Shown here piece by piece: positions 1 to 43,389 of a stretch of DNA of 43,389 bases; positions within the stretch are counted from its first letter, which is position 1, and each line of letters starts with the position of its first letter. Location: positions 1-43,389 of IMG/VR virus record IMGVR_UViG_3300018065_000026; one strand, given 5' to 3'. Made by a program: the position numbers and the translations under genes. Source of the stretch: a virus. The notes beneath the pieces were generated by a model. That model did no database searches. It had not been told where the DNA came from and saw only the letters and a list, made by a program, of their open reading frames with translations.

Positions 1-324
1 AGTGTTTCGGTTGCCGTAATCGACCCCCGCCCAGAAGTCGAGTGAGCGGCGGGCCTTCACGGGCTCGCCGTCGCACACTCGCGCTAAACCTTTGATCGAC
101 TCCCGCAACCGCTCCACCTCCGCCCGCGCCGCTTCGAGTTCGTCGAGGGCGAGGGGGAGCGTGTTCACGGCGTGGACGAGAATCGGCGTATCCGATGGCG
201 CCAGAGCGTAGACCACCTCACGACCTTTGCCGTCAACGATGTCGCCGTCCTGATCGAGTCGCCAGTCCGCCGCCTCCCCCAAGATCCGCCGCGACTCGGC
301 GATGTCGATTCGGTCGGCGCTCAT
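1..324 (-). CDS. hypothetical phage protein, N-terminal part (cut by the window edge)
   Basis: The reading frame is open for 108 codons from an ATG at 324 to the left edge, so only the N-terminus is visible. The protein begins MSADRIDIAESRRILG and has a charged helical stretch (about residues 61-84, LALDELEAARAEVERLRES) that could form a short coiled coil. The ATG overlaps the stop of the upstream gene as ATGA, so translation is probably coupled. It is the third gene of a leftward run of small proteins (796 to the edge). No family is recognised; the style is that of accessory early phage proteins. Confidence 0.6.
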   Translation of the reverse strand, partial: MSADRIDIAESRRILGEAADWRLDQDGDIVDGKGREVVYALAPSDTPILVHAVNTLPLALDELEAARAEVERLRESIKGLARVCDGEPVKARRSLDFWAGVDYGNRNT

Positions 325-611
325 TGTTGGCCCTCCCGACGCTCGCGTTCTTGGATCCGCTGACGCGCCGCACGCACGCGCTGTAGCGCTTCGTTGTAGC
401 GGTCCTGGTTGATGCCCCAGGTCGAGGCCAGCCAGCGGTGGGCCATGCCCGGCGAGGTAGCGATGAGCGGCCAGTCGTCCTGCTGTTTGGCGTCCTGTAG
501 GAAGAGCAGTACGGCGACGCTCATGGCGGTCGCGTGTTCGTTGCCGAGGAGGAAGGCCTCGCGCGGGAAGATGCTTTCCAGTCCGTTGGTGATGTCGAAG
601 TCGGGGGTCAT
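321..611 (-). CDS. hypothetical small phage protein (96 aa)
   Basis: The protein starts MTPDFDITNGLESIF and is mostly helical, with a basic C-terminal tail (RVRAARQRIQERERREGQQ). The start at 611 was chosen because GGAGG lies 7 nt upstream and the ATG overlaps the previous stop as ATGA. A longer frame to 668 exists but lacks these signals. Middle gene of a three-gene leftward operon. No function can be assigned. Confidence 0.65.
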   Translation of the reverse strand: MTPDFDITNGLESIFPREAFLLGNEHATAMSVAVLLFLQDAKQQDDWPLIATSPGMAHRWLASTWGINQDRYNEALQRVRAARQRIQERERREGQQ

Positions 612-796
612 CGGGGATCCTCCGTGTCGGTGTCCCAGGTCGCGATTTGATGTGAGGACGTGCCGCATGCGACGTGCGGTCCGTCGTGCCCTTCCGGGCG
701 TGAGCAGTGGTAGCCGTGGCGCTTGGACGTCGCGGGACAGACGGTAGTGTCGTCGGTCTCGTGCCAGCCACAGTAGGTGCAGGCGGTCTCGGGCAT
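608..796 (-). CDS. small Cys/His-rich, probably zinc-binding phage protein
   Basis: This 62-residue protein has a CTYCGWHE knuckle at its N-terminus (CxxC), then single Cys residues, a YHCSRPEGHDGPHVACG segment and a late His. The spacing of Cys and His suggests one or two zinc sites. Small proteins with the pattern HxC...GHxGxHxAC are common in phage accessory regions; their function is not known. It is the first gene of the leftward operon and faces the 797-1174 control region. Its stop overlaps the next start as ATGA. Confidence 0.65.
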   Translation of the reverse strand: MPETACTYCGWHETDDTTVCPATSKRHGYHCSRPEGHDGPHVACGTSSHQIATWDTDTEDPR

Positions 797-904
797 GAGG
801 TTCGCGCGTGAAGGTTGAGGGAAGCAGCGAACGTGCTGCGAGCTGCTAGGGTAACGCAGTCGAGGACGAGATGGAAGAGAACACCAAGGTATCTTGCACG
901 AAAA

Positions 905-929
905 CAGCGAGGGTAATCAGCGAGGGTAA
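905..929. repeat. tandem 13-bp direct repeat, core CAGCGAGGGTAA
   Basis: Two exact copies of CAGCGAGGGTAA sit at 905-916 and 918-929, one base apart. Related AGGGTAACG occurs at 848-856, and CGAGGGACGC follows at 930-939. Their position between divergent operons suggests binding sites. Confidence 0.6.
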
Positions 930-958
930 CGAGGGACGCTGGAGCCGGCAGCAGACAA

Positions 959-1045
959 CCGGACCCAAAGGTCTTCTGTTGTCACAAGGGACATCCGGAC
1001 CCAGATGTCTTCATTCCAACCGCACCTGGATGTCCAGATGTCTAC
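959..1045. repeat. three spaced ~18-bp repeats (operator-like)
   Basis: CCGGACCCAAAGGTCTTC (959-976) and CCGGACCCAGATGTCTTC (995-1012) differ at two positions. A third, partial copy at 1028-1045 shares CCAGATGTCT and the final C. The copies are 36 and 33 bp apart. The first carries a small inverted repeat (GACC/GGTC), and GACATC/GATGTC arms surround the second. This looks like a regulator-binding array. Confidence 0.5.
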
Positions 1046-1073
1046 TACTACGGTAGTAGACCTGCGGGTCTGG
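1034..1073. promoter_or_regulatory. perfect hairpin with competing downstream stem
   Basis: A 9-bp perfect inverted repeat (GTCTACTAC at 1040-1048, GTAGTAGAC at 1053-1061) closes a TACG tetraloop, a UNCG-type loop closed by C-G in RNA. Its 3' arm overlaps a second stem, AGACC (1058-1062) with GGTCT (1067-1071), so the two are mutually exclusive. CCAGA/TCTGG (1034-1038/1069-1073) could bracket the first hairpin. It lies 114 nt before the start at 1175, so it may be a leader structure or a DNA palindrome. Confidence 0.4.
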
Positions 1074-1174
1074 AATAGGTTACGGTCACCGGTGGATTTT
1101 CCGGGCACTAGCGGCGCCGATCGGCCGATAGGTTCCCCGGCCGCGGAATGGTCCGCGCCTAACCCCTTCGAATC

Positions 1175-1486
1175 ATGACGACCGATTCCCTTTCCTTTGA
1201 ACGATGGATGGCCATCCTCGCGACGCGTGTCGAACGTTTCGCGGGCGTGTCGATCGACGATATGCCCGACGTGCAGTACCGGCATTGGTACGACGACGGT
1301 CTATCGACGGGCGCCGCGCTTGCCGCGGCTTGCGCTTGCTGGCGCGAGATTGACCCGCCGTTCCGGGCCTTCCTTGAGGAAACCGGACTAGGCGTAGCCG
1401 TCGATGCTGCACTTGCCGGCGAGTCCCCGAGCGAAGCCTACGCCCGTCACCTGGAATCCGATGGAGGGTCGACCGATGCCCGCTAA
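1175..1486 (+). CDS. small hypothetical phage protein (103 aa)
   Basis: The protein begins MTTDSLSFERWMAILATRVE and carries a YRHWYDDGLSTGAALA motif near residues 36-51. Small phage proteins with this tryptophan/WYD-G layout are common, but I do not claim a firm family. First gene of the rightward operon; its end overlaps the next gene by 11 nt. No Shine-Dalgarno sequence is visible before the ATG. Third codon positions are less G/C-rich than in the structural genes. Confidence 0.65.
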   Translation: MTTDSLSFERWMAILATRVERFAGVSIDDMPDVQYRHWYDDGLSTGAALAAACACWREIDPPFRAFLEETGLGVAVDAALAGESPSEAYARHLESDGGSTDAR

Positions 1487-2210
1487 TCCGAACGGTATGG
1501 TTGCGTGGTCCGATGCGGACCGGGTCCTGATCTTGACCGGACTACGGGCGCCGTCGACGAATCGGAAGACGGGCCGGATGGTGCAAGGCTGGATCCTCGC
1601 GAGGGCCGAGGATCCGGTGGCGGCCGTTCGGTCCGGATTGGACGCGAAAGTCTGCCCGTCGACGTGTCCTCTCCGCGGCGACAAGGGCGCCGGCCGCGGC
1701 TGCTACGTGAATCTGGGGCAAGCGCCGTTGAGCGTATGGCGCGCCTACAATCGAGGCGCGTACCTCGACGCCGATTGGACGGCGCTCCGGACGATGCTCC
1801 GCGGCAAGGCCGTGCGTTTCGGCGCGTACGGGGACCCGGCGATGGTTCCGGTGGCAGTGCTCGAGAGGGTCGCACGCTACGCCGATCGATGGACGGCATA
1901 TACCCACGCTTGGGCGGAGATTCCGGCCGATCATGCGAAGCGATTGCGACGGCTGGCAATGGCGTCCGTCGAATCGGAAGCGGACGCGGCCGTCGCGCGA
2001 GCGTCCGGTTGGCGTACGTTCCGGATCGGACTCGACAAGGATCCGGGGAGGGAGATTTGGTGTCCAGCTACGGTCGAGGGTGGAGCGTCGACAACGTGCG
2101 ACCGTTGCGGATTGTGCGCCGGCGCTTCGAACGGCGGACGGTCTATCGTCGTCGCGCCGCACGGCGCAGGATCGGGACACGCTCGCCGGATTCTTGACTC
2201 GCGTTCTTGA
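1476..2210 (+). CDS. cysteine-rich phage protein with possible metal or Fe-S site
   Basis: A 244-residue protein starting MPANPNGMVAWSDADRV. The start at 1476 is set by GGAGG 8 nt upstream. Conserved-looking blocks are KVCPSTCPLRG, GCYVNLGQ, VRFGAYGDPAMVP, YTHAW, MASVESEADA, EIWCPAT and CDRCGLCAG. The paired cysteines suggest a metal or iron-sulfur site. The blocks resemble a family of uncharacterised proteins in phages and plasmids, loosely like Gp88-type proteins; this is recalled, not tested. It sits between two hypothetical genes and is followed by hairpins (2216-2299). Confidence 0.65.
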   Translation: MPANPNGMVAWSDADRVLILTGLRAPSTNRKTGRMVQGWILARAEDPVAAVRSGLDAKVCPSTCPLRGDKGAGRGCYVNLGQAPLSVWRAYNRGAYLDADWTALRTMLRGKAVRFGAYGDPAMVPVAVLERVARYADRWTAYTHAWAEIPADHAKRLRRLAMASVESEADAAVARASGWRTFRIGLDKDPGREIWCPATVEGGASTTCDRCGLCAGASNGGRSIVVAPHGAGSGHARRILDSRS

Positions 2211-2215
2211 CGCCG

Positions 2216-2299
2216 CGGGCTGGCGCCCGTAGCGTCCACTCCCGTCGGTCGCATTGGTGCGGCTGGCGCTTCCCTTCACTCGGCCCCGTGGGCCTTTCT
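2216..2299 (+). terminator. two hairpins; the second is terminator-like (attenuator?)
   Basis: After the stop at 2210 come CGGGC-TGGC-GCCCG (2216-2229) and GGCCC-CGT-GGGCC followed by TTTCT (2282-2299). The second resembles a weak intrinsic terminator. It lies just before the ATG at 2312, so it could reduce read-through into that gene. Confidence 0.35.
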
Positions 2300-2311
2300 C
2301 CAATCGATACC

Positions 2312-2995
2312 ATGCCGCACGCTTCCACGCTTTCCCCCACGCCCGTCCGCTTCTCCCCGATCCTCCCGACGGACGATATCCCCGGCCGGCCGCTGCCGGA
2401 TCCCGGTCGCACCTTGCGGGTCTACCGGGTCCGCGCCGACGTAGTCCTACCCTACGTCGAAACGTTCCGGCCGGTCCTTTCGGTCGCGCGACGGACCCGC
2501 GGAGCCTTGGAGGTTCCGCACGCGACGACCATGGGCGGGCGCTACCTTGCCGTGGCCTTCGAAGTCCTGGCCACTTCCGAGCGCCACGCGGCGAGCCTTG
2601 TCCGGTGGCGCTTCTCGCTCGCGTCGCACAAGGACTACGCGCGGGCCGGGTCCGTCCTTGCTCGCGTGTCGGCGGCATTCGACGCACGGCGATTCGCTGG
2701 GGCCTTCGGCTTGCCCTCGGTCGCGATCCGGTCCGTGGGCCGGCCGCGGGAGTCGGTCTGGCAGATCGCGACCGGCCGTCGTCTCACCGGCTTTCCGCGT
2801 CCAGTCGCCGAATGGTGCCGCGTCCTCGACGGCCGGGCCGGTTCGCACCCGTCTCCGTTCGTGCCGCTCCAACCGATCGCGCATCACGGCCGTGAGGGCC
2901 AGCCGGTCTACACGTCGGCCGATTGGCGCGACCCGCGTGGCATCCGTCGCCCGGTGCCGATGGCCGCGCGGCGAGCGGCTCGATGGGTCGAGTGA
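2312..2995 (+). CDS. hypothetical protein (227 aa)
   Basis: The protein starts MPHASTLSPTPVRFSPI, is rich in Arg, Ala and Pro, and has no signal peptide or clear membrane segment. The ATG at 2312 was chosen because the upstream extension (TTG at 2207, overlapping the previous stop) crosses two hairpins and reads like non-coding sequence. It is the last gene of the rightward operon, with a strong terminator 27 nt after its stop. No domain is recognised. Confidence 0.55.
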   Translation: MPHASTLSPTPVRFSPILPTDDIPGRPLPDPGRTLRVYRVRADVVLPYVETFRPVLSVARRTRGALEVPHATTMGGRYLAVAFEVLATSERHAASLVRWRFSLASHKDYARAGSVLARVSAAFDARRFAGAFGLPSVAIRSVGRPRESVWQIATGRRLTGFPRPVAEWCRVLDGRAGSHPSPFVPLQPIAHHGREGQPVYTSADWRDPRGIRRPVPMAARRAARWVE

Positions 2996-3009
2996 GCTAG
3001 GCGCCTAGC
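2996..3009. repeat. 14-bp perfect palindrome at the stop codon
   Basis: GCTAGGCGCCTAGC overlaps the end of the 2312-2995 gene (TGA at 2993-2995) and lies just before the terminator. It is one of several CTAG-centred or CTAG-containing palindromes in the first 3.7 kb. Confidence 0.5.
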
Positions 3010-3021
3010 GGCGCGAGGAAC

Positions 3022-3054
3022 GGGCCGGATCCCTTACGGGGTCCGGTCCTTTTT
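3022..3054 (+). terminator. rho-independent terminator of the rightward operon
   Basis: GGGCCGGATCCC (3022-3033) and GGGGTCCGGTCC (3038-3049) pair over 12 bp with two G-U wobbles around a TTAC loop. Five T follow at 3050-3054. This is a textbook intrinsic terminator on the plus strand. Confidence 0.85.
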
Positions 3055-3264
3055 CGTGGGCGGCCGTTTCTGCCGTGGAGGCTTTCTGTGCGGCCGTCTC
3101 TCGCGTCCGGAAGGGTGGTATAGTGCGATCGGTCGGCGGACCGGCTCGCGTCGATCCTGACGCATTCTAGGGCCCTTGTGAGGGAAGGGCCTTCCACGGG
3201 CCTTGGACGGCCGATGGTCGACGGAACCGACCGCAACCTAGCGCGACGGACGCAAGGCTATACG

Positions 3265-3304
3265 TAGCAGCGGGATAGCAGCAATCGGACCCGCTAGTAG
3301 CAGC
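3265..3304. repeat. three TAGCAGC heptamers at 11 and 22 bp spacing
   Basis: TAGCAGC occurs at 3265-3271, 3276-3282 and 3298-3304. Start-to-start distances are 11 and 22 bp, so all copies lie on about the same face of the helix. The same heptamer appears inverted at 842-848 in the other control region. Confidence 0.5.
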
Positions 3305-3421
3305 GCCGACCCCCGGTCAAAGGAGCGCCAAGGATCCGAGCGCCGTTGGTCCGCGCCGCTCGGCCGGCCGTCCAGCCTTCCTGCCGTCGCATACGCCCGC
3401 GTCGCGCCGCGCTAGGCGGGA

Positions 3422-3442
3422 GAGAGAACGTAGCGTTATCTC
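3422..3442. repeat. 21-bp operator-like inverted repeat
   Basis: Arms GAGAGAACG (3422-3430) and CGTTATCTC (3434-3442) are complementary at eight of nine positions around a TAG centre. The size and symmetry fit a dimeric repressor site. Confidence 0.4.
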
Positions 3443-3542
3443 GCGTTCCGCGCCCTAGGCGCCACGATTGTGGGTCGACGTAGCCGGTGCGAGGCGAGGA
3501 GCCGATCGGCCGGCCTAGCGCGTGCGGGAGGACCCGAATGTG

Positions 3543-3593
3543 GAGATCCGGACAAGGAGGTCCGGTTGGAATGAGACATCGAGGTCCAGTTGG
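3543..3593. repeat. spaced GAGRTCCRG direct repeats
   Basis: GAGATCCGG (3543-3551), GAGGTCCGG (3557-3565) and GAGGTCCAG (3581-3589). The last two extend to GAGGTCCGGTTGG and GAGGTCCAGTTGG, 24 bp apart. Confidence 0.4.
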
Positions 3594-3664
3594 TCGATTT
3601 CGGGATACCCCTAGGGGGGAAAATGGCGCAGGACGCTACATCGATTGGGGTCTCCAATCTGTGC

Positions 3665-3690
3665 AGAAAGTTTGAGCGTTGATCGCTCAG
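3665..3690 (-). terminator. possible terminator at the end of the late block
   Basis: On the minus strand TGAGCG-ATCAA-CGCTCA (3673-3689) forms a 6-bp hairpin followed by AACTTTC. It overlaps the stop of the 3687-4385 gene. The T-run is weak. Confidence 0.35.
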
Positions 3691-4385
3691 ACCACCCGGT
3701 TATGCCGCCCGATGATCCTCCGCACCCGCTCGATTCCCTCCCAGAACCGTAGCTGTTGCTCCGGACTCAGCCCTCCCCGCTCGTTCAGCCCCTCCTCACC
3801 CCACCCAGCACCGACGTACACCATCCCACGGTGTCCCGGAAGGAACCCGACCAGGGCCACCTTCGCGTACACCACACCGTCCTGCAGGTACATCCTCTTC
3901 AACTGCCCGTCCTTCATCCCCGCCGTCGTGATCCGCACCGGCTGCCCGCCAGACCGCGCCACGTCCGCCAGGAGCCGCTCGTACTCCTCGTCCGGCCTCC
4001 GGTCGATCCACTCCCCCGAGCGCCGTGTGACGCCGTCCTGGACGCTCTCAGCCTCCGCCGTGACCTTCACCGGGACTCCGGGCGCCGGGACCCCTCCGCC
4101 GTTCCTGGAGACCAGCAGGATCGCCCTGCGGCCCTGCGTCTCCCTCCGGAGCCTGTGGACCGCCTCGGTCAACAGCACCCGGTCCTGGTACGCCTGCTTG
4201 TCCTGCTCGACCGCCTGCCGGTCCTGGAGAGCCCGCGCCTTCTTCACCGCGGCCTGGATGACGACGGCTAGGCCGGCGATGAGGCCCGAGCCGTAGACCC
4301 CGGAGGCGAGGTCTTGCAGGAGGGCGTCGAGGAGGGCGTCGGACACTGGGCGTTGTTCAGGGGGGTGGGACTGTTCACGATTCAT
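3687..4385 (-). CDS. membrane-anchored hypothetical protein (232 aa)
   Basis: The N-terminal region has one hydrophobic helix (about residues 30-46, VYGSGLIAGLAVVIQAA), then a charged helical segment (KKARALQDRQAVEQDKQAYQ) and a soluble domain with RRAILLVSRNGGG and MVYVGAGWG. A membrane-anchored sensor or effector is a reasonable guess. I recall similar GGG-containing proteins in marine phages but know no function. Operator-like palindromes overlap its ATG, so it is probably a separately controlled last gene of the late block. No ribosome binding site is visible. Confidence 0.6.
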   Translation of the reverse strand: MNREQSHPPEQRPVSDALLDALLQDLASGVYGSGLIAGLAVVIQAAVKKARALQDRQAVEQDKQAYQDRVLLTEAVHRLRRETQGRRAILLVSRNGGGVPAPGVPVKVTAEAESVQDGVTRRSGEWIDRRPDEEYERLLADVARSGGQPVRITTAGMKDGQLKRMYLQDGVVYAKVALVGFLPGHRGMVYVGAGWGEEGLNERGGLSPEQQLRFWEGIERVRRIIGRHNRVV

Positions 4386-4406
4386 GAACGGTGTACGATC
4401 ATGAAC
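4373..4406 (-). promoter_or_regulatory. paired operator-like palindromes over the start of the 3687-4385 gene
   Basis: GTTCACGATTCATGAAC (4373-4389) has 8-bp arms with one mismatch around a single central base and contains the start codon complement (4383-4385). GTGTACGATCATGAAC (4391-4406) is a second, weaker copy with arms matching at six of eight positions. The copies lie 18 bp apart. A repressor bound here would block initiation at the gene. Confidence 0.5.
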
Positions 4407-4449
4407 AGCTGGGGGTTACGCGGTTCTCGAATAGCGAACGGACACGCAA

Positions 4450-4496
4450 GAGGCCCCCACCCTCCGGAGCCGTGGAGAGCAGGGGCCAGAGCCTCG
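4450..4496 (-). terminator. possible terminator or hairpin after the 190-aa gene
   Basis: On the minus strand GAGGC...GGCCCC pairs with GGGGCC...TC across a 24-nt loop that itself holds CTCCGGAG. The following bases, TCTTGCGTGT, are only mildly T-rich. It lies between the 4519-5091 gene and the operator pair, so it could separate two transcription units. Confidence 0.3.
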
Positions 4497-4518
4497 CGGT
4501 GAGAGGCAGCGAAGTGCG

Positions 4519-5091
4519 TCAGATGGGCAGGCTTCCCAGGACGGGCAGGAGGGCGACGCGGACCGGAGCACCGAAGCCGGCGAATGGGAAGATCCGGCCG
4601 CCGTGGTAGTTCTCCCACCGCGTCTCCCCGTCCGAACCCCGCCCGCGGTAGGTCCCGACCCAGGCCTTCCCGCACTCCGTGAGGAACAGGTAGCGCCGGC
4701 CGGCGATGTAGGTGCCGTCCTCCCGTCCTTCCGAGAGGCTCAGCACGAGAGTCCGGGAGTTCGACCGGTCCTCGACCTTCTGCTCCAGCCCGGCGATCCG
4801 GGACTCCAGCTTGCCGTACTGCGTCACGGCTCGCTTGGCCATCTGGGCCTGGTGCTCCAGATCGCGGCACCGCTCCACGAGACCCTCGCAGTAGCTGCGC
4901 ATCGAGTCGCACTGATCGCCGCTCGCGGCAAGTCGGTCCTGCAGCCGCTTGATCTCCTTACGGAGACCCGCGGGATCCTGGCCGAGATCGATCCAGCCGC
5001 GCAGACGCCCTTCGATCCCGTTCACATGACGCCGAAGGTCGTCCACGTCGCTCCTGAGGTACTTGATGGCCCTCTTGACACCGCCGAACAT
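4519..5091 (-). CDS. coiled-coil hypothetical protein (190 aa)
   Basis: Residues 1-115 are heavily charged helix with heptad-like spacing (VKRAIKYLRSDVDDLRRHV, then LESRIAGLEQKVEDR), followed by a small globular C-terminal region containing GTYIAGRRYLFLTECGKAWV and WENYHGGRIFP. No signal peptide or membrane segment. The ATG at 5091 overlaps the upstream stop as TGATG. It follows a small membrane protein gene. A structural or lysis-associated role is possible but unproven. Confidence 0.6.
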   Translation of the reverse strand: MFGGVKRAIKYLRSDVDDLRRHVNGIEGRLRGWIDLGQDPAGLRKEIKRLQDRLAASGDQCDSMRSYCEGLVERCRDLEHQAQMAKRAVTQYGKLESRIAGLEQKVEDRSNSRTLVLSLSEGREDGTYIAGRRYLFLTECGKAWVGTYRGRGSDGETRWENYHGGRIFPFAGFGAPVRVALLPVLGSLPI

Positions 5092-5300
5092 CAGACTCCC
5101 TCCGTGGGCTGGAGCATCGCCTGATCCATGCGGAGCCAGGCGATCAGCTCGAAGTCCTCGAAGTCGTCCACGAAGTTCGTGGCGAGCTTCTGAACGGCCT
5201 TGGCCCCACAGGCCACGAGGGAGTTCCCCTCCGTCGTGTAGGAGACCTGGACGATGGCCCCGTCGGTCATCGTCTTCTCGAACGTGCATTGCACTTTCAT
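5091..5300 (-). CDS. small hypothetical protein (69 aa)
   Basis: The protein begins MKVQCTFEKTMTDGAIVQVS: strands followed by an acidic helix (FVDDFEDFELIAWLRM). The ATG at 5300 overlaps the upstream stop as ATGA, and its own stop overlaps the next start as TGATG, so it sits in a tightly coupled run. No family recognised. Confidence 0.6.
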   Translation of the reverse strand: MKVQCTFEKTMTDGAIVQVSYTTEGNSLVACGAKAVQKLATNFVDDFEDFELIAWLRMDQAMLQPTEGV

Positions 5301-5539
5301 CGTACGCGCGGCTCCTCCTGAGCCTTGCGGGTCTGCTCTTGGAGGCTCCGGACGTATGGATCCTCGACGAGCGGGTAGTCGGTGTAGTCGACCGGCGGAA
5401 CCAGGTACTCGGTGTACTGGGGCTCCGTCCAGTCCGTCCCTTCGTCGTCCGGCCACCCGAAGGCGAACATGGCCGAGACGAATCCGGCAGCGAAGAACGC
5501 CGCCCAGGTCGTCAGGTACTCGCAGTAGAACTTCTTCAC
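5297..5539 (-). CDS. small single-pass membrane protein (80 aa)
   Basis: The start is a GTG at 5539 that overlaps the upstream stop as GTGA. After KKFYCEYLTTW there is a hydrophobic helix (about residues 10-28, AAFFAAGFVSAMFAFGW), followed by an acidic, Tyr/Pro-rich tail and a charged C-terminal helix. The layout would fit a holin, an inner-membrane spanin subunit or another membrane effector; nothing in the sequence selects one. It lies in the post-terminase accessory block where T7-like phages often keep lysis genes. Confidence 0.55.
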   Translation of the reverse strand: MKKFYCEYLTTWAAFFAAGFVSAMFAFGWPDDEGTDWTEPQYTEYLVPPVDYTDYPLVEDPYVRSLQEQTRKAQEEPRVR

Positions 5540-6030
5540 GAGTTCAGCGCCGCGTCCCGCCGCTCCTCCTGCTTCTTGACCAGCGCTTCCAGCTCGGCGC
5601 GCGTCTTCCTCCACCAGCCCTCGCCGGTGAACTCGACCTCGATACCGTGCTTGCGGAAGAGCGCCTTGAGGCGCCGCTCCTTGTCCGAGGGGCGGATCGT
5701 CTTGTCGTCGTTGATCGCGACGGCCTTCTTGGACAGCTCGGTGTCCGTGATGCTATCGACCCCGTTCCAGGCCTCACCGACCACGGACAGGTCCTCCAGA
5801 GCACCAACGTGTCGCGGGTATCTCGCGCCCCGACAATCCAAGGGTGCGCCGTCAGCGTCCTCGTACATCTGCTCGATCGCGAACCCGAGGCAGCACTGGT
5901 AGCCGTAGGCGTCCTTCAACGCCGTGGAGAACATGAACCCGTGTCCCATATCGTAGTGCCGCTTCACCGAGCACGCCCACTTGGACCGGTCCACCGCGAA
6001 GCTGTTCTTCTTACGCTTGATGGTCTTCAT
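5536..6030 (-). CDS. hypothetical phage protein with CCLG motif (164 aa)
   Basis: The protein starts MKTIKRKKNSFAVDRSKW and contains GYQCCLGFAIEQM, VGEAWNGVD, AVAINDD and LKALFRKHGIEVEFTGEG. This block order matches a group of uncharacterised phage proteins that I recognise by pattern only. The start at 6030 has GGAGG 9 nt upstream and overlaps the MazG-like gene by 20 nt. No membrane segment. Function unknown. Confidence 0.6.
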   Translation of the reverse strand: MKTIKRKKNSFAVDRSKWACSVKRHYDMGHGFMFSTALKDAYGYQCCLGFAIEQMYEDADGAPLDCRGARYPRHVGALEDLSVVGEAWNGVDSITDTELSKKAVAINDDKTIRPSDKERRLKALFRKHGIEVEFTGEGWWRKTRAELEALVKKQEERRDAALNS

Positions 6031-6712
6031 CGTCGTCGTCCTCCTGTGACGACAGGGCGGCATCGCTGTCCGCCAGGATTGACTTGAGATCGGGCGCTTC
6101 GAAGTCCGACCCCTTGGTCGGCTTCCCCTGCCCGTTGGGTTCCTTCGTGTCGTTGGAGCGGTGGACTTCACCCAGCGCGAGGCTGAGCGGCATGCCCCGT
6201 CTCCAGGCCACGTTGAAGATCGTGTAGACGAGGTCGGCGAGAGCGTCCAGCTGTTCGACTCGGTCCTCGGACTCCACGGCCTTGGTCAGCTCGATGTACT
6301 CCTCGCGGATCAGAGCGACGTCGAAGAAGGTCACGGCCTTCCCCTCCGGCTCCATCCCCATCCGACGGGACCAGTCGCCGATGACCTCGCCGATCACGAA
6401 GGCGGACCCGGACACCAGCTTGTGGGTACGGACCTCGTCTTCGAGCGGGTCGTCGTCGGTCTCAGCGGCCATCGCCACGTCGGAGTCGGTGAGTTGCATA
6501 TCGGCTTTCGAGAGAAGCCAGTGCTGCCGTAGGAGGCGCCGGACCGTCTGACCGGAGATACCGTAGGCCTCGCCCATGCGGGCGCAGGATCCGTAGCAGT
6601 TCCGGTAGAGGTCCAGCACTTGACGGCGCGACAGCTTCTTGAACTCGCGTGTCTTGGCGTATTGCCCAGCGAGTCCGTTGTTGCCCTTGACGGGCTTGTA
6701 CGCGCCTCCCAC
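6011..6712 (-). CDS. HTH plus MazG-like NTP pyrophosphohydrolase
   Basis: Residues 27-66 look like a helix-turn-helix (SRRQVLDLYRNC...GISGQTVRRLLRQHW). Residues 125-212 match an all-alpha MazG/HisE-type NTP pyrophosphatase: REEYIELTKAV (metal-binding glutamates), EQLDALADLVY, EVHRSNDTK and GSDFEAPDLKSIL. The family hydrolyses NTPs to NMP and pyrophosphate, and phage members may alter nucleotide pools or alarmones. The HTH fusion suggests DNA binding or a regulated enzyme. The tail is acidic (EDDDDED). The GTG start at 6712 lies 3 nt after the previous stop. Confidence 0.75.
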   Translation of the reverse strand: MGGAYKPVKGNNGLAGQYAKTREFKKLSRRQVLDLYRNCYGSCARMGEAYGISGQTVRRLLRQHWLLSKADMQLTDSDVAMAAETDDDPLEDEVRTHKLVSGSAFVIGEVIGDWSRRMGMEPEGKAVTFFDVALIREEYIELTKAVESEDRVEQLDALADLVYTIFNVAWRRGMPLSLALGEVHRSNDTKEPNGQGKPTKGSDFEAPDLKSILADSDAALSSQEDDDDEDHQA

Positions 6713-6715
6713 GGG

Positions 6716-7678
6716 TCAGCTCAGCTCCACGACCATCGTGCCGTGGTCGCCGTCCTCGCCGTCCCCGCCGTCCTCGCCGTCCTCGCCGTCCCCGCCGTTC
6801 ATGACGTTCACGACTTCGTCCATGACGTCCAGGATGTTCGTGACGTCCTCCTGGGCGGCCGCGGCCTCGTCCGCCTTCACGAACGCGTCCCACTGGGCGT
6901 CGGTCGCGCCGGCCGCCTTGAACTCCTCCTCGGTGGCCTCACGGCGCATCGAGTAGAGACCGGGCAGACCGCCCATGAGGCCGCCCATGATCCAGTACAT
7001 CTGGCCACGGGCGCGGGCGGCCCGCTGCAGGACGGGGGCCACGTAGCTCGGGCTCCCCTGCACGCTGTCGATGATGTCGGCGAGCTTGGCGTGGTGGGCC
7101 AGGATCTCCGGACGGCGCGTGTTCTCGTCGGTGCGGTGCGTCTGGCCGCGCTCCAGCTCGGCGAGGATCAGGCACAGCTGCTCGTCCCCAAGGGGGCCGT
7201 TGAGCTTGGCCACGGCCTCGACGACGCGGTCGAGCCACTCCCGCTCGTCGGCGGTCTCGGCGAGCTTGCTGAGCTGCTCGGGGGAGACGACCGGGCTGCC
7301 GTCGTCCTCGTCGGGGACCAGGCAGGCGTTGTAGACGAGGGCCATCATGGCGAACGCCGCGAGGCCGGCGGGGCCCATCGTGACGGAGGGCCAGTACTTG
7401 TCGACGAGCTGCTGGTCGTCCGCCGCGGCGATCTCGTCGGCGATGTTCTCGACCTTGACGACGTACGCCGCGATCAGGCGGCCCTCGTTGATGACGGAGG
7501 AGCTGTTGGACTGCGCGAGCGGCGGGGCGCTGCGGTAGTCCCTGGTCAGGGCCTCGGTGATGCCCTGCTCCTGGAGTCGGGCGTTCGCTTCGGTGATACC
7601 CTCGGCCTCGGCGGCGAGGCGCTCGGTCCAGTTCTTGGTGACGTCAGCGGCAGTCAGAGTGGAAGTCATCGTCTTCAT
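6716..7678 (-). CDS. hypothetical late protein with short collagen-like tail (320 aa)
   Basis: Begins MKTMTSTLTAADVTKNW, mostly helical with Ala/Glu-rich segments, and has hydrophobic stretches near AFAMMALVYNACLV and MYWIMGGLMGGLPGLYSM. Near the C-terminus it has exact Gly-X-Y triplets (GGD GED GED GGD GED GDH). It follows the terminase module and may be a virion-associated or oligomeric protein; no family recognised. A second ATG at 7669 is an alternative start. It overlaps the upstream gene by 35 nt. Confidence 0.6.
   Translation of the reverse strand: MKTMTSTLTAADVTKNWTERLAAEAEGITEANARLQEQGITEALTRDYRSAPPLAQSNSSSVINEGRLIAAYVVKVENIADEIAAADDQQLVDKYWPSVTMGPAGLAAFAMMALVYNACLVPDEDDGSPVVSPEQLSKLAETADEREWLDRVVEAVAKLNGPLGDEQLCLILAELERGQTHRTDENTRRPEILAHHAKLADIIDSVQGSPSYVAPVLQRAARARGQMYWIMGGLMGGLPGLYSMRREATEEEFKAAGATDAQWDAFVKADEAAAAQEDVTNILDVMDEVVNVMNGGDGEDGEDGGDGEDGDHGTMVVELS
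6743..6797. repeat. short tandem repeat coding for Gly-X-Y triplets
   Basis: About six units of a 9-bp element close to CCGTCCTCG (alternating with CCGTCCCCG) occur in tandem inside the 6716-7678 gene. The repeats encode the acidic collagen-like run. Such repeats are prone to length change. Confidence 0.6.
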
Positions 7679-8021
7679 TGGAAGAGGGGTTCTTGTGATG
7701 CGGCCCCAGCGGCGGGGCCGACAGGTGGGCACGGTAGTAGTCCATGAGACCCCTGTCAAGCCGCTCTTCCAGATTCCTCCGAAAATCCCTCAACGTCTCC
7801 CCTCGCGGGGGCTTGCAGTCCATCAACGACACGAGAACGTGATCCTCGTTGTCCAGGGAGAAGTGCTCCCGGACGGACACTCCGAAGCGCCCAGGCACCT
7901 CGGTCTTCTCGACGTACAGCTCCATGAGGATCGAGCCGCCGAACGGGTTCTCGCGGACGAGGTACATCTCAAGAGCGCCAACGGCGACGACGTCGGCGAG
8001 GGGGGACGTTTCCGAAGACAC
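7644..8021 (-). CDS. hypothetical protein after terminase (125 aa)
   Basis: The GTG start at 8021 is supported by AAGGAG 9 nt upstream. The gene overlaps the end of the terminase gene by 53 nt and the next gene by 35 nt. It is a mixed alpha/beta protein (GALEMYLVRENPFGG, SILMELYVEKTEVPG, HVLVSLMDCKPPRG) with an acidic tail. No membrane segment or known motif. Its position is where T7 has gene 19.5-type small genes, but I see no similarity to them. Confidence 0.55.
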   Translation of the reverse strand: MSSETSPLADVVAVGALEMYLVRENPFGGSILMELYVEKTEVPGRFGVSVREHFSLDNEDHVLVSLMDCKPPRGETLRDFRRNLEERLDRGLMDYYRAHLSAPPLGPHHKNPSSNEDDDFHSDCR

Positions 8022-9735
8022 GAGACTTGGCTCCTTTGAAGCGGACTGGGTTGGGCGCGTGACCCGGTCGAGTCCAGGTCATGTCGCGGATCTGCTGCTC
8101 CATCTCCTCACGCTGGGCCTGCTGTTCGACAAGCTGCGAGTCGATCTGGAACGAGTCGGTGAAGTACTGCGCCGCCATGGCCAACGCGTCGACCTTGTCG
8201 TCGTGCTTGAGGACACCCCGCTCGTGCGTGATACGGCTGACCTGCATCATCGCACGGTAGTAGCGCGTCGACTCCGTGTTGTTCTTCCGGTAGTCCCGCT
8301 CGGGGATGTCGCGGTTGATCACCACGCGGTGCTGCCGCATCAGCGGTTCGAGGTTCGAGATGATCCTCTGTTCCTTCTGACCGGTTGAGCGGAGCCCCTC
8401 GACGTAGATCTGGCTACGCGAGTCGCGGATGTGCTTGGCGAGGACGGAGTTGAACATACCCGAGGCGTAGTTCTCCTCGGCGACGATCTTCGAGATGCCC
8501 CAGCGCTTGCAGCACTGGATGATCTGGTCGAGCGTGTCGTCGCCGTAGCCGTCCGTGTTGCCGTCGATCTCGAAGACGCACAGGTAGCCGTTGACCCAGC
8601 CCACGGCCGCCCAGGCGGTCTCGTCCTTACCGGAGCCCGATGGGTCGACGACGAGGGCCTTGTCGACGTAGGGCGCCGTCTTGACGCTGTCCAGGTTCGA
8701 CGGGTTGTAGAAGTGGTCACCATGCCGGCCGACGTTGAAGCGTTCCAGCTCTTCGTCGCGGAACTGCGGGTTCGACGAGTAGATCAGGTGGGCCGGGCCT
8801 TCGGACCCGTCGAGGTCCATGACCATGAAGTCCCGGAGCTTGAGCGGGTAGCGGTCCTCGTCGGCCACCCGAACGTCGAGCATGTACTGCATCAAGAACC
8901 CCATGGGGTCCTTGGCGCGCTTGTCCTCGAAGAACTCGGTGCTGTGGCGCGTGGGGTCCGTCGTCTGCCCTTCGAGTGACGGGTCCTCGTCGAGGTCCTT
9001 CCGCAGCCAGGGATGCAGCCTGTACCGGTAGTACTCATCCTCCGGGTTCGGGTAGAGCGCCGGCCAGAGGTACATCGTGTACCCGTACTCCTCGACCAAC
9101 CAGGGGTAGATCGAGTCCTCGGAGTGCATCGTACCGAGGACGAGGGACTTGTTCAGGCCCTCGGGGCGGAGGAGTCGTTCGAACTCGCGAACACGGTGGC
9201 GCAGCTTCTCCCGCATGTGGGGAGTGTCGCAGGTGTTCGGGACCTCGATGTCGTCCAGCAGCTGGCGGTCAGAGCGCTGACCGGTCATGGTGCCCATCAC
9301 ACCGATGGACAGGAGGCTGTTGGACTGTTCGTTGTTGACGCCGAAGAGGTCGAAGGCGTTGCTCTTGGCACGCTTGGACTTCGAGGGCTTGAGGTGGGCG
9401 CACTCCGGCATCTGCTCCAGCAGCTGGAACGTCTGGAATGCGTACTGGTCAGCCTTCGTTCCGGAGCCCGAAGCGACCGTCACGAGCGTGTTCGGGTTCT
9501 TGAGCCACTCGTAGACGTTGATCGCGGGACCCGTCGTGGACTTGCCTGCGCCGCGGAAGCAGCAGCAGACGACCCTGTTCGACGGCGACTGGGTCCCCGC
9601 CCACATCACGCCGCGCTGGACGCGAGTGGGGGGACCGAAGGTGCCGTTGCTGAGGGTGTCCCAGACGAGGTTGTGGACCTGCTCCGGAGTGAGGTCCTCC
9701 GGGCGCAGGACCGGCAACCTGCGCGGGCCGTCCAT
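7969..9735 (-). CDS. 19: terminase large subunit (T7 gp19-like)
   Basis: 588 residues, close to T7 gp19 (586). The ATPase domain has a Walker A at about residues 61-67 (RGAGKST) and an acidic Walker B-like LLDDIEV. The C-terminal RNase H-fold nuclease shows ALVVDPSGSG, KIVAEENYASG and HDDKVDALA, which supply the acidic metal ligands. It docks on the portal, drives DNA into the prohead and cuts the concatemer. It starts with a TGATG overlap after the 83-aa gene. Intact, with all key motifs. Confidence 0.95.
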   Translation of the reverse strand: MDGPRRLPVLRPEDLTPEQVHNLVWDTLSNGTFGPPTRVQRGVMWAGTQSPSNRVVCCCFRGAGKSTTGPAINVYEWLKNPNTLVTVASGSGTKADQYAFQTFQLLEQMPECAHLKPSKSKRAKSNAFDLFGVNNEQSNSLLSIGVMGTMTGQRSDRQLLDDIEVPNTCDTPHMREKLRHRVREFERLLRPEGLNKSLVLGTMHSEDSIYPWLVEEYGYTMYLWPALYPNPEDEYYRYRLHPWLRKDLDEDPSLEGQTTDPTRHSTEFFEDKRAKDPMGFLMQYMLDVRVADEDRYPLKLRDFMVMDLDGSEGPAHLIYSSNPQFRDEELERFNVGRHGDHFYNPSNLDSVKTAPYVDKALVVDPSGSGKDETAWAAVGWVNGYLCVFEIDGNTDGYGDDTLDQIIQCCKRWGISKIVAEENYASGMFNSVLAKHIRDSRSQIYVEGLRSTGQKEQRIISNLEPLMRQHRVVINRDIPERDYRKNNTESTRYYRAMMQVSRITHERGVLKHDDKVDALAMAAQYFTDSFQIDSQLVEQQAQREEMEQQIRDMTWTRPGHAPNPVRFKGAKSRVFGNVPPRRRRRRWRS

Positions 9736-9986
9736 CAGTTGTCGAAGAGGGACTGCTCGTCGGTCACAACGTCTTCGGAGACTTGCGCCTCCTCCACCGT
9801 GGCCTCCATCGCTGCCAGTTCGTCGTCGGTCGGGGGGCGTTTGTCTTCGTTGCGTTCGTCGAGAACTTCGGCGACGGCCTCCTTGATGACGTCCTTGATC
9901 GCTTGACGGAAGCCACCGTCACGAGGGGTCTTGCCCGCCCGGTTCAGGTGTACCGAGATCTGCCGCAGTGCCGTGGAGAGTTGCAT
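9735..9986 (-). CDS. small acidic protein between terminase subunits (83 aa)
   Basis: Starts MQLSTALRQISVHLNRAGK, then amphipathic helix (AIKDVIKEAVAEVLDERNED) and an acidic tail ending SLFDN. It overlaps the small terminase gene by 68 nt and the large terminase start by TGATG. It may be a packaging accessory protein; no family recognised. The start is less certain because no ribosome binding site is evident. Confidence 0.55.
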   Translation of the reverse strand: MQLSTALRQISVHLNRAGKTPRDGGFRQAIKDVIKEAVAEVLDERNEDKRPPTDDELAAMEATVEEAQVSEDVVTDEQSLFDN

Positions 9987-10365
9987 CCAGGAAGTAGGGG
10001 TCGTTCGGGTCGTAGTCAGGCCTGTTGGCGTTGGCGATCTTCGCGCGGTCGCTGGACAGGGCTTGCGTGACCTGAGTGGTTGAGGTGTGGAAGCGGAGGT
10101 CGCCCTTGAGGAAGCGACGAGCGACCTCCAGAGCCCCGACAGGAGCGTCGGTACTCTCGGCGGCCCATCCGCAGTAATCGGCGATCAGATCCTGGAGCCG
10201 GTCGACAAGCGGTTGAAGCTCGTCATCCACCGTCAGACCGGTTTGCTCCAGGAATCGGATCGCACTGGTTGCGAGTTGCGGCGAGAGCTTCTGGCGTGCT
10301 TCGTGGGTTTCAGCTGCGGAGAGCCGCTCGATGTAGTTGTTGGCCAGAAGAATCTCGTCGCGCAT
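9919..10365 (-). CDS. 18: terminase small subunit (T7 gp18-like)
   Basis: 148 residues. LSPQLATSAIRFLEQTGLTV and the following ELQPLVDRL resemble the T7 gp18 segment around RRSPQLYNAINKLLDRHKF by eye. This subunit recognises the phage DNA and assists the large terminase. It sits just before the large subunit, as in T7, and after the fibre gene with a TGATG overlap. The C-terminus (NRPDYDPNDPYFLDATLHG) is longer than in T7. Confidence 0.65.
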   Translation of the reverse strand: MRDEILLANNYIERLSAAETHEARQKLSPQLATSAIRFLEQTGLTVDDELQPLVDRLQDLIADYCGWAAESTDAPVGALEVARRFLKGDLRFHTSTTQVTQALSSDRAKIANANRPDYDPNDPYFLDATLHGTAADLGTPEPGGQDPS

Positions 10366-12089
10366 CACAGGAGTTCGAGAACGAGGTCCATCCAGGCGCC
10401 CCGCGGGGTGAAGCCCAGATCGAGGACGCCGAAGGAGGCCTCAGCGTGCGACAGAGCATCGCGGTAGACCGCTCCCTGGTCCTGGATGTAGGAGTCCTGG
10501 AGAGCGACGTAGTCCGGGTGCGTGTCGTTGGAAGCCGCCTCGACGTTGAGGCGGGAGAAGCGGGCGACCGACCGACGCTTGTACTTGATGCCCGCGGCTT
10601 CGATGCCAGCCTTCATGGCCTCCTTGAAGAGGTAGCCCTGGACGCCAGCACGGAGACCGACCGGGGTCAGTCCGACGAGGTTCGGCTCCGTCACGGAAGC
10701 CGCTCCTGAGCGGATGGCGATCTTCGTCGCGGACGAGCCGTCCGAGTTGTCGACCGAGATGTAGTACGGGATGTTCGCGATCAGCGTCCGGTGCTGGGCC
10801 GCAGACAGGGTCGGGCCGGCGCTGGACAGCGCGAGGAGACCGGCGGTCGTGAGGCCGCAGGAGCGGACCACAGAGATCAGCTCGGACCACGGCGTGATCC
10901 CGGTGACGTAGTCGCCCTCGTTCGCCTTGGTGTTGGCGGCGGAGTAGTTCGTCGAGGCAGCGGAGCTGAAATCCTCGGCCGCGAACGGGACACGCGCGGA
11001 GTCTTCCACGATCGAGAAGTCCAGGTCGGGCTGCCGTCCGCCGACGAAGTTCGGGAACACGCTCTGCAGCGTGGACGGGAACGAAGCGCTGCCGACCGGC
11101 TCGCGCGTGGTGCCGTAGGCCAGGAGGAAGCACGAGAACGCCGCGTCGAAGTCGCCCCAGAGCATGATCGCCTCGGGATCGAAGCCGTACGTATCCGCGT
11201 TGGCGCGAGCCCACTGGATGGCGTAGGCGTTCTGCACGCAGGCGTCGAAGCCCGCGGGGTCGGTGCCGCTGGCGGGGACGACGTTCGGCGTGCCCAGCTC
11301 CTGCGCTGATCCGGCCGGCGTGTTCATGATCACCGTCAGGCCTTGGATCACGTCGTCGCGGGCGCCGCTCAGGACGGTCGAGTTGACGCCACAGCTGTCC
11401 AGCGTCAGCACGGCCCAGCCGCGCTTGAGCGCCTCGTAGACCATGCTGTCCGGGCCCGAGGCCCGTTGGTCGTCCGGTACGTCCTCGGCGGCGGTGCCGC
11501 TGACCGGTCCGATCTTGTTGTAGGCGTTGCCCAGTCCGGGCTGCCCCACGCGGTAGATCAGGACCGGCATGCCGTTGTTCTGCGTCCGGGCCGGGACTGC
11601 CGGAAGGAACAGCCGGTTGTTGTTGATGTCGCCGCTGAGCGAGCCCGTGAAGGGCACCGACGGGTAGATGTCGACAGCCCCGTCGACCCAGGCCATCCCG
11701 GCCTGGTCGGCCGTGCCGCCGTCGAAGTCGACGATGCGGTAGCGCATCTCCTCGTAGCGGCCGTTGGCGATGGTGCTGCTCACCGGCGTGCCGGCGTTGT
11801 CCATCGTCAGCGTGGCCACCGACGTCCAGGCCTCGGTCGGGTTGTCGCGTCCCTCGATCTCGACGTCGAAGGTCCGGGCGCCCGAGGAGTTCAGCATCGG
11901 CCAGGAGCCGGCGCGGAGTTCCAGGTGGACGTCCTTACGCGTCCCGTCCGGGTTGCGAGCGCCGCCGGTGCGGCAGATCTCGACGGCGCCCGTGCCGAAG
12001 CGGAAGCCGCTGGTCGGGGTGAACGGGGTGAAGCGGGCGAGGTAGCGGCGCGGGTTGCGCTCTTGGTTCAGGTTCTTGGTGAACTGCAT
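10365..12089 (-). CDS. tail fibre/spike-like protein with alpha/beta-hydrolase-like region
   Basis: 574 residues in the T7 gene 17 position, between gp16-like and terminase genes. The N-terminus (residues 1-30) is basic and strand-rich and probably attaches to the tail. Residues ~172-340 follow the order of an alpha/beta hydrolase: MPVLIYRVGQPG, a strand AVLTLDSCGVN, then NAYAIQWARANADTYGFDP and an elbow-like IMLWGDFDAAFS. The canonical GxSxG serine is not present there, so activity is doubtful. It is likely the receptor-binding protein, perhaps derived from an esterase. Confidence 0.6.
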   Translation of the reverse strand: MQFTKNLNQERNPRRYLARFTPFTPTSGFRFGTGAVEICRTGGARNPDGTRKDVHLELRAGSWPMLNSSGARTFDVEIEGRDNPTEAWTSVATLTMDNAGTPVSSTIANGRYEEMRYRIVDFDGGTADQAGMAWVDGAVDIYPSVPFTGSLSGDINNNRLFLPAVPARTQNNGMPVLIYRVGQPGLGNAYNKIGPVSGTAAEDVPDDQRASGPDSMVYEALKRGWAVLTLDSCGVNSTVLSGARDDVIQGLTVIMNTPAGSAQELGTPNVVPASGTDPAGFDACVQNAYAIQWARANADTYGFDPEAIMLWGDFDAAFSCFLLAYGTTREPVGSASFPSTLQSVFPNFVGGRQPDLDFSIVEDSARVPFAAEDFSSAASTNYSAANTKANEGDYVTGITPWSELISVVRSCGLTTAGLLALSSAGPTLSAAQHRTLIANIPYYISVDNSDGSSATKIAIRSGAASVTEPNLVGLTPVGLRAGVQGYLFKEAMKAGIEAAGIKYKRRSVARFSRLNVEAASNDTHPDYVALQDSYIQDQGAVYRDALSHAEASFGVLDLGFTPRGAWMDLVLELL

Positions 12090-12092
12090 GGA

Positions 12093-15000
12093 TCAGAGGA
12101 CGGGAACGCCGCTGCGTGCGAGGGTCCGTCGGTTCTGGACGTCACGCACAGCCTGCGCGAGATCCGGGGTTTCTTGAAGGGTTTGGCGCCAGGCAACACG
12201 TTGGTAGTACCGAATCACACGATTCAGCGCATCGCGGCGTGGCGACTCGACATCGAACGTCGAGATTGGCGTCATCTCCCGATACGCAGGATCGTTGATG
12301 AGCGCAGTCAGCGCTTCGCGGAGGTTCTGTCCGTCGACACGGACTTTCCCCGCAAGCTCCATCCACCGGTCGTACGCGGTGGTGTTTCCAGAAGGGACCT
12401 CGTGGAGGTCGATGCCGTTCCGCATGGGGCGCGGAGGGCGGAAGCCGTGACCGAGCAGGGCCATCTCCTCGAAGATGGTGTCGTCGGTGACGGTCGAGTA
12501 GTCGATCGGGAGGAAGCCCTTGAAGAACCCCTCGATGCGCGACTCGTAGCGCTTGATCGGCTCGCCCAGGATGTTCCGCCGCGGCGGGAGCGTCTGGCTG
12601 AGGCCGGGCGTCCGGTCGTAGATCTTGTCGAGGACGTCGCGAACTTCGCGGAAGGCCGGGTCCTCGTCGTAGATCGGAGCGGTGAGGTCGCGTACGGACT
12701 TCACGGCGCCCGGCACGACGAAGGTCGCCGCCAGCGTCTGCGCCAGCTTGCCACCACCCTGCTCGGGGTCGTTGAGGACGTCGACCACGGTCGAGAATCC
12801 TTGCAGGTACGTCTTGTCCTGCATCTGGCGGGCGATGGCCGCGATCATCCCGTGGGCCGCGGTGTCCCACGTACCCGACTCCGGGTCGTCGTCGTACTTG
12901 CCGAACTCGTAGACGTCGGCCGCGACGCCGAGCATCGTGGCGAACGGGTCGAAGCGGGCGTACGAGATGTACGTGTCTCCGAAGCGGATCGAGTACGGCT
13001 GCCAGCCGGCGCGGAGGAGGGTCTTACGACGGTCGGGATCCGCGGGACCGCCACCGGTGAGGTGGCCCGAAGCAGCGAGCCCAATGAGAGAACTTCCCAT
13101 GAGTAGCGCGGCAGAGAACTTCCCTACCTCTTGCGCCACCAGTGCCGGGTTGTTGCTGGTCAGGTTGCGGATCATGCCGTCCTGGATCTCACGGATCGTC
13201 GTCCCTTCCTGGAACTGGCGCTTGACCGCCTCCGGCATCCGGCGGTTCTTGATCACCTTCTCGAACGACGGGATGATCTCGACCATCATCGCGGCCCCAC
13301 GGCGGAGCTGCTTGATCGGGGCGCCGACCATCGTGCGATCGAGGCCGGAGAACAGGAGGTTCGCGGGCGTCCGGACGAACGGGAAGATGAGACGCAGGCC
13401 GGGGTGGTCGATCGTGGCCTGCTGCATCTTGGCCGCCAGGCCTTCGAGACCAGGGGCGTCTGACCGCAAGTTGTGCGTCCAGGTGCCCATCTCGGCGTAG
13501 TTCAACGCCCGCTGGACGACGGGACCGATCTCGGGCCGCTCTCGGAAGGTCTTCTCGACCGCCCGCTGCAGCACGCCCTTGAGGAGCTTCTCGTCCTGGA
13601 GGACGACCGACTCCGGGTTCCGCTCTCGGATCTTGGCGATGACGTCCTGCTGGATGCCCTTGACCGTGGTCGCGTGTCCGCCGGAGAGCGTCCGCTTCAC
13701 GTAGGAGTCGGCGTAGTCGACGATCTCCTTACCGGACAGCTTCTCGCCGGCCGCGTTGACGCGCCCCCGAGCGATGCCAGCGGCGTCGGCGTAGACCGAG
13801 GAGCGGTAGCCGATGTTCTTCCAGAACTCGTCCGTCGCGAGCAGCGTGTTGCCGGGCAGCTTGAGGATCCGCTTCATGGCGTTCTGCGCCATCGTCATAC
13901 CGGCGGGGATGCCACGGCTGCCTCCTTCCTTGAGTTCGCCGGCGAGGTCCTTGAGCACCTGGGCGTCGTCGACCGAGGCCGACGGGTTGAGCCGCTGGCG
14001 GCCCGTAGTCATCGTGTGCTTGAACGCGCCCCACGACTCCAAGAACGCACGGTTCATCCCGTGGATCTGGTCGACCGCGTGCATGAACCCGGCCTTCGAG
14101 TTCGCCGCGAGACGCTGGCCACGAGCCGCCGTGTCGGCGTTCTTCGTGACGGCGCCGGCGACGCGGACACCCGCGCTGAGCGTTCCCATGACCGCGGACC
14201 CGAGCATGCGTTCCATCGGGAGGTAGCCCGTCATGAGAGCGCCGGAGATCGCGTTGACGGACGCCGTGGCCGGGCTCGACAGCAGGGCGAAGTAGTAGTA
14301 GTCCAGCGCGGCGCCGAAGAACCCAGTCTTCTGGTGCTGCTCCAGGATGCGGTTCATCCGCGCCATGCGGACGAACTGGTCCTCATCGGTGTTGGCCGCG
14401 AGGCTACGGAGCATCTTGACCATCCGCTTGAGCGACTGCGCCCCACCCATCTCGTCCACGAGGCGGCGGAGTTCGTCGTTCTTGCGTTCGGCATCGACGA
14501 GCGTCGAGAGGGCGCGGGTCTCTTCCTGCGGGATGAGGCCTTCGGAGTCGAGCAGGCCCGAGTCCTCCACGTCGCCCTGGGCCTCGCGAGCTTGCTTCGC
14601 CTGGCGCCCAGCGGAGGTACGGCCGAAGTCCGGCTCGATGGCCTGCTGCTGGCCAATCGGCGTCTGCGTAGGATCGAACTCCTGAGCGCCGTACCGCTGG
14701 CTCTGCAGCAGGCGGCCCGACTCGCGCTTGACGCCCTTCACGGCGGCAGCGAGGTCGCTCAGACGCTCGTAGTCCATGGCCAGGTCGACCAGCTCCTTGT
14801 CGGACATCATGTCCGGGTTGAGCTTGAGCACCTTCTCACGGAGGTTCCGGAAGCCGGTGAACATCGTGTCCGCCGCAGCGGCGAGGACGACCCGACCGTC
14901 GGCGAGGTTCTCGGCCTCGATCCCCAGGCGCTTGATCAGGTTGGTCTGCATCTTGACCACGTCGCTGCCGCTCAGGTCGAGCATCTGCGCGAGCTTCTCG

Positions 15001-16808
15001 CCCTTGGCTTCGAGGAACTGCGCCTCGCGGACGGGGATCTCAGCCCCACCGGCCTTCGCCTTGGCGACGGTCTTGTTGTACATGACCGCGTCCCGGTACA
15101 GCATGTCCAGACCGGGCGCCAGCTCGGGGTCAATCTTCGACGTGTTGAAGAGGACTTCCTCCTCAGACCCGTCGGGGAGCGTGCGACCCGTGGTCTTCTG
15201 CTCGTTCCGGTTGATCACGAACTCGTCGTACTTACCGATCGACTCCGAGATCTCGGCCTGGCGAGCAGCGACGTCCTCTGAGGAGATCTTGAGTCCGCCA
15301 ACCGAGTTGTCCGCGCTGCGGCTGTACGCGACGGCGGCGTCCTGGTTGATCGGGAGGAACGAGCCACCGATGGGCGTCTTGTTCTTGCGGAGGTCCTTGA
15401 GGGCGTCCTGCACGACGTCGTCGCCGTTGGCGCGGCGGAACAGGTCGAACACGTCCTGCATGAGGACGCGGCCCTTCTTGAGGAAGGACTGCACCTGTTC
15501 GTTGTCCGTCATCGCCTCACGGGTGAGGTCGTCCAGCTCGCGAGCCGTAGCCACTTCGACGAACCACTCGTCCTCGTTCTTCCAGCGGTAGTCGCTGGGG
15601 CGGTAGTCCTTCGAGGCGAGACGGCGAGCGAGGTCGGGGTCCGCTTCCATCGCGGCGTTCCGCGCCTTGGTGAACTCCTCCGAGATGCGGGCCTTCATCC
15701 GGGGGTCGATGTACCCGGTCAGCGCGTGGTAGATCTCGTGGATGAACTCACGGTCCAGCCGACTGTTCTTGACGCCGTCGACCGCGATCGTGGCCAGCTT
15801 GTTCGTGAAGTCGAAGCTGGACTTCTCGCCGCGCTTCATCGAGAACTCGACGCGGATGTCGTCGAAGACGAAGGAGCCCACGCGGTCCACGAAGGCGGCC
15901 ACGTTGGCGCCGGACTGCGAGAGGTCCCCCGTGAGGTCGGCGAACTCCTGGGCGCGGGCGACGACCTGCTTGGCCCCGTCGGACCGCTGGACGCGGTCGG
16001 CCACCACGCCGGCGTCGGTCATGACGTCCCGGCGCTCCTTGAGGGCCCCGTAGTCGTCGGGGACCTGGGCCTCCTCGATCTTGGCCAGCAGCTCCGGGTT
16101 CTCAGAGAGCCCCACAGCGTCCGCCACGGCCTTCTGGGCGGCCTCCTGGGACCCAACGCCCTTCGCCTTGCGAAGTCCCGAGAGAACGGCAATCAGGGGC
16201 TCTGTGAGGGCGCCGATCCCGAGGCCTTCCAGGACGTTCTTGAAGCGGCCCTCGATCTCCCCGTCGTCCTCGTCCGCGGCGAGGTACTCGGAGATCGGGT
16301 TCCGGAGGGCAGGGACTTCCTGGATCAGGTTGGACAGGCGCTCCTCGGTGCCCCCGAAGGCCACGCCGTCGGCGAAGGCGCCGGCCACGGCCCCACGGGC
16401 GATGGTCCCGAGCTTCCCGGCCTCCATGGTCATGTCGAGCTTGCCGAGCTTCCCGGCCTTGCCCAGGACCTTGGCCGCCCCGGTGAAGGGGATCAGGAAC
16501 TCCAGGACGGAGTCGAGCATGCCGCCGGCGATGGTCCGGTTGTCCCCGACCGTGGCACGGGAGAGAGCGCCGCGTTCGAAGAACTCGGGGAGGTAACCAC
16601 CGGCGATGGTGTCGGCCAGACCCCAGACGTCGTCGAAGACGCCTTCGGCCGCACGGACGGGAGAACCGAGCACGTCCACCGCGAAGTCCGCGGCGTTCCG
16701 GAGGAAGCCGCCGCGCGGCTGCTCAGCAGTACGGATCGTGGAGGCAGTCGGGCGGAATGCACTCGCGTGGGCGAAGGCCGACTGGTACTGCGTGATGTCG
16801 TTGGGCAT
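12093..16808 (-). CDS. 16: internal virion/ejection protein (T7 gp16-like) with metallopeptidase motif
   Basis: 1571 residues, longer than T7 gp16 (1318), in the gp16 position after the gp15-like gene. Such proteins form part of the ejection channel. Residues 351-366 carry HEIYHALTGY, an HExxH zinc-protease signature, and NEDEWFVE at 411-418 offers a plausible third ligand (E-x-F-x-E style). I see no lytic transglycosylase motif like that of T7 gp16 at the N-terminus. The rest is long, helical and Ala/Glu-rich. It begins with a TGATG overlap and ends 3 nt before the fibre gene. Confidence 0.8.
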   Translation of the reverse strand: MPNDITQYQSAFAHASAFRPTASTIRTAEQPRGGFLRNAADFAVDVLGSPVRAAEGVFDDVWGLADTIAGGYLPEFFERGALSRATVGDNRTIAGGMLDSVLEFLIPFTGAAKVLGKAGKLGKLDMTMEAGKLGTIARGAVAGAFADGVAFGGTEERLSNLIQEVPALRNPISEYLAADEDDGEIEGRFKNVLEGLGIGALTEPLIAVLSGLRKAKGVGSQEAAQKAVADAVGLSENPELLAKIEEAQVPDDYGALKERRDVMTDAGVVADRVQRSDGAKQVVARAQEFADLTGDLSQSGANVAAFVDRVGSFVFDDIRVEFSMKRGEKSSFDFTNKLATIAVDGVKNSRLDREFIHEIYHALTGYIDPRMKARISEEFTKARNAAMEADPDLARRLASKDYRPSDYRWKNEDEWFVEVATARELDDLTREAMTDNEQVQSFLKKGRVLMQDVFDLFRRANGDDVVQDALKDLRKNKTPIGGSFLPINQDAAVAYSRSADNSVGGLKISSEDVAARQAEISESIGKYDEFVINRNEQKTTGRTLPDGSEEEVLFNTSKIDPELAPGLDMLYRDAVMYNKTVAKAKAGGAEIPVREAQFLEAKGEKLAQMLDLSGSDVVKMQTNLIKRLGIEAENLADGRVVLAAAADTMFTGFRNLREKVLKLNPDMMSDKELVDLAMDYERLSDLAAAVKGVKRESGRLLQSQRYGAQEFDPTQTPIGQQQAIEPDFGRTSAGRQAKQAREAQGDVEDSGLLDSEGLIPQEETRALSTLVDAERKNDELRRLVDEMGGAQSLKRMVKMLRSLAANTDEDQFVRMARMNRILEQHQKTGFFGAALDYYYFALLSSPATASVNAISGALMTGYLPMERMLGSAVMGTLSAGVRVAGAVTKNADTAARGQRLAANSKAGFMHAVDQIHGMNRAFLESWGAFKHTMTTGRQRLNPSASVDDAQVLKDLAGELKEGGSRGIPAGMTMAQNAMKRILKLPGNTLLATDEFWKNIGYRSSVYADAAGIARGRVNAAGEKLSGKEIVDYADSYVKRTLSGGHATTVKGIQQDVIAKIRERNPESVVLQDEKLLKGVLQRAVEKTFRERPEIGPVVQRALNYAEMGTWTHNLRSDAPGLEGLAAKMQQATIDHPGLRLIFPFVRTPANLLFSGLDRTMVGAPIKQLRRGAAMMVEIIPSFEKVIKNRRMPEAVKRQFQEGTTIREIQDGMIRNLTSNNPALVAQEVGKFSAALLMGSSLIGLAASGHLTGGGPADPDRRKTLLRAGWQPYSIRFGDTYISYARFDPFATMLGVAADVYEFGKYDDDPESGTWDTAAHGMIAAIARQMQDKTYLQGFSTVVDVLNDPEQGGGKLAQTLAATFVVPGAVKSVRDLTAPIYDEDPAFREVRDVLDKIYDRTPGLSQTLPPRRNILGEPIKRYESRIEGFFKGFLPIDYSTVTDDTIFEEMALLGHGFRPPRPMRNGIDLHEVPSGNTTAYDRWMELAGKVRVDGQNLREALTALINDPAYREMTPISTFDVESPRRDALNRVIRYYQRVAWRQTLQETPDLAQAVRDVQNRRTLARSGVPVL

Positions 16809-19753
16809 CAGAGGAGGTTCCGGTACGTGTAGAGGTTGTTCTGCTCGTGAAGGGCGATGATCTCATCGATGGAGGAAATGGTGCCGCCGTAGAAGTCGAG
16901 GACACGCTGCTGCTTCTCCGTGACGCCACTATCGAGCAGCGCGTTGTCGTCGGCGACCTTCCCCAGCTCGGCCCACTGGTCCTTGAGGGCTCCGCGCGAG
17001 GAACCGAGCGGGATGAGCCCCGCGTCACCGTAGTCGATCTCGTCCAGACGGATCACGTCCGTAGCGAACGCGGTGTCGTCCTTCATTCGCTTCGAGAGGC
17101 GGCTCAGGTACGCGCGGTCGCCGTCCGAGACGCCGGCGAAAATCTGCAGCTCGCCAGCGGCGACAGCGGCCATGGACATGGTCGTGTCGGCCACGATGTC
17201 GAACGCTTCTTGCGGCTCCAGAGCACCACTGGCCAGTCCGTACGCCGCGGTCGCTCGCAGGCGCAGGCGGAGATCGCTGGCTCGCGTACGCGAAGGGGCG
17301 AGGCTGTCGGCCGAGCTGAACGGGACGCCCCCGATCTCGCCCCCAAGTCGGTAGGCCTCTTCACCGGCTCGCCGGGCGTCCGTCGACAGCTGGCGATGGC
17401 GGGCCTTCCAGTCCCAGAGCTTGAGGGCCCGGTCAGTGCGCTCTTGCGGGTTGGAGAACAGGCCCAGTCCCGACTCGTCGGACAGACGCTCGACGTCCTC
17501 GGAGAAGTCCCGATACGCCTCGGTGCGGGACTGGAAGCGCAGGGCGGCCTCGGCGAACTGCTTCCGGATGGCGTCCTCGGCGTTCGTGTCGTCGGTTCCG
17601 GTCGCTTCGCCGACTTCCGTTTCGGTCAGACGGCTTCCGACGGGGAGGGCAGCCAGCACGGCGGCTTCGGCGGCTTCACGCGCCCGCTTACGGACAGCGC
17701 GGCTGTCGACCACACCGTTGAGGACGAAGTCCTGTGGGTTCACGGAGGCCGCGAGGTCTTTCAGGCTCGCGTGGTACGCCTCGGTGGCCGTGGTCCGGAT
17801 AGCGGACAGCTCGTCTTCGTCGAACAGGCCGAGGTTGCCGACCTCGTAGAGTAGGGACTCCACGACACCATCGACGTACGGGTTCTCGCGGCCCTCCATC
17901 TGGGAGCCGGGGATGAAGAGCGAGGGCGCCGTGAGGAGAGCGTCCTCCTGCAGGGCGAGGCGTTCGAGGTAGTACTGCTCTCGCTCCTTGGTCAGCTGGT
18001 CCGCGGACACGTACTGGTCCAGGAGCTTGCGCGCCGTCTGGGCGCCTTCGGCCGTCTCCAGGTCCATGGCAGCTTCGATCTGCTGCTCACGTTCCCGGAC
18101 CTGCTCCATGATCTGCTGGGCGCTGACCTGGGACTTCTGACCGAAGTCTGCCTTGATCTCCTTAGCCAGCGCTTCGAGACGGACGCGCTGCTCGGTCGGG
18201 TCCTTCGTCTCCTCGAAGATCTGGTACATCCCGCTCAGCAGCGCCTCGTCTGCCTGGTTCTGCAGGATGTTGATCGTCTCCAGGGCGAGGTTCTCGTCCG
18301 TGGTGTTCTCCAGGTCGGAGACGTTGAACAGCTGGTTGACCTGCGCCTCGACGTCCTGGCGGAAGGCGTCGTTGATGTTCAGGAAGCGGCTGTAGTCCTC
18401 CTGGCTCTCCGCCTTGGCCATCAGCTGGTTCCAGTGGTCGATGCCCAGCTTGTTGACGACCTCGGCGCTGAGGAGGTCCTCGGTGCCCAGCTCGCCGCGG
18501 TGGAGTCGCAGCGTCATCTCGGTCGCGAACTCGCGGTCGAGGAGGGCGATCTGCTCGCGGTTACGCTCGGCCGTCTGGACGGAGTCGTACATCCGGCGGG
18601 CTTCGCCCCGCAGCTCGTTGAGGGCGTTCGGGTCGCTCGTGAACTGGTTCTCGACGGCGTGCTTGGCGACCGCTTCGACGAAGGCCTCGCGGCCCAGCTT
18701 CCCTTCGGCGACCGCCTCGCGGGCTCCCTCGTAGACCGTGGGGATGGAGCGCATGCCGCGCCGGATCTCACGGTTGTAGCGACGCTCCTCTCGCTCGGCC
18801 TCGGCGTCCTCGGTGTGCCGCTCCTCGATCTCCTTCTTGAGGACGTTGATGGGCGAGGCGAACTCGTCGAGGTTCTTGATCTTGCCTCGGCGCGTGCGGA
18901 CTTCAAGGGCCGTGTCGAGGAACGAGAGTGCGGCGTCGGAGTCGAGGTCGTTCTCGACCTTGTTCCGAGCCTCACGGATCACGGCGTCCACGAAGGTCCC
19001 CTCGGGGTCCGGCGTGCCTTCGCGGTACTCCTGGGCGAACAGGACTCCCATGGCGTGGATGGCCATGTTGTAGTCGTCCGTCGTCATGGAGCCCGGCTCG
19101 ACGGCGCGGACGAGTTCCCCGATCTTGTTCGACCACAGGTCCTGCTTCTCGCTCAGCTCGGCTTCGAGCCGGCGACGGCGCGAGCGGCCGAGGACCTGCG
19201 ACCGGTAGTCGGAGACTGCTTGCTGGACCTGGCTGGCGATGCCGGGGTCGCGGATCATGTCGGCCACGCCAGCCTTGTCGAGGGCCATGTCGAGGGCCTC
19301 GTTGATCTCCTGGCTGACCTGCTCCTCGCTCTTCGCGAAGCCCCGCTCGTCGCGGTACTGGACGTTCAGCTCGGCCTCGTCGAGGCTGGTCTGGAAGGTC
19401 GTCAGGTAGACGTCGGCGCGGGCGCGGTCGAGGCCGCGCTTGAAGGCCGTTCGGGACGTGACCGGGACGTTGATCTGCGCCGAGAGCTTCTCCAGCTCGG
19501 CAGCTCCGCTGTCCCCGCGGCTGATCGCTTCCTGCGCCTGGACGGCGAGGCTGGCCGCCTGCTCGAAGGTCTCCTTGTCCTGCTCCTCGTCGAGGCGGAC
19601 GCCGGCCTTGACGAAGTCCTGCAGCCCTGCCGCGATGCGACGGGAGTCGATGGACTGTCGGTTCGCGCGGAAGCCTCCGGCGTTGATTCGGATCCCCGGC
19701 GTGCCGGTCTGCATGGACAGGCCAGTCGAGGGGCGGCTAGGCCGGATACGCAT
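16808..19753 (-). CDS. 15: internal virion protein (T7 gp15-like)
   Basis: 981 residues, almost entirely helical and highly charged, with little hydrophobic sequence. Assignment rests on position between gp14-like and gp16-like genes and on composition; T7 gp15 has 747 residues. In T7 this protein forms the periplasmic part of the DNA ejection tunnel. The start overlaps the gp14-like stop as TGATG. No enzymatic motif seen. Confidence 0.75.
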   Translation of the reverse strand: MRIRPSRPSTGLSMQTGTPGIRINAGGFRANRQSIDSRRIAAGLQDFVKAGVRLDEEQDKETFEQAASLAVQAQEAISRGDSGAAELEKLSAQINVPVTSRTAFKRGLDRARADVYLTTFQTSLDEAELNVQYRDERGFAKSEEQVSQEINEALDMALDKAGVADMIRDPGIASQVQQAVSDYRSQVLGRSRRRRLEAELSEKQDLWSNKIGELVRAVEPGSMTTDDYNMAIHAMGVLFAQEYREGTPDPEGTFVDAVIREARNKVENDLDSDAALSFLDTALEVRTRRGKIKNLDEFASPINVLKKEIEERHTEDAEAEREERRYNREIRRGMRSIPTVYEGAREAVAEGKLGREAFVEAVAKHAVENQFTSDPNALNELRGEARRMYDSVQTAERNREQIALLDREFATEMTLRLHRGELGTEDLLSAEVVNKLGIDHWNQLMAKAESQEDYSRFLNINDAFRQDVEAQVNQLFNVSDLENTTDENLALETINILQNQADEALLSGMYQIFEETKDPTEQRVRLEALAKEIKADFGQKSQVSAQQIMEQVREREQQIEAAMDLETAEGAQTARKLLDQYVSADQLTKEREQYYLERLALQEDALLTAPSLFIPGSQMEGRENPYVDGVVESLLYEVGNLGLFDEDELSAIRTTATEAYHASLKDLAASVNPQDFVLNGVVDSRAVRKRAREAAEAAVLAALPVGSRLTETEVGEATGTDDTNAEDAIRKQFAEAALRFQSRTEAYRDFSEDVERLSDESGLGLFSNPQERTDRALKLWDWKARHRQLSTDARRAGEEAYRLGGEIGGVPFSSADSLAPSRTRASDLRLRLRATAAYGLASGALEPQEAFDIVADTTMSMAAVAAGELQIFAGVSDGDRAYLSRLSKRMKDDTAFATDVIRLDEIDYGDAGLIPLGSSRGALKDQWAELGKVADDNALLDSGVTEKQQRVLDFYGGTISSIDEIIALHEQNNLYTYRNLL

Positions 19754-20370
19754 CAGTCGATCTCCACGGTTGCACGGAAGCCGGCCCCGGCGGTCTGAGC
19801 GAGACCACCGAGCAGGCCGATGAGGGGGTTGCCGCCGTCCAGCTCACGCGCGGCTCGCATGATGTCGAGCGAGGCCTGCTTGGCCGCGCCCATGACTTGG
19901 CGGTTACGCGAGGCGTTGAGCAGCTGGAGACGACGGGCGATCTGGTTGCGGACCTCGTCGCGCTGCAGGCGTTGGGTGTAGGCCGCAGCGGTGATGCTGT
20001 TGCCCTCGACCATGTTCGCCGCGGCGGACGCTTGGAACAGGTCGGCGTCGTCCGCCATCTGGCGGAGCGTCTGGTCCTGGAAGCGGGCGGCTTCGAGGGA
20101 CTGCTCGAAGTGTTCGGCGTTGATCGCCTGGGCAGTCTGGAAGAAGGCCTCGCGGCGGGCGGCAGCGAACTTCCCGTACTGCTTCCGCAGCTCCCGCTCC
20201 TGCAGGTGGCTGATCAGGAAGTCGGCGCCGAGTCCGATCGCTCCACCGAGCGCCGCAGCTCCGCCGACCGAGTCGAGGAAGCCCATGTCGACAGACTCGT
20301 TCAGCTTGTCCGCGTACACGGCGCCCATCTGGGCCCCGAGGGATCCAAGCGTTCCGATGTCAAAGACCAT
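19753..20370 (-). CDS. 14: internal virion protein (T7 gp14-like)
   Basis: 205 residues (T7 gp14 has 196). A Gly/Ala-rich hydrophobic segment (about residues 34-53, VGGAAALGGAIGLGADFLI) is followed by long helices rich in Gln, Arg and Ala (QTAQAINAEHFEQSLEAARF). This fits a protein that inserts in the outer membrane during DNA ejection. It overlaps the gp13-like gene by 11 nt and the gp15-like start as TGATG. The call leans on gene order. Confidence 0.75.
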   Translation of the reverse strand: MVFDIGTLGSLGAQMGAVYADKLNESVDMGFLDSVGGAAALGGAIGLGADFLISHLQERELRKQYGKFAAARREAFFQTAQAINAEHFEQSLEAARFQDQTLRQMADDADLFQASAAANMVEGNSITAAAYTQRLQRDEVRNQIARRLQLLNASRNRQVMGAAKQASLDIMRAARELDGGNPLIGLLGGLAQTAGAGFRATVEID

Positions 20371-20827
20371 GGCGGCAGTAGAGGTGGTTGGGGTAGGAGC
20401 CGTGCAGGAAGAAGAACCCGCGACGTTCGAGGGCCTTGCCGACAGCGGCGTCAGACGTGGCGGCGTACGTGTAGCGACGTGCCTTCGTCTCGGGCCGGTC
20501 GAGGAACCAGGTCATCACGCGAGCGAACTCGCGGAGGTTCGAGTAGGCCTTGGGCCGGCCGTGGAAAAAGAGGACGACCGAGTCACCGTCGAACGCCTGA
20601 GCGCCGAAGACGGCCACCGGGACGTTCGAGCGCCGGAGGGCCACAGCCCACGAGGCCTTGTCCACGTCGGCCTGGACCATCTCGTTCGGCGTGAGCTTGA
20701 GGCGCTCAGCCGTGGCGCGGTGGTCCTCGATGAGGTCGCTGGCGATGGCGTCCACGTCCCGGTCAGTCACCGGGCCCCAGGTCACTTCGCCGACGATCGT
20801 CCCCGCTTCGTCGCTTTGACTAGCCAT
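20360..20827 (-). CDS. gp13-like protein with acetyltransferase-like C-terminus
   Basis: 155 residues located between tail tubular B and gp14-like genes, the T7 gene 13 position (T7 gp13 has 138). The pattern PVAVFGAQAF, then FARVMTWFLDR and AVGKALERRGFFFLHG, resembles the end of a GNAT fold, as in many phage gp13-type proteins. The start at 20827 overlaps the tail tubular B gene by 46 nt and has GGAGG only 3 nt upstream, so the exact start is uncertain. Role in virion assembly is inferred from position. Confidence 0.6.
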   Translation of the reverse strand: MASQSDEAGTIVGEVTWGPVTDRDVDAIASDLIEDHRATAERLKLTPNEMVQADVDKASWAVALRRSNVPVAVFGAQAFDGDSVVLFFHGRPKAYSNLREFARVMTWFLDRPETKARRYTYAATSDAAVGKALERRGFFFLHGSYPNHLYCRHGL

Positions 20828-23800
20828 GCGCCTCCGGTGATGAACGAGGGCACGGCCTCGTCGTTGATCAGGTCGACCACGATCTTCTCGGCCGAGCCCC
20901 GCGCGGGAACGCGGAACGTCCCAGTCTGCGGCGCGGCGGAGGAGATGAAGTCGAGCGGGTAGGAGAACGGCCCGGCGAGCGAGCCACTGACAGCCACCTC
21001 GGCGCGGAGGTAGCGCGTGGTCCGGTAGTTCAGCAGGAGCTGGTGGACCTGCACGAGCGGGTCGGCGATGCCGTGGCGCCCACGGTTCTGGGTGGCCTCC
21101 TTGGGCCACACACGGGGCAGACGGGCGCGGGCGACGCGCGGGCGGCCGAGGACCCAGCCGCGGTCGGCGGACAGGTCGACGTCGGTGAAGACCAGGTAGC
21201 CGTTGACGAGGTCGCCGCTCGACGCGGTCACGGACCCGAGGCGCGTCCCGCGCGGACTGGCTCCCGTGCCGTCAGCGACGACGACGTAGGTCGCGCCGAC
21301 CTGGACGGTGTCCGGCGGCGTCACGCGGGAGTCCGAGCCGTCGAGGGTGACCGCCAGCGTGGAGCCTGCGGTCTGGCCATCCACCCCGAGAGGGAACTCG
21401 TCGTCCTGCAGGTCGGAGACGTTGAGGTTGACCCGCTCCAGGAAGGTGGATCCGTTCCGCTCGACCACGATGTAGAGGTTGTCGCGGATGAAGTGGGCGA
21501 AGCGGAGGGCGCAGCCGTCGTCCAGCTGGAGCTTCCACCACGAGGACTGGAGCAGCTCGGCCCCGTCCCAGAAGAAGCTCCGCATGAACGCGGTGGGAGA
21601 GTTCTCGCCGGCGGCCGTCACACGCGGGATGATGCCCATCATGTTCAGGCGGTCGGAGGCGAACAGGAGGTCCACCTCGCCGTCGATGTAGCCGTCGACT
21701 TGCTTGGAGACGTCGATCGGTTCGAAGCCCAACGTACCCTGTCGGGGAACCAGCTCGCGGACCTTGACGTAGGAGCCGCTACTGTCGGCCACGAGGATCC
21801 GGTTGTCGATGCTGAGCGGCTCGACGTTGGCGTCGGACCGCAGGCGGAGGGCCGGACGGATGCTGATCTGGTTGGCCGAGACGAACGGGTCGCCCTCGAC
21901 CTCGTAGAACTCGCGGTCGGTCTTGGTGAAGATCGAGCCGCCAGTCATCACGACGGACGACAGGACGCCGACGGACGTGCTGGACGGGCGGACGTCGATG
22001 AGGTCCCCGTCCGGCAGCGATCGCACCGTGGTCCGCCAGAAGTTGAAGAACTGGTTCAGCTCGGACATCACGATCGAATCGCCGGACAGGAAGCCCAGGC
22101 GGTTGTACGCGATGAAGATGTTCTCGATGTACCGCAGCTCCTCGTCGGTCGACACGAACGACGGGAAGGGGTTCGACTCGTCGTCGCCGATCTGGCGGTC
22201 CTCCCAGGTCTCGGGACCGAAGGTGAAGTGCGAACGGAACGGAGTGCCGGTGACCGTGCCCACGTCGTCGTCGACCTTGAGCATCAGCGTGTGCGGCATG
22301 GTCGCGTCCTCGAAGCCCAGCTCGATGTCGGGTGCCATGGCCTCCACCCACGTACCGACGCCGAAGCCGTCAGAGTTCGGGGCGGTCGCGTCGAAGCGGA
22401 CGTAGTAGTCGGCGTCCTCGCCGGTGCCCGCGTCGGCGGCGACCTTGAGGACTACGCCGTCGTAGAAGGTCTTCGGCAGGCTGAGGAAGTCGTCGACCTC
22501 GCGGTGGAGGAGGAAGAGGACCGTGTTGCCCAGGCTGTCGGCGACGCTGAGCGACTCGACCGAGTCTCCGCTGTTCAGCACGACCTTGACCAGACCGTAC
22601 TCCTCGCCAGAGATGCCCGTGTTCGTGACGCTGGCGAAGAGCGGGTTGCCGGGGCCAGCGCTGTTGTTGAGGGCCGTCAGCTCGGTGTTGAACTCGCCGG
22701 CGATGTCCTCGGCGCGGGTGACTCCGCTGACGCCAGCGGGGAGCGCCTGGTTCGGGTTGCCGTTCCAGGTCTTGATGTCGACAGCGAAGTCGGTCGTACC
22801 GCCTCCGCTCTCGTTGATCGTCCCGGACAGCGTGTACGTGGTCAGGTAGCCGCCCTGGCGGACCCAGATGTAGAACTCGTCCGGGTCGGGGTAGTCGTCC
22901 GAGAGCGCCGCCCGCTTCGTGATCGGGGTGTTCGTGTTGACGACCCAGGTCGTGTCCTTGACCGTGAGCGTCTTGAAGCTGTCCTGCGGCGCGGTGAAGA
23001 ACGTGTTGGCCGGCAGCGCTCCGGTCTCAAGACGCGGGACGCCGAACTGCAGCGAGCAGTCGTTCGGGCCGAAGTAGCGCAGGTCGTGCGTGACCGTCAT
23101 GACCTCGCCGTCCAGCGCGCTACCGGGGGCTACCGTGAACGAGAACTCGACGTACAGCCATCCGTTGCCGACGTTGACCGTGTTCGAGTTGACGAGCGTG
23201 ACGCCTGAGTAGCCCGAGCCGGCCGGCGCCGCGGCGATCCAGTTCGTTCCGTCGAAGACGATCGTCTGGAAGCCGGGGTCGTTGACCGGGTCGAAGGTCG
23301 CTCCGCCCACCGAGATGTTCAGGAAGGCGCCGACAGCGAGCGGAGTGTCGCTTCGGATCGCCGTGCTGTACGTGATGATCGTGTCCGTCGGGAACGTGTC
23401 GCCGGTGCTGTGGCGGACCGTTGACTGGTTCTCGGCGGCGTCCTGGAGTAGCTCGAAGTTGCTCGTGAAGTCGAGCGGGTAGGGCAGGCCGGTGACGGCG
23501 CCGAAGGTCGAAGCCCCGGTCAGCGTAGCCGACCACGAGCCGACGAGCAGTGGGTTGACGATCAGGTTCCCGGCCGTCTGCGTCTGCAGGTACGTGTAGT
23601 CCGGCGGATCGCTGGACCCGTCGTTCTTGTAGACCGGGTAGGAGACACCGTTCGCATCCCAGACCTGGATACCGAACGCGGTCACGGCCATGAAGAACTC
23701 GTTCCCGTCGCGGGAGTCCGAGACGTGCCAGTGGCTCTCCGGGCCGACGTTGTCGAACAGCTTGGCGACACGCTCCGTGCCGGCGCGGGAGACGCACTGC

Positions 23801-23916
23801 AGCGTCGGGTCCGGGACCCAGTTGATCTGCTCGTCGAACAGGTGGGCTTCCTTGTCTCCGGGCGCCTGAGTGGAAACGCCTTCGACGAAGTTGGCGAGCT
23901 TGATCCGTTCGGGCAT
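20782..23916 (-). CDS. 12: tail tubular protein B / nozzle (T7 gp12-like)
   Basis: 1044 residues, longer than T7 gp12 (794). Beta-rich throughout, with repeated Ser/Thr/Gly strand patterns. The N-terminus (MPERIKLANFVEGVSTQAPG... CVSRAGTERVAKL) is typical of gp12-type proteins. It forms the distal tail tube below gp11. The extra ~250 residues probably reflect inserted beta domains (e.g. around residues 100-360). It follows the gp11-like gene with a TGATG overlap. Confidence 0.85.
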   Translation of the reverse strand: MPERIKLANFVEGVSTQAPGDKEAHLFDEQINWVPDPTLQCVSRAGTERVAKLFDNVGPESHWHVSDSRDGNEFFMAVTAFGIQVWDANGVSYPVYKNDGSSDPPDYTYLQTQTAGNLIVNPLLVGSWSATLTGASTFGAVTGLPYPLDFTSNFELLQDAAENQSTVRHSTGDTFPTDTIITYSTAIRSDTPLAVGAFLNISVGGATFDPVNDPGFQTIVFDGTNWIAAAPAGSGYSGVTLVNSNTVNVGNGWLYVEFSFTVAPGSALDGEVMTVTHDLRYFGPNDCSLQFGVPRLETGALPANTFFTAPQDSFKTLTVKDTTWVVNTNTPITKRAALSDDYPDPDEFYIWVRQGGYLTTYTLSGTINESGGGTTDFAVDIKTWNGNPNQALPAGVSGVTRAEDIAGEFNTELTALNNSAGPGNPLFASVTNTGISGEEYGLVKVVLNSGDSVESLSVADSLGNTVLFLLHREVDDFLSLPKTFYDGVVLKVAADAGTGEDADYYVRFDATAPNSDGFGVGTWVEAMAPDIELGFEDATMPHTLMLKVDDDVGTVTGTPFRSHFTFGPETWEDRQIGDDESNPFPSFVSTDEELRYIENIFIAYNRLGFLSGDSIVMSELNQFFNFWRTTVRSLPDGDLIDVRPSSTSVGVLSSVVMTGGSIFTKTDREFYEVEGDPFVSANQISIRPALRLRSDANVEPLSIDNRILVADSSGSYVKVRELVPRQGTLGFEPIDVSKQVDGYIDGEVDLLFASDRLNMMGIIPRVTAAGENSPTAFMRSFFWDGAELLQSSWWKLQLDDGCALRFAHFIRDNLYIVVERNGSTFLERVNLNVSDLQDDEFPLGVDGQTAGSTLAVTLDGSDSRVTPPDTVQVGATYVVVADGTGASPRGTRLGSVTASSGDLVNGYLVFTDVDLSADRGWVLGRPRVARARLPRVWPKEATQNRGRHGIADPLVQVHQLLLNYRTTRYLRAEVAVSGSLAGPFSYPLDFISSAAPQTGTFRVPARGSAEKIVVDLINDEAVPSFITGGAWLVKATKRGRSSAK

Positions 23917-24524
23917 CAGAGGGGGTAGCGACTGCGGGAGGGACCACCGAGCATCCAGATGCTGCGGGCGCGGTCGAGGCGCGTGACGCGGCGGGTCCGC
24001 TGGTCCTCGCGCTGGGCGTGGCGACCAGCCTCGAACTCCATCTGGCGCAGGCGTTCGAGGCCTTCGATCTCGCCTTCGTAGCGCTCGGCCACGTAGTTCG
24101 CGGCCATGGCGATGGCCCACAGGCGGAAGGCGTCCGACAGCTGCTCGTAGGTGTAGCCGAGGATCAGCTTGCAGCGGACGCCACCAGTGAAGACGTTGGT
24201 GTCCGTCTCCAGGTTGTAGAGGGCGTCTCCGCGGGCCGTGATCTGCGAGCCTCGTTCGAGGACCTCGACGCGGAGGGCGTTGGTCGGTAGAGCGATCAGG
24301 CCGCTACCGTCGGGCTCCAGGACCTTCTCACGGATCGTGTTGAAGTTCCAGCCCTGCAGGCAGATGTTCTTGACGGCCTCGTCGATCGCGTCGTCGATCT
24401 CCAGAATGCGTTGGTCATCCGTGACCGACGTCGGGTTAGCGACGGCCGGCTCGCCCAGCGCGTTCAGCACGCGGTTGATCGCGGTGTCCCGGTTGGTCCG
24501 GGTGGCGGGATTGATGTTGGACAT
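23916..24524 (-). CDS. 11: tail tubular protein A (T7 gp11-like)
   Basis: 202 residues, near the T7 gp11 size (196). The block RDTAINRVLNALGEPAV followed by ILEIDDAIDEAVKNICLQGW and WNFNT is characteristic of the podovirus gatekeeper/adaptor that joins portal to tail. LALPTNALRV-like and YERYEGE-like segments follow. It is the first gene after the capsid and its hairpin. No Shine-Dalgarno sequence is visible upstream. Confidence 0.9.
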   Translation of the reverse strand: MSNINPATRTNRDTAINRVLNALGEPAVANPTSVTDDQRILEIDDAIDEAVKNICLQGWNFNTIREKVLEPDGSGLIALPTNALRVEVLERGSQITARGDALYNLETDTNVFTGGVRCKLILGYTYEQLSDAFRLWAIAMAANYVAERYEGEIEGLERLRQMEFEAGRHAQREDQRTRRVTRLDRARSIWMLGGPSRSRYPL

Positions 24525-24542
24525 TCAGGAGTGTAGGGGAGA

Positions 24543-24577
24543 GGCCCCCCGACAGCAGGAGGAACTGCCGGGGGGCC
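24543..24577 (-). terminator. large hairpin after the capsid gene (T-phi-like position)
   Basis: On the minus strand GGCCCCCCGGCAG and CTGTCGGGGGGCC pair over 13 bp with one G-U wobble and a 9-nt loop (24556-24564). The following TCTCCCCTACACTCC is only mildly T-rich. T7 has its main terminator T-phi in the same place, just after gene 10, so partial termination to lower tail gene expression is likely. Confidence 0.6.
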
Positions 24578-24598
24578 AGGGAGGGGAGGAGTTCCCGA

Positions 24599-25720
24599 TC
24601 AGACGGTGTTGCGGTTCTCCTCGGTGGCGGAGGTGTAGACCGCACCGGCACCCTCGCAGCGAAGCTCGGTGGCTCCGCCGTACCAGAGGGTGTTCATGAA
24701 GTCCGAGACCAGGCGAGCCTGGCGCTCCGACTCCGCACCGAAGCCGTCCGAACCCAGGACGACTTCACCCACTGCATCGCGCGAACCGAAGAGGGCCGCG
24801 AGACCATCGGCGTGATGGTAGTAGGTGTTGGAACCGACACCCGGCGTGACCTGACCAACGGGCATGTTGGGGTCATCGTTCATCTGCTGGGTCGGCATGT
24901 TGGTCGTCTTGACCAGCTCGAAGCCCAGGACGTAGGGGACCTTCCGCATCGCCTTCGAGCCTTGGCCCGAGAAGTCGCGGTCGATCATGTCGGAGAAGTT
25001 GTTGACCGCGTACGTGTACCGGGTGGGGTTCAGGTACAGCACGCGGTCTTCCTCGGGAACCTCGTTGTCATCGAAGGCCGCAGCCATGTAGCTGATGATG
25101 TCGAGATCCACCGCCGGGTCGCCCGACGCCGGATCCATGAAGTTGCTCGCGTTGAGACCGAGGCCGGAATCGTTTCCAGCCACGACCGTACGCGAGGCCT
25201 TGAGGCCCGGAAGGAAGGTGAGGTCGTTGGCGTCAGGAGTCGTGCTGAGAGCCTGAGCGCCGGCCGCCGTGTCGTCGTGTCGCCAAGCCGCGCGGGCCAG
25301 GAGACGGAGACGGTAGCTGTCGAGACCGCGCGTGATGGCCTCGGCGGCCTGACGACGCTCCTCGGCGGTGGCGGGCCAGTGCGTCTGAGCACGGTCCATG
25401 TCGTCGATCAGAACGGGGGCGACCCACGGACGATCGAAGTAGGCGAGACGCTGAGTGCTCTGCGTCGAGCCCAGGTACGTCCCGTCGGTGACGAGGTCCT
25501 CACCACGAGCGTGGTGCTGAGCCTCCCGGCGGGCGGTGAGGATCCACTGCGCCGCCTTCATGTCACCAGCGGTGGTGAACTTGCGGGCGAAGCGTCCCTC
25601 GGTGACCGACTTGCGCTCGTACGCGAGGACGACATCGTCGGTCCAGTCGATCAGGAAGAGTTCCTGGGTGTCGGTTCCACCGACGTCGGTACCAGGAGTG
25701 AAAATGTCTGCGATGGCCAT
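24599..25720 (-). CDS. 10: major capsid protein (T7 gp10-like)
   Basis: 373 residues (T7 gp10A has 345). Typical HK97-fold podovirus capsid features: an N-terminal arm, RKFTTAGDMKAAQWILTARR, DRPWVAPVLIDDMDRAQTHW and a C-terminal HADGLAALFGSRDAVGEVVL. Placed after scaffold and lipoprotein genes and before the large hairpin. No frameshift site for a 10B-like product was seen at the 3' end. An inverted repeat lies just upstream (25726-25770). No Shine-Dalgarno sequence is visible. Confidence 0.93.
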   Translation of the reverse strand: MAIADIFTPGTDVGGTDTQELFLIDWTDDVVLAYERKSVTEGRFARKFTTAGDMKAAQWILTARREAQHHARGEDLVTDGTYLGSTQSTQRLAYFDRPWVAPVLIDDMDRAQTHWPATAEERRQAAEAITRGLDSYRLRLLARAAWRHDDTAAGAQALSTTPDANDLTFLPGLKASRTVVAGNDSGLGLNASNFMDPASGDPAVDLDIISYMAAAFDDNEVPEEDRVLYLNPTRYTYAVNNFSDMIDRDFSGQGSKAMRKVPYVLGFELVKTTNMPTQQMNDDPNMPVGQVTPGVGSNTYYHHADGLAALFGSRDAVGEVVLGSDGFGAESERQARLVSDFMNTLWYGGATELRCEGAGAVYTSATEENRNTV

Positions 25721-25725
25721 TGGAT

Positions 25726-25770
25726 GAGGCGGGGTTGCAGTTACGGGTTGGGTTTGAAGACTCCCGCCTC
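25726..25770. promoter_or_regulatory. inverted repeat in the capsid leader
   Basis: GAGGCGGG (25726-25733) and CCCGCCTC (25763-25770) are perfectly complementary 8-mers separated by 29 nt. They lie within 6-50 nt upstream of the capsid start in a 104-nt gap. The pair could fold in the mRNA leader or mark a promoter region; chance in GC-rich DNA is also possible. Confidence 0.3.
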
Positions 25771-25824
25771 GACCACTTCGTCAGGGGTCAACGGTACAAG
25801 GCCCGCTGACTGTGTCTCCGTGTG

Positions 25825-26163
25825 TCAGGGAGTCTGCGTCGGAGGCGGCGTGATCGTCAGACCGACCGCCTCTTCCTGCTTCTTCTTCTCTTTCAGCTGC
25901 CCCTTCGTGACGCCGCCGGTCATACCGGCCGCGGCGATGATGAGGGCAGCGACGGCGTCGCCGAGCGGGCCGAAGCCCAGGTAGCCGCCGAAGGTCTTGA
26001 CGCCCGAGGCCGCTTGGTCAGCGTTCGTCACGGGCGTGTCGGGGGTGGGGTCGACGGTGCCCACGAGGGGCTCCTCCACCGGTTCGTTCAGCCACTCGCC
26101 CAGAGAGCCGCAGGCGCTCATACCGAAGACAAGGGCGAAGGACGCGAGAGTGAGCTTGATCAT
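25825..26163 (-). CDS. lipoprotein with internal TM segment; unimolecular-spanin candidate
   Basis: 112 residues. The N-terminus is a lipoprotein signal peptide (IKLTLASFALVFG) with lipobox MSAC, so Cys18 would be lipidated, and GS follows, which favours outer-membrane sorting. A Pro/Asp/Thr-rich stretch (EPVEEPLVGTVDPTPDTPV) leads to a hydrophobic helix (about residues 66-87, GPLGDAVAALIIAAAGM) and a Lys-rich tail (KGQLKEKKKQ). Outer-membrane lipid anchor plus C-terminal inner-membrane helix is the u-spanin layout; other phage lipoproteins (e.g. exclusion proteins) are alternatives. Starts with an ATGA overlap after scaffold. Confidence 0.55.
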   Translation of the reverse strand: MIKLTLASFALVFGMSACGSLGEWLNEPVEEPLVGTVDPTPDTPVTNADQAASGVKTFGGYLGFGPLGDAVAALIIAAAGMTGGVTKGQLKEKKKQEEAVGLTITPPPTQTP

Positions 26164-27035
26164 CGGGGCATCTGCTTGGTGGCCGAGCGGGAGACGCGGA
26201 CGCCGTGGGCGCGGCCGGCCATGAACTCTCGGCGACGTTGGTTGACCTCGCGCGTGTAGCGCTGGCCCTCCTCGGACGGGTTGTTGTAGCGCCGGTCCTT
26301 CACCCGCTTGTGGTAGTCGTCCACGTCGGTGATCGGCGGCTGCGTGTTGGTGTCCTGCGGGGCGCGGCCGTTCTGACCGGTGGCGTGGTTCTTGTACGCC
26401 TTACCCGTGGCCTGGAAGTAGGCCGCCGCGAGGTCGCGTGCGGTCTGCCGCGCCACGCCCTCGTCGACGTTGTCGAGTCCGGCGTTGTAGTGGTCGAGGG
26501 CGGCGTCGTTCAGGTTCTTCGCCGCCCACTGCTGGATCTTCTCCCAGTTCTTCCCGCCGCCGGCTTCCGCCGCGATGGCGCGGTTGCGCTGATCCACGGA
26601 CGTCGCCGCGGCCTGGCGGCTCATCTCGATGACGTCGTCGCTCATCCCGGCCTCGCGCATGCGTGTGACCATCTCGTCCGAGAGCTTGCGCTCCGCGTTC
26701 GCCGCGATGTCGGCGACGATGTCCTGGGCAGTGGGCGCGGTCGACGTCTTCGTCGCGGCGTCCTTGTCCAGGCGGACGCTTACCGGAACAGATTCGTCAG
26801 CCGAATCCGCAGCGCCTTCGCCTTCCGGCTGGCCTCCTTGAGCACCCGCATCGCTTTGCGGGCGAGGATCGCCGCCGCCTCCGTCAGCGCTTCGAGAGTC
26901 ACGACGATCGTCAGCAGCGTCTCCAGCGCCAGGGTCTTGATCTTGTTCACGGGGGGTCTCCTGCGCTTGGCGTCGCTGGCTGGGCGGTACTTGGTCTTCG
27001 CGGTTACCGCGTTGGGTGGGGTCGATGCTGGCCAC
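26160..27035 (-). CDS. 9: scaffolding/capsid assembly protein (T7 gp9-like)
   Basis: 291 residues (T7 gp9 has 307) between portal and capsid genes. The GTG start at 27035 has AGGAGG 5 nt upstream, placed over the portal stop. Residues 1-90 are disordered (Asp, Gly, Gln, Arg-rich). Residues 95-291 are helical and charged with a basic C-terminus (YTREVNQRRREFM), as expected for capsid-binding scaffold. Third codon positions in codons ~30-85 become A/T-rich, coinciding with an out-of-frame gene (26780-26950). Confidence 0.75.
   Translation of the reverse strand: MASIDPTQRGNREDQVPPSQRRQAQETPREQDQDPGAGDAADDRRDSRSADGGGGDPRPQSDAGAQGGQPEGEGAADSADESVPVSVRLDKDAATKTSTAPTAQDIVADIAANAERKLSDEMVTRMREAGMSDDVIEMSRQAAATSVDQRNRAIAAEAGGGKNWEKIQQWAAKNLNDAALDHYNAGLDNVDEGVARQTARDLAAAYFQATGKAYKNHATGQNGRAPQDTNTQPPITDVDDYHKRVKDRRYNNPSEEGQRYTREVNQRRREFMAGRAHGVRVSRSATKQMPR
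26780..26950 (-). CDS. embedded out-of-frame small protein (holin-like?)
   Basis: A 56-codon gene lies wholly inside the scaffold gene in another frame, from GTG 26950 to TAA 26780. AGGAG lies 7 nt before the GTG. About nine tenths of its third positions are G or C, like the rest of the phage, whereas the scaffold frame loses that bias exactly here. The product has a hydrophobic/amphipathic first half (LALETLLTIVVTLEALTEAA) and a basic second half (RKAMRVLKEASRKAKALRIR). A small membrane-active protein such as a holin is possible. Homology is unknown. Confidence 0.6.
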   Translation of the reverse strand: MNKIKTLALETLLTIVVTLEALTEAAAILARKAMRVLKEASRKAKALRIRLTNLFR

Positions 27036-27044
27036 TGTTCCTCC

Positions 27045-28655
27045 TTACTGCTGGATGGCGGCTTGGGTCAGGGGGCCGGCGGCTTGCAGGGCCATGGCAC
27101 GCTGGTGCTCTTGGGCCTGGTCTTGCGCCAGCTCCTCTTCGGTCTTGACGAAACTCGGGTCCGGGATGCCGGCTCCGATGTACACCTCTCGGACCAGACG
27201 CGGGATGTGCGTGGTCGAGATGAAGGCGTCCGCGCCGATCGTGGCGTTGAGCGTCTGAGCCGCCATGGTGAGGCGCTGCAGGTACTGAGCCTGTCCGAGC
27301 GTCTCGACGCCGGTCGTGAACTCGATGCCGACCTCCTCGCCTTCGGGGAGGTGCTGCTCAAGCTCTTCGACGATGGACGCCACGCGGTCGTTCTCCTTGA
27401 GATTCCGCCAGATCCATAGCGCGAGCGGTCGCTGGAACGCGAGCTGCAGACGAGCCGGCAGACCGCCGGTGCCCTTGTCGAGCTCAAACGCCGAGCGTGC
27501 GATCTCCTCAGCGGTGACTCGCTCGCCTTCGCGGCGGACACCGAGGAACATCAGGAAGCGGCGCGACAGGCGCTCTTCGAGCTTGGAGTGGACCTGGAAC
27601 GCCCACGACAGGTCGGGGAGGTTCTGGCGCTGGTTGACCACGCCGATGTCCTCTTCGCGGCCGGGGATGTACGCGCCGTTCTCGGCCTCTTCGAGGTCGG
27701 CGATCTGCGTAGCTCCACCAGGACGGACGAGGATCTTGTTCTCCGAGGAGAAGACCGCCGCCTCGACGAGGGCCTGCGTGAGGCCGTTGAACGAAGCGAG
27801 GTCGGGCAGCAACGGATCGACCCAAGCGCGGCCGTAGTTCTCCTTGTTGTGCCACCCGGTGGTCACGACGTGAAGGGGCGCGTCTTCGTCGCTGTCGAAG
27901 TACTGCTCGGTGTTGGGGCGGACGTAGCCTCCCTTGTACGAGACGTCCTTGCCGATGGCGTTCTCGAAGTGGACTTCCTGCCACATCTTGAGCCGACCGT
28001 CGGGCTGACGGACGAGGCCGGTGAACACGATCGGCTGCTCCATGCTGAACGTGGACGGGCTGGTACTCGTGAGACGAGCCATCATGTCGCCGTGCTCCGG
28101 GAGGTCCTCGAACGCGACCCCCTCGCGGACGACGAGGGCGTTGATCTCCTTACGCGGCCCGACCATGAGCGCCACGTCTTCCAGCGTGTGGAAGCAAGGC
28201 ATGCCCATCTCGTCGGCGTAGCGGTAGTCGATCACACACGTCCCGCCGACCAGCAGGAACGGCACCAGCTCGGTGAAGATCTGGCGGACGTGCAGCTCCT
28301 GGATGCGCTCCAGGATGGCGAGGTCGATCTCGGCGAGCTTCTCCCGAACCTTGACCTGGTTGTCGGGGCTCAGCGCGTTGCGATCGATGGGAAGGTGAGC
28401 GCGGAAGAACGGGACGTCATGCGGGATCTGCTGGAGCGTGATGTGCGACTGCAGGTTCGCCAGCCCTTCCGCGCCCAGGGACTGGAACGTGTACCGGACC
28501 TCTTGGACGGGCCGGCCCGGATACGTTCGCGAGTTCGTACCCTCGGGGTAGAGCGACGGATCGGTGAAGCGCGAGTTCTCGATGGCGCGCTTGAGGAAGC
28601 TCGCGCGTTCGAGTTCGGCCTTCTGCCAGATGGCGTCGAGAGAGGGTTGTTCCAT
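27045..28655 (-). CDS. 8: head-tail connector / portal protein (T7 gp8-like)
   Basis: 536 residues, the same length as T7 gp8. The N-terminus (ELERASFLKRAIENSRFTDP... SLGAEGLANLQSHI) and LVGGTCVIDY match podovirus portal proteins. Twelve copies would form the ring at the head vertex that binds terminase and then gp11. The Gln/Ala-rich C-terminus is the barrel helix. It follows the 81-aa gene with a TGATG overlap; TAAGGAGG combines its stop with the scaffold ribosome binding site. Confidence 0.93.
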   Translation of the reverse strand: MEQPSLDAIWQKAELERASFLKRAIENSRFTDPSLYPEGTNSRTYPGRPVQEVRYTFQSLGAEGLANLQSHITLQQIPHDVPFFRAHLPIDRNALSPDNQVKVREKLAEIDLAILERIQELHVRQIFTELVPFLLVGGTCVIDYRYADEMGMPCFHTLEDVALMVGPRKEINALVVREGVAFEDLPEHGDMMARLTSTSPSTFSMEQPIVFTGLVRQPDGRLKMWQEVHFENAIGKDVSYKGGYVRPNTEQYFDSDEDAPLHVVTTGWHNKENYGRAWVDPLLPDLASFNGLTQALVEAAVFSSENKILVRPGGATQIADLEEAENGAYIPGREEDIGVVNQRQNLPDLSWAFQVHSKLEERLSRRFLMFLGVRREGERVTAEEIARSAFELDKGTGGLPARLQLAFQRPLALWIWRNLKENDRVASIVEELEQHLPEGEEVGIEFTTGVETLGQAQYLQRLTMAAQTLNATIGADAFISTTHIPRLVREVYIGAGIPDPSFVKTEEELAQDQAQEHQRAMALQAAGPLTQAAIQQ

Positions 28656-28900
28656 CAGCGGGTGATCAGATTCCGGTTCGGCGTGGTCGTCCGGAAGTAG
28701 TTGACGCCCATCCGGTTGAGCTTGTTCTCCCGGTCGTCACGGCGCAGCGTCTCGATCTCCGTGTCAGCAGCCGCCGCGTCCGGTAGCGGGGTCGGAGGCA
28801 CGTCCGGCTTGGGGAGGTCAGGATCGTTGGCCTTCTCGATCGAGTACGCCGTGCTGGCAGTACCGATCGTCAAGAGGGCCACTTCGGCGCCTGTACACAT
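28655..28900 (-). CDS. small virion-type protein before portal (81 aa)
   Basis: Starts MCTGAEVALLTIGTASTAYSIEK, a short hydrophobic N-terminus with Cys at position 2, then Pro-rich (LPKPDVPPTPLPDAAA) and a charged C-terminal half ending NRNLITR. Short MC-initiated proteins occur at this place in T7-like genomes (gp7.3 or gp6.7 region), where they are minor virion components; this link is by position only. First gene after the replication-block terminator. Confidence 0.6.
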   Translation of the reverse strand: MCTGAEVALLTIGTASTAYSIEKANDPDLPKPDVPPTPLPDAAAADTEIETLRRDDRENKLNRMGVNYFRTTTPNRNLITR

Positions 28901-28917
28901 GGAGGTTCAGCGGGGGC

Positions 28918-28946
28918 AAAAGAAAAGGGAGCCGCGTGGGCTCCCT
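28918..28946 (-). terminator. rho-independent terminator after the replication block
   Basis: On the minus strand GGGAGCC-CACGC-GGCTCCC (28927-28945) forms a 7-bp perfect stem, extendable by A-T, followed by TTTTCTTTT. It lies 7 nt after the stop of the last replication-block gene (28953) and before the first morphogenesis gene. Confidence 0.85.
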
Positions 28947-28952
28947 CGTGGA

Positions 28953-29141
28953 TCAGTCCGGCGTCTTCTGACGCTCGCGCTCCTGTTCGAGCATCTCGAT
29001 GACTTCCTGTCGGACGCGGTCTGCGACGAGGACGTCCCTGTTCACCTTGGTCACGTCGAAGGCAGACGGTTGGAGTCGATGGCGCAGCGCGACCATGAAC
29101 TCCTCACTGATGAAAGGGAACTTGGGAATGGGCTTAGGCAT
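28953..29141 (-). CDS. small hypothetical protein (62 aa)
   Basis: Begins MPKPIPKFPFISEEFMVALR and ends in a charged helix (VRQEVIEMLEQERERQK). It overlaps the exonuclease gene by 8 nt and is the last gene before the terminator. No family recognised. Confidence 0.55.
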   Translation of the reverse strand: MPKPIPKFPFISEEFMVALRHRLQPSAFDVTKVNRDVLVADRVRQEVIEMLEQERERQKTPD

Positions 29142-29907
29142 CCTGGGTATCCGTTTGCGAGAGAACTTCGGGGGGAGTCCAGTACCGCACGCGCTTGTTC
29201 TTGCGGTCCCAGTCCTCGTCCCGGACGATCCGCGCGAGGCGGGCGTTGAGCAGGGCATCGTCCGCGGTGAGGCCCTTCGACTCGAAGGTCTTCACGACGG
29301 CCGCCCACATAGCGGGGAGGTCGCCCATCAGGGGCACCAGGATCCGCTCAGCGCGGACCTTGCCAATCCCAGGGCACCCGGAGTAGCCATCCGTCTTGTC
29401 GCCCATCAGGGCCTGGAGCAGGTGGTTCAGGTCGGCCTCCTCGGGGGTGACCTCCTGGACGTCCAGGGTCTTCGGGTTGATCACCGTGCCGGCGAGGGTC
29501 AGGAAGTCCTTGTCCTGGCCGGCGATGACCGTCGGCTTCGGCCGGGTCTGCATGATCCCAAGGATGTCGTCAGCCTCCAGCCGCGGGAAGGTCAGGACGC
29601 GGTGCCGCTCGCGGAGACGCTCCACGACCAGGCCGTAGGCCGGCGGCTTGCGGCGGTGGTCCCGGTCCTCCTTGTACGAGGGATCGAGGTCCTTACGCCA
29701 GACGTCCTTCGACGCGCAGGAGAAGGCCAGGACGTGGTCGTCGGCTCCGACCTTGGTGACCATGGTCTGGATCCGGCGCTCGACGTCAGCGACGACCTCG
29801 TCGGCGTCCACGTCGACCGAGACCATCCCGTTCGGCCACTCCTGCTCGTAGGTCGAGACCGTGCATTGACGGTAGACCAACTCGTCGCCGTCGACCAGCA
29901 GCTTCAT
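29134..29907 (-). CDS. 6: 5'-3' exonuclease (T7 gp6-like, FEN family)
   Basis: 257 residues. Flap/5' nuclease motifs are present: LLVDGDELVYR at the N-terminus, LEADDILG (111-117), IAGQDKDFLTL (128-138) and the H3TH block GDKTDGYSGCPGIGKVRAER (169-188). The acidic residues bind the two metals. In T7 this enzyme removes RNA primers, degrades host DNA and supports recombination. It sits after DNA polymerase and one small gene, as in T7-like order. Confidence 0.9.
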   Translation of the reverse strand: MKLLVDGDELVYRQCTVSTYEQEWPNGMVSVDVDADEVVADVERRIQTMVTKVGADDHVLAFSCASKDVWRKDLDPSYKEDRDHRRKPPAYGLVVERLRERHRVLTFPRLEADDILGIMQTRPKPTVIAGQDKDFLTLAGTVINPKTLDVQEVTPEEADLNHLLQALMGDKTDGYSGCPGIGKVRAERILVPLMGDLPAMWAAVVKTFESKGLTADDALLNARLARIVRDEDWDRKNKRVRYWTPPEVLSQTDTQDA

Positions 29908-30143
29908 CAGTGGCTCTCCTCGATGTGGCGACGAACGACCGGAAGGACGTCGTCCTTGAGGCGTACCAAGAACGCCTCGGCGTCGTCGACGACACCCATG
30001 AGCTGCTCCTTCGAAGAGTTCGGGAGCGAAGCGATCGCCATCTTGGCGCCGAGCGCCGCCCCTTCACCAACCACCTGGGATGCCGTCTCGGAGCCCACCA
30101 GCTCCGTCAGCAGTTCCATGAGTTCGCTCAAGTCCTCGTTCAT
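29907..30143 (-). CDS. small helical hypothetical protein (78 aa)
   Basis: Begins MNEDLSELMELLTELVGSET; mostly amphipathic helix (GAALGAKMAIASLPNSSKEQ, DDAEAFLVRLKDDVLPVV). Start and stop overlap both neighbours as TGATG, so it is translated with DNA polymerase and exonuclease. A replication accessory role is only an inference from context. Confidence 0.6.
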   Translation of the reverse strand: MNEDLSELMELLTELVGSETASQVVGEGAALGAKMAIASLPNSSKEQLMGVVDDAEAFLVRLKDDVLPVVRRHIEESH

Positions 30144-31984
30144 CAGTGTGTCTCCTTCCAGGTCTGGCCGACAGCGTAGTCCGCACCAAGCGGGAGCGCG
30201 AAGCCGAAGTGCTCCGCCGCCTCCGTGATGCACGCAGCCAGCGTCTGTCCCACTTCCTCCGCCAGCTCGGGCGTCGTGAGGAACTGGAACTCGTCGTGTA
30301 CGTGGAGGACGAGTTCGGCCTTACCAGCGAGCCGGTGGCACGCTTCGACCGTCGCCCACTTCATGATCACCGCGCCGTCGCTCTGGTTCTTGGCGTTGAT
30401 GATCGAGTGCTTGGCACGAACAGGGATCTCTCGTCCGTCGAGGCCCGTGACTGTCCGCTTCTCCCGCATCTGCTCGATGAGGAAGTTCTGGAAGTCCTCG
30501 AAGCCCTCCATGTTCTTGAGGAACTTGTCCTTCAACTCCTTGCCCAGCACGCACAACGGACCGTAGTCCGCCGGCGGCTTGCGCTTGAACCGCCGCTTGT
30601 ACGAGCGGATCATGCTGTTCTGGAGCTGCTTGTTCCTGTTGACGTACCGCTCGAAGTGCTTCTCGTCGTCGAAGCCGCGGATACTGCCGAGCTTGTGGTA
30701 GCCGCCGCCGTACATGTTGGCGTAGCCCCAGGTCTTCGCCTTGTCGCGCGACGGCAGACCGACAGCCTTCTGGACCTCTACGTGGACGTCCCCGTTGAGG
30801 ACGAACTCGATGTACCGCCCACCGTCGAACGGGTAGAGGCTATTCGCCAGCGTGATCTGCTCCAGCTTTCCGGCGTCGCAGCCTACGAGGACCAGTCCTT
30901 CGGGGGCGACGAAAAGCGACCGGCACTCGGCACCCACCCCTCTAGCAGGAATGTTCGCAGTGTTCGGTCGGGAGTGGGTGCATCGTCCGGTGACGGCTCC
31001 GTTGTGGTTGATGAAGCCGTGGATCCTGCCGGTCGTCGGGTTGTAGTGGTGCGTCCACGCTTCGCTCCCTGTGCGGAGGTAGCCGATCACCTTCTTGAGG
31101 AGGAGGTACTCGGCGAGGGGCTGGGCCTCTTCGTACGGAAGCTCCTCGATGACCTTGTTGTCCAGCGCCACCTGACCGGACTTGGTGTACTTCGTCGGCG
31201 TCCAGCCGTACTTGAGCTGGAGGTGCTTGACGACGTGTTGCCGGCTGTTGGGGTTGAACGGGATGTACTTGGTCCGGGGCAGCTTCTTCTTCGGAGTCAC
31301 GTAGTGCTCGACGAAGTAGGGCCGGTGCCGGACGATCTCGTTGTTCAGCAGAGCGAGGCGCTTCTCGACGCGGTCGGCGACGACCTCGCTGCGCTCCGGA
31401 TCGAACGGCACGCCGACGTCCATCATCCCCTGGATGCAGCGGGCGAACGCCATTTCCAGGGCGCCGCACTCCTCCTTGAACACCCACGGGTACTCCTTGC
31501 GGAGGTGTCGCATCATGGCCAGCGTGACCTCGACGTCGCGCCGGCAGTAGGGGAGCATGTCCGGGTGCCATTCGTCGAAGCCATGCGTGTAGCCGAACGT
31601 CCCCTTCTCGATCCCGAGGCGACGTCCCCATGCGCGGATCGTGTGGATCTCGCTCTTCTTGGTCCCGTCCTCCTGCTCGATCCAGAAGCCGTCAGCGTCC
31701 GGCATAGCGAGGCGGGCGTAGACGAGCGAGTCGACGCGCTGCTCCGCCGGGACCAGGTCAGCGAACTCCGGCCACAGCTTGTCGAGCAACTTGAAGTCGT
31801 AGCTGAATCCGGAGTGGGCGCAGAACTTCTCGGACGCGTTCCGCTCGACCAGATCTCGGAACCCGGTCAGGTCCTCGGGACCGAACTCGTACCACTCCTT
31901 GGTCTTCGTGTCGAAGCAGACCACACACCAGATGCGCGTGGCCTCCTCCAAGTACCCGTTCGCTTCGACGTCGAAGATGATCAT
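30143..31984 (-). CDS. 5: DNA polymerase, family A (T7 gp5-like)
   Basis: 613 residues (T7 gp5: 704). The 3'-5' exonuclease is intact: Exo I DVEANG (D5, E7), Exo II HSGFSYDF (D63), Exo III YCRRD (D150). Polymerase motifs: A VGCDAGKLEQ (D370, E375), B RDKAKTWGY (R413, K417, Y421), C HVHDE (D564, E565). Just before FNPNSRQH, where T7 carries the ~76-residue thioredoxin-binding loop, only about 25 residues separate the flanking segments, so that loop seems absent. The ATG overlaps the C1q-like gene stop as ATGA. Confidence 0.96.
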   Translation of the reverse strand: MIIFDVEANGYLEEATRIWCVVCFDTKTKEWYEFGPEDLTGFRDLVERNASEKFCAHSGFSYDFKLLDKLWPEFADLVPAEQRVDSLVYARLAMPDADGFWIEQEDGTKKSEIHTIRAWGRRLGIEKGTFGYTHGFDEWHPDMLPYCRRDVEVTLAMMRHLRKEYPWVFKEECGALEMAFARCIQGMMDVGVPFDPERSEVVADRVEKRLALLNNEIVRHRPYFVEHYVTPKKKLPRTKYIPFNPNSRQHVVKHLQLKYGWTPTKYTKSGQVALDNKVIEELPYEEAQPLAEYLLLKKVIGYLRTGSEAWTHHYNPTTGRIHGFINHNGAVTGRCTHSRPNTANIPARGVGAECRSLFVAPEGLVLVGCDAGKLEQITLANSLYPFDGGRYIEFVLNGDVHVEVQKAVGLPSRDKAKTWGYANMYGGGYHKLGSIRGFDDEKHFERYVNRNKQLQNSMIRSYKRRFKRKPPADYGPLCVLGKELKDKFLKNMEGFEDFQNFLIEQMREKRTVTGLDGREIPVRAKHSIINAKNQSDGAVIMKWATVEACHRLAGKAELVLHVHDEFQFLTTPELAEEVGQTLAACITEAAEHFGFALPLGADYAVGQTWKETH

Positions 31985-32565
31985 CCGAAGTACTCCAAGA
32001 TCAGCTCGGCCTCGGGGCGCGTGGGCGAGCCGCCGAGGAACACGTCGCCGGCGAGGCCCTCGCGGAGCGTCTTGACTTCCAGGTAGTCGCCGGCGGTCAA
32101 CGGCTGAGAAGTGGAGAACGACACGCCGATGGGCCATCCGCTGTTCGAGTCCGTCCTGTTCGACGGAGACATGAAGTCGTTCAGCGGGAGCGTGTCGCCG
32201 TTGGCGAAGATGCCCCACGCCACGATGCACCGTGGTGCGCCGGAGCCCTCCATCCGCGCTGTGAAGTGCAGATGGTAGCGCCCAGTCTCGCCGATCTCGA
32301 TCCGGTTGCTGGCGTCGAACTCCCAGAAGTCCGGGTTGCCGACGAAGCCGCCGGCCGTGACGAACGGCACCGTGAAGACGGTCGTGCGGTTGAGGTTGCT
32401 GGTCGTCCACAGACGGACCTTACCGACCTGGGGCCCGCCTCCGGCTGCAGGGAAGTCCGTCGCAACCTCGCGCGCGAAGGTCGAGTCACGCTGGCCGCGG
32501 CGCGAGAGGTCGGCGACCTGGCGTTCCAGGCGTCGGATCCGCAGGTTCTGGTACGCGTCGGTCAT
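31981..32565 (-). CDS. C1q/TNF-like jelly-roll protein with coiled-coil N-terminus
   Basis: 194 residues. The first ~25 (YQNLRIRRLERQVADLSRRG) are heptad-like and may trimerise. The rest is a beta domain with FEFDASNRIEIGETGRYHLH-type spacing (NRIEIGETGRYHLHFTARM), VAWGIFANGD, FSTSQPLTAGDYLEVKT and an aromatic C-terminus (LILEYFG), the pattern of C1q-like jelly rolls. Such domains are usually on fibres, spikes or head decorations. Oddly, it lies between primase-helicase and DNA polymerase with ATGA overlaps on both sides. Confidence 0.6.
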   Translation of the reverse strand: MTDAYQNLRIRRLERQVADLSRRGQRDSTFAREVATDFPAAGGGPQVGKVRLWTTSNLNRTTVFTVPFVTAGGFVGNPDFWEFDASNRIEIGETGRYHLHFTARMEGSGAPRCIVAWGIFANGDTLPLNDFMSPSNRTDSNSGWPIGVSFSTSQPLTAGDYLEVKTLREGLAGDVFLGGSPTRPEAELILEYFG

Positions 32566-34142
32566 GCTTCGGTGAGTAGGCCGGTGTTCCGGTCGTAGAT
32601 GAGGTTCCCGATGTGGCCCGTGATCCCCGTGATCCGAGCCTTGAGCGAGTAGATCGCCGTGGTGTCGCGGTCCTCGGGCTCTTCCGCTTGCGTGTCGCGC
32701 GTGTAGGCGAGGATGCTGTTCGGGATCTGCTTGAGCGTGCCCGAGCCGCGGAAGTCCGTGAGACGAATCGCTCCGCCCTCCTCGTGCGTGCGGCGATCCT
32801 TCGCCGGCTGCGACAGGTGCGACACCAGGTGCAGGTGGAAGCCGTATCGGATCACCATCTGGCGGAACTGCGTCATGAGTTCGTCGATGCGCTTCCGCTC
32901 GTCGCCCTCGGTCGCGACACCAGACACGGCGCCTGAGACGTGGTCGAGAATGACGGTGTTGCACTTGAGCCCCGACGCCATCCAGCGGATCGCCTCGGTG
33001 ATGTCTTCCGGGTTCCAGCCGGCCTCGGGGTTGTAGAACTCCAGGCCATTCTGGATCTCAGACCACTCCTTCTCGTAGACCGAGTAGTCGCAGTCGAAGT
33101 CCGTGATCAGGTTGTGACCGACGCGGTGCGACAGGATCTTGAGTGCCGCCTCCTGCACGGTGTCTTCCAAGAAGATCACACCGACGCGCTGGCCGAGCTG
33201 GATCAAGTGGTTGGCCTGCGCGGCCATGATGGTCGTCTTACCCACCCCGGTGCCGGCGCCATGCATCGTGATCTCAGCAGCGCGCTGGCCGTACAGCGCT
33301 TCGTCGACGCACTTGAAGGCGAACGGCACGCCGCGTTCGCGCTTCTTCGTGAGCAGGGTGAAGACGTCCTCCTGTCCGACGATCGTCTCGGGCTTGTAGA
33401 CCTTCGCGTTCCACAGCGCCCAGTGGAGGGCGTCGCGACCCTTCTCCTTGAGGACCTCGTTCGGGTCCTTGAGCGGGAGGTCAGCGACGTAGGCGACGCC
33501 GGGCGGCAGGAGCTTGACCGCCTTCTCGACGGCCTCCCTCCCCGGCTTGTCCATGTCGAAGGCGAGGACGATCTTCTCGAACTTGCGGAGCCAGTCGATG
33601 TGCTCCTTGAACACGGTCTCGACGGAGCCGGCGCCGTCGGGGAGAGACACCACGGGCCAGTCCTTCTGTTGGATCGTGGCGACCGACAGGGCGTCGATCT
33701 CGCCTTCCGTGATCGTGAGAACTTTCGTGCCCTCGCAAGCGTGCTGGCCGTAGAAGCAAGGCTTACCGCGGCCTACCCAGCCGAAGCTCTTCCCCTTGCC
33801 CCGCCACTTGTATCCCTGGATCTTCCCCTCGGCGTCCCGGTACACGGCGACGTGGACCTTCTTGCCGTTGAACTGACCCATGCGGTAGTCGAAGCGGTCG
33901 CACTGCCGCGGGTCGAGCCCACGCTTGAGGCCGGCCGGATCCGAGAAGACCACGAGTTCGTAGTCCCCCTTCTCCGTGAACTGCGGTTCAGTAGCGCACT
34001 TCGCCGACCCGTCGTCGTGGAAGTATGTCTGGCACGAGAAGCAGTAGCTCCCCTTCCCGTCGGCGAACTCCGCGCGTGCATCGCTCGCTCGGCACCCCTC
34101 CGTGTCCAAGCACGGCAGCCCTCGCGCTGCGTACTTTCCCAT
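32562..34142 (-). CDS. 4: primase-helicase (T7 gp4-like)
   Basis: 526 residues (T7 gp4: 566). N-terminal zinc ribbon C11, C17, C34, C37. TOPRIM primase core: TITEGEIDAL (E146) and LAFDMDKPG (D196, D198). RecA-like helicase: Walker A GAGTGVGKTT (295-304), Walker B VILDH (D400) and SHLSQP. It unwinds DNA as a hexamer and makes primers for gp5. The ATG at 34142 overlaps the upstream stop as TGATG; a GTG directly before it is an alternative start. Confidence 0.95.
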   Translation of the reverse strand: MGKYAARGLPCLDTEGCRASDARAEFADGKGSYCFSCQTYFHDDGSAKCATEPQFTEKGDYELVVFSDPAGLKRGLDPRQCDRFDYRMGQFNGKKVHVAVYRDAEGKIQGYKWRGKGKSFGWVGRGKPCFYGQHACEGTKVLTITEGEIDALSVATIQQKDWPVVSLPDGAGSVETVFKEHIDWLRKFEKIVLAFDMDKPGREAVEKAVKLLPPGVAYVADLPLKDPNEVLKEKGRDALHWALWNAKVYKPETIVGQEDVFTLLTKKRERGVPFAFKCVDEALYGQRAAEITMHGAGTGVGKTTIMAAQANHLIQLGQRVGVIFLEDTVQEAALKILSHRVGHNLITDFDCDYSVYEKEWSEIQNGLEFYNPEAGWNPEDITEAIRWMASGLKCNTVILDHVSGAVSGVATEGDERKRIDELMTQFRQMVIRYGFHLHLVSHLSQPAKDRRTHEEGGAIRLTDFRGSGTLKQIPNSILAYTRDTQAEEPEDRDTTAIYSLKARITGITGHIGNLIYDRNTGLLTEA

Positions 34143-34279
34143 CACCAGGCTCCTACTCGCTTGAGAATCAGCTTCCGTTCGTTGTACGTGAGGTCCGCCT
34201 GATAGACGATACCTCGGATGCGGGCATGGACAGACGCCAGCGAACCCCCGTCAAGGCCGGCCTGGTCGAAGGCCTTCGC
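34142..34279 (-). CDS. small hypothetical protein (45 aa)
   Basis: Begins MAKAFDQAGLDGGSLASVHA and ends with a basic helix (YNERKLILKRVGAW). The frame is open upstream and a GTG at 34333 would give 63 residues overlapping the DUF3310 gene by 37 nt, so the start is uncertain. Its stop overlaps the primase start. No family recognised. Confidence 0.45.
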   Translation of the reverse strand, partial: AKAFDQAGLDGGSLASVHARIRGIVYQADLTYNERKLILKRVGAW

Positions 34280-34296
34280 CATCTGCTCGCACGCGT

Positions 34297-34635
34297 CTAC
34301 GAGTCGCTGCTCGACTCCATCTCGTCCAGCCACTCCAGCTCCATCCGGAGGTACTTGATCGCCTTCTCCAGGTCCTGCCGCTTCGAGGCGCTGTGCTTCT
34401 TCCCTGCTCTCCATACGTACTTGATCACGTTACCGAGGTTGAAGTTGAACCATCGAGTGACGTGGTTGCACTCGATGCCGGGGAGCCAGTTGTAGTGAGA
34501 GGGCTTCTCGACGGGGTCGAACGACTCGGCGACCTGGTCGAAGGAGTAGGTCAGCGGCAGCTGGAGCCCCTCCTTGAGGAGCTGCTTGACGTCCTCCTCC
34601 CGGTCGTCCTCTGACGGGTTGCTTCCGATGGCCAT
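34297..34635 (-). CDS. DUF3310-type protein, possible T7 gp1.7-like nucleotide kinase
   Basis: 112 residues. The block KPSHYNWLPGIECNHVTRWF, NLGNVIKYVWRAGKK, and QDLEKAIKYLRMEL is the signature of the DUF3310/SaV family. In T7, gp1.7 has a related arrangement and acts as a nucleotide kinase; activity here is inferred. The N-terminal 40 residues are acidic. The ATG overlaps the upstream stop as TGATG. It is part of the replication operon, consistent with nucleotide metabolism. Confidence 0.75.
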   Translation of the reverse strand: MAIGSNPSEDDREEDVKQLLKEGLQLPLTYSFDQVAESFDPVEKPSHYNWLPGIECNHVTRWFNFNLGNVIKYVWRAGKKHSASKRQDLEKAIKYLRMELEWLDEMESSSDS

Positions 34636-35018
34636 CACTCGTACCAGCAGTAGATGAGGAAGCTCTGGTCGTAGTCGAACTCGCGCGCCACAGCTCTCTG
34701 CTGCTGGTGGGACAGATCGATACAGAACTGCGACAAGTGGCACTTAGCGTGCGAGATCCACAGCACACCGGAATCGCTGAGCGAGGCCCACGGGCAGAAC
34801 TCAACGACGGCTTCGTCCCCGGATGGCATGTCATAGCGATCGTGGTGGGAGCTGAGACCCGAACGGAACTCAAGCCACAGGCGCTCAGCGTCGTCGGGAA
34901 TGTCCCACACGTCGCTCACGACTTCGCACAGCTCAAGGGGACCGTCGTCCGTATCCTCGCTGACGCGGACCCAGTCAGCGCGGTAGATGCCCGACCGCTT
35001 GTACGGACCCCAGATCAC
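34635..35018 (-). CDS. hypothetical protein (127 aa)
   Basis: GTG start at 35018 in a GTGA overlap with the HTH gene. Acidic, Trp-rich protein (DDAERLWLEFRSGLSSHHDR, EFCPWASLSDSGVLWISHAK) ending FLIYCWYE. A compact alpha/beta domain is likely. No known motif. Confidence 0.55.
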   Translation of the reverse strand: MIWGPYKRSGIYRADWVRVSEDTDDGPLELCEVVSDVWDIPDDAERLWLEFRSGLSSHHDRYDMPSGDEAVVEFCPWASLSDSGVLWISHAKCHLSQFCIDLSHQQQRAVAREFDYDQSFLIYCWYE

Positions 35019-35299
35019 AGCGACACCTTCTGCAGGCGGCCCTGCTTGACGAGCTGCTCGTAGCGGCGGCAGAAGGCTAAGCTGAACCCCGTGTAGGACT
35101 TGTACCGCGTGTGGTCCAAGTCAACGTGGGAGGTGGCTACGATGGGCAAGCCGTACTCGTGGCGAAGCTCAGCGATCCTCGACGTGAGCGACATGATGCC
35201 GTAGCGCGTGGCCGCGACGAGCGGCGTCAGGCGGTGGCCCTGGTACAAAGCGGCGGCGATCCAGTCAATCTGCCGCGGCTCGGTTCTGGTTGAAGTCAT
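35015..35299 (-). CDS. helix-turn-helix DNA-binding protein (94 aa)
   Basis: Residues ~12-50 (WIAAALYQGHRLTPLVAATR then YGIMSLTSRIAELRHEYGLP) match the small winged-helix/HTH type often encoded in phage replication blocks. The ATG at 35299 has GAGGAG 7 nt upstream and overlaps the nuclease gene by 35 nt. C-terminal residues (SFAFCRRYEQLVKQGRLQK-like) are basic. It could regulate transcription or assist replication. Confidence 0.65.
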   Translation of the reverse strand: MTSTRTEPRQIDWIAAALYQGHRLTPLVAATRYGIMSLTSRIAELRHEYGLPIVATSHVDLDHTRYKSYTGFSLAFCRRYEQLVKQGRLQKVSL

Positions 35300-35609
35300 C
35301 AACGAACTCCTCGATTCGTCCCAACGGGATGGCGACCATCCACGGACTGTTGTTCTCGTGCAGGAGCAGCAGCTCGTACTGCCCCTCCCCCTTATCGGCG
35401 CGGGCCTGGTCCAGGAACCGGAACACGCCCATGCTCTTGCGGTGCTTCACCTCGACGTGGCTGCGCGCCATGACGTCTTCCAGGTCCGCACCAAGCTGCC
35501 CAGTACGTTGGGCAGTGCGCCGGGCACGAGGCGCGTAGAGGTACTTTTGTGCGGCTTGCGCCGCTTGGCGTTCGTATCTGGAACCCCGTGCCCGGCTGCT
35601 CTCTGTCAT
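35265..35609 (-). CDS. small nuclease, Holliday-junction-resolvase-like (PD-(D/E)XK)
   Basis: 114 residues. RGSRYERQAA near the N-terminus, LEDVMARSHVEVKHRKSMG and FRFLDQARADKGEGQY follow the order of archaeal-type resolvase/VRR-like nucleases: E...D...ExK (EVK). It occupies the place of T7 gene 3 endonuclease I, between SSB and primase, and likely resolves branched DNA and helps degrade host DNA. The start overlaps the 31-aa gene as ATGA. Confidence 0.75.
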   Translation of the reverse strand: MTESSRARGSRYERQAAQAAQKYLYAPRARRTAQRTGQLGADLEDVMARSHVEVKHRKSMGVFRFLDQARADKGEGQYELLLLHENNSPWMVAIPLGRIEEFVDDFNQNRAAAD

Positions 35610-35701
35610 TGGTTGCGACGACGGCGTTGGACCCAGTCGTACACGGCGGCGCCAACGTATCCGATGGCGAAGCCGATCACGAAACTGCTGAGATACACCA
35701 T
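35606..35701 (-). CDS. 31-residue single-pass membrane peptide
   Basis: MVYLSSFVIGFAIGYVGAAV followed by YDWVQRRRRNQ: one transmembrane helix with a strongly basic C-terminus, expected to stay in the cytoplasm. The ATG overlaps the SSB stop (TGATG) and its TGA overlaps the nuclease start (ATGA), which supports it as a real translated gene. Candidate roles are membrane anchoring of replication, an inhibitor, or a lysis-related peptide. Confidence 0.6.
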   Translation of the reverse strand: MVYLSSFVIGFAIGYVGAAVYDWVQRRRRNQ

Positions 35702-36399
35702 CACTCGAAGTCGTCCTCGTCTTCGTCGTCGTCGGCGCTCGCGGCCGGCTTGTCGTCGCCCTCGTCGTCCGCTCCCGACTCGTCGGCAAACGGGTTCGAG
35801 TCGTACTCGGCCTGCTCGATGATCTGCAGGGCGTTGAAGCCGAAGGCCACGCCGACCTCCTTGGCCGCGTCGTTGACGTACGCGAACGCGGTGACGTCGC
35901 AGTGGACGATCCAGCCGCTGTAGATCTGCGGCACGGCGTCGCCCGTCAGGAGCTTGCCCTTGACGTCGTAGATGCGGACGTTCTTCTGCTCCCACTGGGG
36001 CGCGTCCTTCGTGCCGACGTTGCGGTAGCCCGGCGTCGAGGTACGGATCCAGACGTCGCCGGTGTCCTTGTCGTCCTGGTCGTAGGCGATCTGGAACACG
36101 GGGCGCTTGGTCAGCGCCTTGGCCCGCTCCTGGTCCTTCTTCGAACCGGCCTTGAGTTCGCTCACGACCTGGTCGTAGTACTCGTCGCGGATCGCTTCGA
36201 GTTCGGCCGCGAGTTCGCGGTGCTGCTCCGAGTCGGCGGCGTACAGCAGCTCGGTGCTGTACTTCTGCTTGCCCTTCTCCGACTCGAACCGGTCGTTCGG
36301 CTTGTTCAGGTGTGCCCAGCGCGTGCGGGCGTTGCGGAACTGACCGCGGTACATCGGGGCACCGGACTTGGTCGTACGCTTGGTCTGCTTGAAGATCAT
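35701..36399 (-). CDS. 2.5: single-stranded DNA-binding protein (T7 gp2.5-like)
   Basis: 232 residues, exactly the T7 gp2.5 length. The N-terminus (MIFKQTKRTTKSGAPMYRG) and RPVFQIAYDQDDKDTGDVWI fit the OB-fold core, and the C-terminus is the hallmark acidic tail (ADDDEDEDDFE). In T7 this tail contacts gp5 and gp4. The ATG overlaps the RNA polymerase stop as ATGA, so expression is coupled. Confidence 0.85.
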   Translation of the reverse strand: MIFKQTKRTTKSGAPMYRGQFRNARTRWAHLNKPNDRFESEKGKQKYSTELLYAADSEQHRELAAELEAIRDEYYDQVVSELKAGSKKDQERAKALTKRPVFQIAYDQDDKDTGDVWIRTSTPGYRNVGTKDAPQWEQKNVRIYDVKGKLLTGDAVPQIYSGWIVHCDVTAFAYVNDAAKEVGVAFGFNALQIIEQAEYDSNPFADESGADDEGDDKPAASADDDEDEDDFE

Positions 36400-38771
36400 G
36401 CGAATGCGTAGATTGCTTTCTTGACGAGCGTGACGTCGAACGTACCCAGGTTCGGAAGCTCGGGGACCGGAGCCTGACGACTCCACCCATCACGCAGAGC
36501 TTCCAACGGGTTGTTCACGAACAGATCGTGCAGCTGCTCACGCAGCACGACCGACAGCCTCCCCGCATGGCAGGCATGTACTCCGAAGCAGTCGTGGACG
36601 AATCGCACGGACTGCAGGCCCTCGTCGCGCAGCTGCAGCCCCACGTTGTGGAGGAACGCAGCGTCGAGGGAGTGGATGAAGTTCGGGGCGATGGCGTTGA
36701 CCGTCTTCTTTCGGTCGACCTTGTCCGTCTGGACGTGCCACGCCCGCTTGTGCGTCTGAGGCCCGAACGTCAGCTTGATCGTCGTCTTCTTCGAGCGCTG
36801 GAAGACGTTCCGTACCGGGAAGCCAGACGGGCTGGTCCACGTAGGCTCGACGCCGTGGTCGAGCATGACGCCGACGGACTCCTTGAGCCACTCACGTCCG
36901 ATCACTGCGCCGTGGAGGACGTCCTCGATGGCCTGCCAGATGTGGCGACCAAGGGCCCGCGACCGTGCCCCGAAGCCCTTGACGAGCAGGTGAGGCATGT
37001 TCTCGACGACCCAGTCGTTGATGTAGTCCGTCGAGGACCACTCGCTGACGTTGTACGGGAACGTCATGGTGCTGCGCTTGCAGAGCCCGCGAGGCACCTT
37101 CCCGCCGTACTGCTGGTGGAAGACCTCCAACCAGTACTGCGCCTTCGGGTCCTCGTACTGCGCCTCTTCGAGGAACTGCAGGGCGCGGTCGCCGGCAGCC
37201 TGGTAGATGTCCTCGGGCTGCTCGACCGGCATGAGGTTCGTCAGGCGAGCAAGGTACGGATCCCGCAGGCAGAGCGCCCACAGCTGCAGCCCATTGTTCG
37301 TGCCGTCGAGCGATACCGGATGATGTGACGGGTTGCCCTTCTTCGCCTCGACGTAGTCGGCGCACCAACCGAGGAACTGGAAGGGCTCGTCGGCGTCCTC
37401 CCACAGTCGGCAGTCGAGCGGATCGTCGGCGATGGCCTCGATCATCGACTCGTTGTCGACGACCCACTTGATGCGGTCCGTGAAGGACAGCTTGTCCTTG
37501 CCGTAGAGGTTGGCGCCGCCGATGCGGAGCCAGTCGAGGTCGCGAGCGGTCTCCAGGACCTTGCCTTCCTTGAAGCGCAGCGCTCCGCGGACGAGGTCTC
37601 CTCCCTGGTAGTGGACCGTGTCGGCCACGGGGTACAGCCGGCCGCGGAAGTCCGCGCGGTGGACGAAGAACAGGTCCTTGCCCTCGTCCTCCTTGAGTTC
37701 CTTGACGGCGTCGAACTGGGCGGCCCGCTTCCCGCGCTCCTCCTCGTTCTTCCGCCAGGCTTTGCTGTTCCGCTCCTTCGCCCAGCGGTACTGGTCCCGC
37801 GTCATCGTCGCGCGGTCGAGCTTCTCGATGCGGCGCGGCTTGGGCTTGGCGAGGCCGGCCCGCTCGATGTCGTGTTCGATGTAGTGGTCCGCCATGGCGA
37901 CCACCAGGGAGTCGGTCCGGAACGCGACGGACTGGAGGTAGTTCGCGACCGTCAATGCGGCGCCCACTCCCTTGTCCTTGTACCACTCGAACTGCTTCTT
38001 CGACTTCGTGATCACGAAGGGCCGCTGCAAGTGCAGTGAGTGGTAGCCGCCGCGAACGACCGACTCCCAAGGCAGCGGTTCGTCGACACACGATCGGAGC
38101 TTCGGGCGGTAGTCAAGGTAGCGGAACTTCGTCCGCTCGACCCAGTCCTCGAACTCGTCGGTGAACCTGACGAACCATCGGCCTGCACGCTGGTGGTACT
38201 TGATGTCGATCACGCCAGAGACGTGACGCATCACCGTGACCCACCATTGACCGAGGCGCGCAATCTCCCCGGTGTTGAAGACGTGCAGGTTGTGACCCTC
38301 GGCGACGTACTCCTCACGGATGCGAGCCTTCTTCGCTGCAGGGCGGAAGGTCTCCCACCGTTTCTGAGCACGGTTCCAACGCTTCGGGTCCTCGCGTCGC
38401 AGCTCTCGGAAGACGATCTCCTCTTCGAGCCCTCGGGCGATGGCCTTCACGACGTAGTGAATGTCGCGGGGGCCTCGCGCAACAGAGCGGATCGTGGCCT
38501 CGACGACGCAGAACGCGAGTACGTCGTCGGGGAGGGGGTCCACTAGATCGAAGACCTCGCGTTCGTGTGCATGCACGTCCGCGACGGGGAGGGCCTTGAC
38601 CTTCTGCCGCCACTGTCCAACATGCTCAGCGAGTTCGGTTGTGGAGCGGTTGATGACGAACCGACCGTGGTCCGAGAACTCCAGGGGCGTCTTCGCCGCT
38701 CTGGACTCCTCTCGGTTCTTGCCGAGACGGACCATCTGTTCCTCTCGCTTCCGCTGCTCCCCGCTGGGCAT
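36396..38771 (-). CDS. 1: single-subunit DNA-directed RNA polymerase (T7 gp1-like)
   Basis: 791 residues (T7: 883). Motif A HRADFRGRLYPV (D374), DGTNNG (489-494), motif B KRSTMTFPYN (K565, R566, Y573; Lys-Tyr spacing as in T7 K631/Y639) and motif C NFIHSLDAAF...HDCFG (D727) are intact, so it should be active. It transcribes phage genes from its own promoters, which I could not locate. ATG 38771 lacks a Shine-Dalgarno sequence; ATG 38735, with GAGAGG upstream, is an alternative. Confidence 0.96.
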   Translation of the reverse strand: MPSGEQRKREEQMVRLGKNREESRAAKTPLEFSDHGRFVINRSTTELAEHVGQWRQKVKALPVADVHAHEREVFDLVDPLPDDVLAFCVVEATIRSVARGPRDIHYVVKAIARGLEEEIVFRELRREDPKRWNRAQKRWETFRPAAKKARIREEYVAEGHNLHVFNTGEIARLGQWWVTVMRHVSGVIDIKYHQRAGRWFVRFTDEFEDWVERTKFRYLDYRPKLRSCVDEPLPWESVVRGGYHSLHLQRPFVITKSKKQFEWYKDKGVGAALTVANYLQSVAFRTDSLVVAMADHYIEHDIERAGLAKPKPRRIEKLDRATMTRDQYRWAKERNSKAWRKNEEERGKRAAQFDAVKELKEDEGKDLFFVHRADFRGRLYPVADTVHYQGGDLVRGALRFKEGKVLETARDLDWLRIGGANLYGKDKLSFTDRIKWVVDNESMIEAIADDPLDCRLWEDADEPFQFLGWCADYVEAKKGNPSHHPVSLDGTNNGLQLWALCLRDPYLARLTNLMPVEQPEDIYQAAGDRALQFLEEAQYEDPKAQYWLEVFHQQYGGKVPRGLCKRSTMTFPYNVSEWSSTDYINDWVVENMPHLLVKGFGARSRALGRHIWQAIEDVLHGAVIGREWLKESVGVMLDHGVEPTWTSPSGFPVRNVFQRSKKTTIKLTFGPQTHKRAWHVQTDKVDRKKTVNAIAPNFIHSLDAAFLHNVGLQLRDEGLQSVRFVHDCFGVHACHAGRLSVVLREQLHDLFVNNPLEALRDGWSRQAPVPELPNLGTFDVTLVKKAIYAFA

Positions 38772-38800
38772 GCGAGGAGTGTACAGCACGCTCGTTGCGC

Positions 38801-39151
38801 CTAGTCTCCGAAGATGACGTGGTGCGCCCGAGCCCACCAGAGGCCGAAGCTCGGGGGGTGCATCGTGTACGCCAGCTCGGGGTCCTCGTGGTTGAACCAG
38901 TCGAGGGCGTGGGCGTACTCGTGGGCGAGCAGGAACAGTCTGTGCCTGACGTGGTAGCGCTTCTCGATCGTGATCACGAACGAGCGGCGCCCCCGCCGGT
39001 TGGCGATGCGGCAGTACGCACACGCGTCGCCGGCGAGGGCGCGGTACTCGACGACGACGGGAAGCCTAGTGGGCAGCTCGTCCTTCAAGGCCTTGAGAGC
39101 GTCACGAAGGATGACGCGGGCCCGGCTAGGCGTCACGTCGTCGAGGGTCAC
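38801..39151 (-). CDS. small HExxH zinc metallopeptidase-like protein (116 aa)
   Basis: HEYAHALDW (HExxH) sits in the C-terminal half, followed by HPPSFGLWWARAHHVIF, the position where SprT-like phage proteins carry a third ligand. A CAYCRI pair lies upstream. Start is GTG 39151 in a GTGA overlap with the 804-aa gene. It directly precedes RNA polymerase and is therefore probably early. It may cleave a host protein, but the target is unknown. Confidence 0.65.
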   Translation of the reverse strand: MTLDDVTPSRARVILRDALKALKDELPTRLPVVVEYRALAGDACAYCRIANRRGRRSFVITIEKRYHVRHRLFLLAHEYAHALDWFNHEDPELAYTMHPPSFGLWWARAHHVIFGD

Positions 39152-41562
39152 GACAGCTGCTGCGTGTGGGCGAGGATGTGGTGGACCATCGAGCCCTCGC
39201 TCGCGTACGTCGTCCGGTTCATCGACGTACCGGTGGCGAACTGCGTAACCATGTCGGAGTCGTAGGCCGCGATCAGCGCCTCGATGATCGGGCGGTAGAG
39301 CGTGAGGTTACCCACCTCCTGCTCGTCACGACCGGTCAGCATGAGCGCCGTGGCAAACACGCGTCGGATGTACGTCCGGCTGTACTGGTTCGAGCCCGAC
39401 TCGTAGTCCGGGCTGGAGTACAGCGCGTCGACAGCCGAGTGCGACTGGACGAGGTGCGTGAGGTTCTTGCCCTTCTCGACGATGCCCACGCGGTAGTCGT
39501 GGGACTCGGCCAGCGGGTCCTTGTAGATCGTCAGGTTGCACCACAGGCCGCGGAGCAGGACGAGGCCCACCGTGAGGTCGTCCTCGCGTCCAGTCGCACG
39601 AGCGGCCGCCCAGCAGGCGTTGAGCAGCAGACCGTCCTGCCAAGGTTGCACGACCTCGGGGATCGTGGCCGCCGCTTCGGCCTGCAGCTCTTCCGTCCGG
39701 CTCAGCTCCTCGACCGTCTTGCCCAGAGCCGTCGCGAGGATCTCGTACTGCTCCTCGTACAGCTGGTTCCGAGCGGTCGTGAACTCGAAGTTGCCGTCGC
39801 TCCAGCGCCCGAAGCCGCCGTTGGGCATCTGGTACTCCGCCAGCGACGCGATGTACAGCCAGCAGTGGTCGTGGAAGTCCTTGTACAGGTCCGCCTCGAA
39901 CACGTTGTTGACGTACGTCAGCGCCGCGGCGGCCGTGTAGGCGATCCAGGCCTGGGCTCGGCCGCCGCTCGTTCCCTTACCTGGGCCGAGGGAGTACTGC
40001 TTCGGATCCGGGCCGGTGAAGATGGCCGCCGAACCGAAGTACAGCAGGAGCAAGCGAGCGAGCGGGTCGCCGTGATGCTCGACGAGACCGAGGATCGGTT
40101 CGAGGGCGCGGACCAGGTGCATGTCCTTGATCGCACCCCAGCGCCGCTCGATCTCCCACTGCGTACCAGAGGCCGTCAGCGGGGCGTTGCCCGGAGCGTT
40201 CTGGTTCCACGGACCACTGGTCCACGAGTGAGCCACGGCCTTGTTGGCGTCCTGCGTGTCGGACTCGACGGTCATCTTCGGGTTGCCGCCGAAGCGCGTC
40301 ATGATCGCGTTGCGGGAAGCCGGCTGCCCCTTGTACTGGACGAAGACGTGGTGGCGGTCGACGACGTTCTCCGTGAAGGCCCAGAGGTAGGCGACGCGGT
40401 TGAGAGCGTTGGTCAGCATGAACTGGGCGTGCCAGTCCGTACCGACGAAGATCCCCGTGGCGACGCCGCCGAACTTGGGATAGACGCGGTGGGCTCGACC
40501 GGAGAAGCCGTCCACATCGCCGCCCCAGTAGTCGTGAGTCGTGCCGGCGACGACGCGAGCGATGTGGTCGTCCATCGTCTCCTCGTCGAAGGCGACCAGC
40601 TCGTCGCCGTACTGCGGGAGGATGCCACCGTGGAACAGGAGAGGCGAGTCGGGGTTGTGGGCGTTCTGGTCCGTGACCGTAGCCGAGTTGCCCGACACGC
40701 TGTAGTAGCCCTTGTTCTCGACCCAGGCGTCCGCCCACGTCGGGAAGTCGTCGCTGACGTCCTCGAAGACGGAGAAGCGCAGCACCTTGGCGCTCTGCGA
40801 GCGGTACGCGTACGTGTCGGAGTCGTTGCCCCCGTCGCTGGCGTTGAGCCAGCTCACGGTGCCGGCGCCCTCGTTCGTGTACGGCGTGGCCTGCTTGGGC
40901 TTGAGACGGAAGCCGTCCGGGACCTCGAACAGGATCTCCTCGAAGTGGTTCAGACCCTGCGGGTCTTCCCAGTCGGCGTTGATCCAGACGAGGTCGAAGT
41001 CAGCGACGCCGATACCAGTGTGGTAGGTGATGAAGCCTTCGAGCGTGCCGACCTTGCCGTGGACGCAGCCGGGATCGATCGCCGCCATCGGGAGGATGAG
41101 GCGCGAACGGACGTAGGTCTTCCCGATCTTCGTGCGAGACCAGTCGATCTTCGCCGTCGCCGAGTAGCGCCCGTCGGCGCCCACGGCGGTCACCTTGATC
41201 CCTTGGATGTTGGCGAGGAAGTTGATCTGCGGGTCCGGAACGATAGCCGTGTCTCCAGGACTCTCGGTGTCCGTGATCGTCAGGCCGGCCTCGATCTGGG
41301 CCTTCGTGGCGACGGTCTCCAGGACGACGCTCGTCACCCCTCGGAGGTCGTCCGTGTTGAAGGGACCCCCTTTGTACCCGTTGGGCCGGCAGTCGGTGAC
41401 GAGGTCGGTGCCGCCGTCGGCCGCAGACCGGATCGTGTAGGGCGAGACGTTCCGGAGGAAGTTGAAGGAGTCGGCGTCAGCCGGCGGGACGGGGACCACG
41501 ACGTTCACGACCTGGGTCGGGATGTCGGGCACGGCGCCGTAGACGGTAGCGAGAGTCGCCAT
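39148..41562 (-). CDS. large two-part protein, possibly polysaccharide-degrading or receptor-binding
   Basis: 804 residues. The first ~450 are beta-rich (VRSRLILPMAAIDPG, LEGFITYHTGIGVADFDLVW, VLRFSVFED), the rest is helical with MPNGGFGRWSDGNFEFTT and QPWQDGLLLNACWAAARATG, like an alpha/alpha toroid. A beta domain plus toroid recalls polysaccharide lyases/hydrolases of the PcRGLX/YetA kind; this is inference. It is the first gene of the RNA polymerase operon, preceded by a terminator and a 150-nt leader. No Shine-Dalgarno sequence is visible. Confidence 0.5.
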   Translation of the reverse strand: MATLATVYGAVPDIPTQVVNVVVPVPPADADSFNFLRNVSPYTIRSAADGGTDLVTDCRPNGYKGGPFNTDDLRGVTSVVLETVATKAQIEAGLTITDTESPGDTAIVPDPQINFLANIQGIKVTAVGADGRYSATAKIDWSRTKIGKTYVRSRLILPMAAIDPGCVHGKVGTLEGFITYHTGIGVADFDLVWINADWEDPQGLNHFEEILFEVPDGFRLKPKQATPYTNEGAGTVSWLNASDGGNDSDTYAYRSQSAKVLRFSVFEDVSDDFPTWADAWVENKGYYSVSGNSATVTDQNAHNPDSPLLFHGGILPQYGDELVAFDEETMDDHIARVVAGTTHDYWGGDVDGFSGRAHRVYPKFGGVATGIFVGTDWHAQFMLTNALNRVAYLWAFTENVVDRHHVFVQYKGQPASRNAIMTRFGGNPKMTVESDTQDANKAVAHSWTSGPWNQNAPGNAPLTASGTQWEIERRWGAIKDMHLVRALEPILGLVEHHGDPLARLLLLYFGSAAIFTGPDPKQYSLGPGKGTSGGRAQAWIAYTAAAALTYVNNVFEADLYKDFHDHCWLYIASLAEYQMPNGGFGRWSDGNFEFTTARNQLYEEQYEILATALGKTVEELSRTEELQAEAAATIPEVVQPWQDGLLLNACWAAARATGREDDLTVGLVLLRGLWCNLTIYKDPLAESHDYRVGIVEKGKNLTHLVQSHSAVDALYSSPDYESGSNQYSRTYIRRVFATALMLTGRDEQEVGNLTLYRPIIEALIAAYDSDMVTQFATGTSMNRTTYASEGSMVHHILAHTQQLS

Positions 41563-41714
41563 AGAGAGTTCTGAGAGTGAGTAGGAGGGAGTAGCTACGT
41601 TCAGGACTAACTCCTCCTCCCAGACTCCAGGGGGATCTTCTCTCTTCGAGAGTCTCCCTCCCTGACTACTTAGGAGAGGACTGTCCTGTCCTGTAGATAG
41701 GATGCAAGAGAACT
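41563..41714 (-). promoter_or_regulatory. leader of the RNA polymerase operon (candidate promoter region)
   Basis: 152 nt between the integrase terminator and the 804-aa gene. It has a long purine/pyrimidine-biased stretch, a short hairpin CTCTC/GAGAG (~41645-41658) and repeated CTCCT/CTCAC blocks near the start. It should hold the promoter for the early operon, but no clear sigma-70 or T7-type promoter was found. Confidence 0.3.
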
Positions 41715-41751
41715 AAAAAGGCTCCCCGCCTGCCGGAGCAAGCGAGGAGCC
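41715..41751 (-). terminator. rho-independent terminator downstream of integrase
   Basis: On the minus strand GGCTCCTCGC and GCGGGGAGCC pair over 10 bp with one G-U wobble around a 12-nt loop, followed by TTTTT (41715-41719). It separates the integrase unit from the RNA polymerase operon. Confidence 0.85.
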
Positions 41752-41825
41752 AACCATGTCGTCCCTTCGAAGAACAGCCGAGAGCGCTTCCCTGCTCCCC
41801 CGGCCGACCCAGCCCATGGTAGGAG

Positions 41826-42713
41826 CTACTCGTCCTGGCGCAACGAGAAGTAGCCACCGACGACCCCTTCGGGGTTCAACCTACCGTAGTGGGTCGTTTG
41901 ACCGATAGTTGAGTGCCCCAGGATCTTCTGGAGAACCTCGATGCGGCCCCCTCGGTTGAGGTAGCGGGTCGCGAAGGTGTGTCGGAGGGAGTGAGGCACC
42001 AGCGTCTCATCCTGGATGTTCGCGAAGTGCTTGGCGACCTTGAACCACCTCCAGTAGTTCGAGTGGGCCACCTTCATCTGCCCCCAGAGACGCGGAACGG
42101 ACGAACACTTGGAGCCGACCATGATCATGGTGTCCCAGGCGTCGATCGCTCGTTGGTTCAGAGGGACGACTCGGAACTTCCGGCCCTTGCCCTTGCGGAC
42201 GCGGACGGCCTCGCGAGGCCCAAGGTGTGTGTCGACCGTGATCCTGTCGTCCGGCCGGAGAGCCCACAGCTCGCCGATCCGGAGACCGGTCTCCAGGAGG
42301 AACTCGGTGGCCGTCAGAGCGATCGTGCGGCTCGTCTCGCGGGCGAAGGGGATCCGAGTCAGGGCCAGGAGGATGCGCTCCTCCTCGTCCTTGGAGAGGA
42401 CCCGGTGACGGTCGTTGTCGACCTTGATCGTCCGGAGCTTGAGGTTCTGTGGGACGGCCTCGTACTCCTTGGCGGTCTTGAGGACGCGAGAGAAGGCCAT
42501 GAGGTACGACCGCTTCGTCGTGTCCTTGACGTCCATCTCGACGACCTGGGCGTACAGGCGGTCGAGCGTGGCTTGGTCGAGGTGAGTCAGCGGGAAGTCC
42601 ATGCCGACAAGGTTGATCACCTTCGTCGCCTTGGCTGTCGAGCGGTCCTTCTCGGAGGACTGGGCCCAAGCGGTCATGCGGGTTGTGTGGAGAGCTTCGG
42701 CGAGGTTCTTCAT
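41826..42713 (-). CDS. int: tyrosine recombinase / phage integrase
   Basis: 295 residues. The N-terminal half is a core-binding SAM-like domain (residues ~10-95). Catalytic residues are all visible: R145 in TGLRIGEL, a Lys in RKGKGRKFRVVPL, H241 and R244 in PHSLRHTFATR, H267 in LGHST and Y276 in TTHYGRL. The start at 42713 has GGAGG 7 nt upstream and overlaps the previous stop as ATGA. It likely integrates the phage into the host chromosome; no excisionase or clear attP was recognised. Followed by a strong terminator. Confidence 0.93.
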   Translation of the reverse strand: MKNLAEALHTTRMTAWAQSSEKDRSTAKATKVINLVGMDFPLTHLDQATLDRLYAQVVEMDVKDTTKRSYLMAFSRVLKTAKEYEAVPQNLKLRTIKVDNDRHRVLSKDEEERILLALTRIPFARETSRTIALTATEFLLETGLRIGELWALRPDDRITVDTHLGPREAVRVRKGKGRKFRVVPLNQRAIDAWDTMIMVGSKCSSVPRLWGQMKVAHSNYWRWFKVAKHFANIQDETLVPHSLRHTFATRYLNRGGRIEVLQKILGHSTIGQTTHYGRLNPEGVVGGYFSLRQDE

Positions 42714-43354
42714 TGGGCGGCCTCCGGGGGCTCGGGGAGCGGCATCCAGTGGGTCGGGGTGAAGAACCGCTGGGCGTCGTGCCACCAGCCAGTAGGCACT
42801 GAGTCCTCTTCGTCCGTCTCCTCCCACCACCCGACGAGCGGGAACCGCGCCTCGCCGTCAGAGAGCCAGATCGGCGTCCCATCCTTCGGCGCCGTCTCGA
42901 TCGGCCTCCACGGCGACTCGGGAGGCGCGGCGGGCGTCGGGTGGGCGCGCGGGCACTCAGTCGAGACGTAGGGGCCGGTGCCTTTCTGGCCGCACTCTCG
43001 GCAGACCGCGTCACCCGAGACACCGTCCTCGCCGTCGAGCCCCCAGCGGCACGGACGCGCGGGCGCCGGGTGGGCGGCGAGGGCGGCGCGGAGGTCCCGC
43101 AGGCACTCCGCTTCGCCGTCGAAGCCATCGAGCTCCAAGAGATCGATGATCGGGCCGAGGGCTTCGACGAATGTCGCAGCCTCCCGCAGCCCCGCCTCGT
43201 CGCGCGGCTGCTCGCCAGCGTCGGGCGAGGGGATGCGGTCAAGGATGTCCTGCACCGCGTCTTTCTCCCGGTGGTAGCTTGTTCGGATTACCCACTTGAA
43301 CAACGCTGCTCGGATCTTCTGCGGTGTGTCCAGGTCCTTCTTCGGTTCAGTCAT
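42710..43354 (-). CDS. phage protein with DUF551-like C-terminus (214 aa)
   Basis: The C-terminal 60 residues (SPWRPIETAPKDGTPIWLSD, VGWWEE, TGWWHDAQRFFTPTHWMPLP) have the DUF551-type pattern W.PI.TAP.DG...PTHWMPLP. The middle has a Cys4 zinc-knuckle-like segment (CRWGLDGEDG, CRECGQKG, ECPRAHP). The start has GGAGG 9 nt upstream. It precedes integrase with an ATGA overlap. Such proteins are common in temperate phage early regions; function unknown. Confidence 0.7.
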   Translation of the reverse strand: MTEPKKDLDTPQKIRAALFKWVIRTSYHREKDAVQDILDRIPSPDAGEQPRDEAGLREAATFVEALGPIIDLLELDGFDGEAECLRDLRAALAAHPAPARPCRWGLDGEDGVSGDAVCRECGQKGTGPYVSTECPRAHPTPAAPPESPWRPIETAPKDGTPIWLSDGEARFPLVGWWEETDEEDSVPTGWWHDAQRFFTPTHWMPLPEPPEAAQ

Positions 43355-43389
43355 CGGTCGAGTCCTCCATGATCTCGGCCAGGGTGTGG
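43347..43389 (-). CDS. C-terminal end of an upstream gene (cut by the window edge)
   Basis: Fourteen codons (HTLAEIMEDSTDD before TGA) run in from the right edge and overlap the next start by 8 nt (ATGACTGA). Too short to identify. It shows that the leftward operon containing integrase begins outside the window. Confidence 0.45.
   Translation of the reverse strand, partial: HTLAEIMEDSTDD

Follow-up and report, generated by a model that had tools for sequence, protein, structure and literature searches.

The DNA analyzed here (43,389 bases, one virus record, IMG/VR IMGVR_UViG_3300018065_000026; hereafter the window) carries nearly all of its genes on the minus strand and in a T7-like order. 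Genes for RNA polymerase, single-stranded DNA-binding protein, primase/helicase, DNA polymerase, exonuclease, portal, scaffold and capsid are followed by those for tail tube proteins, an internal virion protein and the large terminase. The position of the integrase gene (Table 1) matches that in the temperate clade of T7-like phages described with LUZ100 (PMC10134795) and, because of this location near the RNA polymerase gene, the phage is probably a member of that clade. An 804-aa protein without family match is encoded between RNA polymerase and integrase (39148-41562, minus strand), which is an odd site for such a large unknown gene in this phage group, and a 116-aa ORF (38801-39151, minus strand) contains a HEYAH metalloprotease-like motif and has no Pfam match. 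Over ~3 kb near the left end (612-3686) no ORF scored as coding in the gene scan; this part may be terminal or regulatory DNA.

The gene between portal and capsid encodes a scaffold of the T7 gp9 type. Its product matches PHROG 1052 (E 9e-11) and PHROG 1018 (E 4e-10), both comprising head assembly/scaffold proteins, and this profile match agrees with the portal-scaffold-capsid order. Within the scaffold gene, the first-pass annotation had pointed out a 56-codon frame starting at GTG 26950, preceded at 7 nt by AGGAG, and all of this was confirmed from the sequence. The embedded ORF is on the same strand as the scaffold ORF (27035-26160), in its +1 frame, and overlaps the codons for scaffold residues 29-85. 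Both frames possess separate translation start signals, i.e. AGGAGG-4-GTG at 27035 for the scaffold (start region TAAGGAGGAACAGTG) and AGGAG-7-GTG at 26950 for the embedded ORF (start region AGGAGACCCCCCGTG). A strong Shine-Dalgarno sequence is present in only about a quarter of the genes here: one as good as that of the embedded ORF precedes 9 of the 32 predicted gene starts, but also 4% of the start-like codons on this strand, and is therefore helpful rather than proof. A 56-codon open +1 frame is by itself ordinary in this genome, as it occurs in 30% of windows. No RNA structure or Rfam element that could take the place of a gene was found at the embedded region.

Table 1. Positions of the scaffold locus features and of the integrase gene within the window.
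Feature	Position	Strand	Basis
Candidate embedded gene, 56 aa, GTG start, TAA stop, MNKIKTLALETLLTIVVTLEALTEAAAILARKAMRVLKEASRKAKALRIRLTNLFR	26780..26950	-	frame statistics, gene scan
AGGAG Shine-Dalgarno sequence, 7 nt before embedded GTG	26958..26962	-	
Six-C run between Shine-Dalgarno sequence and embedded GTG; possible +1 slip site (scaffold frame ACC CCC CGT)	26951..26956	-	direct reading; function putative
AGGAGG Shine-Dalgarno sequence of scaffold GTG 27035, overlapping the portal stop codon	27040..27045	-	
Portal (head-tail connector) gene, 5' of scaffold	27045..28655	-	PHROG 449, E 2e-81
T7 gp9-type scaffold (capsid assembly) gene, 291 aa, GTG start	26160..27035	-	PHROG matches
Lipoprotein-like ORF, 112 aa, with later hydrophobic segment, between scaffold and capsid	25825..26163	-	
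Integrase gene, beyond RNA polymerase gene	41826-42713	-	

The first-pass annotation had also reported that third codon positions are biased towards G/C in the embedded frame and lose this bias in the scaffold frame. Indeed, GC contents at the three codon positions are 0.62/0.41/0.91 in the embedded frame, similar to the other genes of the phage (about 0.61-0.72/0.40-0.51/0.82-0.92), while in the scaffold frame the shared bases give 0.91/0.62/0.42 and the part downstream of the embedded stop codon gives 0.67/0.48/0.94. Accordingly, codon log-likelihood favors the embedded over the scaffold frame by +30.4 nats, whereas the same difference never exceeded 0 in 12,920 windows of other genes (maximum -14). 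When the scaffold gene was split into frame-0 and frame-1 stretches with ORF boundaries not supplied, the segmentation returned a frame-switch segment (26950..26786) that coincides with the embedded ORF; upstream of it, scaffold codons 1-28 score about 0.44 nats per codon in favor of the scaffold frame. When the whole window was scanned for genes, the embedded ORF was the only same-strand overlapping ORF with a gene-like score (0.49 per codon). One other overlapping ORF scored above 0.2 (0.27), which resides on the plus strand and lacks a Shine-Dalgarno sequence.

As a signature of selection, however, the third-position argument is partly circular. Third positions of the embedded frame are first positions of scaffold codons, which the scaffold amino acids set to G or C, and randomised sequences likewise give 0.91. 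High GC3 in the embedded frame was therefore dropped as independent evidence. The informative signal is the abnormal synonymous codon choice of the scaffold, rather than the GC3 of the embedded frame. Because of this circularity, we held the amino acids of one frame fixed and shuffled its codons synonymously. With the scaffold protein fixed, the +1 frame was always open and GC-rich at third positions, but the embedded-minus-scaffold likelihood was 9.4 SD above the randomised sequences. The embedded frame encodes 21 Leu/Ile/Val/Met/Phe residues, as compared to 5.7 +/- 2.3 expected (maximum 14 in 5000 randomisations), and scaffold GC3 over the overlap is 0.40 instead of 0.84 +/- 0.05.

In the reciprocal test, in which the embedded protein was held fixed, the scaffold frame contained 15 Asp and Glu residues versus about 8 +/- 1.9 expected (z 3.9), exceeding all 237 null windows (maximum 3.4). 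Net charge gave a z of 3.66, but one null window nearly reached this value (3.62). The extra Asp and Glu residues arise because embedded codons end in G (37 codons) rather than in C (14 codons), contrary to the C preference of the phage; the difference between both classes is +23, as compared to -8.3 +/- 6.8 in the randomised sequences (maximum 9). The simplest reading of these tests is that acidity of the scaffold and hydrophobicity of the peptide are both selected. Thus, both frames carry a coding signature beyond the mutual shadow, which coincides with the ORF limits and is a statistical result from one genome. Selection on the embedded frame, as proposed in the first-pass annotation, is well supported within this single genome by the randomisation tests together with the coincident frame-switch segment. 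Taken with the signs of selection in the scaffold frame, the locus therefore looks like a real dual-coding region. Dual coding becomes visible from a single orphan genome because the strong codon bias allows the two frames to be tested against each other.

Correlation of codon use with the genome is 0.46 for the embedded frame and 0.17 for the scaffold frame over the overlap, both lower than in most gene windows (mean 0.70). In overprinted viral gene pairs, one partner is disordered and the newer frame has distorted codon use (PMC8227390). The locus shares these features, as codon use is distorted and a single-sequence model, poor overall, shows a disordered scaffold arm (pLDDT <50 for most of residues 22-100). 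Being closer to genome codon use, the embedded frame may be the older frame of this stretch, which is only suggestive of a history opposite to the usual picture of a new gene arising in an old one.

From these data, the embedded ORF is probably a genuine nested gene that is translated and selected within the scaffold gene, and likely an overprinted late gene. We propose that the late mRNA would be translated from GTG 27035, preceded by AGGAGG, to give the scaffold protein, in which residues 29-85 would form an acidic, disordered arm. Independent initiation at GTG 26950, preceded by AGGAG, would yield in the +1 frame a 56-residue basic amphipathic helix. Internal initiation, late timing together with the scaffold and the function of the peptide are the parts of this proposal that we infer.

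The peptide had been described as half hydrophobic and half basic, which is right: GRAVY is 1.20 for the first 30 residues and -0.59 for the rest, and the pI is 11.4. AlphaFold2 run on the single sequence predicts one helix encompassing residues 2-54 (pLDDT 94.8). Helical periodicity of the sequence peaks at 100 degrees (P 0.016 versus block shuffles) and is carried mainly by the C-terminal half. The peptide may be membrane-active, as suggested, although the hydrophobic half contains three Glu residues, a rough membrane-insertion score is positive, i.e. unfavorable, and the model is a single long helix. In view of this score, the peptide is more easily pictured as an interfacial amphipathic helix or a coiled coil than as a classical transmembrane span. 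Searches of Pfam, PHROGs, PDB sequences and GenBank phages (tblastn) gave no hit to the peptide, and a fold search with the predicted helix against BFVD returned no match.

What might such a peptide do? The E protein of phage phiX174 has a hydrophobic N-terminal and a basic C-terminal part. Gene E overlaps gene D out of frame, and its product inhibits MraY (PMC3324380). The candidate gene resembles this arrangement in being a short out-of-frame gene inside a scaffold gene, with its own ribosome binding site and with a hydrophobic N-terminus followed by a basic C-terminus. Unlike here, D is the external scaffold of a small ssDNA phage, whereas the present scaffold is internal, of the T7 gp9 type, and belongs to a dsDNA phage. 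The peptide, known from its sequence alone, moreover shows no similarity to E in Pfam, PHROG, phage tblastn or PDB searches, and it carries the three Glu residues in its hydrophobic part. The single-gene lysis (sgl) genes of ssRNA phages, e.g. MS2 L, also encode short peptides and overlap other genes (PMC10229422); these phages are of another type, and no similarity to such peptides was found in Pfam or PHROGs.

In relatives, the interval between scaffold and capsid often holds holin-like proteins, small TM proteins or lipoproteins, as named by eye and not by family search. In the window, this interval contains the lipoprotein-like ORF 26163-25825, which has a basic tail and a weak, sub-threshold match to DUF5862, and no family match above cut-off in Pfam or PHROGs. 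The window proteins that were scanned against Pfam and PHROGs included no recognisable holin, endolysin or spanin, and the lysis genes of this phage must therefore be divergent or novel. An 80-aa ORF elsewhere (5297-5539, minus strand) has a single hydrophobic segment at the N-terminus, besides a charged tail, and looks i-spanin-like by eye. The make-up of the peptide, the holin-like and lipoprotein genes of relatives and the lack of a recognised lysis gene lead us to a late, envelope-associated peptide that helps lysis as the likeliest function, albeit a tentative one. With its hydrophobic N-terminal half, the peptide would associate with or insert into the inner membrane, leaving the basic C-terminal half at the cytoplasmic face, and would aid lysis of the host cell. 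Given the phiX174 precedent and the scaffold-adjacent gene context, this role is the first hypothesis to test. A role in host takeover may also be considered.

Close behind ranks the possibility that the peptide is real but acts in the virion or in assembly, for example as a small basic ejected protein or as partner of the acidic scaffold arm. It is encoded among portal, scaffold and capsid genes, and its strongly basic helix would be made beside the acidic arm. In T7, small virion proteins such as gp6.7 and gp7.3 are encoded nearby. However, a hydrophobic N-terminal half with a GRAVY of 1.20 is unusual for such proteins, and the peptide is similar to none of them.

Comparison with relatives bears on whether a nested gene exists at all. 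A 19-kb sister contig (IMGVR_UViG_3300017960_000072) is identical across the embedded and scaffold region, which argues against an assembly error and adds no evolutionary information. Identity extends over about 9.3 kb of the minus strand, and the base-for-base match ends at window position 24363, where an indel, a strain difference or a contig end error may be located. Apart from distant portals (26-33% identity), IMG/VR queries with the peptide, the scaffold, the portal or the terminase, or with a portal motif pattern, returned this contig or nothing. A portal profile detected only distant prophage-like relatives among GTDB species genomes (22-32% identity), and GenBank phages contained no DNA match to the window and no match to the peptide. 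Hence, none of the three collections provided a homologue suitable for dN/dS. No protein similar to the peptide was found in any relative examined (best E 0.5, chance level), and no convincing second nested gene was present among about 150 relatives with a recognisable scaffold.

It is improbable, though conceivable, that there is no overlap, i.e. that portal and scaffold genes are separated by the 56-aa ORF as an ordinary small gene and that the scaffold starts downstream of 26780. The scaffold resembles its relatives almost exclusively beyond residue ~94 (mostly from 117 onward) and thus after the embedded ORF, and in 60 of 151 relatives more than 100 nt separate portal and scaffold. A small gene occupies this place in several annotated relatives, including the Autographiviridae jiawei, CRP-171, RHEph21 and LUZ100, in which it has the same position and a similar size (40-75 aa). 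One relative (L016) even shows the same apparent frame switch when the longest ORF is taken; this start is wrong, as the real scaffold ATG follows a conventional small upstream gene, and L016 was rejected as a second nested case. In contrast to the embedded ORF, the small genes of these relatives lie outside the scaffold gene and encode charged, disordered proteins of low hydrophobicity without similarity to the peptide. In the window, moreover, no ATG, GTG or TTG follows 27035 in the scaffold frame until residue 122 (26672), while scaffold-frame codon bias is strong already from about 26765. GTG 27035 has a perfect AGGAGG, and the acidity of the scaffold frame across the overlap exceeds what a passive shadow would give. 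Initiation at a CTG, or a frameshift, could possibly provide the scaffold start, but requires additional assumptions.

We hold it to be equally improbable that unusual codon use of an acidic Asp/Gly/Ala arm casts a gene-like shadow into the +1 frame and that no second gene exists. Given the scaffold amino acids, an open +1 frame with GC-rich third positions is indeed inevitable, and acidic N-terminal arms of some other GC-rich scaffolds (L114, L124 and L138) show a milder GC3 drop with no obvious embedded gene, for which reason part of the signal in the window may be compositional. The +1 signal of L124 was judged a shadow of its Ala/Pro-rich arm. Against a compositional origin stand the excess likelihood over synonymous randomisation, and the drop of scaffold GC3 to 0.40-0.42 and its return to 0.94 at the ORF limits. 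The amphipathic periodicity of the peptide also speaks against a shadow, and the window ranked first in 190 scaffold-frame synonymous tests over the relatives.

Least probable is entry into the embedded frame by +1 slippage, or by slippage on the six-C run, instead of internal initiation. This would fuse scaffold residues 1-28 to the helix (~84 residues). The scaffold frame reads AGGAG ACC CCC CGT, in which the Pro tRNA could shift by +1 from one CCC to another, the Shine-Dalgarno-like element 3 nt upstream recalls the geometry of prfB, and the segmentation does not resolve 26950 from 26956. However, CGT in the A site, at 17% of Arg codons, is not a starved codon, no stop codon is present there, and ordinary spacing between Shine-Dalgarno sequence and GTG explains the same bases more simply. 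Near 26780, no slippery heptamer was seen by eye, and a programmed -1 shift that would lead from the embedded frame into that of the scaffold was discarded.

A nested gene with its own start, the reading that we prefer, belongs to a kind already known from phages. Standard phage annotation skips genes that are fully nested on the same strand, and few clear nested cases with both frames apparently selected exist in tailed dsDNA phages. In the limited collection of literature searched, we found no nested gene in the scaffold gene of an Autographiviridae phage. That a T7-like dsDNA phage evolved a lysis or envelope-attacking peptide nested in its scaffold gene, independently of phiX174 and with both frames selected, is a bolder idea that we regard as rather doubtful. 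If true, the acidic scaffold arm and the basic amphipathic helix would be two readings of one sequence, and a lytic peptide would represent a second, independent example of a scaffold gene that conceals a lysis gene. If the peptide is not lytic, it would still be a compact and testable small phage protein of new sequence.
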